NCBI RefSeq assembly: GCF_030499515.1
Contig: NZ_JASTWJ010000001.1
Coordinates: 3,700,001 to 3,764,000, forward strand
Source: Streptomyces sp. DT2A-34
Lineage (GTDB): Bacteria > Actinomycetota > Actinomycetes > Streptomycetales > Streptomycetaceae
Direction: 5' to 3'
DNA: 64,000 nt
The position numbers and the translations under genes are program-made. The notes under the pieces are model-generated. The model did not search any database. It had not been told where the DNA came from and saw nothing but the letters and a program-made list of their open reading frames with translations. Below, one piece after another: positions 1 to 64,000 of the stretch. Within the stretch, counting starts at the first letter, position 1. Each line of letters starts with the position of its first letter.

Positions 1-1
1 G

Positions 2-880
2 GTGGAGACAGCCGTGAAGACCGCCCGGAAGTGGGGTTACCGGGTCAAGGGTGTGCCGGCGGAGATGGCGAAGATCGTGGTCGCCGGGAACAACTTCCAC
101 GGGCGTACGACGACGATCATCAGCTTCTCCACCGACCCGGAGGCGCGGGCGGACTTCGGGCCGTACACGCCGGGCTTCGAGATCGTGCCGTACGGGGATC
201 TGACGGCGATGCGGGAGGCGATGACGGAGAACACGGTGGCCGTGCTGCTGGAGCCGATCCAGGGCGAGGCGGGGGTGCTCGTGCCGCCGGCCGGTTATCT
301 GCCGGCGGTGCGGGAGCTGACGCGGGAGCGGAACGTGCTGTTCGTGGCGGACGAGATCCAGTCGGGGCTGGGGCGCACGGGTCGTACGTTCGCGTGCGAG
401 CACGAGGGGGTGGTGCCGGATGTGTATGTGCTCGGCAAGGCGCTCGGGGGCGGGGTCGTGCCGGTGTCGGCGGTGGTGTCGTCGGCCGAGGTGCTCGGGG
501 TGTTCCGGCCCGGGGAGCACGGGTCGACGTTCGGCGGGAATCCGCTGGCGTGCGCGGTGGCGCTGGAGGTGATCGCGATGCTGCGGACGGGCGAGTTCCA
601 GGAGCGGTCGGCGGAGCTCGGCGCGCATCTGCACCGGGAGCTGGGGCTGTTGGCCGGGACGGGGCGGGTGACGGCGGTGCGGGGGCGCGGGCTGTGGGCG
701 GGGGTCGACATCGCCCGGGCGTTCGGGACCGGGCGGGAGGTGGCGGAGAAGCTGATGGACCGGGGTGTGCTGGTGAAGGACACCCAGGGGGCGACGGTCC
801 GTATCGCGCCGCCCCTGGTGATCGGGAAGGAGGATCTGGACTGGGGGCTCGCCCAGTTGCGGGGAGTGCTGGGGGTGTGA
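2..880 (+). CDS. rocD: Ornithine aminotransferase (C-terminal part; 5' end outside window)
   Basis: PLP-dependent class-III aminotransferase that moves the delta-amino group of ornithine to 2-oxoglutarate, giving glutamate-5-semialdehyde in arginine breakdown. Seen: the VADEIQSGLGRTG cofactor-binding stretch around residues 115-127 of the visible part (Asp117 contacts the PLP pyridine), the Schiff-base lysine in VLGKALGG (Lys146), and GSTFGGNPLA shortly after. The family is about 400 residues and 292 are visible, so roughly 110 N-terminal residues lie beyond the left edge; the first in-window codon is not the true start. It ends 26 bases before the convergent hydrolase stop. Acetylornithine aminotransferase is the nearest alternative; the VIGKEDLDWGL tail fits RocD better. 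Confidence 0.9.
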   Translation: METAVKTARKWGYRVKGVPAEMAKIVVAGNNFHGRTTTIISFSTDPEARADFGPYTPGFEIVPYGDLTAMREAMTENTVAVLLEPIQGEAGVLVPPAGYLPAVRELTRERNVLFVADEIQSGLGRTGRTFACEHEGVVPDVYVLGKALGGGVVPVSAVVSSAEVLGVFRPGEHGSTFGGNPLACAVALEVIAMLRTGEFQERSAELGAHLHRELGLLAGTGRVTAVRGRGLWAGVDIARAFGTGREVAEKLMDRGVLVKDTQGATVRIAPPLVIGKEDLDWGLAQLRGVLGV

Positions 881-905
881 GTCGGCCGTCGTCCGCCGCC
901 CGGCT

Positions 906-1778
906 TCAGCGGTGTGCGGTGTGGTCGAGGATCGCGGTGGCGAGGGGCTTGTGGGTCTCGGGCGGGAGTGCGTGGCCCATGCCGGGGATCTCGACGACGT
1001 GGGCGCCGTGGATCGTCTGGGCGAGGTGGTGGGCGTGCGGGAGGGGGAAGACCGGTTCGGCGGGGGCTGAGACGACGAGGGTGGGGACCGTGGTCCGGGC
1101 GAGTTGTTCGGTACGGAGCATGCCCGAGTAGTCGGCGCGGCCATGGGCGTCGCCGGGCCGGTGATGGCCGGTGTGGGCGATGACCTTGTGGTCGAGGGTG
1201 CGGAAGTAGTCGGCGTCGAAGGGGATTCGGCCGCCGGACAGGAGCCGCCAGTGGGCGACCCGTCGGTCCAGTTCCGCCTCCCGGCCCTCGTCGGTCCACG
1301 GCTGGGACCACAGTTCCATGATGCGGGGGTCCACGCCGGGGAGTTCCTCCGCCGGGGTGCGGGTGCCGTCCGGGTGGCGGTACGGGGTGTCGCTGAGGGC
1401 GCCCGTGCCGATCAGGGTCGCGCTCAGCAGGCGGTCCGGGTGGTCGGCGATCAGGAGCTGCGTGAGCATGCCGCCCAGCGACATGCCGACGACATGGGCA
1501 CGTGCGACGCCGAGGCCGTCCAGGACCGCGAGGGCGTCGTCGGCGAGGGTGGTGAGGGGGTAGGGCCGGTCGTCGTAGGCCCAGGTGGAGCGGCCGGTGT
1601 CGCGGTGGTCGTAGCGGATCACGCGGTGCTGGGCGGCGAGGAGGCCGACCAGTTCGTCCGGCCAGCCGAGGCCGGAGGCCTGCGCGCCCATGATCAGGAG
1701 GAGCGGGGGCGCGTCGGGGGCGCCGTGGTCTTCCGCCCAGAGGCGGATGCCGGGTGCCGCGTTGATGGAGTGTTCCAT
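906..1778 (-). CDS. Alpha/beta hydrolase
   Basis: Single-domain alpha/beta hydrolase of 290 residues with no signal peptide, so cytoplasmic; substrate unknown. The nucleophile elbow is GMSLGG with Ser100, and the oxyanion region is LLLIMGAQAS near residue 30. The catalytic His lies in GMGHALPPE near the C-terminus. The acid position reads APAEPVFP, with Glu where most relatives have Asp. An AGAGGGAG ribosome site sits 5 bases before ATG 1778. A five-copy pentanucleotide tract (1825-1849) lies in its leader region. It is the last gene of a minus-strand series after the GspS-like ligase, 150 bases away, so it may have its own promoter. Confidence 0.8.
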   Translation of the reverse strand: MEHSINAAPGIRLWAEDHGAPDAPPLLLIMGAQASGLGWPDELVGLLAAQHRVIRYDHRDTGRSTWAYDDRPYPLTTLADDALAVLDGLGVARAHVVGMSLGGMLTQLLIADHPDRLLSATLIGTGALSDTPYRHPDGTRTPAEELPGVDPRIMELWSQPWTDEGREAELDRRVAHWRLLSGGRIPFDADYFRTLDHKVIAHTGHHRPGDAHGRADYSGMLRTEQLARTTVPTLVVSAPAEPVFPLPHAHHLAQTIHGAHVVEIPGMGHALPPETHKPLATAILDHTAHR

Positions 1779-1824
1779 GGGGCTCCCTCTGGTCTGCGAT
1801 TGGGTGCCGGGCTTCCGTCGATGC

Positions 1825-1849
1825 GAGGAGAGGAGAGGAGAGGAGAGGA
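1825..1849. repeat. Pentanucleotide microsatellite (GAGGA)x5
   Basis: Five perfect GAGGA units followed by GAAGGGAG, in the gap between two minus-strand genes. On the hydrolase mRNA strand the tract reads UCCUC repeats, about 45-70 bases before its start codon. It could pair with that gene's own purine-rich ribosome site, and slippage could change its length. The repeat is seen directly; the effect is inference. Confidence 0.85.
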
Positions 1850-1927
1850 GAAGGGAGACGGTGAGAGACGAGACGTATCGTATTGCATCGATGCTGCATG
1901 CGCCACGCAGTTTTCGACGTACGGGCG

Positions 1928-3112
1928 TTACAGGATCACGTGCGGCAGGAAGCGGGCGTACTCGTCGGTGATCAGGCCGGACGACTCACGGATGCCGAGG
2001 CCGGCCGACTCGCCCTCGACGACCCAGGCGCCGAGGACGACGTGGTTGCCGTCGAAGGCGGGGAGCGGGGCCAGCTGCTGGTAGCAGCAGGGCTCGTCAC
2101 GGACGACGGCCTCGGTGCCGGGTTCGTGGATCGTCACGCCCGCGCCCTCCCGGCCCAGCAGGGGCTTGGCGACGTAACCCGTCGTGCCCGCCAGCTCCCT
2201 CGGTCCGTCGAGGTGGGCGGGGAGGAGGTTCGGGTGGTCCGGGTAGAGCTCCCAGAGGACGGCGAGGAGGGCCTTGTTGCTGAGGAGCATCTTCCAGGCG
2301 GGCTCGATCCACAGCGTCGTACCGGTGCCGCCGCCGTTGTCGAGGGTGTCGAGGACGTGGTCGGCGAAGCGGTCGGTGGTGAGCCACTCCCAGGGGTAGA
2401 GCTTGAAGCAGCTGCGGATGAAGCGGAGTTGGTTGTCGACGAAGCGGCCGGAGAGACGGTCCCAGCCGATCTCCTCCATGGAGATCCAGCTGGTGTCCAG
2501 GCCCGCCTGTTCCGCTGTCTCCTTCAGATAGGCGACCGTCATCATGTCCTCGCCGAGTTCGTCGGCCGAGGAGTAGGCGAAGTAGAGGGGACTGCCGGGC
2601 GGGAGCAGGGCGGACTGCTTCTTCCAGGCGGCGACGAGGCGTTCGTGGAGGGAGTTCCACTGGTCGGCGCCGGGGAAGCGCTCCTCCATCCAGAACCACT
2701 GGGGCGAGGCGGCCTCGACCAGCGAGGTGGGGGTGTCGGCGTTGTACTCCAGGAGTTTCGCCGGGCCGGTGCCGTCGTAGTGGAGGTCGAAGCGGCCGTA
2801 GACGGAGGGGAGTTCGGCGCGCCGGCGCCAGGCCTCGGCGACGGCGTCCGCGACGCGTGGGTCGGTGATGCCGAGGTCGGCGAAGCGGCGGGCGGCGACG
2901 ATGTGTTCGGCCGCCGTCAGGCACATGCGGTGGAGTTCCTCGACGACCTCCTCCAGCGCCTCGACCTCCTCCAGGGAGAAGACGTAGTGGGCGCTCTCGT
3001 CCCAGTACGGGCGCAAGGAGTTGTCGGGGTAGCGGGTGAGGGGGTAGATGAGCCCCTGTTCCTCGACGGTCTGCTGCCAGCCGGGGCGGGGCTCGATCGT
3101 GCGGCGCTCCAT
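1928..3112 (-). CDS. Glutathionylspermidine synthase-like ATP-grasp ligase (YgiC-like)
   Basis: 394-residue stand-alone member of the glutathionylspermidine-synthase pre-ATP-grasp family, an ATP-dependent amide-bond former. Seen: the N-terminal YPLTRYPDN / YWDESAHYVFS region, the LLEYNADTPTSLVEA core around residues 115-130, and the C-terminal KPLLGREGAGV ATP-binding loop. It has no amidase domain and no membrane segment. The substrate is unknown: actinomycetes do not make trypanothione, so I do not claim glutathionylspermidine. It starts 15 bases after the stop of a small lipoprotein gene and is probably co-transcribed with it, as in the enterobacterial ygiB-ygiC pair. Confidence 0.8.
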   Translation of the reverse strand: MERRTIEPRPGWQQTVEEQGLIYPLTRYPDNSLRPYWDESAHYVFSLEEVEALEEVVEELHRMCLTAAEHIVAARRFADLGITDPRVADAVAEAWRRRAELPSVYGRFDLHYDGTGPAKLLEYNADTPTSLVEAASPQWFWMEERFPGADQWNSLHERLVAAWKKQSALLPPGSPLYFAYSSADELGEDMMTVAYLKETAEQAGLDTSWISMEEIGWDRLSGRFVDNQLRFIRSCFKLYPWEWLTTDRFADHVLDTLDNGGGTGTTLWIEPAWKMLLSNKALLAVLWELYPDHPNLLPAHLDGPRELAGTTGYVAKPLLGREGAGVTIHEPGTEAVVRDEPCCYQQLAPLPAFDGNHVVLGAWVVEGESAGLGIRESSGLITDEYARFLPHVIL

Positions 3113-3127
3113 CTGTACGGCTCCTAC

Positions 3128-3481
3128 TCAGCCGCCGCTGCTGCCCGAGCCCGAGCAGCCGAAGCCGCCGCGGTCGACGGCCTCGCTGCGGCTGAAGGTG
3201 CCGAAGTCGGCGCGGCCGTCGTCGGTGTCGGCGTCGTAGTACCAGGCGGCGTCGGAGCCGGTGGTCTTCTTCTTGCCGCTCCTGGCGTACGACGAGCTCG
3301 AACTGGTACCGAACGTGCAGTTCTTGTCCGCGATGATCTTGTAGCCCTCGTAGGTGTAGCTGTCGCGGTCGACGCAGCGGCGGTCGGGTTCCGAGCCGCA
3401 GGAGGTCAGGGCCGCCGCTACGACTCCCATGCCGCCGAGCACGACCGTGCTCGAGCGCAGCCTGCGTCGCGTTTCCGCCAT
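3128..3481 (-). CDS. Small lipoprotein paired with the GspS-like ligase (YgiB-like?)
   Basis: 117 residues with a basic N-terminus, a hydrophobic stretch and a lipobox LTSC (Cys at about residue 28), so predicted to be an exported lipoprotein. The mature part is rich in Ser, Tyr and Gly, has paired cysteines (RRCVDRDSY, DKNCTFG, FGCSG) and ends in a Gly/Ser-rich tail. Position directly before the YgiC-like gene suggests it matches YgiB/DUF1190, which also has a Ser/Gly-rich low-complexity form. That match rests on context and composition, not alignment. Confidence 0.7.
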   Translation of the reverse strand: MAETRRRLRSSTVVLGGMGVVAAALTSCGSEPDRRCVDRDSYTYEGYKIIADKNCTFGTSSSSSYARSGKKKTTGSDAAWYYDADTDDGRADFGTFSRSEAVDRGGFGCSGSGSSGG

Positions 3482-3856
3482 GCGTGTCTCCCCCGTCGAA
3501 CCGGTTGTCGTCCGGCGGACAGCTTAGAGATCGGTGAGAGTGCGGCTGCCGGAGGGCCGCCCTTCTCCCGCTTCCCCACTGTCGCTTTGGGTAGTTCGGG
3601 GTGTTCTGTGCGCCGGTGCGGCGATCCTGCCCGTCCCCGCTTCGGCCGGAACGGCCCTCGCTCCCGGACGGGGGGCGGGCCGAATACCGCCGATGCGCGC
3701 CAAATATCGATCGCGCACATTTTCCGGCCGTCCGGCAATTAATTTCCGGAACCTCGCACGGCCGCCGAAAACACCCGAAGAACTACGTTCCGGACAGCGG
3801 GAAAATCTTCGTTGAATCTTTGAACGCCCGCCACGCGTTCTCCGTATTCCAGGGCG
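3482..3856. other. Divergent promoter region before the PABA cluster
   Basis: 375 bases between the minus-strand lipoprotein gene and the plus-strand ABM gene. The right half (about 3690-3830) is clearly AT-richer than its surroundings. It includes AATTAATTTCCGGAACC and TTGAATCTTTGAA, which is expected for promoters and operators. I see no open reading frame with good codon bias and no clear -35/-10 pair. Confidence 0.5.
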
Positions 3857-4435
3857 ATGACCAGTAATCCCGTCACCGTCACCGTGGCCTATCACGTGGT
3901 GCCGGGCCGTGAGGCCGAGTTCCACTCCTGGGGGTGGGCCCTGCTGGGCGCGAGCGCACAGCAGTCGGGGTTCCTGGGGGGTGGCGTACTCGTCGACAAG
4001 GAGGCGGAGTGGCATGTGGTTTATCGCTTCGCCAGCGAGGGCGCGGCCCTGGCCTGGGAGAACTCGAGCGCACGGGCGCAGTGGGACGCCCGGGGGGAGC
4101 CGCTCGGCCGGGAGGCGGGGCGCAGGAGGGTACCGGGCTCCAAGGCGTGGTTCGATGCCCAGACCCTGACGCCCGCACCGCCGGCGCCGCCGTCGAAATG
4201 GAAGTTGTGGTTCGTGAATATGAGCGCGGTTTTCCCGCCCGTACTCCTGTTCAATCTGATCGTACTGCCGTATCTCGGCGGCCTCAATGCGCTTGTCCGG
4301 ACGCTGCTCTTGTGTCTGTGCGTGACGGCACTTGTCACCTGGATTCTGATGCCGCGTCTTCAGCGCTTCTTCCGTAAATGGCTGTATCCACCGCTCCAGG
4401 CGCTGCGCGGTCGGCACAAACGGCGGACCGCATAG
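3857..4435 (+). CDS. ABM-domain protein with C-terminal membrane anchor
   Basis: 192 residues. The first ~100 form an antibiotic-biosynthesis-monooxygenase/Dabb-like ferredoxin fold: VTVAYHVVPGREAEFHSW, then GFLGGGVL and EWHVVYRFASEGAALAWENS. After a Pro-rich linker (about 110-117) come two hydrophobic segments, PPVLLFNLIVLPYLGGL and LLLCLCVTALVTWILMP, and a basic tail. ABM domains act as cofactor-free oxygenases or heme-binding proteins, or have no known activity; here the domain would face the cytosol at the membrane. The gene lies 30 bases before pabAB on the same strand and is probably the first gene of the cluster. Confidence 0.75.
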   Translation: MTSNPVTVTVAYHVVPGREAEFHSWGWALLGASAQQSGFLGGGVLVDKEAEWHVVYRFASEGAALAWENSSARAQWDARGEPLGREAGRRRVPGSKAWFDAQTLTPAPPAPPSKWKLWFVNMSAVFPPVLLFNLIVLPYLGGLNALVRTLLLCLCVTALVTWILMPRLQRFFRKWLYPPLQALRGRHKRRTA

Positions 4436-4465
4436 GCCCGAGAACCATCAGAGGGGGGTGGGTGG

Positions 4466-6763
4466 GTGAAAACCCTGCTCATCGACAATTACGACTCTTA
4501 CACGTACAACCTGTTCCAGCTGATCGCCGAGGTCAATGGCGAGGAGCCGGTGGTGGTCCTCAACGACGCCCCCGCGGACGAGGTCCCGGATCTTGGCGCG
4601 TTCGACAACGTGATGGTGTCACCGGGCCCCGGACATCCGGGTGCGGTGCGGGACTTCGGCATCAGCGCCAGGGTGCTCGCCGCGTCCCCGGTTCCCGTGC
4701 TCGGCGTCTGTCTGGGCCACCAGGGCATCGCTCTCGGGGAGGGGGGCCACGTGGTGCCCGCCCCGGAGCCCCGGCACGGGCATCTCTCCGTGATCCGGCA
4801 TGACGAACGGGACCTGTTCCAGGGGCTGCCGCAGAACTTCACCGCGGTCCGATATCACTCGCTGGCCGTGCGCGAGCCGCTGCCCGAGAACCTGGAGGCC
4901 ACCGCCTGGGCCGAGGACGGCGTCCTGATGGGGCTGCGGCACCGCAGCCGGCCCCTGTGGGGGGTGCAGTTCCACCCGGAGTCCGTCCTCACCGACTACG
5001 GCCACCGCATGCTGGTGAACTTCCGCAACCTCACGGCCGAGCGGGCCCGCAAGCTCCGTACGAAGAACACCGCGATCCCCGCACCGGACGTGGCCGTCCC
5101 CCGCCCCGCAGCCACCGCACCCCACGCCGGCGCCCCCCGCCGGGCCGACACCCCGGCCGACACGGCCGCCCCCTCCGCCAAGGCCGCCCCGGCCACCGTG
5201 ACCATCCCCCGCCCCCGCCGCCCCGGCCGTCCCGCCTACCGTCTGCACACCCGCCGCATCACCACCGCGGTCGACACGGAGGCCGCCTTCACGCGGATGT
5301 ACGCCGGCTCTCCGCGCGCGTTCTGGCTGGACAGTTCGCTGGTCGAGGAGGGCCGGTCCCGCTTCTCGTTCTTCGGTGACGACAGCGGCCCGCTCGCCGA
5401 GTTCGTGCGCTACGACGTGGACAGCGGCCGATGCGAGATCGAGCGGGCGGGGCGGCCCCCGCGCAAGGTCAGGGCGAGCGTCTTCGACTATCTCAAGCGT
5501 CAGCTGACGAACCGCCATGTCGACGCCACCGGGCTGCCCTTCGACTTCACCGGCGGCTATGTCGGCTACTTCGGCTACGAGATGAAGGCCGACTGCGGCT
5601 CGCCGAACCGTCACCGGTCCGAAATCCCGGACTCCTGCTGGCTGTTCGCCGACCGGCTGATCGCGGTGGACCACGAGGCGGGCTTCACCTACGCCGTCTG
5701 CCTGGCGGAGGACACCCCGCAGGCCGCCCGGGAGGCCGCCGACTGGCTGGAGAGCGCGTTGGCGCAGCTCACCTGCGTGGCCTCGGGGCAGCCATCCCTG
5801 CCCGTGCCGGGCGAGGCCGATCCCGGCGCCGCCGAGCCGTGGCTGGTGCGCGACCGGGCGACGTATCTCGCGGACATCGACGCCTGCCGACGGGAGCTGC
5901 GGGCGGGCACCAGTTACGAGATCTGTCTGACCAACGCCGCCCGGTTACCCGCCCCGCCCGACGCCTATGACTTCTACCGGACGCTGCGCCGCGTCAACCC
6001 GGCGCCGTACGCGGCGTTCCTGAGGTTCGGGGACCTCGACGTGGCCGGCTCCTCCCCCGAGCGTTTCCTGCGGGTCGGCCGGGACGGTGTCGCCGAGGCC
6101 CGGCCCATCAAGGGCACCGCGCCCCGCGGCTCCGGGCCGGAGGAGGACGCCCGGCTCAGGGACGCGCTGGCGGCGGACGCCAAGACGCGTGCCGAGAACC
6201 TGATGATCGTCGACCTGCTCCGCAACGACCTGGGCCGGGTGTGCCGGACCGGGACGGTGCGCGTGTCCCGGCTCATGGCCACGGAGACGTACGCCACCGT
6301 GCACCAGCTCGTCTCCACCGTCGAGGGCCGGCTGCGCACCGGCACGGACGTGGTGGACTGCGTCCGCGCCTGCTTCCCCGGCGGTTCGATGACCGGCGCG
6401 CCGAAGCTGCGCACCATGGAGATCATCGACTCCCTGGAGACCGAGGCCCGCGGCGTGTACTCCGGCGCCCTCGGCTACCTGGGCTGCAGCGGCGGCGCTG
6501 ACCTCAGCATCGTCATCCGTACGGCCGTGCTCGCCGACGGTCTGATGCAGTTGGGCGCGGGCGGCGCCATCGTCCTCGACTCCGATCCGGTTGCCGAGTA
6601 CGACGAGATGCTGCTGAAGACGGCGGCCCCGATGCGGGCCCTGCACCAGTACACCGCTGACCGGATACGGGAACAGCGGGAGCGAGCCGCGGTGCGGACG
6701 GCCACCGCGCTCCCGGTGGGCACGCGTCCGCAGCGGCCCTCCGCCGAGGAGCCCGCCCGATGA
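4466..6763 (+). CDS. pabAB: Fused aminodeoxychorismate synthase (PabA-PabB), contains a TTA codon
   Basis: 765 residues. An N-terminal glutamine amidotransferase is followed, after a Pro/Ala linker (about 200-255), by chorismate-binding PabB; chorismate plus glutamine gives 4-amino-4-deoxychorismate. Amidotransferase: DNYDSYTYNL, nucleophile Cys82 in GVCLGHQ, and His/Glu in QFHPES near 170. PabB: PIKGTAPRG with Lys near 549, which marks aminodeoxychorismate rather than anthranilate synthases (PIAGT), and FPGGSMTGAPKLRTMEIID. The start is GTG 4466 with a GAGGGGGG ribosome site. Leu494 is encoded by TTA (5945-5947), so translation should need the bldA tRNA. Such fusions usually belong to secondary metabolism. 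It overlaps the next gene by 4 bases (ATGA). Confidence 0.93.
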   Translation: MKTLLIDNYDSYTYNLFQLIAEVNGEEPVVVLNDAPADEVPDLGAFDNVMVSPGPGHPGAVRDFGISARVLAASPVPVLGVCLGHQGIALGEGGHVVPAPEPRHGHLSVIRHDERDLFQGLPQNFTAVRYHSLAVREPLPENLEATAWAEDGVLMGLRHRSRPLWGVQFHPESVLTDYGHRMLVNFRNLTAERARKLRTKNTAIPAPDVAVPRPAATAPHAGAPRRADTPADTAAPSAKAAPATVTIPRPRRPGRPAYRLHTRRITTAVDTEAAFTRMYAGSPRAFWLDSSLVEEGRSRFSFFGDDSGPLAEFVRYDVDSGRCEIERAGRPPRKVRASVFDYLKRQLTNRHVDATGLPFDFTGGYVGYFGYEMKADCGSPNRHRSEIPDSCWLFADRLIAVDHEAGFTYAVCLAEDTPQAAREAADWLESALAQLTCVASGQPSLPVPGEADPGAAEPWLVRDRATYLADIDACRRELRAGTSYEICLTNAARLPAPPDAYDFYRTLRRVNPAPYAAFLRFGDLDVAGSSPERFLRVGRDGVAEARPIKGTAPRGSGPEEDARLRDALAADAKTRAENLMIVDLLRNDLGRVCRTGTVRVSRLMATETYATVHQLVSTVEGRLRTGTDVVDCVRACFPGGSMTGAPKLRTMEIIDSLETEARGVYSGALGYLGCSGGADLSIVIRTAVLADGLMQLGAGGAIVLDSDPVAEYDEMLLKTAAPMRALHQYTADRIREQRERAAVRTATALPVGTRPQRPSAEEPAR

Positions 6764-8316
6764 CGACCTCACAGTCCACGACCCCGCAGTCCCCCCTGCC
6801 CCCGGCCGAAGCCCGCGCCCCCGGGAATCTCGCCGCCCATCTCGCCGCGCTCGCCGAGCGGCGCGGGTGGACCGACCGGGCCGCCCTCCACCAGGGCCAC
6901 CGGACCTGGACCCATGGCGAGGTGCACGACCTCGCGGCCCGCGCGGCGACCGTGCTCGCCGGCCACGGCGTACGCCCCGGCGACCGGGTGCTGCTCGCGC
7001 TGCCCGACTCCGTCGCCTGGGTGACGGCGTTCCTCGCCACCGCCCGCCTCGGTGCCGTCGCCGTGCTGGTCAACCCGGAACTCCCCGCCGCCGACCACGC
7101 GTTCATGGCCGAGGACACCGGGGCGGTGCTGTGCGTGACGGGACCGGGACCGGAGGACCGGGACGGGGACGGGGACCGGTTCGGTGGCCTGGCCCGCCTC
7201 GGCGCCGACCAGCTCATGGCACTCATCCCCGCCGCCGAGCCCGCCGCCGCCCGACCGGTCCACGCGCACACCCCCCTGTACGTCCAGTACACCTCCGGCA
7301 CCACGGGCCGCCCCAAGGGCGTCGTGCACCGCCACGGCGACCCGAAGACGTACCACGACCTCATCGGCCGGCGCGTGCTGCGGATCACCCAGGACGACGT
7401 GACCCTGTCGGTGTCGAAGCTGTACTTCGCCTACGGCTTCGGCAACGCCTTCGTCTTCCCGCTGTTCTCCGGTTCGTCCGCCGTGCTGGTGGGCCGGCGT
7501 CCGACCCCAGCCGCCGTCGACGAGCTCGTCGCCCGGTACCGGGTGACCGTGCTGTACTCCGTGCCGTCGGCGTACGCCGCCCTGGTGGCCGACCGGGGCA
7601 GCGGGCACGAGGCCTGCTTCGCCTCGGTGCGGGCCGCGGTGACCGCCGGGGAGGGCATGCCGGAGGGGCTGGCGCGGCAGGTCACCGAGCTGCTCGGCGC
7701 GCCGGTGCTGGAGCAGATCGGCTCCACCGAGGCCGGTCACGCCTTCTGCGCCAACAGCTTCCAGCACAACCACCCGGGCACGGTCGGCCGTCCCGTCCCC
7801 GGCTTCGAGGTGGAGCTGCGTGACCGTGACGGGCACCCGGTGCCGGACGGCACGGAGGGCGAGATGTGGGTGCGCGGGCCGACGGTGACGCCCGGCTATC
7901 TGAACCGTCCCGAGGAGACGGCCCGCACCCTGGTGGGCGGCTGGCTGGCCACCCGCGACCGGGCGCGCCGCGAACCGGACGGCACCTACCGGCACCTGGG
8001 CCGCGCCGACGACATGGAGATGGTCGGCGGCATCACCGTCTCCCCGCTGGAGGTGGAGGCCGTGCTGCGGCGGCATCCGGCGGTGAAGGAAGTCGCGGTC
8101 GCCGCCCTCACCGACGCGCGCGGGGTGAGCCGGCTGCGCGCCTTCGTCGTGCCCGTACCGCCGGTGCGGGCCGGGCTGGAGGACGAACTCCTCGGCCTGG
8201 CGCATGAGCGGCTCGCGGCCTTCAAGGTCCCCCGAAGCGCCAGCTTCGTGGCTTCCCTGCCCCACACCGCAACCGGAAAGCTCCGCCGCCACCTGGTCCG
8301 CCAGGGCGCCTGGTGA
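6760..8316 (+). CDS. Benzoate-CoA ligase-like adenylating enzyme
   Basis: 518-residue ANL-superfamily enzyme: carboxylate plus ATP gives an acyl-adenylate, then a thioester. The P-loop YTSGTTGRPKG lies near residues 180-190. It is followed by the KLYFAYGFGNAFVFPL stretch typical of benzoate/4-hydroxybenzoate-CoA ligases and the QIGSTEAGHAF adenylate motif. The C-terminal lid has ATGKLRRHLV with the catalytic Lys. Coupling by ATGA to pabAB makes p-aminobenzoate or a hydroxylated form the likely substrate. Whether the acceptor is CoA or a carrier protein cannot be told; no carrier gene lies in the cluster. Confidence 0.85.
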   Translation: MTTSQSTTPQSPLPPAEARAPGNLAAHLAALAERRGWTDRAALHQGHRTWTHGEVHDLAARAATVLAGHGVRPGDRVLLALPDSVAWVTAFLATARLGAVAVLVNPELPAADHAFMAEDTGAVLCVTGPGPEDRDGDGDRFGGLARLGADQLMALIPAAEPAAARPVHAHTPLYVQYTSGTTGRPKGVVHRHGDPKTYHDLIGRRVLRITQDDVTLSVSKLYFAYGFGNAFVFPLFSGSSAVLVGRRPTPAAVDELVARYRVTVLYSVPSAYAALVADRGSGHEACFASVRAAVTAGEGMPEGLARQVTELLGAPVLEQIGSTEAGHAFCANSFQHNHPGTVGRPVPGFEVELRDRDGHPVPDGTEGEMWVRGPTVTPGYLNRPEETARTLVGGWLATRDRARREPDGTYRHLGRADDMEMVGGITVSPLEVEAVLRRHPAVKEVAVAALTDARGVSRLRAFVVPVPPVRAGLEDELLGLAHERLAAFKVPRSASFVASLPHTATGKLRRHLVRQGAW

Positions 8317-8348
8317 ACCCCATGGAAAGGCACGGAAAGGAACGCCCC

Positions 8349-9938
8349 ATGCCACAGCAGCACCCCCTGCTCGCCGACCGCGGCTTCTATCTGGGACCGG
8401 TGTTCCGGCGGGCGGCCGACCGGCACGGAGCCGTCCGCGTCACCCTGGACCGGCCCCTGGACATCCGCCCCGACCTCGGGGTCGACCTCAGCTATCCGGT
8501 ACTGGCCGATGTCGTCGAGGAGCTGGCCGGCCGCCTCTGGGAGGCCGGGGTACGGCCCTCGGAGCAGGTGGCCGTCCACAAGACGGACAACGTCGACATC
8601 GTCCTGCTGACCTGTGCCGTCTCCCGTGTCGGCGCCGTCCCCGTGCTGTTGTCGCCCGCCCTGGCCGGTCCGGTGGTCGCGCAGCTCCTCGGCCGGCTCC
8701 GGCGGCCCTGGCTGATCACCGACAGAGCCAAGCTGGACGGCCCGTTGAAGGACGCCGGGGTGTCCGGGCTCGTCCGGCGGACGCTCTGCGTGGACGGCGT
8801 GGACGACGCGCCCGGAGCCGAGCCCTTGGAGAAGTACGCCGGCGCCGAGCCCGCCGCGCCCGTACGGCTGCACCCCCGCGAGCCGTCCCTGATCACCCAC
8901 AGCTCGGGCACCACCGGCGTCCCCAAGCTCGCCGTGCATTGCGCCAACACCATGTGGAACCGCCTCGTACCGCAGAAGGCGATGGGCCGGCCCACCCGCG
9001 GGGAGACCGCGGCGCTGCACATGTCCTTCGTGCACTCGCGCTTCTACCACCTGCTCGGCGTCCTGCTGCACTTCGGCAGCCCGCTCGTGCTGATCACCGA
9101 CCCGGAACCGGCCGCGGTGGCCCCGCTGCTGGTCCGCCATCGTCCCGGCATCGTCGAGACCCACCCCAACACGTTCGTCCTGTGGGAGGAGTTGGCCGAC
9201 GCACCCGGCGCGCCCCTGTCCCGGGTCCGGTCGTACGGCTCCACATTCGACGCGATCCATCCGCGCACCGTACGGCGGCTGCTGGACGCGTCGCGGCGCC
9301 GTACTCCGTGGCTGATCCAGTTGTACGGGCAGAGCGAGACGGGCCCCGTGGCGTTCCAGTGGTTCACGCGGCGCAGTGCCGCCCGCGCGGACGGCCGGCG
9401 GGTCGGGATCGGCATCCCCGGCTTCACCCGCGTCCGCGTCACCGGCCCCGACGGCAGGCGCGTGGCGCCCGGCACGCCGGGCCGGATCGAGGCCCGCACC
9501 CGGGGCCGCATCCTCACCTATCTCGGCATGCGGGACCGCTACGACCGCCAGCTCACCGACGGCTGGTGGGAGATGGGCGACATGGGCTACCAGAGCCGCC
9601 TGGGCGCCCTGTACCTGATCGACCGGGAGATCGACCGGATCGACTCGGTGCACAGCAATCTGGAGGTCGAGGACATGCTGATGTCCCGCCTGGAGGAACT
9701 GCGCGAGGTCGTCATCGTGCCCGGCGCGGACCGCGAGCCGGTGCCGGTGGTGTGTGTCCGGGGCGAGCAGCCACTGGACCCGGAGCGCTGGCGGGAGGCC
9801 ACCGCCGACCTGCCCGCGATGGCCGAGCCACGGCAGTGGCGGTTCGCGGACCTGCCCATGACGGCCACGTGGAAGGTGAAGCGGGTGGAGATCACCCGCA
9901 TGCTGGCCGAGACCGAGCCCGAAGGCGCCCCCGCGTGA
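8349..9938 (+). CDS. Second AMP-forming acid ligase of the cluster, with altered lid motifs
   Basis: 529-residue ANL-type enzyme. The phosphate loop THSSGTTGVPK and QLYGQSETGPVAF are conserved. The hinge and lid are unusual: GDMGYQSRLGALYLIDREIDRIDS lacks the usual Asp after the Gly, and ATWKVKR has Trp in place of Gly before Lys. It may form an amide or ester, or load a different acid from the first ligase. The start is chosen at ATG 8349 because GGAAAGGA (8334-8341) sits 7 bases before it. In-frame GTG 8313 overlaps the upstream stop (GTGA) and ATG 8322 is another option. Confidence 0.75.
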   Translation: MPQQHPLLADRGFYLGPVFRRAADRHGAVRVTLDRPLDIRPDLGVDLSYPVLADVVEELAGRLWEAGVRPSEQVAVHKTDNVDIVLLTCAVSRVGAVPVLLSPALAGPVVAQLLGRLRRPWLITDRAKLDGPLKDAGVSGLVRRTLCVDGVDDAPGAEPLEKYAGAEPAAPVRLHPREPSLITHSSGTTGVPKLAVHCANTMWNRLVPQKAMGRPTRGETAALHMSFVHSRFYHLLGVLLHFGSPLVLITDPEPAAVAPLLVRHRPGIVETHPNTFVLWEELADAPGAPLSRVRSYGSTFDAIHPRTVRRLLDASRRRTPWLIQLYGQSETGPVAFQWFTRRSAARADGRRVGIGIPGFTRVRVTGPDGRRVAPGTPGRIEARTRGRILTYLGMRDRYDRQLTDGWWEMGDMGYQSRLGALYLIDREIDRIDSVHSNLEVEDMLMSRLEELREVVIVPGADREPVPVVCVRGEQPLDPERWREATADLPAMAEPRQWRFADLPMTATWKVKRVEITRMLAETEPEGAPA

Positions 9939-11113
9939 CCCCGGTCCTCGTCGTCGGCGCCGGCCCCGTGGGCCTGTCGGCGGCGCTCGGACTGCGCGCG
10001 CACGGCCTGCCCGTCGTCCTGCTGGAAGCGGACCCGAAGGACCGCGAACGGCCCGGCAGCCGCGCACTGTTCGTGCATCGGGAGACCCTCGCCCTGCTCG
10101 ACGGGATGCGGCCGGGGCTGGCCGAGGAGATCACGTCGTACGGCCGCACCTGGCACACCAGACGCACTCTCTACCGGGGCCGCGAGGTGTACTCCCGGAC
10201 CTTCCCGCCGCCGTCCGGCAGGCCGCCCTTCACCAGCCTGCGCCAGGTGGACACCGAGCGCTTCCTGCGCGCGGCCTGCGAGCGGGCCGGGGTGGAGTTC
10301 GTCTGGAACGCCCGTGTCGCGGCCGTGCGCAGCACCGGGGCCGGGGTCCGGCTGACGGGTGAGGACGGCCGGGTGTGGACCGGCGCGTACGCGATCGCCG
10401 CCGACGGCGCCCGTTCCACGGTCCGGCGAGAACTGGGCATCCCGCTCGAGGGCGGTCGCGGTGAGGGTTTCCACATCGTCGTCGACGTGGCCGACATCCC
10501 GGGCGCCGAGCTGCCGCTGGAGCGGGTCTTCCACTACGAGCACCCCGGGGTCGGTGGGCGCAGCGTGATGCGGGTGCCGTTCACCGGGGGCTTCCAGGTC
10601 GACCTGCAGTGCCGGGACGACGACCGGGAGGAGGCGTACGGGACCGAGGAGACCGTACGGCGCTGGCTGCCCGCGGTCGTGGGCGACGGGTACGCCGAGC
10701 GGATCCTGTGGGTGTCGACGTACCGTTTCCTGCGCAAGGTCGCGGCGTCGTTCACCGATCCGCACGGCCGTGTGCTGCTGGTCGGTGAGGCGGCGCATCT
10801 GTTCCCGCCGTTCGGGGCGCGCGGCATGAACAGCGGTATCGCGGATGCGGCGGCTGCGGCGGAGGCGATCGCCGCGGGGACGGCGGAGGCGGTCGGAGAG
10901 TTCGCCGAAGTGCGGCGCACGGCGGCCCTGTTCAACAGCGCCGCCGCCGGGGCGGCGCTCGAACACCTGCGGCCGCGGCGCCGGGTCGTCCGGGTCGGAC
11001 AGCGGGCGGCCGCGGCCCTGGCGCCCGTGCTGCCGTGGTGCGGGTCGTGGCTGGAGCACGCGCCGTACGGACCCCGGCACGGAGCGCCCGCCCTCGCGGG
11101 CCGCAAGTACTGA
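9935..11113 (+). CDS. FAD-dependent aromatic hydroxylase (PHBH fold)
   Basis: 392 residues. Starts GTG 9935, overlapping the previous stop by 4 bases. It has the N-terminal FAD dinucleotide-binding motif VVGAGPVGLSAALGL, the IAADGARSTVRRELG (DG) motif near residues 155-168, and GRVLLVGEAAHLFPPFGARGMNSGI near 285-305. That last one is the GD motif with Glu for the first Asp. It resembles p-hydroxybenzoate hydroxylases and polyketide ring hydroxylases, which use NAD(P)H and O2. In this cluster the plausible job is ring hydroxylation of p-aminobenzoate or its thioester or conjugate; that is inferred from context. Confidence 0.85.
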   Translation: MTPVLVVGAGPVGLSAALGLRAHGLPVVLLEADPKDRERPGSRALFVHRETLALLDGMRPGLAEEITSYGRTWHTRRTLYRGREVYSRTFPPPSGRPPFTSLRQVDTERFLRAACERAGVEFVWNARVAAVRSTGAGVRLTGEDGRVWTGAYAIAADGARSTVRRELGIPLEGGRGEGFHIVVDVADIPGAELPLERVFHYEHPGVGGRSVMRVPFTGGFQVDLQCRDDDREEAYGTEETVRRWLPAVVGDGYAERILWVSTYRFLRKVAASFTDPHGRVLLVGEAAHLFPPFGARGMNSGIADAAAAAEAIAAGTAEAVGEFAEVRRTAALFNSAAAGAALEHLRPRRRVVRVGQRAAAALAPVLPWCGSWLEHAPYGPRHGAPALAGRKY

Positions 11114-11126
11114 GGAGGAGCTGTTG

Positions 11127-11921
11127 GTGACACGACCGGCGGGTGCGGAAGAGGTGTTGGCGTGGTCGTCCGGCCGTGGCCTGACCACCGGCGCGGAGGC
11201 CGGCGGGCCGTTGCTCGTCGCGGACTCCTGGCTGGTGCGCGACGGCCGGGTGCGCGGCTTCGACCGGCACCGGGAGCGGTTCGTACGGGCCTGCGGGGAG
11301 TGCGGCGGGCCGCCGCAGCGCCGGCTCGTGGAGTTCTGGCGGGACGTGGCCGCCGCGCTGCCGCGCACGGGTGAGTGGTTCCCCCGCGTGGAACTCGCCG
11401 CCGGTTCCCTGGAGTTGCGGCTGCTGCTGCGGCACGCTCCGCCGCTCGCGGCCGAGGTGCGGGTCTGGGCGACGGGGCAGCCCGACCCGCGTGCCGTCCC
11501 GCGCCGGAAGGGACCGGACCTGGAGAAGCTGGCCGGGGTCCGCCGGCGGGCGTTCGGCGAGGGCGCGGAGGAGGCGGTGCTGGTCGCGCCCTCCGGGGTG
11601 GCGCTGGAGTCGGCCACGGCCAGTGTCCTGTGGTGGGAGGACGACACCCTGTGCCTGCCCCCGCCCGGGCTGCCGGTGCTGCCCGGAGTGACCGTCGGTC
11701 TCATCCGGGAGCGCGCCCGGCGGCTGGGGATCGCCGTCGCCTCTCGTGAGCGGACCGTGCCGGAACTGGAGGGCCGGGAGGTCTGGCTCGTCAACGCCCT
11801 GCACGGAATTCGGCCCGTGACGGCCTGGACGGGACTGCCGATGCGTGCGGGAACAGCAGTGCGCGCACCGGACTGGCGGAAATGGCTCGACGACATCATG
11901 GAGCCGCTGCCGGCGGAATGA
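11127..11921 (+). CDS. pabC: Class-IV PLP enzyme, probable aminodeoxychorismate lyase
   Basis: 264 residues, fold-type IV. Expected reaction: 4-amino-4-deoxychorismate gives p-aminobenzoate plus pyruvate, completing the route begun by PabAB. Seen: RHRERFVRAC near the N-terminus, KGPDLEKLAGVRRRAF with the candidate PLP lysine near the middle, GVALESATASVLWW (PLP phosphate region), LPVLPGVTVGLI and VWLVNALHGIRPV. The GTG start at 11127 follows GGAGGAG (11114-11120) by 6 bases. It is the last gene of the co-directional series; a short hairpin follows. Branched-chain or D-amino-acid transaminase is the structural alternative, less likely beside pabAB. Confidence 0.82.
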   Translation: MTRPAGAEEVLAWSSGRGLTTGAEAGGPLLVADSWLVRDGRVRGFDRHRERFVRACGECGGPPQRRLVEFWRDVAAALPRTGEWFPRVELAAGSLELRLLLRHAPPLAAEVRVWATGQPDPRAVPRRKGPDLEKLAGVRRRAFGEGAEEAVLVAPSGVALESATASVLWWEDDTLCLPPPGLPVLPGVTVGLIRERARRLGIAVASRERTVPELEGREVWLVNALHGIRPVTAWTGLPMRAGTAVRAPDWRKWLDDIMEPLPAE

Positions 11922-11980
11922 ATTCAACGGAACAGCAGGAGAGCAACACAGTACCGCCGGTCCGCATTTCTCAAGTGGAC

Positions 11981-12000
11981 CAGCGGTGCTACCGCTGCCT
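11981..12000 (+). terminator. Weak hairpin after the PABA cluster
   Basis: CAGCGGT (11981-11987) and ACCGCTG (11991-11997) form a 7-bp stem with a 3-base loop, followed by CCTTTA. It lies 60 bases after the pabC-like stop and 30 bases before the end of the convergent AhpD-like gene. It is short for a Streptomyces terminator. Confidence 0.4.
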
Positions 12001-12030
12001 TTACCCGGCTAATTCCTCGGTGCCGGCTGA

Positions 12031-12498
12031 TTAGGCGCCCGGCACCATCCGTGTCGCGATCGCGATCCGGTTGTACGCGTTGATGACGGTGGCCGCCCAG
12101 ATCAGCGCCGCGATCTGAGCCTCGTCGAAGACCGCGGCGGCCTCGGCGTAGACCTCGTCCGGGACGTGGCCGTCGGTCACCAGCGTCACCGCCTCGGTCA
12201 ACGCCAGTGCGGCACGCTCGCGTTCGGTGAAGAAGGGGGTCTCCCGCCAGGCGTTCAGGGCGTAGACGCGCTGTTCGGTCTCGCCCGCCGCGCGGGCGTC
12301 CTTGGTGTGCATGTCGAGACAGAACGCGCAGCCGTTGATCTGGGAGGCGCGGATCCGGATCAGTTCCAGAATCTGGGGCTCGACCTTTGCGTCCTGTGCC
12401 GCGGAAACGGCGGCGACATGCAGGGAGCCCATTGCCGCGGACACGTCCGGGGTGTTTTTCTTGAGGGCCACGCGGGATATGGAGTCGCTTTCACTCAT
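12031..12498 (-). CDS. AhpD-like / carboxymuconolactone decarboxylase-family protein (copy 1)
   Basis: 155 residues of the CMD/AhpD fold. The redox motif CAFCLDMH (CxxC, then His six residues after the first Cys) sits after IRIRASQING near residue 50-60, as in alkylhydroperoxidase-type peroxidases. It has GHVPDEVYAEAAAVFDEAQIAALIWAATVINAYNR in the second half. It likely has peroxidatic or disulfide-redox activity in the cytosol; physiological substrate unknown. It sits downstream of the MocR gene, same strand, and is paralogous to the two AhpD-like genes on the other side of that regulator. Confidence 0.85.
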   Translation of the reverse strand: MSESDSISRVALKKNTPDVSAAMGSLHVAAVSAAQDAKVEPQILELIRIRASQINGCAFCLDMHTKDARAAGETEQRVYALNAWRETPFFTERERAALALTEAVTLVTDGHVPDEVYAEAAAVFDEAQIAALIWAATVINAYNRIAIATRMVPGA

Positions 12499-12559
12499 GG
12501 GCCGACTCTATCCACGGAACTGGATTCCCGTGCCGAATTCGCTGCATTCGGTCCGGCAT

Positions 12560-14005
12560 TCAGGGAAGTGCCGCGCACAGCGCGTCCAGCGCTCCCGACC
12601 ACGCGTGGTCCGGCGGTGTCCCGTAGCCGACCACCAGGGCGTCCATCGGCTCGGCGACGGCGTCGGGGCGGCGATAGCGGGTGAGGCCGTCGAGCGCCAG
12701 GCCCTGCCAGTGGGCCGCCTGGACCACCGACTGCTCGCTGCCGGGCGGGAGTTGGAGTACGGCGTGCAGTCCGGCCGCGATACCGGTGGCACGGACCTCC
12801 GGAGCGCGCTCGGCGAGGGCCGCGACCAGGGCGTCGCGACGGCGCCGGTAGCGCAGCCGGGCGGCGCGTACATGGCGGTCGTAGGCGCCGGACGCGAGGA
12901 ACTCCGCCAGGATCAGCTGGTCCAGCGCCCCGCAGGTGTCGATGCCGCCCTTCGCCGCCGCGGTCTCCTCCACCAGTGTGGGCGGCAGCACCATCCAGGC
13001 CAGGCGCAGGCCGGGGGCGAGGGACTTGCTGGCGGTGCCGAGGTAGACGACCCGGTCGGGGTCCAGTCCCTGGAGGGCGCCGACGGGCTGGCGGTCGTAG
13101 CGGAACTCGCCGTCGTAGTCGTCCTCCAGGACCAGGCCGCCGGTGCGGCGTGCCCAGTCCACGACGGCCGCCCGGCGGTCGCGGTGCAGGGGGACGCCCA
13201 TGGGGAACTGGTGCGCGGGGGTGAGCAGCACGGCTCGCTCCGCGGGGAGAGCCGCTGATGGATTCGGCCCCGCGCCCCTTCGGGGCGCTTCACCCCGCCC
13301 GTCGTCCGACGCCCCCGGATCCGTGCCGAGTTCGTCGAACGGCAGCGTGGTCGTGTGCAGGCCCGTCCCGTGCAGGATGTTCCAGTGCGCCTTCAGGCCG
13401 TACGACTCGACCGCCACCGCCTCTACGCCCCGCGCCCGCAGCACCGCGCCGAGGATCCTCAGGCCGTGCGAGATCCCGCCGCACACCACGATCCGTTCCG
13501 GGTCGGCGCGTACGCCCCGTACCCGGGAGAGGTAGCCGGCGAGGGCGGTGCGCAGTTCCGGGCGGCCTCGCGGGTCACCGTAGCCGAGGGCGTCGTACGG
13601 GGCGGCGGCCAGGGCGCGGCGGGCTGCCCGGAGCCACTCCGTGCGCGGGAAGGAGGCGAGGTCGGGGAAGCCGGGGCGCAGGTCGTACTGCGGTCGGCCG
13701 CGCCGGCGGGGCCGGCGAACCGTGCCGGCCGGCGGGACGACCCTCCGCTCGGCGACCCGGGTCCCCGAACCCTGCCGTGCGGTGAGCCAGCCCTCGGCGA
13801 CGAGGTCGGCGTAGGCGTCGGCGACCGTGTTGCGGGCGATGCCCAGGTCGGCGGCGAGGGAGCGGGAGGAGGGCAGCCGGGTGCCGGCGTCGAGGCGGCC
13901 GGTGCGGACCGCATCGCGCAGGGCGTCGGTCAGACCCCGGCGCAGACCCGGACCGGTCGGCTCCAGATGCAGGTCGACGCCCAAAGTGGCCCATGGTTTC
14001 GCCAT
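12560..14005 (-). CDS. MocR/PdxR-family regulator (GntR winged helix + aminotransferase domain)
   Basis: 481 residues. N-terminal GntR-type DNA-binding domain (about 15-85: LRDAVRTGRLDAGTRLPSSRSLA, GIARNTVADAY, GSGTRVAE), then an aspartate-aminotransferase-like domain with PLP lysine in LGTASKSLAPGLRL and DDYDGEFRYDR. MocR proteins bind PLP or PLP-amino-acid adducts as effectors and seldom catalyse transamination. It is divergent from the two AhpD-like genes with 47 bases between starts, so it probably controls both sides. A Streptomyces-type palindrome (13272-13288) sits inside the gene and encodes a linker of about 20 residues (near 235-255) just before the conserved LLTPAHQFPMG. Confidence 0.9.
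   Translation of the reverse strand: MAKPWATLGVDLHLEPTGPGLRRGLTDALRDAVRTGRLDAGTRLPSSRSLAADLGIARNTVADAYADLVAEGWLTARQGSGTRVAERRVVPPAGTVRRPRRRGRPQYDLRPGFPDLASFPRTEWLRAARRALAAAPYDALGYGDPRGRPELRTALAGYLSRVRGVRADPERIVVCGGISHGLRILGAVLRARGVEAVAVESYGLKAHWNILHGTGLHTTTLPFDELGTDPGASDDGRGEAPRRGAGPNPSAALPAERAVLLTPAHQFPMGVPLHRDRRAAVVDWARRTGGLVLEDDYDGEFRYDRQPVGALQGLDPDRVVYLGTASKSLAPGLRLAWMVLPPTLVEETAAAKGGIDTCGALDQLILAEFLASGAYDRHVRAARLRYRRRRDALVAALAERAPEVRATGIAAGLHAVLQLPPGSEQSVVQAAHWQGLALDGLTRYRRPDAVAEPMDALVVGYGTPPDHAWSGALDALCAALP
13272..13288. repeat. GCGCCCC-TTC-GGGGCGC palindrome inside the MocR gene
   Basis: Perfect 7-bp arms around a TTC loop. This palindrome class is very common between Streptomyces genes. 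Here it is in frame in the coding sequence, encoding EAPRRGAG in a Gly/Pro/Ser-rich linker. Confidence 0.7.
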
Positions 14006-14052
14006 GGAAATGGACCATACCCGTGGGCTGCATCGTTCATAGTGTCGGTAGC
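14006..14052. promoter_or_regulatory. Divergent promoter/operator between MocR and the AhpD-like pair
   Basis: 47 bases between start codons on opposite strands. On the minus strand TATGGT lies 8 bases before the MocR ATG, a spacing that fits a leaderless transcript. ATGGACCAT (14010-14018) and the CCATGG copies just inside the MocR gene form short symmetric elements of the kind MocR proteins bind. Plus-strand candidate -10 is CATAGT. All of this is inference from spacing. Confidence 0.4.
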
Positions 14053-14550
14053 ATGACCACTGACGAGACCGTCCAGTACGCCCCCGAACACACCCAGCGC
14101 CTGGACTGGGCCACGCTCGCCCCGGACGTCTTCAAGGCCATGGTCCGGCTGGACGCGGCGGCCCGGAAGGGCGTCGAGCCGAAGCTGCTGGAGCTGGTGA
14201 AGATCCGCGCCTCGCAGATCAACCACTGCGCGCTCTGCCTCGACATGCACAGCAAGGACGCGCTCGCCGCCGGGGAGAGCGTCGAGCGGATCGTCCAGCT
14301 CAGCGCGTGGGAGGAATCCGAGCACTTCTACACGGAGCAGGAGCTCGCGGCGCTGGAACTGACGGAGGCGGTGACCGTCCTGACGGACGGCTTCGTGCCC
14401 GACGAGGTGTACGACAGGGCCGCCAAGCACTTCGAGGAGGCCGAACTGGCCCAGCTGATCGCCGCGATCACGGTGATCAACGCCTGGAACCGGTTCGGGG
14501 TGACCTGCCGTCGGGTGCCGGGGCACTACCGGCCGGGACAGCACGCGTGA
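14053..14550 (+). CDS. AhpD-like / carboxymuconolactone decarboxylase-family protein (copy 2)
   Basis: 165 residues. CALCLDMHSKDALAAGES carries the CxxC-His redox motif after VKIRASQINH, and the second half has TEAVTVLTDGFVPDEVYDRAAKHF. The start is ATG 14053 (protein begins MTTDETVQYAP); an upstream in-frame ATG at 13993 would run into the MocR coding region and is not used. It overlaps the next gene by GTGA (14547-14550), so translation is probably coupled. Function inferred from family: peroxidase or redox relay with an unknown substrate. Confidence 0.85.
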   Translation: MTTDETVQYAPEHTQRLDWATLAPDVFKAMVRLDAAARKGVEPKLLELVKIRASQINHCALCLDMHSKDALAAGESVERIVQLSAWEESEHFYTEQELAALELTEAVTVLTDGFVPDEVYDRAAKHFEEAELAQLIAAITVINAWNRFGVTCRRVPGHYRPGQHA

Positions 14551-14993
14551 CGGTCCGGACCACGCTCCTCGACCAGGCCGTCGGCCAGGCCATGTCCGCG
14601 CTCAGCGCCGCCGCGAAGAAGGGCCTCCGCGACCCCGCGCTCGCCGAACTCGTCATGATCCGGGCCTCGCAGCTCAACCACTGCGCCTTCTGCCTGGACA
14701 TGCACCTCGGCATCGCACGCGAGCACGGGGTGAGCGAGCAGCAGCTCGATCTGCCGGCCGCCTGGGAGGAGGCCGAGGACGTCTTCGACGAGCGGGAGCG
14801 GGCCGCGCTCGCGCTGACGGAGGCGGTGACCGTCCTGACCGACGGCTTCGTGCCCGACGAGGTGTACGACAGGGCCGCCGAGCACTTCGACGACGCCGAA
14901 CTGGCCCACCTCATCGGGCTGATCGTCGCCATCAACAACTGGAACCGTGTGATGGTCAGCCGCCGGATTCCACCAGGGGGATACACACCGTGA
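14547..14993 (+). CDS. AhpD-like / carboxymuconolactone decarboxylase-family protein (copy 3)
   Basis: 148 residues. CAFCLDMHLGIAREHG carries the same CxxC-His motif, and TEAVTVLTDGFVPDEVYDRAAEHF is nearly identical to copy 2, so copies 2 and 3 look like a recent tandem duplication. Copy 3 has a shorter N-terminus. GTG start overlaps the stop of copy 2, and its own stop overlaps the GTG of the next gene. CMD proteins often form trimers or hexamers; copies 2 and 3 could hetero-oligomerise, which is inference. Confidence 0.85.
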   Translation: MTVRTTLLDQAVGQAMSALSAAAKKGLRDPALAELVMIRASQLNHCAFCLDMHLGIAREHGVSEQQLDLPAAWEEAEDVFDERERAALALTEAVTVLTDGFVPDEVYDRAAEHFDDAELAHLIGLIVAINNWNRVMVSRRIPPGGYTP

Positions 14994-15724
14994 CCAAGAC
15001 CGTGTCCAAGGTCGACGCCTTCCGCGCACTGCACCGCCGCCGCTCCCCGGGCGACCCGCTGGTCCTGCCCGGCCCGTGGGACGCCGCGAGCGCCCGCGCC
15101 TTCGCCGACGCCGGGTTCCCGGCGCTGGCCACGCCCAGTGCCGGGGTCGCCGCCTCCCTCGGGTACGAGGACGGGCAGACCCCGGCCGACGAGATGTTCG
15201 CCGCCGTCGCGCGGATCGTACGGTCGGTGGACGTGCCGGTGTCGGCGGACATCGAGGGCGGGTACGGGCTCGCGCCCAAGGAACTCGTGGAGCGGCTGCT
15301 GGAGACCGGCGCCGTGGGCTGCAACCTGGAGGACTCCGCACACGGAACCCTCAAGGACCCGCGCAAGCACGCCGACTGGCTCGCCGAGGTGCGCTCCGCC
15401 GCGGCCGACCAGCTGTTCATCAACGCCCGTATCGACACGTTCGACTGCGGTGTCACCGACCCCGAACAGACCATCCGGCGGGCCGCGTTGTACGTCGCCG
15501 CGGGCGCCGACTGCGTGTATCCGATCGGCGCCCCCGTCGACGTACTGCCACTGCTGCGGTCGGGGATCCAGGGGCCGGTCAATGTGCACGGCACCGTGAC
15601 CGGGGACGGCCCCTCCCCCACCGAACTCGGTGAACTCGGGGCCACCCGGATCACGTTCGGGCCGGGACTCCAGCGCAGGGCCGCCGAGGCGCTGCGCGAG
15701 ATCGCGGCCGGTCTCACGAAGTGA
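14990..15724 (+). CDS. Isocitrate lyase / PEP mutase-family enzyme
   Basis: 244-residue TIM-barrel of the ICL/PEPM superfamily, whose members cleave or form C-C or C-P bonds next to a carboxylate. Mg-binding and catalytic motifs are visible: VLPGPWDAASARAF near the N-terminus, VSADIEGGYG (about 81-90), GCNLEDS (about 105-111) and INARIDTF (about 140-147). The C-terminal half is as expected (TFGPGLQRRA). There is no isocitrate-lyase KKCGH motif, so it is more likely an oxaloacetate decarboxylase- or 2-methylisocitrate-lyase-like member of unknown substrate. It is coupled by GTGA to the AhpD-like genes; the stop lies 3 bases from the convergent proX stop. Confidence 0.82.
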   Translation: MTKTVSKVDAFRALHRRRSPGDPLVLPGPWDAASARAFADAGFPALATPSAGVAASLGYEDGQTPADEMFAAVARIVRSVDVPVSADIEGGYGLAPKELVERLLETGAVGCNLEDSAHGTLKDPRKHADWLAEVRSAAADQLFINARIDTFDCGVTDPEQTIRRAALYVAAGADCVYPIGAPVDVLPLLRSGIQGPVNVHGTVTGDGPSPTELGELGATRITFGPGLQRRAAEALREIAAGLTK

Positions 15725-15727
15725 GCG

Positions 15728-16714
15728 TCAGGACAGCCACGCCTTCCACGTGGACTCGTGGCTGTCCACCCACTTCTTCGCCGCCTCCTCAGGCGACAGC
15801 TTCTGCTCGGCGATCATCAGGGAGACCTCGTTCTGGTCCTCGGTCGTCCACTTGAACTTCCTCAGCAGGGCCGCCGCCTCGCCGCCGGTCTTGGCGAAGT
15901 CCGCGTTGAGGTACTTCTGCAGCGGGGTGTGCGGATAGGCGCAGGCGACCTTCTTCGGGTCGGCGTCGCAGCCCTCCTTGTACGCCGGCAGCCTCACCTC
16001 GGTCATCGGGACCTTCTTGAACAGCCACTGCGGGGAGTACCAGTACGTCAGGAAGGGCTTCTTCGCCTTGGCGAACTGTTGGATCTGCGTGATCTGCGCG
16101 GCCTCGGAACCGGCGAACACCACCTGGTAGTTCAGGTCCAGGTTGTCGACCAGCGCCTTGTCGTTGGTGACGTAGGAGGGCGAGCCGTCCATCAGCTGGC
16201 CCTTGCCGCCGCTCTCCGCGGTGCGCATCCGGTCGGCGTACTTGTTGAGGTTCTTCCAGTCGGTGACGTCCGGGTGCTGCTTGGCGAAGTACGTCGGGAC
16301 GTACCAGCCGATGTGCCCGGTGACCCCGAGGTCGCCGCCGGGCACGATCGTCTTCTTGTCCTTGACGTACCGCTGCTCCTCCTCGGGGTGGCCCCAGTCC
16401 TCCAGGAGCGCGTCGACGCGGCCCTGGCTGAGCGCGTCCCAGGCGGGCACCTCGTCGATCTGGACGGTGTCGACGCGGTAGCCGAGCTCGTGTTCCAGCA
16501 GGTACTGGGCGACGGCCACGTTGGCCTGTGCGCCGACCCAGGACTGGACGGACAGGGTCACGGTCTTGGCGCCCTGCGCGTTGGCGAAGGGCGAGGCCTG
16601 CTTGGTCATGTCGGCGGCGCCGCAGCCGGTCAGCAGGGCCAGCGAGGACACGCCGGCCACTACGGCAGTCGTACGCATACGTCGGATACGCATACGTCGG
16701 GTACGAAGTCGCAT
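15728..16714 (-). CDS. proX: Glycine-betaine/choline ABC transporter substrate-binding lipoprotein
   Basis: 328-residue OpuAC/ProX-type solute-binding protein. The N-terminus is very Arg-rich, followed by a hydrophobic stretch and lipobox LTGC (Cys near 31), so it should be anchored outside the membrane. Aromatic residues expected for a quaternary-amine cage are present (SWVGAQ, WEDWGHP-like LLEDWGHPEE, HIGWYVPTYF, TYWYSPQWLF). Three in-frame ATGs occur at 16714, 16693 and 16678, the last two created by a 15-base tandem duplication. AAGGGAG before 16714 favours that start. It starts one base after the permease stop and is the last gene of the operon. Confidence 0.88.
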   Translation of the reverse strand: MRLRTRRMRIRRMRTTAVVAGVSSLALLTGCGAADMTKQASPFANAQGAKTVTLSVQSWVGAQANVAVAQYLLEHELGYRVDTVQIDEVPAWDALSQGRVDALLEDWGHPEEEQRYVKDKKTIVPGGDLGVTGHIGWYVPTYFAKQHPDVTDWKNLNKYADRMRTAESGGKGQLMDGSPSYVTNDKALVDNLDLNYQVVFAGSEAAQITQIQQFAKAKKPFLTYWYSPQWLFKKVPMTEVRLPAYKEGCDADPKKVACAYPHTPLQKYLNADFAKTGGEAAALLRKFKWTTEDQNEVSLMIAEQKLSPEEAAKKWVDSHESTWKAWLS

Positions 16715-16715
16715 G

Positions 16716-18664
16716 TCACGCTCCCTTCTTCGCGCGGCGCTCGGTCGGCTGGGTCACCCGGTCCAGCATCAGGCCCAGGCAGACGATCGCCGCGCCGGCC
16801 ACCAGACCGGTCGCGAGGTCGCCCTGTGCGAGGCCGGCGACGACCTCGTAGCCGAGCGCGCCACCGCCGACCAGGCCGCCGATGATGACGACGGCGAGGA
16901 CCAGGACCACGCCCTGGTTGACGGCGAGCAGCAACGCCGGGCGGGCGAGCGGGAGTTGGACCTGCCGTAGCTGCTGGGCGGGCGTCGCGCCGAGCGAGCG
17001 GGCCGACTCCAGGGCGGCCGGGTCGACCTGGCGCAGGCCCTGGGTGGTGATGCGGACGACGGCGGGCAGGGCGTAGACCACCGCTGCCGCGACGGCCGGG
17101 GCACGGCCGACGCCGAACAGCGCCACGACCGGGATCAGGTACACGAACTGCGGCATCGTCTGGAAGACGTCCAGGACGGGCCGGAGCATCCGCTCGACGC
17201 GGCCGCTGCGGGCCGCCGCGATGCCGGTCGCGAAGCCCAGGACCAGGGTGACGGCGACGGCCGCCAGCACCTGGGAGAGGGTGTCGAGCGACGGCGTCCA
17301 CACCCCCAGCACGCCGATCGCGGCCATGGCGAGCACGGCGGTCAGCGCGGTGCGCCAGGTGCCGATCAGCCAGGCGAGGGCGGCGACGATCAGCAGGACC
17401 GACCACCAGGGCAGCCACTGCAGGGTGTCGCGTACGGGGTCGAGGACCCACGTGGTGAAGTGGGCCGCCCAGTCGGCGGTGCCGCCGATGACGGGGACGC
17501 CGGAGTAGAGGTGGTCGGTCATCCAGTCGACGGCGCGGTTGACCGGCTCGGCGATGTTCAGGGCCCAGGACTCGGGCCAGTCGAGGCGGCCGACGAGACG
17601 TCCGGCCACCGCTACGGCCACGGCGGCGACGAGGGCGTACAGCCAGCGCGCCCGGCCGTTCGGCTGCGGCTCGTCACCGAGCGCCGCCCCGGCCGCGCCG
17701 GTCACCCGGTCCAGTACGACGGCGAGCAGCACGATCGGAATGCCGGCCGCGAGCGCCGCGCCGACGTCCACGGACCCCAGCGCCTGGTAGACGCGGTCAC
17801 CGAGGCCGCCCGCGCCGATGACCGAGGCGATGACCGCCATGGACAGCGCCATCATGATCGTCTGGTTGAGGCCCAGGAGGAGTTCCTTGCGGGCCAGCGG
17901 GATGCGTGCGGTCAGCAGGCGCTGCCGCGCGGTGGTGCCGAGCGACTCGACCGCCTCCAGCACCTCCTTGTCGGCGCCGCGCAGGCCGAGGGCGGTGAGG
18001 CGGGCCATCGGCGGGGCGGCGTAGACGACGGTGGCCAGGACGGCCGCGGGGACGCCCATGCCGAAGACCAGGACGACGGGGAGCAGGTAGGCGTACGCCG
18101 GGAGCACCTGCATGGTGTCCAGGACGGGGCGCAGGATCCGGTCCATGCGGTCGGACAGGCCGGCGGCGAGTCCGAGCAGCGCGCCCACGGCGACCGAGGC
18201 GAGGACCGCCACGACCATGAGCGCGAGGGTTTGCATGGTCGGGATCCACATGCCGAGGAACCCGCAGGCCAGGAACGCGATCCCGGTGCCGGCGGCCAGC
18301 CTCCAGCCCGCGACGCGCCAGGCGATGAGGGACGCGGCGGCGGTGACACCGGCCCAGCCGGCCGCGAGCAGCACCAGGTACACGGCGCGTACGGCGATCA
18401 CGACCGCGTTGCTGATGTGCCCGAAGAAGTAGAGGAACAGCGGGTGGCTGTCCCGGTTGTCGATGATCCAGACGCTGGCCTTGGTGAGCGGCTCGGTGAA
18501 GTCGACGGTCAGCGCGGCGGGCCAGCTGCCGCTCGCCCAGCGGGCGTTGGCCAGCGGCACGAGGATCGCGGCGGCGAGGGCGAGCAGCAGGAGCTTGCGC
18601 AGGACAGGGTGTTTGAGGACGCCCGGCACGGCGACGCGAGGGGCGACAGTGGTGACGGTGGCCA

Positions 18665-18665
<1 letters not shown>
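16716..18665 (-). CDS. proW: Betaine ABC transporter permease, two ProW domains fused
   Basis: About 649 residues, twice the usual ProW/OpuAB length. Each half has a set of hydrophobic segments and an ABC permease core: the first with PVLDTMQVLPAYAYLLPVV and LGADKEVLEAVESLG-type coupling loop, the second with PVLDVFQTMPQFVYLIPVV and VDPAALESARSLGATP. Other families make a homodimer; here the two channel halves are one polypeptide and can diverge. The start is ATG 18665, overlapping the proV stop by 4 bases. An upstream in-frame extension to 18788 lies in proV coding and is rejected. Confidence 0.88.
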
Positions 18666-19776
<1,111 letters not shown>

Positions 19777-19780
<4 letters not shown>

Positions 19781-21306
19781 GCCTCACCTCCAAGCAGTTC
19801 GACGGCCTTCTCCCCGACCATGAGCACCCCGATCATCGGGTTCACGGCGGTCATCGTCGGGAAGACCGACGCGTCGGCGATCCGGATACCGTCCAGGCCC
19901 CGGATCCTCAACTGCGGGTCCACTACGGCCAGTTCGTCATCGGCGGCGCCCATACGGCAGGTGCCCGCCGGGTGGTACACGGTGTGCGCGACCTTGCGGG
20001 CGTACTCGCTCAGCTCCTCGTCGCCCGTGACGTCCGGGCCGGGGCACACCTCGCGCTTGAGCCAGCTCGCCAGCGGTTCGGTCGCGGCGACCTCGCGGGC
20101 GATGCGGATGCCGTCGACGAGGGTGCGGCCGTCGTAGTCGTCCTCGTCGGTGAAGTAGCGGAAGTCGAGCGCGGGCTTCACGGACGGGTCGGCGCTGGTC
20201 AGGTACAGCCGGCCGCGGCTCTTCGGCTTGGGGATGTTGGGGGTCATGGACACCCCGAACTCCGGCCGCTCGTAGCCCAGTCGCTCCGGGTTGTCCGTGA
20301 ACGGGATCTGGTAGAAGTGGAACATCAGGTCGGGGCCCTGGTGTTCGGGGTCGCGCCGCACGAACAGCCCGGCATCCGAGTCCATCGCGGAGTTCTCGGG
20401 GATCGGGCCGTGGGTCTCCCAGACGATCACCGACTCGGGGTGGTCGAGCAGGTTCTCGCCGACGCCCGGCAGGTCGTGGACCACGGGTATGCCCAGCTCG
20501 GTGAGGTCCTCCTTGGGACCGATGCCGGAGTGCAGCAGCAGGCGGGGCGTGTCGACGGCGCCCGCGCACAGGACGACCTCGCGCCGGGCGCGGATGAGGA
20601 GTTCCTCGCCGTCCTTGGTGCGCACGTGCACGCCCTCGGCGCGGGTGCCGTCCAGCTCCAGCTTGTACGCCCAGGTCTCCAGCAGGATGGTGAGGTTCTC
20701 CCGCTCGTCCATCACCGGGTGCAGATACGCCACCGACGCCGAGGAGCGCTTGTTGTTCTCGGGGTGGTAGGCGAGGTCGAAGAAGCCGACGCCCTCGGTG
20801 AAGGGCTGCTTGTTGAAGCCCTCGACGCGCGGGACGTCGAGCGCGCCCTGCGCCGCGTCGACGAAGTCGCGGGCGATGGCGTTCCGGTCCTGCTCGTCGA
20901 CCGGGACGATGTTGTTCTTCAGCCGGGCGAAGTACGCCTCCATCGGCACCGCGCCCCAGCCCTTGGCGCCGGCCGCCTCCCACTCGTCCCAGTCGGACGG
21001 CAGCGGCTTGAAGGCGATGAGCGTGTTGTGCGAGGAGCAGCCGCCGAGCACGCGGGCGCGGCTGTGCCGGATGTGCGAGTTGCCGCGGGGCTGCTCGGTG
21101 GTCGGGTAGTCGTAGTCCAGCTCGCCGCCGAGCAGGCCCATCCAGCGGCGCAGGGTGAGGACGTCGTCGCGGCCGACGTCACTGGGGCCGCCCTCGATGA
21201 CGGCGACGGTGACGTCGGGGTTCTCGGTGAGGCGGGAGGCGATGACCGATCCGGCCGTACCGCCGCCGATCACGACGTAGTCGTAGACAGGGGTGTTCTG
21301 GGACAT
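19777..21306 (-). CDS. betA: GMC-family FAD oxidoreductase, probable choline dehydrogenase
   Basis: 509-residue GMC oxidoreductase. N-terminal FAD motif [15 protein letters not shown] (about 12-26), GMC signature 1 GGCSSHNTL near 92, signature 2 [15 protein letters not shown] near 260, and the C-terminal active-site HPAGTCRMG plus [14 protein letters not shown]. Choline dehydrogenase oxidises choline to betaine aldehyde. The neighbouring aldehyde dehydrogenase and quaternary-amine transporter support that substrate; other alcohol oxidases of the family cannot be excluded from sequence alone. Confidence 0.85.
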
Positions 21307-21385
21307 GTGGGGGTAGCTCCAGGGACTTGCGAAGTCTTGCGGGGTCAGGGGGACCGGGTCTTACGGGGCCGGGGGACCGGAAGGG

Positions 21386-22912
21386 TCAGCCCGCGAACCA
21401 CCGCACCGGCTTCGGCGCGAGGTTCTGGTACACGTGCTTGCTCTCGCGGTACTCGGCGAGTCCGGCGGGGCCGAGCTCGCGGCCCACCCCGCTCTTGCCG
21501 AAGCCGCCCCACTCCGCCTGGGGGAGGTAGGGGTGGAAGTCGTTGATCCAGACGGTGCCGTGCCGCAGCCGGCCCGCGACCCGGCGGGCGCGCCCCGCGT
21601 CGGCGGTCCAGACGGCGCCCGCGAGGCCGTACTCGGTGTCGTTGGCGAGGGCGATCGCCTCGTCCTCGGTGCGGAAGGTCTCGACGGTGAGGACCGGGCC
21701 GAAGACCTCCTCGCGTACGACGCGCATCTCGCGGTGGCAGTGGTCGAGGACGGTCGGCTCGTAGAAGTAGCCGTTCTCCGGCCGCTCGGGCGACGGCTCG
21801 GGGCGCTTGCCGCCGGAACGCAGCACCGCGCCCTCCTTGAGCGCCGAGTCGACGTACGCCTCGACCTTCGCGCGCTGCTGCTCGGAGACGAGCGGTCCGC
21901 ACTCGACTCCGTCGGCGGTGCCGCGGCCGAGGCGGATCTTGCCTGCCCGGCGGGCGAGTTCGGCGACGAAGCGGTCCCGGACGGAGTCCTCGATGATGAG
22001 GCGGCCGCCCGCCGAGCAGACCTGGCCGCTGTGGATGAAGGCGGCGTTGAGGGCCTGGTCGACGGCGGTGTCGAAGGCCTCGTCGGTGGCGCAGGCGTCG
22101 GCGAAGACGACGTTGGGGTTCTTGCCGCCGAGTTCGAGGGCGACCTTCTTGACGGTGGGCGCGGCGGCCTGGGCCACCTTGGTGCCGCTGATCAGGCCGC
22201 CGGTGAAGGAGACGAGGTCGACGTCGGGGTGCTCGGCGAGCCGGGCGCCGACGGAGTGGCCGGGCCCGGTGACGATGTTGGCGACACCGGTCGGCAGGCC
22301 CGCCTCGACGAGCAGCTCGATCAGCGCGATCGTCGTCAGCGGCGTGATCTCGCTCGGCTTGACGACGAAGGTGTTGCCGGCCGCGAGAGCGGGCGCGATC
22401 TTCCAACTGGCCTGGAGCAGGGGGTAGTTCCAGGGCGTGATCAGCGCGCACACGCCGACCGGCTCATGGACGACGACGCTGTGGATGTCGGGCGAGCCCG
22501 CGTCGACGACCCGGCCCGGGGCCTCGGCGGCGACGAGGTCGGCGAAGTAGCGGAAGGCGTCGGCGACGCAGTCGATGTCGACGCGGCCCTCTTCGAGGGT
22601 CTTCCCGGCGTCGCGGCTCTCCAGCAGGCCGAGCCCCTCGCGGTCGCGCACCAGCAGGTCGGCGACGCGGCGCAGCAGGGCGGCACGCTCGGCGACGGGA
22701 GTGCGGGGCCACTCCCCCTGGCCGCCGTCGAAGGCACGGTGGGCGGCCGCCACGGCCAGGTCGGTGTCCTTCTCGTCACCCTCCGCGACCACGGCGAAGG
22801 GCAGGGCGTCCGCGGGGTCGAGGATCTCGCGCGTCGCGCCGGTGACGGCTTCACGCCACTCGCCGCCCGCGTGAATCGTCTGTCGCGCCTGTCGTGCCTG
22901 CTGTCCGGTCAT
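21386..22912 (-). CDS. betB: Aldehyde dehydrogenase, probable betaine-aldehyde dehydrogenase
   Basis: 508-residue NAD(P)-dependent ALDH. TPWNYPLLQASWKIAPALAAGN cofactor region, FTGG at the nucleotide turn, general-base Glu in LELGGKNPN, and the nucleophile Cys in HSGQVCSAGGRL. Upstream of betA, it would turn betaine aldehyde into glycine betaine. First gene of the betB-betA-proV-proW-proX series: 79 bases separate it from betA, the rest are coupled. An imperfect 20-base palindrome lies 37-56 bases before its ATG. Confidence 0.87.
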   Translation of the reverse strand: MTGQQARQARQTIHAGGEWREAVTGATREILDPADALPFAVVAEGDEKDTDLAVAAAHRAFDGGQGEWPRTPVAERAALLRRVADLLVRDREGLGLLESRDAGKTLEEGRVDIDCVADAFRYFADLVAAEAPGRVVDAGSPDIHSVVVHEPVGVCALITPWNYPLLQASWKIAPALAAGNTFVVKPSEITPLTTIALIELLVEAGLPTGVANIVTGPGHSVGARLAEHPDVDLVSFTGGLISGTKVAQAAAPTVKKVALELGGKNPNVVFADACATDEAFDTAVDQALNAAFIHSGQVCSAGGRLIIEDSVRDRFVAELARRAGKIRLGRGTADGVECGPLVSEQQRAKVEAYVDSALKEGAVLRSGGKRPEPSPERPENGYFYEPTVLDHCHREMRVVREEVFGPVLTVETFRTEDEAIALANDTEYGLAGAVWTADAGRARRVAGRLRHGTVWINDFHPYLPQAEWGGFGKSGVGRELGPAGLAEYRESKHVYQNLAPKPVRWFAG

Positions 22913-22948
22913 GATCGGGGTTGCCTTCCGTTCCTGTTCGATGCCCCT

Positions 22949-22968
22949 GAGTCACACAGGTGTCACTC
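22949..22968. promoter_or_regulatory. Imperfect palindrome before betB
   Basis: GAGTCACAC-AG-GTGTCACTC: 9-base arms with one mismatch, 37-56 bases upstream of the betB ATG. The half-site TGTCACT recurs near 23036-23042. It is a candidate operator for the betaine operon. Confidence 0.4.
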
Positions 22969-23133
22969 ACGAGGACCGTCAGCGCCTGCCCTGGCGTTCG
23001 GATTACATGCGCGATCGGCGGCCGAAAGTGTGCTGTGTCACTGAACATGCGGGCAAACGGGAATGAAAGGGGCGGCCCGCGCACTCGGCCGGCGCCTCAT
23101 GGAAGCGGCCGAAGGCATGGCACCCGACGCGAC

Positions 23134-23151
23134 CTTTGACTAAAGTCAAAG
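23134..23151. promoter_or_regulatory. Perfect operator-like palindrome CTTTGACT-AA-AGTCAAAG
   Basis: Eight-base perfect arms around AA, 5-22 bases before the first possible start codon of the MarR-GNAT gene. Size, symmetry and position match MarR-family operators, so autoregulation is likely. It also lies in the 5' region of the divergent betB operon, so control of that operon is possible. The sequence is direct; binding is inference. Confidence 0.65.
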
Positions 23152-23180
23152 AAGTGTGGAGCCAGGAAGTGTGGAGCCAG
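23151..23180. repeat. 15-base tandem duplication at the MarR-GNAT start
   Basis: GAAGTGTGGAGCCAG occurs twice in a row (23151-23165, 23166-23180). Each copy contains a GTG in the same frame, so the duplication creates an extra possible start codon. Confidence 0.85.
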
Positions 23181-24103
23181 TGAGGAATCCAGTGAGCGAC
23201 ACGGAGCCGGTCCCGTCGCAGGATGTGACCGCCCTGCGCCGCTTCAACCGCTACTTCACGCGCCGCATCGGCGTCCTGGACGACCACTACCTCGGCCAGG
23301 ACCGCCCGCTCGGCGAGGCCCGGCTGCTGTTCGAGATCTCCGAGTCCCGGGCCGGCGCTTCCCTGCGTGAGCTCAGGAGCCGGCTCGGCCTGGACGCCGG
23401 GTACCTGAGCCGGATGGCCAAGGCACTGGAGTCGCAGGGCATGGTCCGGCTGAGTGCGCACCCCCAGGACAACCGGCTGCGGATGATCGAGCTGACCCCG
23501 GCCGGACGGGTGGAGGTGAAGGAGCAGAACCGGCGCGCGTACGCGGCTGCCGCCGGGCTCCTCGAAGGCCTCAGCGCACCGCAACGCGCCGAACTGACCG
23601 AGGCGATGGCCACCGCACAGCGCCTGCTGCGCCTCGCCGGCATCACCGTCGACCTCGTCGACGGCGCCGCACCGGACGCCCGGGCCTGCCTGGACACCTA
23701 CGCCGACGACATCGACGAGCGGTTCCCCGAAGGGTTCGACAAGGACTCCCTCGTCCGGCCGCAGGAGGTGTCCGGCGACGCCGGCGCGTTCTTCGTGGCC
23801 TACGAGGAGGGCCGCCCCGTGGGCTGCGGGGCACTACGCCGCCTGGAGCCCGGCGTCGGCGAGATCCGCCACCTCTGGGTGCACCCCGGCGCCCGCCGCC
23901 TCGGCCTCGCCCGCCGACTCCTGGAATCCCTCGAACAGGAGGCCGCCGCCCGGCACTTGACCGTCGTACGCCTCGACACGCATGCCGCGCTCACCGAGGC
24001 GCAGGCGATGTACCGGGCGTGCGGATACACGGACATCCCGGCCTACGACGACAACGTCTACGCCAGCCACTGGTTCGAGAAGCGGCTGTCGCCGAGCGCC
24101 TGA
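23156..24103 (+). CDS. MarR regulator fused to GNAT acetyltransferase
   Basis: Up to 315 residues. A MarR winged-helix domain (about 20-150: RRFNRYFTRRIGVLDDHYLG, LRELRSRLGLDAGYLSRMAKALESQGMV, DNRLRMIELT wing) is joined to a GNAT domain (about 165-310: GAFFVAYEEGRPVGCGALRRL, IRHLWVHPGARRLGLARRLLESLE with the acetyl-CoA loop, AQAMYRACGYTDIPAY). Such fusions may couple transcription to acetyl-CoA or to modification of a ligand. Four in-frame GTGs (23156, 23171, 23180, 23192) are possible starts. TGAGGA (23181-23186) before 23192 is the best ribosome site, giving 303 residues. Confidence 0.85.
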   Translation: MEPGSVEPVRNPVSDTEPVPSQDVTALRRFNRYFTRRIGVLDDHYLGQDRPLGEARLLFEISESRAGASLRELRSRLGLDAGYLSRMAKALESQGMVRLSAHPQDNRLRMIELTPAGRVEVKEQNRRAYAAAAGLLEGLSAPQRAELTEAMATAQRLLRLAGITVDLVDGAAPDARACLDTYADDIDERFPEGFDKDSLVRPQEVSGDAGAFFVAYEEGRPVGCGALRRLEPGVGEIRHLWVHPGARRLGLARRLLESLEQEAAARHLTVVRLDTHAALTEAQAMYRACGYTDIPAYDDNVYASHWFEKRLSPSA

Positions 24104-24196
24104 CCGCACTCGGCCGGTCCGCCCCCGCCCCCCTGCGAGGCGATCAGGAGTGGTGAACTCAGTGTCCGATCAGGCGACTTGAGCCACAATATTGTC

Positions 24197-24562
24197 GTGT
24201 CCACCATCTCGGAATCAGAGTTCGACGACGGTACGCCCGTGAGGTTCCTGCTCGCCCCCGCACCCGCGCGGGGCGACGACGACCTCCCCGAAGGCATGGG
24301 CAGAGCCGTCCCCGTCGCCACCGGCGGCCGAGCCGTCGCCAACTTCGCGACCGGTGCCCTGCGCGGCGCTCTGAAGCCACTCGGGCCCCTTCTGCAAGAG
24401 GTGCACGACGCCGTGAAGGACGTACCGGAGCCGCCCAGCGAGCTCAGTGTGACCTTCGGTGTGCAGGTCGGGCAGGACCTCAAGCTCGGGATCGTCGGCG
24501 GCAACGGGCAGGCGCACCTCACCGTCACCGCCAGTTGGAAGCCGGCGGCCGGTCCGGAGTAA
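24197..24562 (+). CDS. Trypsin-co-occurring domain protein (trypco1/CU044_2847-like)
   Basis: 121 residues, no signal peptide. Seen: an N-terminal strand VRFLLAPAP, a helix with GALRGALKPLGPLLQEVHDAVKDV, and the C-terminal strand series ELSVTFGVQVGQDLKLGIVGGNGQAHLTVTASWKP. This matches the small family found next to trypsin-like effector genes in actinomycete conflict systems; it is thought to regulate or tether the protease. It ends 2 bases before the protease start. CACAAT six bases before GTG 24197 and the lack of a ribosome site suggest a leaderless transcript; TTG 24179 is the alternative start. Confidence 0.75.
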   Translation: MSTISESEFDDGTPVRFLLAPAPARGDDDLPEGMGRAVPVATGGRAVANFATGALRGALKPLGPLLQEVHDAVKDVPEPPSELSVTFGVQVGQDLKLGIVGGNGQAHLTVTASWKPAAGPE

Positions 24563-24564
24563 CC

Positions 24565-26727
24565 GTGGGGTGGTTCAAGGAGATCAGTGCGGCACCCGGC
24601 GAGAAGTGGCGGCCGAGTGCCGTGTCCGTGCGCCGGACAGCCGACGGCAAGACGGCGGGCGCGGCGGTCGTGCTCGGCGCCGACACGGTGCTGACCTGCG
24701 CGCATGTCGTCAACGACGCCCTGGGCAGAGCGCAGTTCGACCCCCGGCCGCCCGGCCTGGAGGAACTGTTCGTCGAAATGAACGTCGAAGTGAAGGGGGC
24801 GCGGAAGACCGAGCGGTACCCCGCGAGGGTGGCGCACTGGATCCCCCCGCGCACCCGCGCCGGGCAGGCCGTGGGGGACGGCGACCTGGAGTGGCTCGGC
24901 GATCTCGCGGTCCTGCGGATCGACGCTCCGCCACGCGGAGTGCCCGCGCCCGACCGTCGCATGGACATGGTGCCCGGCCAGCGGGTGCGCGCCTGGCACG
25001 GCAGCGGGCACAACGCGACGTTCGCCGATCTGAAGGTCGCCGCCCTCGACGACGGGATCGGCTATCTCGACGGCAAGAGCACGGGCATGGCGGTCGGCCA
25101 CGGCTACAGCGGCGGCCCGCTGTGGTGCGTGGACGACGAGACCGTCGTGGGGCTCGTCGTGGCGCACTTCATGCCGGCGTGCGATGTCCCGCCCAGCCCG
25201 CAGGACATGATCCGGCGCAGCTGGGGCATCCCCTGGCAGCGGGTCGAGGCCGAGCTGCGGAACGCGGGGGTGGCACTGGACGACGAGGACGCCGACGCGG
25301 GGCAGTCCTACGACCCCGGCGATCCCCCGTTCGTCAAACTCGTGGAGACGATCCGGTACGCCCTGCCGACGTCGTCGTACTCCTTCGGCGACACCGCCCG
25401 CAAGCTGGCGGTCGAGTGCGGCCGCGAGCCGGGCAGCGCCGTGGCCCCGCCGTCGGTGGAGGAGTTCGCGGGCTTCCTGGTCAGCCATCCGCGGGCGGTG
25501 GCGGCACTCACCCAGATCCTGCGGCCCACGAATCCCGCGGCGGCCGACCGGGTCCTGGCCGCGGGGCAGTTCTTCGAGTCCGCGCTGCTGCTCTCGCCGC
25601 GCGAACACCAGCAACTGCACCAGCTCTTGCGCAAGGTGGACCGGCCGGTGCTCGGGCGGCTCCCCGAGGTGGTGCGCGAGGCCGCGAAGCGGGTCGACGT
25701 CCGGTCCGACGGGGACACGCCGGACGCCCAGCTGCTCAGCCTGGAGAGGCTGGCGGGCGACGGCCACTCCGACGGCGGCGGGCCCCGAGTGCCGGCGCTG
25801 CTGCGGGTCGTCGAGTACGTCGCCGTGCTGTGCCCGGCACCGCAGAAGGGGGTGCTGCGGCTGTGGTCGGACAGCGTGGCGGTGCGGCTCGGCATCCCCG
25901 CCGCGGCGCTGCGGGAGCGGCGTTCGGACGCCGAGGACTGGGCCCGCATGGTGCGCGCGAGGACCGGGCGGGTGCGGGTCCTGGTCCAGGTGACCCAGGC
26001 CGCCCGGGGCCGGCACCGGCTGCGCATCTGGTGCGACGAGGGCTCCGGGCCCCGGCAGGTGTCGGCCGACAGCTCCGCCGCGTACTCCGCGTCCGAGGCG
26101 GCGCGCGAACTGCTGCGCGTCCTGGAGTCCCTCACGCCCGCGGCCGCGGACGGCGGGCGGCCCCTGGTGGAGGTGCTCGTGGACAGCGACAACCTGAACC
26201 TGCCGGTCGACGAATGGGCGGCCCAGGCACCCGGCGAGATCATCCCGGGCATGCTGGGCGCGGAGTTCCCGCTGGTCGTGCACTGTCCGGAACTCCTGCG
26301 CCGGCACGAGCGTTTCCTTCCCGACTGGCGGGAGCGGTGGAGACAGCTCGACTCCGGTCAGACGCTGGTCGTGTCGGATCCGGGCCAGGACCCGCACCAG
26401 GTGTACTACGAACTGATGGGCCGGCTCGACACGGTCCGGGTCTCCGTCGACGTGCCGGCGGGCCCGCGCGACCGGATCGTTCAGATCTGCCTCGCCGTGG
26501 GCATACCGGTGGTGGTGTGGGACCGCGGCCGGGACACGCCCTCGCACGCCGCCAAGCACATGGCGGAGCTCGCCACCCGTGAACTGCCCGACGGGGTGCG
26601 GGTCTACCGGGCCAACGCCCGGGGCACCCGCGCCCCCGAGTTCCCCGGCCGCCCGGTCCTCGCCTGGGCGGACGCCGACCGCACGGTGCCCCGACTGCAC
26701 CTGACCGAGCCACAGGAGAGCGCATGA
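24565..26727 (+). CDS. Trypsin-like protease with VMAP C-terminal domain
   Basis: 720 residues, no signal peptide, so cytoplasmic. Residues 1-230 are a chymotrypsin-fold protease: His47 in LTCAHVVND, Asp113 in LGDLAVLRID, Ser182 in GYSGGP, all three catalytic residues present. A small helical domain follows (about 250-330), then a long alpha/beta region (about 390-700: VPALLRVVEYVAVLCPAP, VLVQVTQAARGRHRLRIWCDE, PLVEVLVDSDNLNLPVDEW, VVVWDRGRD) that fits the vWA-MoxR-associated C-terminal domain. As the effector of a VMAP system it would cut proteins when released by the MoxR/vWA pair. Starts GTG 24565; overlaps moxR by ATGA. Confidence 0.82.
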   Translation: MGWFKEISAAPGEKWRPSAVSVRRTADGKTAGAAVVLGADTVLTCAHVVNDALGRAQFDPRPPGLEELFVEMNVEVKGARKTERYPARVAHWIPPRTRAGQAVGDGDLEWLGDLAVLRIDAPPRGVPAPDRRMDMVPGQRVRAWHGSGHNATFADLKVAALDDGIGYLDGKSTGMAVGHGYSGGPLWCVDDETVVGLVVAHFMPACDVPPSPQDMIRRSWGIPWQRVEAELRNAGVALDDEDADAGQSYDPGDPPFVKLVETIRYALPTSSYSFGDTARKLAVECGREPGSAVAPPSVEEFAGFLVSHPRAVAALTQILRPTNPAAADRVLAAGQFFESALLLSPREHQQLHQLLRKVDRPVLGRLPEVVREAAKRVDVRSDGDTPDAQLLSLERLAGDGHSDGGGPRVPALLRVVEYVAVLCPAPQKGVLRLWSDSVAVRLGIPAAALRERRSDAEDWARMVRARTGRVRVLVQVTQAARGRHRLRIWCDEGSGPRQVSADSSAAYSASEAARELLRVLESLTPAAADGGRPLVEVLVDSDNLNLPVDEWAAQAPGEIIPGMLGAEFPLVVHCPELLRRHERFLPDWRERWRQLDSGQTLVVSDPGQDPHQVYYELMGRLDTVRVSVDVPAGPRDRIVQICLAVGIPVVVWDRGRDTPSHAAKHMAELATRELPDGVRVYRANARGTRAPEFPGRPVLAWADADRTVPRLHLTEPQESA

Positions 26728-27674
26728 CGTCCCCTTCCGAGGCCGACTGGCGCCTCTTCCGCGGCGACGGTCTCCCGCGCCATGTGACGCTGCCCCCGGC
26801 CCCGCCATGGCGCCGTTTCAGCCCGACGCCGTCCGTCCGCCCCGAACTGCCCTATCTGATCCAGCCGGAGCATGCCGACGTCGTCAACGCCGCCCTGCAT
26901 CTGCGCCGCCCGCTGCTGGTCACCGGTCCGGCCGGCACCGGCAAGTCGTCGCTCGCCCGGGCCGTCGCGCACGAACTGCGGCTGGGCGAGCTGCTGCGCT
27001 GGTCCATCAACAGCCGGTCGACCGTACGGGAGGCGCTGTACCAGTACGACGCGATCGGCCGGCTGCGCGAGACGACCCTCAGCCGCGACCGGGGCGAACG
27101 CGAGCCGTCGATCGGGACGTTCATCCGGCTCGGCCCGCTGGGCACGGCCCTGGTGCCGCAGCCGACGCCGCGTGCGCTGCTCATCGACGAGATGGACAAG
27201 GGCGACGTCGACCTGCCCAACGACCTGCTCACCGTTTTCGAGGAGGGCTACTTCGACATCCCGGAACTGACCCGGCTCCCCGAGGACATGGCGGACGTGG
27301 AGGTGCAGACCGCCGACCATCGCGGCACGGTGACGGTGCATCAGGGGCGGGTCCAGTGCGCCGAGTTCCCGGTCGTCGTCATCACCAGCAACGGCGAGCG
27401 CGAGTTCCCGCCCGCCTTCCTGCGCCGCTGCGTCCGCCTCGCCCTGCCCATACCGGACGAGGCCCGGCTGCGTGCCATCGTCACCGCACACCTGGGCGAG
27501 GAGGCCCTGCGCGACGCGGACGACCTGATCGAGACGTTCCTGCGTCGCCGCGCCCCCGGCGAACTGGCCACGGACCAGCTGCTCAACGCCGTGTTCCTGC
27601 GCAACGGCGGGGTGAACCTCAACGCGGAAGAGCTGCTGGACGCCGTACTGCACCAGCTCACCGGGGCGCTGTGA
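26724..27674 (+). CDS. MoxR-type AAA+ ATPase of the VMAP cassette
   Basis: 316 residues. Walker A GPAGTGKSSLA (about 67-77), Walker B LLIDEMDKGDVDLPNDLL (about 153-170), sensor-1 VVITSNGEREFP and an arginine-containing FLRRCVRLALPIPD. These are classic MoxR features; MoxR ATPases act as chaperone-like remodelers with vWA partners. Starts ATG 26724 inside the protease stop and ends inside the start of the SAV_2336 gene (GTGA), so all three should be made in fixed ratio. In this setting it should use ATP hydrolysis to control assembly or release of the protease effector. Confidence 0.9.
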   Translation: MTSPSEADWRLFRGDGLPRHVTLPPAPPWRRFSPTPSVRPELPYLIQPEHADVVNAALHLRRPLLVTGPAGTGKSSLARAVAHELRLGELLRWSINSRSTVREALYQYDAIGRLRETTLSRDRGEREPSIGTFIRLGPLGTALVPQPTPRALLIDEMDKGDVDLPNDLLTVFEEGYFDIPELTRLPEDMADVEVQTADHRGTVTVHQGRVQCAEFPVVVITSNGEREFPPAFLRRCVRLALPIPDEARLRAIVTAHLGEEALRDADDLIETFLRRRAPGELATDQLLNAVFLRNGGVNLNAEELLDAVLHQLTGAL

Positions 27675-30600
27675 CCGAGGCCGGCGGGGGCGGGCGGCTC
27701 GGCGAGCTGTTACGGGTGCTGACGGCTTCCGGGCACGAGCTGGACGCCGATCAGGTGCTCGACGTGCTGTGGCTGGCCCGGCGGATGCCCGGCGGACCGG
27801 AGGCGCCCCTCGCGCGCCTCACGCGCACGGCACCGGCGCCGCCCGCGGAGCCGGCCGCGACCGAGCCGGACGAGGCCGGCCCGGAGCACCCCGCGAAGGC
27901 ACCCCGGCCCGACGACCCGGACCTGCCCGACCTGACCGCGCACCCGCTGTACTCGGACGCCCGGCAGGAGCCCGAAGCCGCGCCGGTTCCCGAGATACGG
28001 CTGCGCCAGGGCCCCGAGCCGGACAAGGCGCTGCCCGTCCGGGTCCCCGAGGACAAGGCCCTCGCGGGCGAGCTCGAACTGGGCCGCGCACTACGGCCGT
28101 TGCGCCGCCGCCTGGCCAGCCCGCACCGCCTGGAGATCGACGAGGAGCGCACCGCCGCCGAACTCGCCGAGACCCGGCTGCCCGACGTGGTGCAGCGGCC
28201 CGTGCAGGAGCGCTGGCTCCATCTGGTCCTGCTCGTCGACGACGGCCTGTCGATGCTGCTGTGGCACCGCCTCGCCGCCGAACTGCGCACCCTGCTCGAA
28301 CGCCTGGGCGCCTTCGCCACCACCCGCGTCCTCGGCCTCGACACCCGCGGCGCCGACGAACCCCGTCTGCACACCCGCCCGTTCCGGCCCGACAGCCCGC
28401 CCGTACCGCTGAGCACGGTCGGCGACCCCTCGGGCCGCACCCTGGTCCTCGTCGTCAGCGACGGCATGGGCGCCGCCTGGCGCAGTGGTGCCCTGCACGG
28501 CCTGCTGTCCACCTGGGCCTCCCGCGGCCCCACCGCCCTGCTGCACACCCTGCCGCCCGACCTGTGGGAAGGCTCCGGCATCCACGCGGAACGCTGGCAG
28601 GCCACCACTCGGCGGATCGGCGGCGCCAACACCTCCTGGGAAATCACCGACCCGGTACTGCCGCCCGGCCTGGCCGCCTTCGACGGTGTGCCGGTGCCGG
28701 TCCTGGAGCCGACGGCCGCCGCCCTGCGGAACTGGGCCCACCTGCTCGCCTCGCCGGGCGCCACGGTACAGCTGCCGCTGCTGACCCGGCCGCGCCCGTC
28801 CGGCCCGGCCCCCGCGCCCCGGGGCCCGGGCGGCGCCCAGCACTTCCGGGACGCGGCCACCCCGGAGGCGTACCGGCTCGCGGCGCACCTGGCGGCCGTG
28901 TCACCGCTCACGGTGCCGGTGATGCGGCTCGTCCAGACGGCGGTTCCGTGGCAGGCGCGGACCTCGCATCTCGCGGAGGTCTTCCTCGGCGGGCTCATGC
29001 GGCCGCATCCCGCGCCCGTGCCGGGGCCGCTGCCCGCCAAGCACCAGGTGTTCGACTTCTCCGACACGTCGAGGTCGGTGCTCCTGGACGCCGTCCCGCA
29101 GTCCGAACTCCTCAGGACCAGCCGCACGATCGGGCTCCGTCTCGAACAACTCGCGGGCAACTCCCCCGACTTCCCGGCCTGGCTCGCCCACCCGGACGGC
29201 TCCGCCCGGCTCCCCGGCTCGCAGCGGCCGTTCACGAGCGTGGAGCGGAAGCTGCTGGCACGGTTCGGGGTCTCGTTCGGCTCCGGGGTGCACGGGCTGG
29301 AGCGGGGCCTGCGCGAACAGGGCGCCACGTCGGGTGACGGCTGGGGGCGCCTGACGGACGACGACCCGCGGCAGCTGGGCCCCTACCGGCTGCGCGGCCG
29401 ACGGCGTCTGCGGTGGGTGGTGGAGTACGACGGCGTCGACGAGGTCGACCGCACCAGAGCCATGGTGCGGACCCCACGCTCCGATGTCTCCGCCGACGGT
29501 GCCGAGTTGATCGCGGTGGAGGCGGAGGCGTTGCGCCGGCTGGGCGGACAGTACGCGCCCGCCCTGCTCGGCACCGGACTCGGGCGTCCGCCCCTCTGGG
29601 TGGCATCGGCGCCGATCGAGGACGGCCCCGCACCCGCCGCCCCGCCCCGGCTGGCGGAGCTCTTCAACCAGGCCCACGCGACGGGTGGCGCCCCCTTCGA
29701 CAAGCTCACCGGGCTGCTCGTCGGCTGGCATCTGGCGAGCGCCCTGGCCCTGTGCCATCTCCACGGGATCGTGCCCGCGGACCTCAGTGCCGAGAACATC
29801 TTCGTGCTGCGGCGCTCGGTGGTCCTCGCCGACCTGTCCGACTGCGCCCTGGACGGCCAGTACGCCGGTATGGGCCCGGCGCCGACCCCCGAGGACAATG
29901 TCCGCGCGCTGGGCGACCTGCTGCAGCTGGTCAGCAGCAAGGCGGGCCGGGAACTGCACTGGCGGGTCCCCGGCCATCCCGAGGGCATGCACCTGTGGCA
30001 GGGCGACACCTGGGCGCGGCTGCGGCAGATCGTGCTGCGCTGCCTGGGCCCCGATCCGGCCGAGCGCCCCACGGCGGGCGAGGTCGCGGACGTCCTGGCG
30101 AAGTACATCGCCCAGTCCCGCGCCGAACGCACCGGCACTCCGACGCCCCCGGCCCAGCCCCAGGCCCGCACCCGGCCGTCGTCGCGCGTGCCGCTCGACC
30201 TGCCACCGGCCGCCGCCGTGCCCTCGGACCCCCGCCCCCTCCCCCTGCGCCCGCCCCGCTTCGGCGCCGCCCGCCGCGAACGGCAGGCCCGGCTGGAACG
30301 GCTGCGGACACCGCTGCGCCACGCCCGGCGCATCACCCTGATCGGCGCCTACCACCACGGCGGCCGGGTCTACAGCGGGCGGGCCACCACGACGATGGTG
30401 CTGGGCTCGCTCCTCGCCGCCGTCCGGAGCGAGCCTGTCCTGGCCCTCGACGGAGCGGACGACGAGGGCGCACTCGACGCCTTCCTCACCGACCGGAACC
30501 CGGCCACCGTGCGCGACCTGGCCGACCTGCCGGCCGATCCGACGTACCAGGAGGTCCGCGCCCGCACCACCCGCCTGCCGTCGGGGCTGGAAGTCGCCGC

Positions 30601-31066
30601 GCACCCGGGGGGCCACGTCCCCCCGAACCTCATACACGCCCAGGCCTATCCGCACGTTCTGGCGAGGACCGCGCCCTACTACTCCTTCGTCCTCACCGAC
30701 TGGGCCCCGCAGCGCCTGGACCGGTCGGCCGACACCGTCCTCGATCTGACCGACCGGCTGATCCTGTGCTGCGGCAACTCGGGCTGGTACCTCGACGCCG
30801 CGTGGCGGGTGCTCGACCGGCTGCGCGTCGACGGGCACCGGCGGTTGGCGGACCAGGCGATCGTCGTGGTGACCGAGGTCGAGCAACGTACGGGCCGTGC
30901 CGTGCCGGACGACCTTCCCGCCCGTTTCGACATCGGTGCCGACCAGGTGGTCGCCGTGCCTTACGACCGGTCGCTGTGGTCTCCGGGCTTCCGGCAGTTG
31001 GACCAGTTGCGGGCACCGGCGCTGAACGCCTTTCTGGACCTGGCGGCACTGGTCGTGGCGGGCTGA
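27671..31066 (+). CDS. SAV_2336-type multidomain protein: vWA-like, pseudokinase, MinD-like; TTA at codon 14
   Basis: 1131 residues. Approximate order: N-terminal helical segment (1-70); acidic/Pro linker; vWA-like domain (185-370) with a degraded metal site VDDGLSM in place of DxSxS; helical region (400-560); protein-kinase-like domain (565-830) with VPADLSAENIF and DLSD in place of HRDxKxxN and DFG, so probably not a normal kinase; Pro-rich linker; MinD/ParA-like domain (884-1131) whose P-loop GAYHHGGRVYSGRATTT is altered. This is the SAV_2336 N-terminal-domain family and supplies the vWA partner of MoxR. Leu14 is a TTA codon (27710-27712), so production probably depends on bldA. GTG start overlaps moxR. 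Confidence 0.85.
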   Translation: MTEAGGGGRLGELLRVLTASGHELDADQVLDVLWLARRMPGGPEAPLARLTRTAPAPPAEPAATEPDEAGPEHPAKAPRPDDPDLPDLTAHPLYSDARQEPEAAPVPEIRLRQGPEPDKALPVRVPEDKALAGELELGRALRPLRRRLASPHRLEIDEERTAAELAETRLPDVVQRPVQERWLHLVLLVDDGLSMLLWHRLAAELRTLLERLGAFATTRVLGLDTRGADEPRLHTRPFRPDSPPVPLSTVGDPSGRTLVLVVSDGMGAAWRSGALHGLLSTWASRGPTALLHTLPPDLWEGSGIHAERWQATTRRIGGANTSWEITDPVLPPGLAAFDGVPVPVLEPTAAALRNWAHLLASPGATVQLPLLTRPRPSGPAPAPRGPGGAQHFRDAATPEAYRLAAHLAAVSPLTVPVMRLVQTAVPWQARTSHLAEVFLGGLMRPHPAPVPGPLPAKHQVFDFSDTSRSVLLDAVPQSELLRTSRTIGLRLEQLAGNSPDFPAWLAHPDGSARLPGSQRPFTSVERKLLARFGVSFGSGVHGLERGLREQGATSGDGWGRLTDDDPRQLGPYRLRGRRRLRWVVEYDGVDEVDRTRAMVRTPRSDVSADGAELIAVEAEALRRLGGQYAPALLGTGLGRPPLWVASAPIEDGPAPAAPPRLAELFNQAHATGGAPFDKLTGLLVGWHLASALALCHLHGIVPADLSAENIFVLRRSVVLADLSDCALDGQYAGMGPAPTPEDNVRALGDLLQLVSSKAGRELHWRVPGHPEGMHLWQGDTWARLRQIVLRCLGPDPAERPTAGEVADVLAKYIAQSRAERTGTPTPPAQPQARTRPSSRVPLDLPPAAAVPSDPRPLPLRPPRFGAARRERQARLERLRTPLRHARRITLIGAYHHGGRVYSGRATTTMVLGSLLAAVRSEPVLALDGADDEGALDAFLTDRNPATVRDLADLPADPTYQEVRARTTRLPSGLEVAAHPGGHVPPNLIHAQAYPHVLARTAPYYSFVLTDWAPQRLDRSADTVLDLTDRLILCCGNSGWYLDAAWRVLDRLRVDGHRRLADQAIVVVTEVEQRTGRAVPDDLPARFDIGADQVVAVPYDRSLWSPGFRQLDQLRAPALNAFLDLAALVVAG

Positions 31067-31110
31067 GCAGAGCGGCTGGGCGGGTGGCTGCGGGTGCGGG
31101 TGAACGCACC

Positions 31111-31144
31111 GATCCCCGGGCCGCTGCCGCGCGGCCCGGGGATC
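31111..31144. terminator. Bidirectional terminator between the VMAP cassette and mdh
   Basis: Perfect 14-bp inverted repeat GATCCCCGGGCCGC / GCGGCCCGGGGATC around a 6-base loop, 45 bases after the plus-strand stop and 17 bases after the minus-strand mdh stop. A strong stem serving both convergent units. Confidence 0.85.
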
Positions 31145-31160
31145 ACAGGTGCGGGTCGGC

Positions 31161-32651
<1,491 letters not shown>

Positions 32652-33884
32652 CTACTGCGTGCACCCCTCCTGCCCAGCGGCCAGCGTCACGCAGGCCGTT
32701 GCCTCGCCCGCGTCCTTCACGGCCACCATCGGCGTGTACGCGATCGTGTCCCCGGCGAGGGTGATCGATCCGGTCTGCTTCGTCTTGCCGACCGTCACCG
32801 CCACCTCGTCCCCCTGCGCGGCCTGCGTGATACGCCCCCACGCCGCGCCGCAGGTCTCGCTGTAGCGGACCTCGACCACGGCCGTGCCGACGGTCGCCGT
32901 CTTGGCGGTCGTCACCAGGTCGCCGCTGCAGCCCATGCTCTCCGCGTCCTTGCCGGTGCAGGAGTCGCCGCTGCACTTCACCCCGGCCGGCAGATCGGGG
33001 TCGGTCGTCGCGGACGGCGAGGGCGACTTGGCCGCGCCCTCGTTCTTGTTCCCGCTGCCGGGGTCGGTGAGGTAGAACACCGCCGCGATCACCACCAGCA
33101 CACCGACGACCCCCGCGAGGAACATCGTCAGCCGCCGCTTGCCGCCACCGCCGCCGGCGGATCCACCTCCCGGCCGAGGCCGCTGCGGAGGCTCGCCGTA
33201 CGGACTCGGCGTCCCCGCCGAAGCCGGCGCCGCCGCCCCCGCCGTACGGCCACCCGTCGGCGCCGGACCTCGATACCCGGCCATGCCCCAGGAGTTGCCC
33301 CCGGAGGAGGCGCCGTCGCGGACGTCGGCCCCACTGGAGCCCCGTTCCGCCGCGTCCCGCACCGCGGAGTCCCGCACGGCCGAGTCCCGCACCTCCGGCG
33401 CCGTGGGCTGGGCCGGCACCGTGGGCGGCACGGTCGGTGCCACGCCCGCCGGTCCCGCCACCCCGGGCGTCGCCGTCGCGCTCCCGCTCTTGCGGGCGGT
33501 CTTGGCCGCCTTCGCACTCCCCTTGGCGTTCGCCGGCGGCGCCCCGAACTCGCTCAGCGCGGCGCGCGCCTGGGAGATCCGGATCGCCTCCATGGTCATG
33601 TCGTGGCGCATCTCCGAACGGCTCCACGCCCGTTCGGCGAGCTCCCACATCGTTGTCAGGTGAACGGGATTGGTGCCCGTGACCTCGGCGAGCGCCACGA
33701 TCGCGCCCTTGGGCGCGAGCAGTCGCCCGTTCAGATACCGCTCCCAGGACGTCTTGCTGTATCCCGTGCGGTCGGCCAGCGCCGCGATGCTCAGACCACT
33801 GCGGTCCACGAGCCTGCGCAGCTGGCTCGCGAACTCCCTGACCTGCGGATCGAGTTCATCCGGCAAGGCCCTCCAACGAGGCAT
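32652..33884 (-). CDS. Membrane-tethered XRE regulator with DUF2690 ectodomain
   Basis: 410 residues. N-terminal HTH (about 10-75: LRRLVDRSGLSIAALADRTGYSKTSWERYLNGRLLAP), a long Ala/Pro/Gly-rich disordered region containing a VRDSAVRDSAVRDA repeat (about 165-180), one membrane span (TMFLAGVVGVLVVIAAVFYL, near 252-271), then an extracellular DUF2690 domain of about 130 residues with six cysteines. The topology puts DNA binding inside and a Cys-rich sensor outside. Related N-terminus and orientation to the next gene, 34275-34763. Ligand and targets unknown. Confidence 0.85.
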   Translation of the reverse strand: MPRWRALPDELDPQVREFASQLRRLVDRSGLSIAALADRTGYSKTSWERYLNGRLLAPKGAIVALAEVTGTNPVHLTTMWELAERAWSRSEMRHDMTMEAIRISQARAALSEFGAPPANAKGSAKAAKTARKSGSATATPGVAGPAGVAPTVPPTVPAQPTAPEVRDSAVRDSAVRDAAERGSSGADVRDGASSGGNSWGMAGYRGPAPTGGRTAGAAAPASAGTPSPYGEPPQRPRPGGGSAGGGGGKRRLTMFLAGVVGVLVVIAAVFYLTDPGSGNKNEGAAKSPSPSATTDPDLPAGVKCSGDSCTGKDAESMGCSGDLVTTAKTATVGTAVVEVRYSETCGAAWGRITQAAQGDEVAVTVGKTKQTGSITLAGDTIAYTPMVAVKDAGEATACVTLAAGQEGCTQ

Positions 33885-34274
33885 TGCTTCCCCCTCTTCC
33901 CCCGGTTGGTGCTGGTGTTTCTCGCGTTTCCCCCGCGCGTGGTGCCCTCTGCCGAGTACCCGTTCTGGCTACCCACACGGATGCGCCGAACAAGGATCTC
34001 AGTTCCCGGGGTGGGGGCGCACGGGAGCATGGGGACCGCGTCCAGTGTTCCACCGGCTCCCGACTCCAGCGCACACAACCCTGGCAGTAAGCCCTTGCAG
34101 ACAACTCAGGACGTCCCGGGCCGTCCCAATCGACCACGCTAGCCCGATAGTTGAACGGCTTCGTTGCAAATGCGCGAACTTGTCAACACATCGACACACA
34201 GAACGCACATAAATAACCACCTACGCCACATGTGCCGCATTCAGACAAGTCCGGCACCCGCAGTCCCATCGAAC
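33885..34274. other. Intergenic region between the two membrane XRE genes
   Basis: 390 bases, AT-richer than the flanking genes around 34140-34230. It should hold the promoter of the DUF2690-XRE gene on the minus strand (TTGACA on that strand near 34176-34181, without a clear -10). It also holds the end of the other XRE transcription unit. No gene seen. Confidence 0.5.
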
Positions 34275-34763
34275 TCAACCCAGCGCAAGCGCCCCGATCA
34301 CCGCCGTCAGCACCAGCACCACGACGAGTACGACGGCCACAACCAGCAACCGACGGGACGGGCCCTCCGGCTCCTTCGGCGGCGCGTCCCACCACGGAAG
34401 GGTGGGATCGTCCTCGTACGCCTCGTGTTCCCCGTGCTCCTCCTGCCCCGGCTCCTCCTGCCCCGGCTTCACCGGCACCGCCACAGCCCGCGGCCACACC
34501 TGCACCGCCAGCTCCCACCGCACCCCGAAGCGCTCCGCCTCCTCCTTGCCGACCCCTGCCACCCGGCACAGGGCGACGACCGCCTGCCGGGGCGGGGGCT
34601 GGGTGGCGTTGAGGTAACGCTGCCAGGAGGACTTGCTGTACGCGGTGCGCGCGCCCAGCGACACCAGGCTCAGGCCCGTGCGGTCCTTGAGCTGCCGCAA
34701 CTGCTCCACGAAGTGCCGCACCTCCGGCGGCAGATCGTCGGGCAGCGGCTGCCAGGCACCCAT
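34275..34763 (-). CDS. Membrane-tethered XRE protein (short paralog)
   Basis: 162 residues. HTH domain (PPEVRHFVEQLRQLKDRTGLSLVSLGARTAYSKSSWQRYLN) closely parallels that of the DUF2690-XRE gene. It is followed by an acidic segment (GQEEPGQEEHGEHEAYEDD), WWDAPPKEPEGP, and a C-terminal membrane span LLVVAVVLVVVLVLTAVIGALAL with only two residues after it. Unlike its neighbour it has no ectodomain, so it cannot sense outside signals itself; it may pair with the longer protein. Tail-anchored topology is inferred. Confidence 0.8.
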   Translation of the reverse strand: MGAWQPLPDDLPPEVRHFVEQLRQLKDRTGLSLVSLGARTAYSKSSWQRYLNATQPPPRQAVVALCRVAGVGKEEAERFGVRWELAVQVWPRAVAVPVKPGQEEPGQEEHGEHEAYEDDPTLPWWDAPPKEPEGPSRRLLVVAVVLVVVLVLTAVIGALALG

Positions 34764-34923
34764 CGCTCACCTCCGAACCAGACCCGATCAGGTGACGACT
34801 CGGGACGGCTCATCGGTTCCCGGCGGACCCGGCGGACCGACGTAGCGGAACGGTCACCTCCGTGCCACCGCACAGTGACAGGCGTTGAACAGCCCCTTCA
34901 CCGTGCCCGAGGGTTGACACAGA

Positions 34924-34964
34924 CGGCGGTCCGTCCTTCCTCGGGGGGAGAGGACGGGCCGCCG
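34924..34964 (-). terminator. Terminator of the folD-DUF3017 unit
   Basis: CGGCGG-T-CCGTCCT (34924-34937) pairs with AGGACGG-G-CCGCCG (34951-34964), a 14-bp stem with one wobble, 15 bases beyond the DUF3017 stop on the minus strand. Confidence 0.7.
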
Positions 34965-34978
34965 ACGCAAACACCAGG

Positions 34979-35458
34979 TCAGCTGCTGACCGTGAAGTGC
35001 AGAATGTCCTCCAGAAACGGGATCACCAGCTTCGGCTTCGGCTGCGCCATCAACGCCAGCAGCACGATCACGAGGCCCAGCACGCCGTACGTCACTATGT
35101 CCGTGAAGCGCGAGCGCACGGCGAGCATGCCGACGCTCGGCAGGAGCCAGCGCAGCACCGCGCCGGTCAGCAGAGCACCGCCGATCACCAGCGTGCCCGC
35201 CCGGAACACGTCCAGCGCGGTGATCAGCAGGCCCACCCCGACCAGGCCGATGACCAGGAGGACCGGCCACTGCCGGGCGGGCGCCGGGGCGTCACCGGCC
35301 GCGGCGCGGCCGCCGCCCTCGGGGCGTGCCGTGTCCCTGGTGAACAGCGGGAAGCGTCGGGTGGTCCGCCGGGGCACACCGTCGGCGTCCGGCGCGCTCA
35401 CCGGGTCCCGGACCTCGATCTCCTCCGCCTTGTCGGTGCCGCCCTCAGCCGACGACAC
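34979..35458 (-). CDS. DUF3017 membrane protein
   Basis: 159 residues. A polar N-terminal ~65 residues, then three hydrophobic segments ([58 protein letters not shown]). DUF3017 proteins are actinobacterial, commonly placed next to folD, and of unknown function. Its start lies 14 bases inside the end of folD, so the two are translationally linked. Confidence 0.85.
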
Positions 35459-36302
35459 TGCGCTCCGCCGCCTCGACCACGTTGACCAGCAGCTGCGCCC
35501 GGGTCATCGGGCCCACGCCGCCGGGGTTCGGGGAGATCCAGCCGGCCACCTCGGCGACGCCGGGGTGGACGTCGCCCACGATCTTGCCCTCGGCGTTGCG
35601 GGAGACACCGACGTCGAGGACGGCGGCGCCCGGCTTCACGTCCTCGGGGCGGATCAGGTGGGCGGAGCCCGCGGCCGCGACGATGATGTCCGCGCGGCGC
35701 AGGTGCGCGGCCAGGTCCCGTGTGCCGGTGTGGCACTGGGTCACGGTCGCGTTCTCGCTGCGCCGGGTCAGCAGCAGCGGCATCGGCCGGCCGATGGTCA
35801 CACCGCGGCCGACGACCACGACCTCGGCGCCCTTGATCTCGACGCCGTACTGGCGGAGCAGGGTGAGGACGCCGTTGGGGGTGCACGGCAGCGGGGCGGG
35901 CTCGTTGAGCACCAGGCGGCCGAGGTTCATCGGGTGCAGGCCGTCGGCGTCCTTGGCCGGGTCCATCAGTTCGAGGATGCGGTTCTCGTCGATGCCCTTG
36001 GGGAGGGGCAGCTGGACGATGTAACCCGTGCAGGCGGGGTCCTCGTTCAGCTCCCGCACCACCGCCTCGATCTCCTCCTGCGTCGCCGTGGCGGGCAACT
36101 CGCGCTGGATGGAGGCGATGCCCACCTGGGCGCAGTCGCGGTGCTTGCCGGCGACGTACTTCTGGCTGCCGGGGTCGTCCCCGACCAGGATCGTGCCGAG
36201 GCCGGGCGTGACGCCCTTCTCCTTCAGCGCCGCCACGCGGGCGGTCAGATCGGACTTGATCGCGGCTGCGGTGGCCTTGCCATCGAGAATCTGGGCGGTC
36301 AT
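35445..36302 (-). CDS. folD: Bifunctional methylenetetrahydrofolate dehydrogenase/cyclohydrolase
   Basis: 285 residues, usual length. Interconverts 5,10-methylene-THF and 10-formyl-THF, supplying formyl groups to purine synthesis (purN and purH lie in this window). Signatures: [18 protein letters not shown] with the catalytic lysine, [12 protein letters not shown] near 95-107, and [17 protein letters not shown] for NADP. The start chosen is ATG 36302; ATG 36311 nine bases upstream has its GAGG too close. Confidence 0.95.
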
Positions 36303-36579
36303 GGGTCCCATCCTCGCGGATGACGCCCTCGGGGTTCCAATCCGGGTGCCACTGGGCCACCGGAGCACCCGCCGCCGCGCGTCGGCTCATGATCAGTGAT
36401 GTTGCACTTGCACAACACATAGCGAATGCCGCTGGACAAATAAGCCAGCCCTAAAGAACGATGAACGGCGCAGTGCCGCGGGCAGTGCCGGGGGGACGGA
36501 CCGCATCCACGTTGAACTTTCCTCCGAACCATGCCGCGCGTCGTCCCCGCACTAACGCGACAACGGAGGAAACACCGCC

Positions 36580-37206
36580 ATGAGCTTCGGCGACCCGAAC
36601 AACCCGTACGGGGCCCCGCAGGGTCAGCAGCCGGGCTACCCGCCCCAGCAGCCCCCGGCCCAGCCCGGCTACGGCTACCCGCAGGCCCCGCAGGGAGTCC
36701 CGCCGCAGCAGGCTTACGGCTACCCGCAGCAGCAGCCCGGCTACCCGCAGGCGCCGGGTTACCCGCAGGCTCCGGGCTACGGCTACCCGCAGCAGCCGGG
36801 CTACGGCATGCCGCCGTCGTACGCGAACTGGGGCCAGCGCTTCCTCGGCACCCTGGTCGACATGCTCGTGTTCGCGCCGCCCTACATCATCATCGGCATC
36901 GGTGGGGCCAACAGGAACGCCGCCGTGATGGGCGTCGGCTACGTCATCATGATCGGCATCGCGATCTGGCAGCTGATCCTCGAGGGCAAGAACGGCCAGA
37001 CCCTCGGCAAGAAGGCGCTCGGCATCCGCCTGGTGAAGGAGGAGACCGGCCAGCCCCTGGGCGTCGGCATGGCGTTCGTGCGCCGGCTCGCCCACTTCCT
37101 GGACAGCATCGCGTGCTACCTCGGCTGGCTGTGGCCGGCGTGGGACGCCAAGCGGCAGACGTTCGCCGACAAGGTGTGCGGGTCCATCGTGATCCGCAAC
37201 CAGTGA
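36580..37206 (+). CDS. RDD-family membrane protein with Pro/Gly/Tyr/Gln-rich N-terminus
   Basis: 208 residues. The first ~80 are repeats of the PGYGYPQ / PQAPGYPQ type, a low-complexity segment that may self-associate. Then an RDD domain: NWGQRFLGTLVDMLVF with Arg and Asp in the first span, a second span YVIMIGIAIWQLILEGKNGQTLGKKALGIRLV, and MAFVRRLAHFLDSIACYLGWLWPAWD. RDD proteins are membrane proteins of mostly unknown role, some linked to Na+/H+ transport. RBS GGAGG at 36563-36567. Confidence 0.85.
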   Translation: MSFGDPNNPYGAPQGQQPGYPPQQPPAQPGYGYPQAPQGVPPQQAYGYPQQQPGYPQAPGYPQAPGYGYPQQPGYGMPPSYANWGQRFLGTLVDMLVFAPPYIIIGIGGANRNAAVMGVGYVIMIGIAIWQLILEGKNGQTLGKKALGIRLVKEETGQPLGVGMAFVRRLAHFLDSIACYLGWLWPAWDAKRQTFADKVCGSIVIRNQ

Positions 37207-37271
37207 GCTGTGGACGCCTGACCGTCTGAACACGAGACGGCGAGCGACGTCTTCTCGCCAATCACAGCCGA

Positions 37272-37307
37272 GGGCCGTGTCTCACCCGTATGAGGGGGAC
37301 ACGGCCC
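37272..37307 (+). terminator. Terminator after the RDD gene
   Basis: GGGCCGTGTCTCA (37272-37284) pairs with TGAG..GACACGGCCC (37291-37307): a perfect 10-bp outer stem plus an inner TCA/TGA, about 65 bases after the RDD stop. Confidence 0.7.
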
Positions 37308-37361
37308 CGCTGCGTCGCCCTACTCTGACGTGGGTAGCCGTCAGGCACGGGGAGACGCACC

Positions 37362-38138
37362 TTGTACAGCATCATCGTGGTACCTCCGCCGACCACGGAG
37401 GACGAGACCGACCGCACCCGGGCCGCCCAGCTCCGGCTGGCTCCCGGCGAGCGGCTCAGCTTCGGGCGTTCCGCTTCCGACAACGACCTCACCATCGCGC
37501 ACGACGGGGTCTCCCGCAGAGCCGGTGAGATCACCGCGCAGGGCGCCTTCTGGATACTGAGCAACCTCAGCCGGGAACAGACGTACGTCGTGGAGAACCC
37601 GGAGGGCGCGGGCGAGCACATCAAGGTCGGGCCGGGGCGCCTTGACGCGCCGGTGCCCTTCGAGTTCTCGCGGATTGTGCTGCCGGCGGCCGGCGATCTG
37701 CTGGCGGTCGAGGTGTGGGCGCCGCGCCACGACTACCTCAGCTGCGACGGCGGCCTGGACGGCGCGACGACCGCCCCGGCCTTCTCGGTCGACCGCACCA
37801 AGCGGTACTTCGCGGTCCTGGCCGCCCTGTGCGAACCCCGGCTGCGCGGCGAACCGCACGCCCCGCCGCCCACGGTCGACCAGGTCGTGGACCGGCTGCG
37901 CCCCCACTGGCCTGCGGCGTCCCGTACGTCGGTTCAATGGAACATCGACTACCTCGCCGTGAAGCTGCGGCTCAAGCCCGGCCCGGAGACGGCGGACACC
38001 GGCCCGCGCCTCAACGGCAAGAAGGAGTCCCTGGTGTCGCTGGCGCTGCGCTTCGATCTCGTCCGGGAGGACGACCTGATCGTGCTGCGAGAGCCCGTGT
38101 CCTCGACGGCCCCGGCACCCGGCCGGACGGGCCGGTGA
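37362..38138 (+). CDS. FHA-domain protein, kinase partner (cassette 1)
   Basis: 258 residues, starts TTG 37362 with GGGGAG 8 bases before it. N-terminal FHA fold (about 1-120: LSFGRSASDNDLTIAHDGVSRRAGEI, YVVENPEGAGEHIKV), expected to bind phosphothreonine. The C-terminal part (about 140-240: RYFAVLAALCEPRLRG, TVDQVVDRLRPHWPAASRTSVQWNIDYLAVKLRL, LNGKKESLVSLALRFDLVREDDL) resembles a winged helix, so it may bind DNA or a partner when the kinase phosphorylates something. GTGA overlap with the kinase gene. Paralog of the gene at 40417. Confidence 0.8.
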   Translation: MYSIIVVPPPTTEDETDRTRAAQLRLAPGERLSFGRSASDNDLTIAHDGVSRRAGEITAQGAFWILSNLSREQTYVVENPEGAGEHIKVGPGRLDAPVPFEFSRIVLPAAGDLLAVEVWAPRHDYLSCDGGLDGATTAPAFSVDRTKRYFAVLAALCEPRLRGEPHAPPPTVDQVVDRLRPHWPAASRTSVQWNIDYLAVKLRLKPGPETADTGPRLNGKKESLVSLALRFDLVREDDLIVLREPVSSTAPAPGRTGR

Positions 38139-39709
38139 CCGAGCCGTACGCCGTGCCGGTGCCGAAGGGGTACCGGGTGGGCGGGTGGGAGGTGCGGGAG
38201 CCGATCGCCACGGGGGCGTTCGGGAGCGTGTACGCGGGCAGGCGCGTCGGAGCCGGCCCGGACCGGCCGGCCGAGGTGGCCCTGAAGTTCCTGCCCACTG
38301 GCACCGGAACCCCGCGCCAACTCACCCACCTGCGCGAACTCATCGACCGCGAGGTCGAGTTGCACCGCAGGCTGAAGCAGCCGCGGCTGATCCGGATGTA
38401 CGAGACCCTCGTCGTCGACGACGCGGACCACCCGGCCCTCGACGGCGCCACGGTCCTCGTACTGGAGAAGGCGGAAGGGTCGCTGTCGGCGTTGCTGGCG
38501 CACACGCCGAGGCCGGCGGCCGGACCGGCGCTGCTCGCGCAGATCTGCGCGGGACTGGCGCAGCTGCACCACGCCGGATGGGTGCACGGGGACCTCAAAC
38601 CGGCCAATGTGCTGCTGATGAAGGACGGTTCTGCCCGGCTCGCCGACTTCAACATGGCGGCGGAGCTGGAGGGCACGCACGCGTACACACCCGCCTTCTC
38701 GACCCCCGACTACACGCCGCCGGAACTCCTCTGGTCGGAGATCGGCGAGCGCGGCCGCCGTATCCGACCGTCGGCCGACGTCTGGGCGTTCGGCGTCCTG
38801 GCCCATCTGGTCCTCACCGGCTCCTTCCCGCTCCCCGGCGCCACTCCCACGACCCGCCGTGACGCGGCCGCCGCCTACGCCCGCGGCACCGACGAGCTAC
38901 GCCTGTCGCCCGAACTCCCGGACTCCTGGCGGGAGATCGTGCGGGACTGCCTGACCCGTACGCACGCCGACCGCGTCGGCACCCAGGACCTGCTGCGGCG
39001 GGTGGAGGCCGCGGCGGGCACCGGCCGTTCACCGCGCCTGCCGCGGGTCCTGCTCCCCCGCCGCCGCTCGCGCCGTACGACGATGCTGGCCGCCGCGACC
39101 GGCGTGGTGGCGGTGTCCGCCCTCGGCTACGGCATCAGCACCTGGGCCGGCGCCGGGACCGAGAGGGCCGGCGCGTCGGGCGGCGAGACCACGAAGGTCA
39201 CGGCCGCCACCTACGGCGCCTCCGAACTCCGTACGGACAAAGGTGTCCCGGTGGCCTACCGCCGCCTCATCGTCGACGCCGCCCACGACTGCGTCCAGCC
39301 GGAGGTCACCCCCGCGCTGATCGCCGCCCTGCTGAAGGCGGAGAGCAACTTCGACCCGGACCTCTCCGACCCGTCCGTGGGCAAGGAGGGCGAGTACGGC
39401 ATCGCGCGCTGGACGCCGAGCCTGCTGCGCTGGTGGATCCGCGACGACGGCGTCCCCGCGAAGGAGACCCCCAAGCCTCCCCTCTCCCCCGCCGAGTCCA
39501 TCCCGGCCGTCGGCCGCTACCTCTGCTTCATGGAACCGCGCCTGAACCAGACCGGCTTGTCCGGCGACCGCCAGGTGCTGCTGGCCGCCGCGTACCGGAC
39601 CTCGACCAAGGTCGTGAACAACGCGGGCGGTGTTCCCCCGCAGTACCGCGACTACGCCACCCGCGTCGCCCACTACCTCAAGGAGTACACGCCGCCCGGC
39701 AAGAGGTGA
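38135..39709 (+). CDS. Membrane Ser/Thr kinase with extracellular lytic-transglycosylase-like domain (cassette 1)
   Basis: 524 residues. Kinase domain about 13-300: Gly-loop IATGAFGSVYAG, Lys51 in VALKFLP, catalytic loop HGDLKPAN with Asp153 (Gly replaces the usual Arg), DFN instead of DFG at 171-173, APE-like PPE, and DVWAFGVLAH. One membrane span near 316-336. The outside part (about 375-520) contains an SLT-like core: ALIAALLKAESNFDP with Glu403 at the catalytic position, GEYGIARWTPSLLRWW, and VLLAAAYRTS. It looks like a kinase that senses or cuts peptidoglycan. GTG start overlaps the FHA gene. Confidence 0.85.
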   Translation: MTEPYAVPVPKGYRVGGWEVREPIATGAFGSVYAGRRVGAGPDRPAEVALKFLPTGTGTPRQLTHLRELIDREVELHRRLKQPRLIRMYETLVVDDADHPALDGATVLVLEKAEGSLSALLAHTPRPAAGPALLAQICAGLAQLHHAGWVHGDLKPANVLLMKDGSARLADFNMAAELEGTHAYTPAFSTPDYTPPELLWSEIGERGRRIRPSADVWAFGVLAHLVLTGSFPLPGATPTTRRDAAAAYARGTDELRLSPELPDSWREIVRDCLTRTHADRVGTQDLLRRVEAAAGTGRSPRLPRVLLPRRRSRRTTMLAAATGVVAVSALGYGISTWAGAGTERAGASGGETTKVTAATYGASELRTDKGVPVAYRRLIVDAAHDCVQPEVTPALIAALLKAESNFDPDLSDPSVGKEGEYGIARWTPSLLRWWIRDDGVPAKETPKPPLSPAESIPAVGRYLCFMEPRLNQTGLSGDRQVLLAAAYRTSTKVVNNAGGVPPQYRDYATRVAHYLKEYTPPGKR

Positions 39710-39801
39710 CCCTGAGAGTTCTCAGGTACCGCTCACGGGCGGCCGGCGGCACGGTGGTCGTGTCCACCAACGGGGGTGGCAACACCGGAAGGACACCGAC
39801 C

Positions 39802-40215
39802 ATGAAGCGCATGCTCGCCTCGCTGGGCGCGGCGGCCGTACTGGCCACCGGCGCCGTCGCCCTGACACCGACGGGCGCGTCCGCGGCACCGAACGGCTGC
39901 TGGGGGAACGCCGGCACGAAGACCGACCCCGACGGGCGCACCTACACGGCCCGCTACTGCCACAACTACCAGGGCGGCGACATCATCTGGTACCGCAACA
40001 AGATCGGCTACCTGTACGCGGGCGACAACTGGTTCGTCTGCCAGACGAAGGACCCGAGCTTCCCGAACCCGCCCGTCGGCAACGCCCGTAACGACTGGTG
40101 GCTCTACACCCAGGGCGACACCGGCAGCGAGCACAAGGCCTGGGGCTGGTTCCCGGCGACCAAGGTCTCGGGCGGCAACAACTACGAGCCGGTGCCGGGC
40201 CTGCCGGTCTGCTGA
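39802..40215 (+). CDS. Small secreted Cys/Trp-rich protein
   Basis: 137 residues with a signal peptide (MKRMLASLGAAAVLATGAVAL...ASA-AP). The mature part, about 105 residues, has four cysteines and many aromatics (NGCWGNAG, ARYCHNYQGGDIIWY, YAGDNWFVCQ, NDWWLYTQGD, HKAWGWFPATKV), suggesting an SH3-like beta barrel held by two disulfides. It is not otherwise recognisable. Just downstream of the first FHA-kinase cassette (92 bases), it may be a ligand or envelope partner of that kinase, which is inference. Confidence 0.75.
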   Translation: MKRMLASLGAAAVLATGAVALTPTGASAAPNGCWGNAGTKTDPDGRTYTARYCHNYQGGDIIWYRNKIGYLYAGDNWFVCQTKDPSFPNPPVGNARNDWWLYTQGDTGSEHKAWGWFPATKVSGGNNYEPVPGLPVC

Positions 40216-40258
40216 CCCGCTGACCTGCTTCTGCTGACCTGCCGACCGCCCGATCCGC

Positions 40259-40292
40259 GGCCTCCGGCTCCCTCGGGGGAGGGCCGGAGGCC
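40259..40292 (+). terminator. Terminator after the secreted-protein gene
   Basis: GGCCTCCGG-CT-CCCTC (40259-40274) pairs with GAGGG-CCGGAGGCC (40279-40292), a 14-bp stem with a 2-base bulge, followed by GTTCGCCTTTA. It lies 44 bases after the stop. Confidence 0.75.
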
Positions 40293-40416
40293 GTTCGCCT
40301 TTATCGCATGACCTCGCACATTTTGTACACGACACGCCGTTTTTTGCATGCCCTTGGGATGCCCGCGCTTTCCCTTCCTACCCTGACCCCAGTTTCTGTC
40401 GGGGGAGGAAACAGTC

Positions 40417-41196
40417 ATGCACAGCATCATCGTCGTGCCCATGCACAGCGCGTGCCCGGACGACCACCTTCGCCTGGAGCCGGGCGACGCCTTGCCGTTC
40501 GGCCGCGTGGCACCATCGCACAGCCCGCACAGCCCGCACAGCCCGCACAGCCCGCACAGCCCGCACCTGACCATCGCGCACGAGGGCGTCTCCCGTACGG
40601 CCGGAGAGATCACCGCCGCGGGCGCCTACTGGCGGCTCAGCAACCTGAGCAGCGCGCAGACGTACGTGGTCGAGAACCCGGAGGGCGCGGGTGAGCACAT
40701 CAAGGTCGCGCCCGGCCGGCTCGACGCCCCGGTGCCCTTCGAGTTCGCCCGCGTGGTCCTGCCCGCCGGGAGCGACCTGCTGAGCTTCGACGTCTGGGCC
40801 CCGCGCCACGACTTCCTGGACCGCCCCGGCCCGCGGGACGGGGCGCCCACGACATGCGCCTTCCCGCTCGACCGCGGCAAGCGGTACTTCCAGGTCCTGG
40901 TCGCCCTGTGCGCCGGGCGCCTGCGCGGCGAGCCGCACGCCCCGCTGCCCACCGCCGAGGAACTGGTCGAGCGGCTGCGCCCACTGTGGCCGTCGGTCTC
41001 CCGCGCGTCGGTGGCGTGGAACATCGACTACCTGGCCGTCAAACTGCGCCTCAAACCGGCTCCGGACTCCACGCCGGGCGGCGGCCCCCGCCTCAACGGC
41101 AAGAAGGAGCGCCTGGTCTCCCTGGCCCTGCGCTTCGACCTCGTACGCGAGGACGACCTGATCCTGCTTCACGGGAACAGGAGCGTCGTCCGATGA
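40417..41196 (+). CDS. FHA-domain protein, kinase partner (cassette 2)
   Basis: 259 residues, paralog of the FHA gene at 37362 over its whole length. FHA region LPFGRVAP...LTIAHEGVSRTAGEI; winged-helix-like C-terminal half (EELVERLRPLWPSVSRASVAWNIDYLAVKLRL, LVREDDLILL). A (HSP)5H insert encoded by a 9-base tandem repeat (40519-40566) sits between the Gly-Arg turn and LTIAHEGVSR, exactly where the phosphopeptide-binding loop should be. ATG 40417 follows GGAGGAAAC by 7 bases. Overlaps the kinase ATG by 4 bases. Confidence 0.8.
   Translation: MHSIIVVPMHSACPDDHLRLEPGDALPFGRVAPSHSPHSPHSPHSPHSPHLTIAHEGVSRTAGEITAAGAYWRLSNLSSAQTYVVENPEGAGEHIKVAPGRLDAPVPFEFARVVLPAGSDLLSFDVWAPRHDFLDRPGPRDGAPTTCAFPLDRGKRYFQVLVALCAGRLRGEPHAPLPTAEELVERLRPLWPSVSRASVAWNIDYLAVKLRLKPAPDSTPGGGPRLNGKKERLVSLALRFDLVREDDLILLHGNRSVVR
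40519..40566 (+). repeat. 9-base tandem repeat, five units, in the FHA gene
   Basis: CACAGCCCG repeated five times then CAC, in frame, encoding HSP repeats. Identical units suggest recent slippage; changes in copy number keep the frame. Confidence 0.9.
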
Positions 41197-42623
41197 GCGC
41201 CGACTCGTCGGCCCACGCCGTGGACGTCCCGCGGGGTTACCGCGTCGGCGCCTGGGAGGTGCGCGAGCCCATCGCGTCCGGGGGCTTCGGCAGTGTGTAC
41301 GCCGCCCGGCGCGCCGAGCCCGCCGAGCCCGCCGAGCCCGCCGAGCCCGCCGAGCCCGCCGAGGGCCTGCCGACCGAGGTCGCGCTGAAGTTCCTGCCCA
41401 CAGGCACCCAAACGCCACGCCAACTGCACCACTTGCGGGAACTCGCCGAGCGGGAGACCGAGTTGCTGCGCCGATTGCAGCGTCCGCGCCTGATCCGGAT
41501 GTACGAGGCCCTGACCGTGGACGACCCGGCCCGCCCCGGCCTCGACGGCGCCACGGTCCTCGTACTGGAACGCGCCGAGGGCTCCCTCGACCAGCTGCTC
41601 GACCAGTTGTCGGCGCGGCTGCGGGGCCGCAGGGGCGCGCCCGCCGGCCATGCCGTCGCCGTCCCGGGCGGACCCTCCCTGGTCGCCCAGATCTGCGAGG
41701 GAGTGGCCCACCTCCACCACGCGGGCTGGGTGCACGGCGACCTCAAGCCCGCCAACGTGCTGCTGATGGCGGACGGTTCGGCACGCCTCGCCGACTTCAA
41801 CATGGCCGCCGAACTGGACGGCACCCACGCCTACTCCCCCGCGTTCACGACCTCCGACTACACCCCGCCCGAACTGCTGTGGGCCGAGGTCGGCGAACGT
41901 GGCCACCAGACCCGTCCCACCGCCGACATCTGGGCCTTCGGCATCATCGCCCACCTGGTGCTGACCGGCAGCCTGCCGTTCCCCGGAACGAACCCGACGG
42001 CCCGCCGGGAAGCGGTCCAGCGCTACGCCAAGGGCCGCGACGAGCTCCGCCTCTCGCCCGAACTCCCGGACGTGTGGCGGCAGATCGTCACCGACTGCCT
42101 CGCCCCCACCCACGCCGACCGGGCCCCGCACACCGCGCAGGCCCTGCTGCGCCGGGTCGAGGCCGCGGCCGGGGCGGCACGCTCCCCGCGGCTGCCCCGG
42201 CTGAAGCCGCGGCGCGGCCCGCATCCGGCCGTCCTCATCTCGCTCGCGGCGATCGCGGCGGTGTCGCTGGCCACCGCCGGGCTGCTCGCCCTGCGCGAGC
42301 CCGCGCCCCAGGGGTACGCCCGCTGCGACCAGGGAGACGTCTGCTTCTTCACGAAGCCGGACGGACAGGGCGAGATGTGCGCCTGGTACGAGCGCGACCA
42401 CGACTGGATCGGCGGCGTCATCACCTGCGACTGGGCGAAGACCACCCGACCGAGATCGGCCTTCAACAACGGCTACGTCGGGGATCCGCACCACGACGTC
42501 AAGCTCTTCCGCAAGGCCAAGTGGAAAGAGCCGTTCGGCTGCATCCAGGAGCTCCAGAAGGTCAACTTCCCTGACCCCGGCGGCCTGGTGATCCGCTCTC
42601 ATGAATGGGTTCGCTCCTGCTGA
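41193..42623 (+). CDS. Membrane Ser/Thr kinase with I36/crystallin-like ectodomain (cassette 2)
   Basis: 476 residues. Kinase domain homologous to cassette 1: IASGGFGSVYAA, VALKFLP lysine, HGDLKPANVLL, DFN in place of DFG, TPPELLW, DIWAFGIIAHLVLTG. An (AEP)5 insert (41313-41357) lies between the Gly-loop and the VALK lysine. One membrane span near 345-365. The outside domain of about 105 residues has five cysteines and CFFTKPDGQGEMCAWYERD ... DWAKTTRPRSAFNNG, typical of peptidase-inhibitor I36 or crystallin-like Ca-binding folds. Sensing of a peptide or wall component is plausible. Confidence 0.83.
   Translation: MSADSSAHAVDVPRGYRVGAWEVREPIASGGFGSVYAARRAEPAEPAEPAEPAEPAEGLPTEVALKFLPTGTQTPRQLHHLRELAERETELLRRLQRPRLIRMYEALTVDDPARPGLDGATVLVLERAEGSLDQLLDQLSARLRGRRGAPAGHAVAVPGGPSLVAQICEGVAHLHHAGWVHGDLKPANVLLMADGSARLADFNMAAELDGTHAYSPAFTTSDYTPPELLWAEVGERGHQTRPTADIWAFGIIAHLVLTGSLPFPGTNPTARREAVQRYAKGRDELRLSPELPDVWRQIVTDCLAPTHADRAPHTAQALLRRVEAAAGAARSPRLPRLKPRRGPHPAVLISLAAIAAVSLATAGLLALREPAPQGYARCDQGDVCFFTKPDGQGEMCAWYERDHDWIGGVITCDWAKTTRPRSAFNNGYVGDPHHDVKLFRKAKWKEPFGCIQELQKVNFPDPGGLVIRSHEWVRSC
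41313..41357 (+). repeat. 9-base tandem repeat, five units, in the kinase gene
   Basis: GCCGAGCCC repeated five times, then GCCGAG; encodes (AEP)5-AEG between kinase strands beta2 and beta3. Frame-neutral length variation is possible. Confidence 0.9.
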
Positions 42624-42700
42624 ACCGACGGTCGTCGTGCCGGTCCGCCCTACAACCACGAAGAACGACAACCAAGAAGAACGAGAACGGGGAGACACAC

Positions 42701-43327
42701 ATGAAGACAACCGCCCTGAACCGACACCGCAAGACGCCCGTGGCCCTCGCGGCCGGCGCCCTCGCGCTCTCACTCGGCTTCCAGCTCACCGCCACGGCCA
42801 CGGCCACGGCGGCTCCCGACACGGACCAGGTGACCGACGCGATCGCGGACGTGACCAAGCCCAGGTTCCAGATGCCGTTCGCCTGCGACACGCACTGGCG
42901 GATCGACACCTACGACAGCGGCCACAGCCCTGCGGTGGACATCGTGGTGAAGGACAACACGGGGTCGTCGGGCAAGGCGGTGTACCCCGGCTACCTGGGC
43001 ACGGTGGCCCGCACCTTCTGGGACCGGGGCGCCGGCAACGTCATCGTCATCAACCACGGCGCCGGCTGGTACACGGCGTACTACCACCTCAAGGAGAAGC
43101 ACGACACGTACGTCCAGGTGGGCGACGTGGTCACCGCGAAGACCAGGATCGGCAGCATCGGCGCGACCGGCAGCAACAGCGGCAACTGGGCGCACCTGCA
43201 CTACGAGCAGCGCTACAAGCTCACCGGCATCCCCACGGAGGCCGACCGCGAGCCCGTGCACTTCAACGGCACGAAGTACACGGGTACGGGCCAGACGTGG
43301 AAGGACGTCGTCAGCAAGAACTGCTAG
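42701..43327 (+). CDS. Secreted M23-family metallopeptidase
   Basis: 208 residues. Signal peptide with many Ala/Thr (about 1-38, ending TAAP). The catalytic domain has zinc-ligand candidates His and Asp in GHSPAVDIV and His in WAHLHYEQ, plus GNVIVINHGAGWYTAYYHL, GDVVTAKTRIGSIGATGSNSG. M23 enzymes cut peptidoglycan cross-bridges. The first His-Asp spacing is four residues rather than three, as in some actinomycete members. It starts 77 bases after the cassette-2 kinase stop; RBS GGGGAG. It may be co-transcribed with the kinase. Confidence 0.85.
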   Translation: MKTTALNRHRKTPVALAAGALALSLGFQLTATATATAAPDTDQVTDAIADVTKPRFQMPFACDTHWRIDTYDSGHSPAVDIVVKDNTGSSGKAVYPGYLGTVARTFWDRGAGNVIVINHGAGWYTAYYHLKEKHDTYVQVGDVVTAKTRIGSIGATGSNSGNWAHLHYEQRYKLTGIPTEADREPVHFNGTKYTGTGQTWKDVVSKNC

Positions 43328-43516
43328 CGCCCCAGGCCCCCCGCTTCACCGCCAAGGTATTGGCAGATCCGGGCCACTCCCGGCATGGAAAGTGCCTGGT
43401 CAGTGACCCGGGATTTGGCACCCTGAAACCTTTGAGGTTCCGGCCGTATCCCGTTGCCGTCACAGTCAGGAGGCAAGCACGACGGAAGACGGAATCGGAG
43501 CCAAGGAGTGAACCGC

Positions 43517-43936
43517 ATGACCTCGATACGCAAGACCGCCCTGGGAGCCATCACCTCGGCGCTTCTCCTCGCCGGCTCGGCCGCACCCGCCCTCGCCGCC
43601 CCTTCGGCGCCTCAGGCGGCTCCGGGTGAGGGCTGGGTCCGTGTGGCCGCCAGCGGCGACTTCACCGCCCAGGGCACGTGGAGCAAGTCCACGACCTGGG
43701 GCCAGTCGGCGGGGACCATCACCAGCACGTCCGCCTCAGGCTGGGTCAAGGACCTTGACGACGACGGGGACTGCGCCCAGGTCGTCATCAACTGGTACGG
43801 CAGCGGCGGAAAGTCCGACACCGACTACTCGCCCAAGGCCTGCCCCCAGGGCGACAAGGACTACTTCTCCAAGGCGCCCGGTGACAGCACCAACTGGACG
43901 GCCACCGGCTACGAAGTCTGGATGCGGAAGGCCTGA
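43517..43936 (+). CDS. Small secreted protein, unknown
   Basis: 139 residues: signal peptide MTSIRKTALGAITSALLLAGSAAPALA-AP, then about 110 mature residues with two cysteines and beta-rich composition (GWVRVAASGDFTAQGTWSKS, CAQVVINWYGSGGKSDTDYSPKACPQGD, GYEVWMRKA). AAGGAG 8 bases before ATG 43517 sets the start; GTG 43508 overlaps that site. The next gene starts 24 bases later and is probably in the same transcript. No family recognised. Confidence 0.75.
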   Translation: MTSIRKTALGAITSALLLAGSAAPALAAPSAPQAAPGEGWVRVAASGDFTAQGTWSKSTTWGQSAGTITSTSASGWVKDLDDDGDCAQVVINWYGSGGKSDTDYSPKACPQGDKDYFSKAPGDSTNWTATGYEVWMRKA

Positions 43937-43960
43937 GCGTCCGACGGGGGAAGGAACCAC

Positions 43961-44509
43961 ATGACCATCCATACGCACCGGCCCCGCCTGGCCTCGGCCC
44001 TGACCGCCGCCGTCATGAGCGCGGCTGTCGGCGCCACGCTGGCCCTGGGCGCCTCTCCGGCATCGGCGGCCGTCTCCGACGGTTACGTCAGCGGCGGCGG
44101 CAGTTTCAACAACGACTGGGGGGACGAGGGCACAGTGTCCACCAGCGCCTATTCGCCGTCCAACGCCGCCTGTCTGTGGCAGAAGATCCTGTGGGCCGAG
44201 GGCCTGCTGAAGGAGTCGAAGATCAGCGGCAACTTCTCGGCGGAGACACGCGTCGCCACCAAGAAGCTCCAGTCCCGCTGGAACATCAACACGACCGGCA
44301 AGGCCGACCCGCGGACGTTCAACACCGCCGGCAAACCCGGCAGGCTGAAGTACGTCTCCGGCAGCACCGCCAGCGGTAGGGAGCTTACGCTCAAGTACCA
44401 GGGCGGCTCACACGAGTTCACCGTGAAGCGCAACGACAAGGGCCGGTACGGCTTCTACGCCGACGGCGCCTGGAGGAGCGCCGCGTACAGGTCCCTCAGC
44501 TGTCGCTGA
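43961..44509 (+). CDS. Secreted peptidoglycan-binding-like protein (paralog of 46357)
   Basis: 182 residues. Signal peptide ending ASPASAA. The mature part begins VSDGYVSGGGSFNNDWGDEGTVSTSAYSPSNAACLWQKILWAEG, then a degenerate PG_binding_1-like unit (ISGNFSAETRVATKKLQSRWNINTTGKADPRTF) and a C-terminal beta segment with two cysteines in total. Shares the CLWQKILWAEG block with the gene at 46357. The end overlaps the convergent DUF397 gene by 14 bases. Confidence 0.8.
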   Translation: MTIHTHRPRLASALTAAVMSAAVGATLALGASPASAAVSDGYVSGGGSFNNDWGDEGTVSTSAYSPSNAACLWQKILWAEGLLKESKISGNFSAETRVATKKLQSRWNINTTGKADPRTFNTAGKPGRLKYVSGSTASGRELTLKYQGGSHEFTVKRNDKGRYGFYADGAWRSAAYRSLSCR

Positions 44510-44726
44510 CGTCCAGAGCGGCCCCGTCCTTGAGTGTCCCGACGAATGCGCCCCAGGCGTGGGCGGGGAACACGAGGGCGGGGCCGTTGGGGTTCTTGGA
44601 GTCGCGGACGGGGGTGATGCCGGGGAGGTTGTCGGCTACTTCGAGGCAGTCGGCGCCTTGACCATTGCTGTAGCTGCTCTTGCGCCAGGCGACGGAGCTC
44701 AGGTCAATCCCCTTGCTGCGCTTCAT
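44496..44726 (-). CDS. DUF397 protein
   Basis: 76 residues: AWRKSSYSNGQGADCLEVADNLPGITPVRDSKNPNGPALVFPAHAWGAFV is the complete DUF397 motif. These small proteins occur only in actinomycetes, next to XRE/DUF5753 regulators, and bind or antagonise them; some pairs behave like toxin-antitoxin systems. Its start lies 23 bases inside the end of the XRE gene, confirming the pair. Confidence 0.92.
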   Translation of the reverse strand: MKRSKGIDLSSVAWRKSSYSNGQGADCLEVADNLPGITPVRDSKNPNGPALVFPAHAWGAFVGTLKDGAALDVSDS

Positions 44727-45570
44727 CTCTGTAGTTCCTCGCTGCTTCTTCGATCAAGGCAAGGGACGCCGCGGGAGGGAGTGCGACGGCCCTGAGGAGA
44801 TCGTACGACCTGCGGTACTCCTTCACGAGGGCCGGAAAGTCGGCAATCTGGCCATCGAAGTTGCTTTCCGTCCACACCAGCGGCGGCGCGTCAGGGAAGG
44901 TCATGATCTTGGCCATGCCGTACATGAGGGGGTGCGCGGCGGTCGTTTGCGGGACGATCTGCAAAACACTCTCCGTGGCCCGGATCACGTTCACGATGTG
45001 CTCCAGCTGCTCGGCCATCTGCCCCGGCGGCATAAGCGGGGTCCGAATGACTGACTCGCGAAGGATCCCCCAGTACGCAGGCCGCTGCTCACGATCCCAC
45101 AGTTCCGCACGCTTCAGCCGCGCGCGGACACGCTGCTCGATCAGCTCTCGGGACGGCGACGACTCCCCGTGCCGCATGAGAACCCGCATGTACGGCTCGG
45201 TCTGCAGGAGGCCTGGGATGACGTTGGGCGCCCATTCCTCCAACGTCTCCGCGTGCTTCTCCAGGTCCGGCACATCCGCGTAGTACAGCGGATGCCCCGC
45301 CCGCCGCGCCTTGGCGACGTCTTCGCAGCGCCGCTGGAAAAACCCGTCCGTGCCCAGCCGCTCGTCCACATGCCGGGCCAGATCCATCGGCATCCCCCGT
45401 TCCCCGCGCTCGATCTGGCTGAGGAACGGGATCCCGCGAAAACTCCCGTCCGCCAACTGCTCCAGCGTCAGCCCCGCTTGCTCCCGCCTATAGCGCAACT
45501 CAGCGCCGTAGAAGCACGGGACATTCATCGACGCGTCAGGGTCCTTCTTCGCGGGCACACCCACCACCAC
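44704..45570 (-). CDS. XRE regulator with DUF5753 domain (WhiJ/AbaA-like)
   Basis: 288 residues. HTH about 18-75 (YGAELRYRREQAGLTLEQLADGSFRGIPFLSQIERGERGMP), DUF5753 about 100-280 (EEWAPNVIPGLLQTEPYMRVLM, LWDREQRPAYWGILRESVIRTPLMPPGQMAEQLEHIV, VLQIVPQTTAAHPLMYGMAKIMTF). This family controls development and antibiotic production in Streptomyces together with DUF397 and ATPase partners. GTG 45570 keeps the typical KKDPDAS N-terminus; ATG 45528 is a shorter alternative. Divergent from the small gene and HATPase at 45675-46360. Confidence 0.88.
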   Translation of the reverse strand: MVVGVPAKKDPDASMNVPCFYGAELRYRREQAGLTLEQLADGSFRGIPFLSQIERGERGMPMDLARHVDERLGTDGFFQRRCEDVAKARRAGHPLYYADVPDLEKHAETLEEWAPNVIPGLLQTEPYMRVLMRHGESSPSRELIEQRVRARLKRAELWDREQRPAYWGILRESVIRTPLMPPGQMAEQLEHIVNVIRATESVLQIVPQTTAAHPLMYGMAKIMTFPDAPPLVWTESNFDGQIADFPALVKEYRRSYDLLRAVALPPAASLALIEEAARNYRDEAQQGD

Positions 45571-45674
45571 CGTTTCCCAAGCTGCCGTGCGAACCCCAAA
45601 CCCCTTTTACGGTACGCACCTTGACGCCACTCTGTGAGCAATCCAGCACAGAACGCACACGGAGGCGTACCCCC

Positions 45675-45881
45675 ATGAACCCCCACCACGAAACCGACGC
45701 CTGCGTCGAAGACCTCCGCACCGCCCTGGAGGCGAACGGCATCACCCTCCCCTCCCTCGGCATCGACCTGCCGACCTTCGCGGGCACCCTCCCCACGCGG
45801 CCTCTCATCGCACTCGGCAACTGCAACCAGACCACCGCCCGCGCCCTGATCTCCGCCCTGCGCAAGGCGGCCGAGCGGTGA
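45675..45881 (+). CDS. Small hypothetical protein of the XRE/ATPase module
   Basis: 68 residues, no signal peptide or membrane span. It reads as a small alpha-helical protein (DACVEDLRTALEANGITLPSLGIDL, RPLIALGNCNQTTARALISALRKAAER). It sits 105 bases from the divergent XRE start, with GGAGG 10 bases before ATG 45675 and a GTGA overlap with the HATPase gene. Not recognised; small genes of this type accompany WhiJ-like modules. Confidence 0.7.
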   Translation: MNPHHETDACVEDLRTALEANGITLPSLGIDLPTFAGTLPTRPLIALGNCNQTTARALISALRKAAER

Positions 45882-46360
45882 CCCGACCGCTCGTCCTCGA
45901 ACTGCTCGCGCTCCCCAAAGCCGTCCCCGAGGCCCGCCGTGCCGTACGCGAGCATCTCAACCGCCCTTGCCCCGAAATCCAGCTCTGCGTAAGCGAGTTG
46001 CTGACGAACGTAATCACCCATGTCGGCGAGGGCACGCCGGTGACACTCCGTCTGACCCACGGTCACGACGGCTGTGCACGGGTGGAGGTCACCGACCCCG
46101 ACGCACATACCTGGCTCATCGCGCGTCGGCCTGACGCGGGCGAGGAGATGGGGCGGGGCCTGCTGCTGATCACCGCGGTCGCCCGGCGCTGGGGCGTGGA
46201 CCGGCATCCGCGAGGCAAGACCGTGTGGTGCGAAGTGGGCGGCGCGGCGGCCGACCCTGAAACGTTGGAGGTACCACGCGCGCCCCGTCGGCCGCACAGT
46301 GACATCTGCGTCGCCCGGAGCGACCTCTTCACGACAACCAACGGGGAAGGAACACCATGA
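45878..46360 (+). CDS. HATPase_c_2 ATP-binding protein (anti-sigma-like)
   Basis: 160 residues of the RsbW/SpoIIAB-like GHKL ATPase fold: N-box ELLTNVITHVGEG, G1-like VTDPDAH (near 70), G2 GRGLLLITAVARRWGV. Such proteins act as kinases or anti-sigma factors, and in Streptomyces they accompany XRE-DUF397 pairs. GTG start overlaps the 68-residue gene; its stop overlaps the ATG of the secreted protein at 46357. That last coupling is odd, because it joins a cytosolic regulator to an exported protein. Confidence 0.85.
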   Translation: MTRPLVLELLALPKAVPEARRAVREHLNRPCPEIQLCVSELLTNVITHVGEGTPVTLRLTHGHDGCARVEVTDPDAHTWLIARRPDAGEEMGRGLLLITAVARRWGVDRHPRGKTVWCEVGGAAADPETLEVPRAPRRPHSDICVARSDLFTTTNGEGTP

Positions 46361-46911
46361 ACTTCCGTAACACCCGAGCCCGTCTGACCGTTGCCGCCAT
46401 CGGTGCCACCGTGGCGGGCACCCTGGCCTTCGGCGCCGCACCGGCCTCGGCCGCCGCCTCCAACGGATACGTCAGCGGTTCCGGCTACACCTACGACGAC
46501 TGGAACGACGAGGGCACCGTCTCGACCGCCTCGCACACCAAGTCCAACGTGAGCTGCCTGTGGCAGAAGATCCTGTGGGCGGAAGGCGCCACCGAGTCGG
46601 ACGGCTCCACGTACGACGACGCGGACGTCGACGGCGTCTTCGGCTCGAACACCAAGTACACCACCAAGAAGCTCCAGTCCCGCTGGGGTCTGACCGCCGA
46701 CGGCATCGTGGGCAAGAAGACCTTCACGAAGGCCGGCTCCAAGCTGACGAACTCCCGGTATGTGAACTACGACTCCAACCGGGTGTACATCCTGACGTAC
46801 AAGGGCAGCAAGCACAGCTTCCCCGTCTACCGGGGCCAGACCGGCAAGTGGAGCTTCTACGAGAGCAACAAGCTCCGGGCCGCGGGGTACGACTACCGGT
46901 CCTGCGCCTGA
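46357..46911 (+). CDS. Secreted peptidoglycan-binding-domain protein (paralog of 43961)
   Basis: 184 residues. Signal peptide MNFRNTRARLTVAAIGATVAGTLAFGAAPASA. The mature part begins SNGYVSGSGYTYDDWNDEGTVSTASHTKSNVSCLWQKILWAEG, then a complete PG_binding_1 repeat (VDGVFGSNTKYTTKKLQSRWGLTADGIVGKKTF) and a C-terminal strand region ending in Cys-Ala. It should bind peptidoglycan outside the membrane. The same block order as 43961 shows common descent, with the XRE/DUF397/ATPase module now between them. Confidence 0.83.
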   Translation: MNFRNTRARLTVAAIGATVAGTLAFGAAPASAAASNGYVSGSGYTYDDWNDEGTVSTASHTKSNVSCLWQKILWAEGATESDGSTYDDADVDGVFGSNTKYTTKKLQSRWGLTADGIVGKKTFTKAGSKLTNSRYVNYDSNRVYILTYKGSKHSFPVYRGQTGKWSFYESNKLRAAGYDYRSCA

Positions 46912-47250
46912 CACCTGCCCGCAAGGACATCGGAGGGCGCGGAACGATAGCGGTCACCTGCTGGACGCGTAGCCCTTCGATGTCGTGCAGTCGGCGACAC
47001 CACTGAGACCCTGGGGACCCTGAGAAGTTCGAGGTGCCGTCCCCCACTTCCGCGCACGCGGCCGCGGTGAGCGTCACGTTTCCCCCGCTCACCGCGGCCG
47101 TCCCGGCAGGGACCGGCTCGCTCCCGGCGCATTCCGGAGCCACGGGGCTCCCTGAGGCCGACTACCCCGCCCCCACGCGATAGCCTCCCTTCAACTGGCG
47201 TGACACAAGCGCACGTTGGGGAGGCAGGCAGAACAGCACTCGGGGGACCG
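46912..47250. other. Intergenic region before the third kinase
   Basis: About 340 bases without a credible gene. It contains the hairpin at 47059-47100 and the short symmetric TTCCGGAGCCACGGGGCTCC near 47134. The stretch after 47170 (CGATAGCCTCCCTTCAACTGG) is AT-richer and probably the kinase promoter. Confidence 0.55.
47059..47100 (+). terminator. Hairpin downstream of the secreted-protein gene
   Basis: CGGCCGCGGTGAGC (47059-47072) and GCTCACCGCGGCCG (47087-47100) are perfect 14-base arms around a 14-base loop with a pyrimidine run, about 150 bases after the stop. Confidence 0.6.
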
Positions 47251-49047
47251 ATGACAGACCAGCGGCAGTCCATGCCGTCCCACACCCCGGCGTCCGGTGA
47301 CGCCGCCCTGAAGCAGGCGGGCGCGACACCGCTGCAGCGGACCGACCCCGGCCGCATCGGCCCCTACGCTCCCCTCGGCCTCCTCGGCACCGGCGGCATG
47401 GGCCGCGTCTACCTCGCCCGCCCCGCCGACAACTCCCCCGGTCTCGCCGCCGTCAAGGTGATCCGCCCGGAGTACGCCGAAGACCCGAGGTTCCGGCGGC
47501 GCTTCGAGCGGGAGGCCTCCCTGCACGCCCGCGTGCACACCCCGCGTGCGCCGCAGCTGCTCGGCACCGGGTTCGACGACACGCTGCTGTGGATGGCCAC
47601 GCAGTACGTGCCCGGCCTCAACCTCGCCGACGCCGTGCGCGACTGCGGCACGCTGGCGCCGGCCGGCGTGTGGCGGCTGGTGGCTGACCTCGGGCAGGCC
47701 CTGTCGGCGATGGCCGCCGCCGATGTCGTACACCGGGATCTCAAGCCGTCCAACGTGATCCTGTCCCCGCAGGGCGCGCACGTCATCGACTTCGGCATCG
47801 CGCAGGCCGCCGACAGCAGCGCGATCACCTCGACCGGCAGCAGGGTCGGCACGCCCGCCTTCATGTCGCCCGAGTATCTGCGCGAGGGGCGGTGCGACAC
47901 CGCCTCCGACGTCTTCTCGCTCGCGGGGAGCCTCATCTACGCCACCACCGGGCACGCCCCGTTCGGGGACGGCACCGGCGTCGACGTGATGCACCGGGTG
48001 GCCTTCGAGGAGCCCAAGCAGGAGATCATGGCCGAACTCGGCGCCGTGGACGCCGCGTTGGCCGGCCTGCTGTCCGCCTGCCTCGCCAAGGACCCCTCCG
48101 GGCGCCCCACCCCACGGCAACTCACCGAGGCCGCCACGGCCGCCGGTCACGGCCGCGCCGCCGTCTGGCACGAGCCGCTGAGCGCCCGGCTGATCGCCCG
48201 AGGGCAGGCCTGCGACGCGCTGGAACGCCTCGCCGTCCAGGAGACCGTCCACTTGCGCGCGCCGGACCACGCGGCGTTCCCGGCCCACGGCCCCACCTTC
48301 GGGCCGCCCACGCCGCCCGAGCCGCACGCCGCCACCATGCCGGCCACACACCCCGAGGACGGCGGCGGCCGGAGGAAGCGGAAGGCGTACCTCGCCGTCG
48401 CCGCGGGCCTCGCCGTGTGCGCCGTCGCCGCGAGCGCCTTCTTCCTCACCCGCCCGTCCCTCGACGAAACGGCCTCCGCCGCACCGACGGCAGCCGGCAG
48501 CACCGCCCCCGACGACACGGGGACCTCGCGCCTGCCCAGTTCCTCCGCCTCTCCCTCCGGCGACAAGGAGAAAGAGAAGGAGGAGGGGAAGGGAAAGGGG
48601 AAGGGGAAGCAGACCAGCCAGGCGCAGGCCGGGACGTCGCAGAGCCCGAACGCGCCCGAAGGCGGCGCAGGCGCGACGCAGTCCACTCCCGCCGCCGAAG
48701 CCTCCCCCACATCGGACGGCGACGACAGCGGCGGCAGCGGTGGCGGCACCGCCCCGACCGCCACCCCCACCGAGACCGCCACCACACCCGCCACTCCGCC
48801 CTGGAACTCCCAGTGCACGTACTACTCCGGCACCAAGCTCACCGACTACGGCGACAAGGGCCAACGCGTCGTCCAGGTGCAGTGCATGCTCAGCAAGCGC
48901 GGCTACAACGTCGGCAGCGCGGGCGTGGACGGCGAGTTCGGCAGGGACACCGAGTCCGCGGTCAAGCAGTTCCAGAGCGCCAAGGGACTTGAGGTGGACG
49001 GCCAGGTGGGGCCCAACACCTGGGCGGCCCTGCGGAGTTCCACATGA
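47251..49047 (+). CDS. Membrane Ser/Thr kinase with extracellular peptidoglycan-binding domain
   Basis: 598 residues. Canonical kinase domain (about 36-300): LLGTGGMGRVYLA, AAVKVIRPEYAED, HRDLKPSNVIL with Asp163, DFGIAQA, GTPAFMSPEYL. Span near 380-400 (LAVAAGLAVCAVAASAFFL). Long Ser/Pro/Glu-Lys linker outside (KEKEKEEGKGKGKGK), then a PG_binding_1 domain (about 534-598: VVQVQCMLSKRGYNVGSAGVDGEFGRDTESAVKQFQ, GQVGPNTWAAL). It should sense peptidoglycan or its fragments. Unlike the two FHA-linked kinases it keeps HRD and DFG. Starts ATG 47251 after CGGGGGA. Confidence 0.9.
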   Translation: MTDQRQSMPSHTPASGDAALKQAGATPLQRTDPGRIGPYAPLGLLGTGGMGRVYLARPADNSPGLAAVKVIRPEYAEDPRFRRRFEREASLHARVHTPRAPQLLGTGFDDTLLWMATQYVPGLNLADAVRDCGTLAPAGVWRLVADLGQALSAMAAADVVHRDLKPSNVILSPQGAHVIDFGIAQAADSSAITSTGSRVGTPAFMSPEYLREGRCDTASDVFSLAGSLIYATTGHAPFGDGTGVDVMHRVAFEEPKQEIMAELGAVDAALAGLLSACLAKDPSGRPTPRQLTEAATAAGHGRAAVWHEPLSARLIARGQACDALERLAVQETVHLRAPDHAAFPAHGPTFGPPTPPEPHAATMPATHPEDGGGRRKRKAYLAVAAGLAVCAVAASAFFLTRPSLDETASAAPTAAGSTAPDDTGTSRLPSSSASPSGDKEKEKEEGKGKGKGKQTSQAQAGTSQSPNAPEGGAGATQSTPAAEASPTSDGDDSGGSGGGTAPTATPTETATTPATPPWNSQCTYYSGTKLTDYGDKGQRVVQVQCMLSKRGYNVGSAGVDGEFGRDTESAVKQFQSAKGLEVDGQVGPNTWAALRSST

Positions 49048-49048
49048 C

Positions 49049-49084
49049 GCAGGGCCCGCCGTCGAGGTGAACGGCGGGCCCTGC
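49049..49084. terminator. Bidirectional terminator between the kinase and purH
   Basis: GCAGGGCCCGCCGT (49049-49062) and ACGGCGGGCCCTGC (49071-49084) are perfect 14-base arms with an 8-base loop, starting 2 bases after the kinase stop and 51 bases beyond the convergent purH stop. Confidence 0.85.
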
Positions 49085-49088
49085 GACT

Positions 49089-49134
49089 TGTGCGGCTCAG
49101 TCGAACCTGTGCGGCTCAGTCGAATCCGTGCGGC

Positions 49135-49145
<11 letters not shown>
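49089..49145. repeat. 19-base tandem repeat spanning the purH stop
   Basis: Units 49089-49107, 49108-49126 and 49127-49145 share GTGCGGCTCAGT. The third unit includes the last purH codons and its stop (49135-49137); the first two are copies lying downstream, each with another stop on the purH strand. Confidence 0.85.
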
Positions 49146-50699
<1,554 letters not shown>

Positions 50700-50703
<4 letters not shown>

Positions 50704-51371
50704 TGGATAACTACCTTTCGTCCCTCAATGCGATAGCCGTTGCGGGCGAGCCGCCCCACGACCTCGACGAGCAGCCTTCGCTCGACTTCCTTGATGCGCT
50801 CGTGCAGAGCGCTCTCGTCGTCCTCGTCCCGGACCTCCACCACGCCCTGCGCGATGATCGGCCCGGTGTCGACGCCGTCGTCGACGAAGTGGACGGTGCA
50901 GCCGGTGACCCTGGCGCCGTACGCGAGGGCGTCGCGGACGCCGTGGGCGCCGGGAAAACTGGGCAGAAGGGCCGGGTGGGTGTTCACGAACCGCCCGCCG
51001 AAGCGCGCGAGGAACTCCTTGCCCACGATCTTCATGAACCCGGCGGAGACGACGAGGTCGGGCTCGTAGGAGGCGACGGCCTCGGCGAGCGCCGCGTCCC
51101 ACTCCTCCCGGCTGCCGTAGTCCTTGACCTTCCGCACGAAGGTCGGCAGCCCGGCGCGCTCGGCCCGCGCGAGCCCCTCGATGTTCTCGCGGTCGGCACC
51201 GACGGCCACGATCTGGGCGCCGTACGCCTCGGGACCGACGGCGGCGATCTCGTCGAGGAGCGCCTGCAGATTGGTGCCGGATCCGGAGACCAGCACGACG
51301 AGGCGCTTGGCACGCTCGGCCACGGGCTTGGCGGCCACGGTGGGGCCCTTTCTCGGGGGTGCGTTCTTCAT
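50700..51371 (-). CDS. purN: Phosphoribosylglycinamide formyltransferase
   Basis: 223 residues; GAR plus 10-formyl-THF gives [18 protein letters not shown] at the N-terminus, [25 protein letters not shown] with the catalytic Asn-His, and [12 protein letters not shown] with the catalytic Asp. The ATG 51371 start gives an 11-residue Lys/Pro-rich leader; GTG 51338 ([15 protein letters not shown]) is an equally good start by family length. First gene of the purN-purH unit. Confidence 0.96.
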
Positions 51372-51389
51372 GCGGCCGGTGCTTTGTAT

Positions 51390-51401
51390 ATTCGTACGAA
51401 T
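51390..51401. promoter_or_regulatory. Perfect palindrome ATTCGTACGAAT before purN
   Basis: Twelve-base perfect palindrome 19-30 bases upstream of the purN ATG, overlapping a possible -10 on the minus strand (TATACA). Position fits an operator controlling purNH. Confidence 0.5.
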
Positions 51402-51583
51402 GCATCGCGCCCCGGGATACGGGGAAGTCTACGAAGCGGCCGACCGTCAGCAACGATACCGGCACTACGGACAGCCCCCACGGGACGGGGGCGTGGCCGG
51501 AAGGTAGCGTCTGGGGGAGCTGGCCCGGGAACGCGGTGGTGGTGCGGTGCGTTCACGAAGTGACAGCTCATGTCGGATCAGTC

Positions 51584-51630
51584 GTTCACCAAGATCAGTC
51601 GTTTGCCAAGATCAGTTGTTCACCAAGGGG
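51584..51630. repeat. 17-base tandem repeat, 2.7 units
   Basis: GTTCACCAAGATCAGTC / GTTTGCCAAGATCAGTT / GTTCACCAAGGGG, directly before the likely start of the next gene; if the longer frame is used it would be coding. Confidence 0.75.
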
Positions 51631-51644
51631 AAGACGCTCACTTG

Positions 51645-52427
51645 ATGTCGGACCGCAGCCTGCGACTCCTCACCCTCCCTCCGCAGTCCGCGCAGGGAGG
51701 GAAGCGTGGCGCCGTCCTGCTGCGAGAGCGGCCCGCCTCGCCTCCCGACGCGCCCTCGGGCAAGAAGTCCGGCGATGAACAGGGCACTGGCGCCCAGGAC
51801 GACAACCCCTTCGCCCCGCCGCCGGAGGGCACGCCGGACCGCCCGTGGCAGCCGCGGCGCCCTTCGGACGAGGACGGTGCGCGGGGGTCGGGCGAAGGCG
51901 GCGGGCACTCGCCGTGGGGCAGCCAGTGGAGCGACCGCCAGCCGGGCCGCTCCCCCGACGGCTTCGGAGAGCGTCCCCGCGGCGGCCCCGAGGGCCCCGG
52001 AAACGGCGGCCCGGGCTCGGGCATGCGCTGGGACCCCACCGACCCCGCCCAGCGCCGCGCTCGCTTCGCCCTGCTCTCCGGTATGTGGGCCTTCTTCTTC
52101 GCCCTCTTCAGCTGGCCGTACGTCGCCCTGCTGCTCGGCGCGCTGGCCCTCTACTGGGGCATCACCAGCCTCCGCACCAAGCCCCGCACCCCCGACCCCG
52201 ACACCCCGGCCCCCCGGCCGGGCGGCCGCCCCCAGACGACGGCGGCGGTGAGCGGCCTGGTCACGGCGTCCCTCGCCATCGCGGTGGTCGCCGCCGGGTT
52301 CACGGCGCAGGTGGTCTACAGCGACTACTACACCTGCACCAATGACGCGCTGACGAACGAGGCGAAGCAGGCGTGCAATGAGCTTCTGCCGAAGGAGCTG
52401 CGGGGAGTTCTGGGGACGACGGACTGA
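51645..52427 (+). CDS. Membrane protein with long disordered N-terminus
   Basis: About 260 residues. The first ~125 are Pro/Gly/Arg/Glu-rich and disordered. Then two hydrophobic regions: [33 protein letters not shown] and [27 protein letters not shown] short outside tail has two cysteines ([22 protein letters not shown]). This resembles small DUF4190-like actinomycete membrane proteins; function unknown. The start is uncertain: ATG 51645 (or TTG 51642 with AAGGGGAAG 8 bases before) versus ATG 51570, which would make the 17-base repeats coding. Confidence 0.75.
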
Positions 52428-52461
52428 GGGGTTTGGGTTCGGGTCCGGCTCCGGAGTGCGC

Positions 52462-54351
52462 TCAGGGGGCGGGCTCCGGTGGATGCGATGCCTCCGGTGA
52501 CTGTTCCGGCGACTGCTTCGCCGGCGGCTCCGGGGACGGCTCGGCGGGCGGGTAGTCGTACGGCTCGAAGGTCGTGTCGTGGTCGTACTCCACGTGCGGG
52601 ATCTCCTGGTCGGAACCCTCGTACGGGGCGTCCTCGTCGTACTTCGCGGACCGGGCGTCGTGGTCCTTGCCCTGATGCGGAACGGGCTGGTCCGGTGCCG
52701 GTGCCGTGAGCGGGGCGTCCTGGCCGTAAGCCTTGTGCCGGGTCTTCGAGTCCGCCTTCGCGCCCGCCTGCGAGCCAGTCTTCGCGCCCGCCTTCGAGTC
52801 CGCCTTCGAGTCCGTCGGCGCCCCGTCGCCCTTCCCCGAGCCGCTGTCCTGCGAGCCACGCTCCCCCGACTCCTCCACCCGCGGCTTGCCGATCCGCGCC
52901 CCCTGCGTCTCGCTCAGCCGCTCCGCCCGGCGCCCCGCCCCGGCCCGGCACCGCCACGCCCGGGCGAGCACCGCCACGGGAACCGCCACCACCGTGATCC
53001 ACGCCAACGTCGCCGCCCCCACCTGCCACCACACCGGCCCGAAGTCCGCGAGCATCCCGACCCCCAGCGGCCCACCCGACTGACCGGCCAGCACGGCGAC
53101 CACCACCGCGCAGAGCACGGCAGCCAGCACCGCGACCGCGGCAGTCCGCCCACCCGACCAGACCTCGGCAGCCACTTGCCCGACCCGAGACGGGGCCGTG
53201 GCGGATGCCCGCCCACCCTGGGTCCGGGCCCCCTCGGCGGCCCGCCCGCCCTGCGTCCCAGCCCCTGCGGATCCAACGCCCCCACCCCGCACCGCCGCCC
53301 CCGCCACAAACCACCCGACCACCACCCCCGCCACCACAGGCAACGCCCCGATCCCCCACTGCACCGGCCCCGCACCCCCCGCGTCCGGCACCGCCTCCAG
53401 CAACGGAAGCGGCGGCAGCAAGGGCGTGGGGGCCGAGGACGCCGGCGCCACCACATGCCCCGCCCCGAGCACGAAGCCCGGTCCCAGCGCGTACGCCGCC
53501 GCCCACACCGCCGCGTTCGGCACGAGCGCCAGGCACAGCAGCAGTACCGCGAACCGCCCCGACCACCCCTCCGTCAGCTGCAGGAAGGACGCCTGCGTCG
53601 CCCCGCCGTGCCACACCAGCGACCCGCCCACCAGCAGGGCCCCGCCCCCGACGAGGGCCGCCGCGCCGGCCGTGGCCGCGCGCGCCGCCGCACCGAAACG
53701 GGCGCGGGCCCGCACCCCGGGCACCAGCCGCCGTACCCATCTCGGCAACCCGGCCAGCACCCGCTCCACCACCTCGGGCGGTCGCCCGCACGCCGTCCAC
53801 ACCCCCGCCCCCGCCGCCCCCATCACGACCGCCGGCACCCACAGCCCGGTCCACCACCACGCCGGCCGCAACTCACCCCCGGCCGCGTACACCGCGGCCG
53901 CCGCCCCGATCCCGAGGTACCCGAGCACGACACCCGCCCACGCGGTGCGCCCCGCCACCAGCGGCACCCCCTCGCCCCCGTCCGCCGCCGTGTCCCGCGC
54001 CGCCCGGTGCACCAGCAGCACCGGCAGCACGAACAGCAGCAACGGCGTGACCCCCACGGGCGCGGGGACGCCGGAGAGAGTGTCGGTGCGGACCAGTTCG
54101 GCGCCGTGCGCCAGCAGCCACAGCACGGCGGCGATCCGCAGCGCGCCCCCCGGCCCGCTGTCCGGATACGGCGAACTGACCCAGAGCACCATCACCAGTA
54201 CGGCGAACACACCCAGCCCCAGCCCCGCCGCCACCGCGCCGGACACAAGGCTGGCGCCCAGCCCGGGCGTTCGGCCGCGCAGCCGCGTGAGCAGGGACGA
54301 CGGGGGTGACGGGGGCGTTCTGCGAGCGGTCATGTCAATCACGCCCGCCAT
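52462..54351 (-). CDS. DUF6350 multi-spanning membrane protein
   Basis: 629 residues. About ten to twelve hydrophobic segments in the first ~450 residues ([96 protein letters not shown]). Then about 150 charged residues with [21 protein letters not shown] repeats and an acidic tail. DUF6350 proteins lie next to purN in Streptomyces and are of unknown function. ATG 54351 and ATG 54333 are both possible starts; neither has a well-placed ribosome site. Confidence 0.82.
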
Positions 54352-54447
54352 GCTCCCAACGACACGCGCTTTTCCGTCGTAACAGGCGAAGCTCCGATGT
54401 GTCGCCCAATATGTGTTTATCTAACTTTTCCCACGAAAGGGCGTGCT

Positions 54448-55509
54448 GTGACGCAGAGCCCCGCATTCCCGCTCCCCCCGCCCGAGGAACGCCGACGCCT
54501 GCGCGAGGCCAGTTCATTGACGCAGGATCAGGTCGCGGCACGGGTGGGCGTCAGCCGCGAGACGGTACGCGCGTGGGAGATCGGCCGCAGGACGCCGCGG
54601 GGCGGGAGGAGGGAGGCGTACGCGGAACTGCTCGGTTCCCTCACGGAGAAGACGGAGGCTCAGGAGACGTGGGATCAGGAGCCCCCGGCCGCACCCGAGG
54701 TGACGGAGTGTCCCCTGACCCCCGCCCAGGCCTTCGACGCGCTCTACGCCTTCTGCGCCCCCGCCCTCGTACGGCAGACGTACCTGCTCACCGGGCGCCG
54801 CGAACTCGCCCGCGAATCGGTCGAGCGGGCCTTCCAACTCGCCTGGCAGCGCTGGCCGGAGGTGGCCCGCGACCGGGACCCGGCGGGCTGGGTGCGGGCG
54901 ACGGCGTACGACTGCGCCCTCTCCCCCTGGCACCGGTTCCGCCCCCGCTACCGGCACCCCGAACCCCCGCCGCCGGACGCGTCCGACCGTGCCCTGCTGG
55001 ACGTGCTCCTCGAACTCCCGGCGCCCCAGCGCCGCACGCTTCTCCTCTACGACGGTGTGGGCCTCGACCTGCCCGAAACGGCGGCGGAGACGGAGGCGAG
55101 CACCCCGGCGACCGCGAACCGCCTGCTCCACGCCCGCGCCGCGGTCGCCGCCCGCCTGCCGGGCCTGTCCGACCCCGTCGAACTCAACCGGCGCCTGGCC
55201 GAACTGGCCTCCGCGGAGCGCCTGCGCGCGGCCAAGCCGGTGACGGTCCGCGAGGGCAGCGAACGCCGGGCCCGCTTCTGGACGCGGGCGGCGATCGCGT
55301 TCACCGTGGCCCTCATCGGCACGACGGCGCTGACGCTGCGGACGGCTCCGACCCGCTACGAGCCGCCTGTGCCGCCGGGGCAGACGGTGCTCGGGGTGCC
55401 GCCGAGGGTGGCGCCGGGGCCGTTGTCGGAGAAAGAGCTGAAGCTGAGGGCGAAGCTGCGGTCGGAGGCGCAGAACGGGCCGGAACGGCTGGCGCCGCAA
55501 ACGGGGTGA
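54448..55509 (+). CDS. XRE helix-turn-helix fused to sigma-like domains with membrane anchor
   Basis: 353 residues. HTH about 10-65 (RLREASSLTQDQVAARVGVSRETVRAWEIGRRTPRG). Then a region like sigma-70 region 2 (FDALYAFCAPALVRQTYLLTGRRELARESVERAFQLAWQRWPEVARDRDPAGWVRATAYDCAL) and region 4 (LLDVLLELPAPQRRTLLLYDGVGLDLPETAAETEASTPATANRLLHARAAVAARL). A span near 272-292 (FWTRAAIAFTVALIGTTAL) leads to a short outside tail. Combining an XRE head, an ECF-like core and a membrane anchor in one chain is uncommon. GTG start after AAAGGGC. Confidence 0.8.
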   Translation: MTQSPAFPLPPPEERRRLREASSLTQDQVAARVGVSRETVRAWEIGRRTPRGGRREAYAELLGSLTEKTEAQETWDQEPPAAPEVTECPLTPAQAFDALYAFCAPALVRQTYLLTGRRELARESVERAFQLAWQRWPEVARDRDPAGWVRATAYDCALSPWHRFRPRYRHPEPPPPDASDRALLDVLLELPAPQRRTLLLYDGVGLDLPETAAETEASTPATANRLLHARAAVAARLPGLSDPVELNRRLAELASAERLRAAKPVTVREGSERRARFWTRAAIAFTVALIGTTALTLRTAPTRYEPPVPPGQTVLGVPPRVAPGPLSEKELKLRAKLRSEAQNGPERLAPQTG

Positions 55510-55838
55510 GCGATGCGGCAACTCGCCATCGCGGCTACGGCCGTCCCCCGACTGCGGGCCCGTCGTGGCTGGTCGCGCAGTTCCCCGCGCCCCTGGGTCA
55601 GCTGCAGTCACCGCCCGCGTAGCCTGCGGGCGGTTGTGCCGACCGAGGCGACGCCCACCCGCGCAACCGCGGGCCTCGCTCGCAGCGGCTTACGCAGCCT
55701 GCGGGCAGTCGTTCCGCTGGGGCGGCACGGGTGGGCGCAGGCGGCACGCCGCCAGCGCGGGCGAGCGGCAACGCCAGCGGGCCCGCCCCCACGCAGGGAA
55801 CGGGCCCACCAACGTTCAGCTAGCTGCCGTAACTACGC
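55510..55838. other. Repeat-rich intergenic region before sucD
   Basis: 330 bases between convergent genes. 55551-55606 carries GTCGTGGCTGGTCGCGCAGTTCCCCGCGCCCCTGGG, a sequence class found at very many Streptomyces intergenic sites. AGCCTGCGGGC appears twice (near 55620 and 55697), and GCCCACCCG/CGGGTGGGC form a long-range inverted pair. GGGCCC near 55780 and 55800 could terminate the plus-strand gene. No gene seen. Confidence 0.7.
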
Positions 55839-56723
55839 TCAGCCACCCAGGATCTCGCGAGCAAGCTTCGCCGTCTCGGTCGGCGTCTTGCCGACCTTGA
55901 CGCCCGCAGCCTCCAGCGCCTCCTTCTTCGCCTGGGCCGTGCCCGACGAACCGGAGACGATGGCACCCGCGTGGCCCATGGTCTTGCCCTCGGGCGCGGT
56001 GAAGCCCGCGACGTAGCCGACGACCGGCTTGGTCACGTTCTTCGCGATGAAGTCCGCGGCCCGCTCCTCGGCGTCGCCACCGATCTCGCCGATCATGACG
56101 ATCAGGTCGGTGTCGGGGTCGGCCTCGAACGCGGCGAGCGCGTCGATGTGCGTGGTGCCGATGATCGGGTCGCCACCGATGCCGACGGCGGTCGAGAAGC
56201 CGATGTCACGCAGCTCGTACATCATCTGGTACGTCAGCGTGCCGGACTTCGACACCAGGCCGATACGGCCCGGCTTGGTGATGTCGCCCGGGATGATGCC
56301 GACGTTCGACTGACCCGGCGTGATGATGCCGGGGCAGTTCGGGCCGATGATGCGGGTCTTGTTGCCCTTCTTGCCGGCGTACGCCCAGAAGGCGGCCGTG
56401 TCGTGCACGGCGATGCCCTCGGTGATCACGACGGCCAGCGGGATCTCGGCGTCGATGGCCTCGACGACCGCGTCCTTGGTGAACTTCTCCGGCACGAAGA
56501 TGACGGAGACGTTGGCGCCGGTCTTCTCGATGGCCTCCTTGACGGTGCCGAAGACCGGTACGTCGGTGCCGTCGAAGTCCACGGAGGTGCCCGCCTTGCG
56601 CGGGTTCACGCCGCCCACGACCTCGGTGCCGTCACCGAGCATGAGCTTCGTGTGCTTCATGCCGGTGGAGCCGGTCATGCCCTGGACGATGACCTTGCTG
56701 TCCTTGTTGAGCCAGATAGCCAT
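55839..56723 (-). CDS. sucD: Succinyl-CoA synthetase, alpha subunit
   Basis: 294 residues. CoA/phosphohistidine subunit: [15 protein letters not shown] (CoA-binding fold), [19 protein letters not shown], and the phosphohistidine in [13 protein letters not shown]. With SucC it converts succinyl-CoA and NDP to succinate and NTP. ATG 56723; 27 bases after the sucC stop. Confidence 0.97.
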
Positions 56724-56750
56724 GGTGTGTTGTGTCCTCGTCCTGAGTGC

Positions 56751-57932
56751 TTACTTGGCGGCGTGGGCCAGCTCGGCGGCCTTGTCGGCCGCGCCGTCCA
56801 TGGTGTCGACGCGCTGGACCAGCGGGTGGTTGGCGTCGGTGAGGATCTGCCGACCGAGCTCGGCGTTGTTGCCGTCGAGACGGACGACGAGGGGCTTGCT
56901 GACGTTCTCGCCGCGGTCCTCGAGGAGCTTCAGTGCCTGGACGATGCCGTTGGCGACCTCGTCACAGGCGGTGATGCCACCGAAGACGTTGACGAAGACG
57001 GACTTGACGTCCGGGTCGCCGAGGATGATCTCCAGACCGTTGGCCATGACCTGGGCGGAGGCGCCACCGCCGATGTCCAGGAAGTTGGCCGGCTTGACGT
57101 TGCCGTGCTTCTCACCGGCGTACGCGACGACGTCCAGGGTCGACATGACCAGGCCGGCGCCGTTGCCGATGATGCCGACCTCGCCCTCGAGCTTGACGTA
57201 GTTGAGGCCCTTCGCCTTGGCCGCGGCCTCGAGCGGGTTGGCCGCGTCCTTGTCGTGGAGCTCCTCGTACTCGGGGTGGCGGAACTCGGCGTTCTCGTCG
57301 AGCGACACCTTGCCGTCGAGGGCGATGACGTCACCGGAGGCGACCTTCGCGAGCGGGTTGACCTCGACGAGGAGGGCGTCCGACTTGATGAAGGTGTCCC
57401 ACAGCTTGATCAGGACGTTGGCGACCTTGTCCGCGACCTCGGCCGGGAACTTGGCGGCCTCGACGATCTCGCGGGCCTTGGCCTCGTCCACGCCGTCGAT
57501 GGCGTCGATCGCGATCTTGGCGACGGCCTCCGGACGGGTGGCCGCCACCTCCTCGATCTCCATGCCGCCCTCGACGGAGGCGATGGAGAGGAAGGTGCGG
57601 TTGGCACGGTCGAGGAGGAAGGAGACGTAGTACTCCTCCAGGATCTCCGGGGCCGTCTCGGCGATCATCACCTTGTGGACCGTGTGGCCCTTGATGTCCA
57701 TGCCGAGGATGTCCGTCGCGCGGGCGACGGCCTCGTCCGCGTTCGCGGCGAGCTTGACGCCACCGGCCTTGCCACGGCCGCCGACCTTCACCTGTGCCTT
57801 GACGACGGACTTGCCACCGAGGCGCTCAGTGGCTGCGCGGGCCGCCTCAGGCGTGTCGATGACTTCACCGGCCAGCACCGGTACATCGTGCTTGGCGAAG
57901 AGGTCCCTCGCCTGGTACTCGAACAGGTCCAC
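56751..57932 (-). CDS. sucC: Succinyl-CoA synthetase, beta subunit
   Basis: 393 residues. ATP-grasp N-terminus ([38 protein letters not shown]), [43 protein letters not shown] and [11 protein letters not shown]. First gene of the sucC-sucD operon; usual length for actinobacteria. Confidence 0.97.
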
Positions 57933-58227
57933 GCGCTTCCGTCCCTATCAGTGATCTCGCGGTTCGTTGTCTGCGTGGGCGTGCCGCGAGGGCAACGTGA
58001 CGTCCGACCGCTGTCTGTCACAAGGGAGGCGCACACGGTGTCCGAGCGCGCGGCATGTCCGTCTCGCAGGTTATCGCTGGTTGCAGGAGGCCCCTAAATC
58101 GAGGGTCACACCTGAGCGGTGATACCTGTCACATGATGCCGCGATCAGCAAAGATCTCTGACACAGGGTGCCGAGTGTGAGGTTCCGGTAGTGCGCCGGT
58201 AGCGCACCGGTCGTGACAAGGGAAGGA

Positions 58228-58257
58228 CCTCACCGGGCTGGGGTTGGCCCGGTGAGG
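58228..58257 (-). terminator. Terminator hairpin
   Basis: CCTCACCGGGC (58228-58238) and GCCCGGTGAGG (58247-58257), perfect 11-base arms with an 8-base loop. Confidence 0.7.
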
Positions 58258-58306
58258 CCCCTTGAACAGCCCAAAGGGGCATGAATGGGCCGCCCCTGTG
58301 GGCTCT

Positions 58307-58346
58307 GGGCCGCGTGCCCCCCACCCCAATGGGGAGCACGCGGCCC
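58307..58346 (-). terminator. Second terminator hairpin
   Basis: GGGCCGCGTGC (58307-58317) and GCACGCGGCCC (58336-58346), perfect 11-base arms, with an inner CCCC-AAT-GGGG. Confidence 0.65.
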
Positions 58347-58490
58347 TTCCGCAGGGTTCCGGTCGGATCGGCCGACGGTGTTCGGCCGTCCGGGTCCGTC
58401 CGCCCCGTGGAGTCGGTCGGTCGCCTCGGGAGCGCGGGCCGCGTCGCATGCGGTGCGTGAGACCGCGGTGGTCGCGCTCGCCGTGGCGGC

Positions 58491-58559
58491 GGTGGTGCGA
58501 GGTGTTGCTGGGTGGTGCGAGGTGTTGCTGGGTGGTGCGAGGTGTTGCTGGGTGGTGCG
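58491..58559. repeat. 20-base tandem repeat, three perfect units plus a partial one
   Basis: GGTGGTGCGAGGTGTTGCTG at 58491-58510, 58511-58530 and 58531-58550, then GGTGGTGCG. It lies 22 bases beyond the stop of the repeat-protein gene on the minus strand, so it would be in that mRNA's 3' end. Confidence 0.9.
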
Positions 58560-58580
58560 GGGTGGTGCAGGGGTGTGCGG

Positions 58581-60773
58581 TCAGATGCCGGACGCGCCGC
58601 CGTGGTGGAGGTCCTGCGCGTAACCCGGGGTGATCGACTGGCCGACGCCCCGCGCGCCGGTGACGGCGTTGCCGGCCAGCGGGTCCGCCGAGTACTGGAC
58701 CGTTCCCGTCAGGTCCCCGGCGAAGGGCGCGACCTGGCCGGCGACACCGTGGGCGAAGGGGTCGACCTCGCCGACGACACCGCCCGCGAAGGGCTGCACG
58801 TCGCCCGCCACGCCGTACGCGAACGTCGTGGCGCTGCCACCGACGCCGTGCACGACCGGCTGGACGGTGTCCATGACCGTGTCGACGACGGGCTGGACGG
58901 CACCGGTGACGCCGTACGCGAACGGCTGCACGTGCTCGGTGACGCCCTCGGCGAAGGGCACGGCCTGCCCGGCCACGCCGTGCGCGAAGGGGTCGACCTC
59001 GCCGACGACACCGCCCGCGAAGGGCCGGACGTCGCCGGTCACGCCGTACGCGAGCGCGCCCGCGTCCCGGACGGCCTGCTCGGCGACCGGCGCGACACCG
59101 TGCACGGCGGTGCCGGCGACCGGCGGCAGGACGGCACCGGTGCCGTCGGCGGTGACCTGGCCGGCCAGGCCGGTGGCGTACGGGGGCACGTCCGCGGTGA
59201 CGCCCCGCACGACCGGCTGCACGTCGGCGACGGTGCCGTAGGCGATGGGCTGGACGTCGGCGACGGTGCCGTACGCGAGGTGCTGGACGTCGCCCACCGC
59301 GCCGTGGGCCACCGGCTGCACGCCCTGGACGATCCCACCGGCGACCGGCTGAACCCCCTGGACCGCACCGGCGGCGACCGGCTGGACGCCGGCGACGGCC
59401 TGGCCGGCCACGGGCTGTACGTCGGCGACGACGCCGTACGCCAGCGCCGTCGCGGCGTCGACCGTGTGCCCGGCGGTCCGGGCGACCCCGGCCACGGCAC
59501 CCTGGGCGACCGGCACGACGCCATCCACCGCCTGGCCGACGACCGGGGTCACCCCGGCCACCGCGGCGGCGGCCACCGGCTGGACGCCGGCCACCGCGTT
59601 CCCGGCGACCGGGGTCACCCCGGCCACGGCGTGGGTGGCGGTGGGGGTGACACCGGCGACGGCGTGCCGGGCGGCCGGGACGACGCCCTCGACGGCCTGC
59701 CCGGCGACCGGGAGCACACCGTTGACGGCCTCGGCGGCGATCGGCGGGACGGCCGCGTCGGCGGTCTGCTCTACGACCGGGGAGACCGTGCCGGGGACGG
59801 TGCTGACCGTGCCGCGGACAGTACTGACCGTGCCGACGACCCGCTGCTCCACGCCGCCGACCGTGCCGGTGACATGGCTGGGGACGGCGGAGACGGAGGC
59901 CTCGGCGGCCGTCTTGACGGCGGTGGCCCTGCCGGTGGCGGTGGACTGGGCGGCCGTTGCCGCGCCCGCGGTCCTGCTGTCGGCGTAGGCGACGGCACCC
60001 TGTCCGGCGCCCTGCACACCCGCCACGGTGCGGCCCGCGCCCGCGACGGCGTACTGCGTCTTCGTCCGTACGACGCCCTCGACGCCCTGCGCCTGCGAAC
60101 GGGCCGCCGCCTGCGTGCCCTGCAGCTTCGTCTGGGCTGCGGCGAGCGCCTTCTCCAACTCGGGGGCGAAGGCGGCGAGGGGGCCGAAGAGGTAGTCGAT
60201 GGTGCTGGGGACGTCCGGGGCGTCCGCGGCGTCCTGGGGGGCGTTCCGGAGGTCGGTGACGGCATCGGCGGCGCCCGCGGAGACATGGGCCTCGGCGTGC
60301 GCGGCCGCCTTGTCCGCGCGGGCGGCCTTGGCACCCTGGATGACCTGGGCGGCGCCCTTTGCCTTGTTGGCGTTGGCGGCCTTGGTGGCCTGGGTTGCGG
60401 ACGGGACGGCGACCTTGGCGTCGACGTAACGGCGGGCCTGCTCGGCGGCGCTCGCGGGCGCCGTCTGGGCCGTACCGGCGGTGTCGTCGACCGTGCCGGT
60501 GACCGTGTCGGTGACCGTGCTGGTGGCGCCGTCGGTGACGCCGGAGACGGTGTCGGTCACGTCGGAGACGACGCCGTTGACGGTGCCGGTGACGGCACCG
60601 AGCAGGCCGGGGTCGTCGGCGCTGTCGGCCGCGGCGGTCGCGTCGGTGGTGGTGTCCGGTACGGAGAGGGCGGAGGCGGGCAGATCGTCCGCGCTGGCGG
60701 CGGCCGAACCGAGCGCCCAGGCGCCGGTGACACCGGCGGCTATGACGATCGAACGGCGGATGTTCTTGTTCAT
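58581..60773 (-). CDS. Secreted 11-residue-repeat protein
   Basis: 730 residues. Signal peptide about 1-28 (RRSIVIAAGVTGAWALGSAAASA). An acidic Thr/Val segment of DT(V)xG(V)xD type follows (about 60-100), then Ala/Lys/Gln-rich helical-looking sequence (about 105-300). From about 345 to 700 an 11-residue unit of form AVxGVxPVAxx repeats some thirty times (AVAGVTPVAGN, AVAGVQPVAAA, TVADVQPIAYG, VVGEVDPFAHG). The N-terminal units have Val/Ala and the C-terminal units Phe-Ala-His/Tyr-Gly. No cysteine, membrane span or wall-anchor motif is seen. I do not recognise a family. Its codons show normal Streptomyces bias. Confidence 0.8.
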   Translation of the reverse strand: MNKNIRRSIVIAAGVTGAWALGSAAASADDLPASALSVPDTTTDATAAADSADDPGLLGAVTGTVNGVVSDVTDTVSGVTDGATSTVTDTVTGTVDDTAGTAQTAPASAAEQARRYVDAKVAVPSATQATKAANANKAKGAAQVIQGAKAARADKAAAHAEAHVSAGAADAVTDLRNAPQDAADAPDVPSTIDYLFGPLAAFAPELEKALAAAQTKLQGTQAAARSQAQGVEGVVRTKTQYAVAGAGRTVAGVQGAGQGAVAYADSRTAGAATAAQSTATGRATAVKTAAEASVSAVPSHVTGTVGGVEQRVVGTVSTVRGTVSTVPGTVSPVVEQTADAAVPPIAAEAVNGVLPVAGQAVEGVVPAARHAVAGVTPTATHAVAGVTPVAGNAVAGVQPVAAAAVAGVTPVVGQAVDGVVPVAQGAVAGVARTAGHTVDAATALAYGVVADVQPVAGQAVAGVQPVAAGAVQGVQPVAGGIVQGVQPVAHGAVGDVQHLAYGTVADVQPIAYGTVADVQPVVRGVTADVPPYATGLAGQVTADGTGAVLPPVAGTAVHGVAPVAEQAVRDAGALAYGVTGDVRPFAGGVVGEVDPFAHGVAGQAVPFAEGVTEHVQPFAYGVTGAVQPVVDTVMDTVQPVVHGVGGSATTFAYGVAGDVQPFAGGVVGEVDPFAHGVAGQVAPFAGDLTGTVQYSADPLAGNAVTGARGVGQSITPGYAQDLHHGGASGI

Positions 60774-61050
60774 GCGTGCGTCGGATCCCTAGATCTTGGG
60801 GTTCCGAAGGTCCCGGAGGAACGGAGTTGCGAACAGCTCCGGGGCTTCGGACGGTTGGGGACATTGCGGCGCCGGTTGCGGTCGCGGTCCGGGAAGTCGG
60901 GGACCAGCGGGACCGGGTACGGCGCCAGCGGCTTGCGTCCGGGGGATGTCGGGGGACATCCGAGAGCTGGGGGGGGTGTCCGGACGGGTGGGCAGACCTG
61001 TTTCCGCCCCCGCGCGGCAGGTCTACGGCGGGGAGGGCCGGCCTACTGGC

Positions 61051-62151
61051 CTATGCGGGGGAAACCGGGATGTCCCGGTGCCTGTCCTGGGTCTCGTCCG
61101 CGTCGACGCGGGCGGCGGCGCCGGGCACCAGCCGCAGCGGAGCCCGCTGGTTCAGCGAGACGGCGTGCGCGTCACCGTGCCGCGACGTACCGCTGTCGCC
61201 CGCCGAACGGTTGCCCAGCACACCGCTCGGGTGATCGATCGGCGCCGGTCGGACGGGGGCGTAGCCGGCGGTCGCGCCACGGTGCGCGCCGTCGGCGACC
61301 GGGGTGTGGGACGCGGTGACCTCGGCAACGAACCGAGGGCCGAAGACAACGCTCGCCGCTTCCTTGCCGGTACGCCGCCCCTCGCCGTCACGCCCTGCAC
61401 CCGACGCGGGCGCCGGGGGCCCCGGCTGCGGAGTCCCGGTGACGGGCACGGGCAACGTCTGTCCGGGCGCCGCGGGCAGAGCGGGAAGGTCGGTGCCGGG
61501 GAGGTCGGTGCCGGGGAGGTTGGTGCCGGGGAGGTCGGTGCCGGGAAGTTCCGTGCCGGGAAGCTCTGGCAGGCCGGGGAATTCCAGCCCTGGCGTGCTC
61601 GGCCACGCGGGCGACTCGGGCGCGGTCGGCAGGACGGGCAGGGTGGGCAACGCGGGCAACGACGCCAGCGGCGGCACCTTCGCCTGCACGCCGGCCCGCC
61701 CCTCGGTCAGGCTTTCGGTCACTGTCCGCACGGCGTCTCCGGCCGGCCGGCCCAGGGGTGCCTGGACCTGAGGCGCCGGGCGCCGGGGAGCTGTCGGCTT
61801 GGCCGGAGCGGTCGGCTCATCTCGAACGCCGGGCTCAGCCGGTACGGCCACGAGCCCCTCGACCGCGCTCTCCGTCGCCGACCGGAGATCGGCGGAGGAT
61901 GCGGACGAGGTTGACGACGCAGACGAGGTTGGCGACCCGGACGACGCAGGTGACGCGGACGACGCAGGTGACGCGGATGAGACGGACCCAGTGCTCACCG
62001 ACACCCCGTCAGCCGCATACGCCCGCTCTCCGCACAGGAACCCGAGCGCGAACAGACCGCCCACCAACAGCACCGCCTGCAGCGCACGCCGCCCGGCCGC
62101 CCTGCGCACGACGCGCAGAGCGGCACCCGGCGAAGCGGCTGGCCAGGTCAA
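61051..62151 (-). CDS. Secreted Pro/Ser-rich protein with LPGT repeats
   Basis: 366 residues. N-terminal hydrophobic segment ALQAVLLVGGLFALGFLCGERAYAADG (signal peptide or anchor, about 22-48). Then a Ser/Ala/Pro tract of SSASP repeats and a Pro-rich region containing five LPGT(E/D/N) pentapeptides (61489-61563, DNA unit of 15 bases). The tail is basic and His-rich. Composition resembles a wall-spanning or disordered exported protein. No domain is recognised. It is on the same strand as the 11-residue-repeat gene, 277 bases away. Confidence 0.65.
   Translation of the reverse strand: MTWPAASPGAALRVVRRAAGRRALQAVLLVGGLFALGFLCGERAYAADGVSVSTGSVSSASPASSASPASSGSPTSSASSTSSASSADLRSATESAVEGLVAVPAEPGVRDEPTAPAKPTAPRRPAPQVQAPLGRPAGDAVRTVTESLTEGRAGVQAKVPPLASLPALPTLPVLPTAPESPAWPSTPGLEFPGLPELPGTELPGTDLPGTNLPGTDLPGTDLPALPAAPGQTLPVPVTGTPQPGPPAPASGAGRDGEGRRTGKEAASVVFGPRFVAEVTASHTPVADGAHRGATAGYAPVRPAPIDHPSGVLGNRSAGDSGTSRHGDAHAVSLNQRAPLRLVPGAAARVDADETQDRHRDIPVSPA
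61489..61563 (-). repeat. 15-base tandem repeat encoding LPGT(D/E/N)
   Basis: Five units of about 15 bases (GAGGTCGGTGCCGGG and close variants on the plus strand), encoding LPGT-E/D/N repeats. Confidence 0.85.
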
Positions 62152-62447
62152 GGGGCGACGGTCCTCCCGTGCGACGGAACGAAGTACGCGTGGAGTGCAG
62201 CGAAGTACGCGTGATGAGCGGCGAGTCGATGCGACGCGGTACGGACGAGCGGAGCGCGGCGCACCGCTGAACAGGTGTCCGATACTCGCACGGCCCTCCC
62301 GAGGTTACGCAAGCCCCCCGTTCCCGATACGCCTCATGTCCCTTTTGCTGGCCCAAGTCGGACGTCACCAGGTCGACAAATCACCAGCCGTTCCGCGCCA
62401 TTGCCGCCTCACACCGCCCCCTCACACCGCCGCCTGAGACCGCCTCC

Positions 62448-63701
62448 TCACACCGTGTCCGGCACTGGAATCGGCCGCTTCTCGATGGCCGCCGCCATCA
62501 CGTCCGGGAACAGGTCGGGCGTACAGGCGAAGGCCGGTGCGCCCAGCGCCGCGAGCGCGGCAGCGTGCTCCCGGTCGTAGGCGGGCGCTCCCTCGTCCGA
62601 CAGCGCCAGCAGCGCCACGAACTGCACCCCCGACGCCTTCATCGCGGCGACCCGCTTGAGCATCTCGTTCCGTATACCTCCCTCGTACAGGTCGCTGATC
62701 AGCACGACCACCGTCTCCGCGGGCCGGGTGATCTGCGACTGGCAGTACGCGAGCGCCCGGTTGATGTCCGTGCCGCCGCCGAGCTGGGTGCCGAAGAGGA
62801 CGTCGACCGGGTCGTCGAGCTGGTCGGTGAGGTCGACGACGGATGTGTCGAAGACGACGAGCCGCGTGCTGATGGACCGCATGGAGGCCAGCACGGCCCC
62901 GAAGACCGACGCGTACACGACGGACGCCGCCATCGACCCCGACTGGTCGATGCAGAGGACGACCTCCTTCTTCACTGACTGCGACGCCCGCCCGTACCCG
63001 ATGAGCCGCTCCGGTACGACCGTCCGGTACTCCGGCAGGTAGTGCTTGAGGTTGGCCGCGATCGTCCGGTTCCAGTCGATGTCGTGGTGACGTGGCCGAC
63101 TGATACGGGCGCTGCGGTCGAGGGCACCGGTGAGCGTGGCCCGGGTGCGGGTGGCGAGCCGCTTCTCCAGGTCCTGGACGACCTTGCGCACGACGGCCCT
63201 TGCCGTCTCCTTCGTGGTCTCCGGCATCGCCTTGTTGAGCGACAGCAGCGTGCCGACGAGATGCACGTCCGCCTCCACCGCCTCCAGCATCTCCGGCTCC
63301 AGCAGCAGGGTGTTCAGCCCGAGACGGTCGATGGCGTCCCGCTGCATGACCTGGACGACGGACGACGGGAAGTACGTCCGGATGTCCCCGAGCCATCGCG
63401 CCACGGACGGCGCCGACGCCCCGAGCCCCGCCGAACGGTCTCTCCCCGACTGCGCCTTGTCCCCCTTGCCGTACAGGGCGGACAGCGCCCCGTCCATCGC
63501 GGCGTCCCGCCCGGAGAGCGCGCACCCGGTGCCGTCGGCGTCGTCCCCGCCCAGCACCATCCGCCACCGCCGCAGCCGCTCCCGGGTCGGATCCATCGCC
63601 TCGCTCGTCATCGGCACGCTCCGATGCGAGGCCGCTCCCACAACGGAATCACCGGAATCACCGGCGCCGTCGTCGTCGGCGGCCCGCCTTGTACCGGACA
63701 T
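62448..63701 (-). CDS. vWA-domain protein (CoxE-like)
   Basis: 417 residues. The C-terminal half is a von Willebrand A domain with a complete metal-ion site: DQSGSM (DxSxS) near 253-258, then Thr in LGGGTDINRAL and Asp in VLISDLYEGG. The N-terminal half is a helical VWA-containing-CoxE-like region (LRRWRMVLGGDDADGTGCALSGRDAAMDGALSALYG). Such proteins act with a MoxR-type ATPase. ATG 63701 and ATG 63611 (protein MTSEAMDPTRERLRRW) are both possible; the second gives a length closer to relatives. Confidence 0.85.
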   Translation of the reverse strand: MSGTRRAADDDGAGDSGDSVVGAASHRSVPMTSEAMDPTRERLRRWRMVLGGDDADGTGCALSGRDAAMDGALSALYGKGDKAQSGRDRSAGLGASAPSVARWLGDIRTYFPSSVVQVMQRDAIDRLGLNTLLLEPEMLEAVEADVHLVGTLLSLNKAMPETTKETARAVVRKVVQDLEKRLATRTRATLTGALDRSARISRPRHHDIDWNRTIAANLKHYLPEYRTVVPERLIGYGRASQSVKKEVVLCIDQSGSMAASVVYASVFGAVLASMRSISTRLVVFDTSVVDLTDQLDDPVDVLFGTQLGGGTDINRALAYCQSQITRPAETVVVLISDLYEGGIRNEMLKRVAAMKASGVQFVALLALSDEGAPAYDREHAAALAALGAPAFACTPDLFPDVMAAAIEKRPIPVPDTV

Positions 63702-63768
63702 GAGTGCGCCGGCCTGCCGGCCCCCACCGCTCCGCCCCGCTCCCTCGGCTCCGTCACACAGTCAGTCG

Positions 63769-64000
63769 TCATCCCGTTGCCCCCACAAGGTCGTTCTTGC
63801 CAAGGTCGTTCTCACCACGGTCGTTCTCGACGTCCTCCTCCACCCGGTCCAGCCCCAGCAGCAACCGCACCACCGGCACCACGGCATCCGCCCGCTCCAG
63901 GTCGAGCTCGGCGGCGAAGCCGGGTATGCCGGAGCCACCGGCCCCCGTACTCCCCCGCTGCCCCGGCCCGCGCCGAACCAGCTCGCCCAAGGTCCGCCGT
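63769..64000 (-). CDS. C-terminal end of the gene upstream of the vWA gene
   Basis: The last ~77 residues of a minus-strand protein that begins beyond the right edge. The frame is open to position 64000, with strong third-position G/C. It ends in an ENDRG-ENDLG-KNDLV five-residue repeat. In Streptomyces the gene before this vWA protein is often a DUF5682-family or MoxR-partner protein, but too little is visible to assign it. The frame ends 67 bases before the vWA start. Confidence 0.55.
   Translation of the reverse strand, partial: RRTLGELVRRGPGQRGSTGAGGSGIPGFAAELDLERADAVVPVVRLLLGLDRVEEDVENDRGENDLGKNDLVGATG

What the first reader, a model, noticed from the sequence alone, without database searches (positions are those of the whole stretch)
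24197..31066. VMAP-type conflict cassette: trypco1, trypsin-VMAP protease, MoxR, SAV_2336
Four coupled genes combine a cytosolic trypsin with intact triad, a MoxR ATPase, and a large vWA/pseudokinase/MinD-like protein. Established (computational prediction by the Aravind group, 2020): vWA-MoxR-VMAP ternary systems are NTP-controlled conflict or self/non-self systems in multicellular bacteria. To my knowledge none with this architecture has been tested. A phage-defence or programmed-death role is inference.
Basis: partly seen in the sequence, partly recalled or inferred. Interest (0 to 1): 0.75.

Follow-up and report, generated by a model that had tools for sequence, protein, structure and literature searches.

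The report
Streptomyces protease-switch conflict gene cassette
Four adjacent Streptomyces genes form a known, apparently still untested kind of molecular alarm, in which an ATP-driven switch seems to control an intact internal protease; this copy is a clean and movable example rather than a new kind of system.

Summary
Window 24197-31066 carries four coupled genes: Trypco1, trypsin-VMAP, MoxR and an SAV_2336/vWA protein. Domain, motif and gene-order tests place them in the VMAP ternary systems predicted by Kaur et al. 2020 (PMC7159879), which also describes this sub-architecture (Trypco beside trypsin; inactive kinase followed by MinD/ParA). It is a new member of a known kind.

Added here:
(1) The trypsin domain is HtrA-like in fold, with its triad invariant in 55 of 55 sequences. 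The positions aligned to the kinase lysine and to the MinD Walker lysine are not lysine in 58 of 58. Only MoxR and the protease look enzymatically competent.
(2) The cassette is accessory. I found it beside mdh in 6 of 150 same-genus genomes, and the same interval is under 250 bp in 5 of 23 genomes measured.
(3) The four genes diverge together, with little relation to mdh.

Five searches of an open-licence library showed no experimental test of a VMAP system. The most likely reading is a latent protease released by a MoxR-vWA switch, with pseudoenzymes as bait or regulators. A defence role is inference.

The parts
24197..24562 (+). Trypco1 gene, 121 aa, GTG start
   Evidence: Pfam PF19493 2.4e-19; NF041216 9.7e-15. 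A -10-like NANAAT hexamer (CACAAT in 7 of 10 loci) lies 6-7 nt before the GTG in the 10 loci printed.
24185..24190 (+). conserved -10-like hexamer CACAAT, candidate leaderless promoter (inference)
   Evidence: Position; NANAAT in 10 of 10 cassette loci printed, four of them at other chromosomal sites. The generic sigma-70 scan found no promoter in 23900-31300.
24565..26727 (+). trypsin-VMAP gene, 720 aa, GTG start; HtrA-like trypsin, VMAP-M0, VMAP-C
26724..27674 (+). MoxR-type AAA+ ATPase, 316 aa
   Evidence: AAA_5; Walker A, Walker B, sensor Asn, arginines and both VMAP-system N-terminal motifs conserved in 20 loci
27671..31066 (+). SAV_2336-type vWA protein, 1131 aa, GTG start; N-terminal helices, vWA, C-terminal extension, pseudokinase, MinD-like
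31111..31144 (.). inverted repeat GATCCCCGG...CCGGGGATC between the vWA gene and convergent mdh
   Evidence: Position. The same arms are in 8 of the 11 mdh-site sequences printed, three of them without the cassette. The T-run terminator scan did not report it.
23156..24103 (+). flanking MarR-GNAT gene, left border of the variable site
   Evidence: MarR and acetyltransferase domains; distance to mdh in other genomes
31161..32150 (-). flanking malate dehydrogenase gene, right border of the variable site
   Evidence: NF003916 575.6 bits, cut-off 271; found in 144 of 150 genomes

Best explanation
This is a VMAP ternary system: a latent intracellular HtrA-like protease held in a complex with a MoxR-vWA switch. 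Shown by sequence: the four components, their order and coupling, an invariant catalytic triad and MIDAS-type residues, intact MoxR ATPase motifs, and kinase and MinD-like domains without their catalytic lysines. Inferred: Trypco1 holds or positions the protease. The fast-changing pseudokinase and pseudo-MinD domains on the vWA protein act as bait or sensor for something that attacks real kinases or MinD/ParA proteins. On a signal, MoxR hydrolyses ATP and rearranges the vWA-VMAP complex. The trypsin domain is then switched on allosterically, as in DegS or HtrA2, and cuts the vWA protein and/or cell proteins, arresting or killing the hyphal compartment and limiting spread of an invader.
For: Family and motif tests. 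Triad 55 of 55; D190, S194, D264 58 of 58; the position aligned to the kinase beta-3 lysine is Arg in 57 and His in 1 of 58; the position aligned to the MinD Walker A lysine is Arg in 58 of 58 (which residue answers to which motif was judged by eye). HtrA-like fold with Tyr or Phe, never Asp, before the active serine, so the zymogen salt bridge is lacking. The vWA core and C-terminal extension have 25% and 40% invariant columns, the kinase 9% and the MinD domain 7%. Order Trypco1-VMAP-MoxR-vWA in all 21 loci examined, which are the 21 best trypsin-VMAP genes. The four genes co-diverge: rho 0.54-0.81 between genes in 20 loci, 0.44-0.76 when a 21st was added and VMAP was split into domains, against 0.08-0.29 with MDH. 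Accessory presence at a variable site. Relatives carry other C-terminal modules: TIR, NB-ARC and TPR above cut-off, FtsK- and STAND-like hits below it. Two published models, VMAP as sensor (PMC7159879) and vWA-fused domain as sensor (PMC10907252), seen as sections and passages.
Against: No test of any VMAP system appeared in the library searched, so no step is measured. PADLOC has no convincing match. The window is core chromosome rather than a visible defence island: mdh, folD, purH, purN, sucC and sucD are confirmed. VMAP-C matches are in 124 of 150 genomes of the genus, which also suits a physiological role. dN/dS of the VMAP and vWA genes (0.24-0.54) overlaps that of the flanking MarR and XRE genes (0.18-0.44). 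Foldseek's best E-values for the trypsin domain are to other chymotrypsin-fold proteases (granzyme M, Esp, thrombin, SplA), with HtrA1 first at rank 14; the HtrA likeness rests on the second aligner's Z. The other two VMAP loci of the same genome gave no Trypco1 match with this Trypco1 as query. Nothing here fixes the direction of signalling.
Confidence: 0.5

Rival explanations
1. Kaur et al. direction: the VMAP middle region senses the invader, MoxR rearranges the complex, and the trypsin cuts the vWA protein to release its C-terminal pseudoenzymes, which then act as dominant-negative effectors.
For: Proposed in PMC7159879. VMAP-M is less conserved than VMAP-C (12% against 23% invariant columns), and low-conservation linkers flank the kinase.
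Against: In this cassette the released domains have lost their catalytic lysines, so they could act only by binding. The sequence does not separate this from the best explanation.
Confidence: 0.25
2. Regulated proteolysis in development, stress or programmed compartment death of Streptomyces, with no invader involved.
For: VMAP-C matches are in 124 of 150 genomes of the genus, and the window is core chromosome. Kaur et al. report a strong association with multicellular bacteria: 694 of 716 organisms (Table 1).
Against: This cassette was found at the mdh site in only 6 of 150 genomes, the interval is under 250 bp in 5 of 23, and cassette divergence does not follow mdh. A developmental gene would be expected to be kept more stably.
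Confidence: 0.2
3. MoxR-vWA chaperone pair maturing a partner protein (as NorQ/NorD or RavA/ViaA), with the protease as quality control.
For: MoxR-vWA pairs are known chaperones (PMC7159879 section 8; the NorQ/NorD paper was seen only in the listing).
Against: The genes on either side, mdh and MarR-GNAT, do not stay with the cassette, so no client gene is evident; the C-terminal modules change among relatives.
Confidence: 0.04
4. Decayed or inert remnant.
For: Pseudoenzyme domains.
Against: Triad, MIDAS-type and MoxR motifs are invariant, and dN/dS is 0.10-0.54 in the four genes against five mdh-site orthologs.
Confidence: 0.01

Closest known systems
VMAP ternary systems (vWA-MoxR subsystem 1, Kaur et al. 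2020, PMC7159879)
   Same: VMAP to MoxR to vWA gene order, VMAP-C and VMAP-M0 domains, Trypco1 beside trypsin, MoxR N-terminal motifs, inactive kinase followed by a MinD/ParA domain on the vWA protein
   Different: Nothing categorical. The HtrA-like fold of the trypsin domain, the accessory mdh-site insertion and the conserved -10-like element were added here; I did not see them in the sections and passages read.
DGR-linked VMAP systems of Thiohalocapsa (PMC10907252, passages only)
   Same: MoxR, vWA protein, trypsin-VMAP; proposal that the vWA-fused domain is the sensor and the protease the effector
   Different: There the vWA protein carries a C-type lectin domain diversified by a reverse transcriptase; here it carries pseudokinase and MinD-like domains. 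I did not look for a reverse transcriptase in the window.
HtrA/Deg proteases (DegS, HtrA1, DegP)
   Different: Fused to VMAP-M and VMAP-C; taken as cytosolic from its partners (inference; no signal-peptide prediction was run)
MadB_ATPase (NF047784) and MADS defence proteins
   Same: MoxR scores 73.6 bits to MadB; the kinase region has weak hits to MAD6
   Different: Far below the 475-bit cut-off; the MAD6 hit covers about 50 residues of the kinase. Other MADS genes were not searched for, and I found no paper that explains MadB.

Membership tests
VMAP ternary system | VMAP-C domain | tested here: met
   136.9 bits, cut-off 27, full profile 1-226
VMAP ternary system | variable helical VMAP-M region | tested here: met
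   VMAP-M0 31.1 bits, cut-off 25.9; helices only from 256 to 467 in the model
VMAP ternary system | N-terminal peptidase, cyclase or adaptor domain on the VMAP | tested here: met
   Trypsin_2 49.1 bits, cut-off 27.6; triad 55 of 55
VMAP ternary system | Trypco1 or Trypco2 neighbour frequent when trypsin is present | tested here: met
   PF19493 70.2 bits; present in the 21 loci examined
VMAP ternary system | MoxR with N-terminal WxhapG and PsWRxa motifs | tested here: met
   WRLFRG and PPWRRF; W, R, F, G and P, P, W, R, F invariant in 20 of 20
VMAP ternary system | strict order VMAP, MoxR, vWA | tested here: met
   21 of 21 loci examined
VMAP ternary system | vWA domain with two metal-binding aspartates | tested here: inconclusive
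   D190, S194, D264 invariant in 58 of 58 and an alternating strand/helix order, but no Pfam VWA hit in the window protein and only weak VWA_CoxE hits in 3 of 27
VMAP ternary system | [D/E]xxx[D/E]xxx-aromatic motif in the N-terminal extension | tested here: inconclusive
   E23, D27, D31 fit the acidic part, but residue 35 is Leu and Trp is at 34; D31, W34 and L35 invariant in 58
VMAP ternary system | variable, often inactive effector domains after the vWA | tested here: met
   kinase and MinD folds, catalytic lysines lost, other modules in relatives
VMAP ternary system | NTP-controlled conflict or defence function | not testable with these tools
   No experimental report seen
HtrA-type serine protease | HtrA protease fold with catalytic triad | tested here: met
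HtrA-type serine protease | C-terminal PDZ domain | tested here: inconclusive
   No PDZ in Pfam; VMAP-M and VMAP-C follow the protease. Folds outside residues 15-240 were barely tested.
MADS / MadB | score above the NF047784 cut-off | tested here: not met
   73.6 bits against 475

The most novel reading that the evidence does not exclude
The cassette is a bacterial guard-decoy machine. A pseudokinase and a pseudo-MinD domain, both stripped of catalysis, serve as integrated decoys for phage or plasmid proteins that attack host kinases or ParA/MinD proteins. Their engagement is read by the MoxR-vWA switch, which releases a cytosolic HtrA-like protease as executioner: the logic of plant NLR immune receptors with integrated decoys, built from unrelated parts. 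(The plant comparison is recalled, not from a call; Kaur et al. mention decoys in general.)
Probability: 0.25. Interest if true: 0.8.

Novelty: new member of a known kind. Interest (0 to 1): 0.4.

Why it matters
VMAP-C matches are present in most genomes sampled in this genus (124 of 150), yet I saw no experimental test of such a system. This copy is compact, coupled, carried by some relatives and missing from the same interval in others, which gives a natural with/without comparison for asking whether it stops phages or plasmids. Because the only enzymes that look intact are MoxR and the protease, a Ser182 mutant and a MoxR Walker mutant would show directly which part acts.

Tried and rejected
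PADLOC gave only short P-loop and kinase stretches. MadB_ATPase was followed in three searches without finding its meaning. Structure comparison reported trypsin, kinase and MinD folds; VMAP-C, VMAP-M and the vWA region were barely tested because one domain fills the list. The vWA-protein model is moderate (mean pLDDT 67.5, pTM 0.38). A phmmer search of the PDB with MoxR gave only p97-like AAA ATPases over the N-terminal third. Rfam: no match in the window. The generic promoter and terminator scans found nothing.

I looked for contacts between VMAP and vWA-protein domains by partial correlation of distances in 55 VMAP/vWA pairs (the window plus 54 pairs matched by organism or contig length). 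VMAP-M against the kinase N-lobe looked strong (0.46-0.56), but it vanished within clades (-0.19 in 12, 0.11 in 43) and nearest-neighbour agreement showed no excess. It reflects one split in the tree, and I reject it as evidence of contact. A Trypco1-trypsin partial correlation of 0.55 in 21 loci is not counted, because the genes are adjacent and may simply be linked. The trypsin/vWA-core value of 0.46 in the same run was not reproduced in the larger set (trypsin-vWA 0.14-0.21, trypsin-C-terminal extension about 0).

Limits. dN/dS is NG86 in very GC-rich genes: read as ranks. MDH is one conserved gene, so its lack of correlation with the cassette is weak evidence on genome history. In one search only seven candidates per genome were scored and some assemblies are fragmented, so 6 of 150 is a count of finds, not proof of absence elsewhere; lower-ranked VMAP matches were not examined for gene order. 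Gap lengths use the 23 best MarR-GNAT rows (65% identity or more), all with mdh on the same contig; lower rows were not used. Alignment A1 used 58 and A2 55 of 121 available sequences each, thinned by hand; for A1 six short proteins (890-1023 aa) were left out.
Full report
What is there. Four genes on the plus strand follow one another without room between them: Trypco1 (24197-24562), trypsin-VMAP (24565-26727), MoxR (26724-27674) and an SAV_2336-type protein (27671-31066). Pfam and NCBIfam give Trypco1 at 70.2 bits, Trypsin_2 at 49.1, VMAP-M0 at 31.1, VMAP-C at 136.9, AAA_5 at 31.7 and SAV_2336 N-terminal at 382.9, each above its curated cut-off.

Which parts look active. In 55 trypsin-VMAP proteins, His, Asp and Ser of the triad never vary. 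In 58 vWA proteins D190, S194 and D264 (read as the MIDAS site) never vary. The position aligned to the kinase beta-3 lysine is arginine in 57 and histidine in 1 of 58, the HRD aspartate position is Asp in 39 of 58 and the DFG aspartate position in 40 of 58. The position aligned to the Walker A lysine of the MinD-like domain is arginine in 58 of 58 (which residues answer to which motif was judged by eye). MoxR keeps Walker A, Walker B, the sensor asparagine and two arginines in 20 of 20 loci, and both N-terminal motifs that Kaur et al. give as unique to this system. So the MoxR ATPase and the protease look catalytically intact, while the C-terminal modules of the vWA protein look like pseudoenzymes.

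Where it sits. The cassette lies between a MarR-GNAT gene and malate dehydrogenase. In 150 genomes of the genus, full-length VMAP matches place it beside mdh in 6: the window's own genome, G049, G007, G067, G032 and G068. In 23 genomes with a clear MarR-GNAT ortholog and mdh on one contig, the interval runs from 76 bp to 27 kb, and five are under 250 bp. G104, the closest to the window by mdh among the 19 other genomes compared (97.7% DNA identity), has only 968 bp in the interval and carries a homolog with 50% identical VMAP elsewhere. Across 20 loci the cassette genes' distances correlate with one another (rho 0.54-0.81 between genes) but hardly with MDH (0.08-0.29). The four genes therefore seem to travel or be kept as a unit, apart from the genome's history, with the caveat that MDH is a single conserved marker. 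A -10-like hexamer 6-7 bases before the Trypco1 GTG is kept in the 10 loci printed, at this site and others, which suggests that the cassette carries its own promoter (inference).

Evolutionary tempo. Against five mdh-site orthologs, dN/dS is 0.10-0.22 for MoxR, 0.24-0.54 for VMAP, 0.33-0.43 for the vWA protein, 0.15-0.28 for Trypco1 and 0.06-0.16 for mdh; the MarR (three comparisons) and XRE neighbours range 0.18-0.44. The fast evolution of VMAP and vWA described by Kaur et al. is seen relative to mdh and MoxR but is not unique in this neighbourhood. Of seven more distant vWA proteins scanned, including two from the window's own genome, six carry recognisable C-terminal modules and these differ: kinase alone; kinase with TPR and an FtsK-like hit; kinase with TIR, ATPase and TPR; an ATPase-like hit; NB-ARC with TPR; and TIR, ATPase, trypsin and VMAP-C. 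The FtsK-like and several ATPase hits are below their cut-offs, and one protein had no hit.

How it probably works. The most economical reading is a latent HtrA-like protease in a MoxR-vWA controlled complex. Pseudokinase and pseudo-MinD domains serve as bait or regulators, MoxR ATP hydrolysis serves as the switch, and proteolysis is the output. Kaur et al. place sensing in VMAP and output in the released vWA domains. The Thiohalocapsa study places sensing in the vWA protein and output in the VMAP peptidase (PMC10907252, passages). The loss of catalysis in this vWA protein favours the second direction slightly, but nothing here proves it.

What is known. I read sections 8, 9 (part 1 of 2), 14, 29 and 35 (part 1 of 2) of PMC7159879, with its abstract and passages, passages of PMC10907252, PMC10910872 and PMC12839542, and search listings only for the rest, PMC8195603 among them. 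Kaur et al. state the fixed VMAP, MoxR, vWA order, the trypsin-Trypco pairing, that most kinase domains in these systems are catalytically disrupted, and that kinases tend to be coupled to a MinD/ParA or wHTH domain. The window cassette is therefore a textbook member of that class. The five searches for tests of such a system listed no paper whose title or abstract start reports one; experimental papers listed there concern other MoxR-vWA pairs. That library lacks most subscription papers and all preprints.

Verdict. Observation confirmed, interpretation supported, novelty low, testability high.

Noticed in passing
L043 and L044 (genome G007, between MarR-GNAT and the VMAP cassette): A gene block with Tubulin_2 and vWA proteins sits beside the VMAP cassette. 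Across the 150 genomes 23 of 24 with Tubulin_2 also have VMAP-C. Kaur et al. state that actinobacterial tubulin GAP1-N2 systems and VMAP systems are mutually exclusive. GAP1-N2 itself was not detected and DO-GTPase1 only at E 0.24, so the contradiction is provisional.
   Followed up: partly
L078:10470-14855 (own genome, second VMAP locus): One 1461-aa protein fuses an SAV_2336/vWA start to TIR, STAND-like ATPase, a degenerate trypsin (the His position reads Asp by eye, no GxSGG) and VMAP-C. Of 25 relatives listed, 11 carry VMAP-C; some of these relatives keep more of the trypsin motifs. A copy of the system's own VMAP appears to be used as an effector-position module.
   Followed up: partly
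L078:15900-19225: The VMAP gene of that second locus appears split between two reading frames; real decay or sequence error not determined.
   Followed up: no
L077:11060-14914 (own genome, third VMAP locus): vWA protein followed by NB-ARC and TPR repeats. The genome has four VMAP-C matches in all.
   Followed up: partly
L052:2918-6082 (genome G063, same mdh interval): The interval holds a BTAD/NB-ARC/TPR regulator-like protein instead of the cassette, so this site takes up different genes.
   Followed up: partly
window 4466-9938: Three consecutive plus-strand genes of 765, 518 and 541 aa: an aminodeoxychorismate/anthranilate synthase and a benzoate-CoA-ligase-family protein, the third not scanned; possibly a small biosynthetic operon.
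   Followed up: partly
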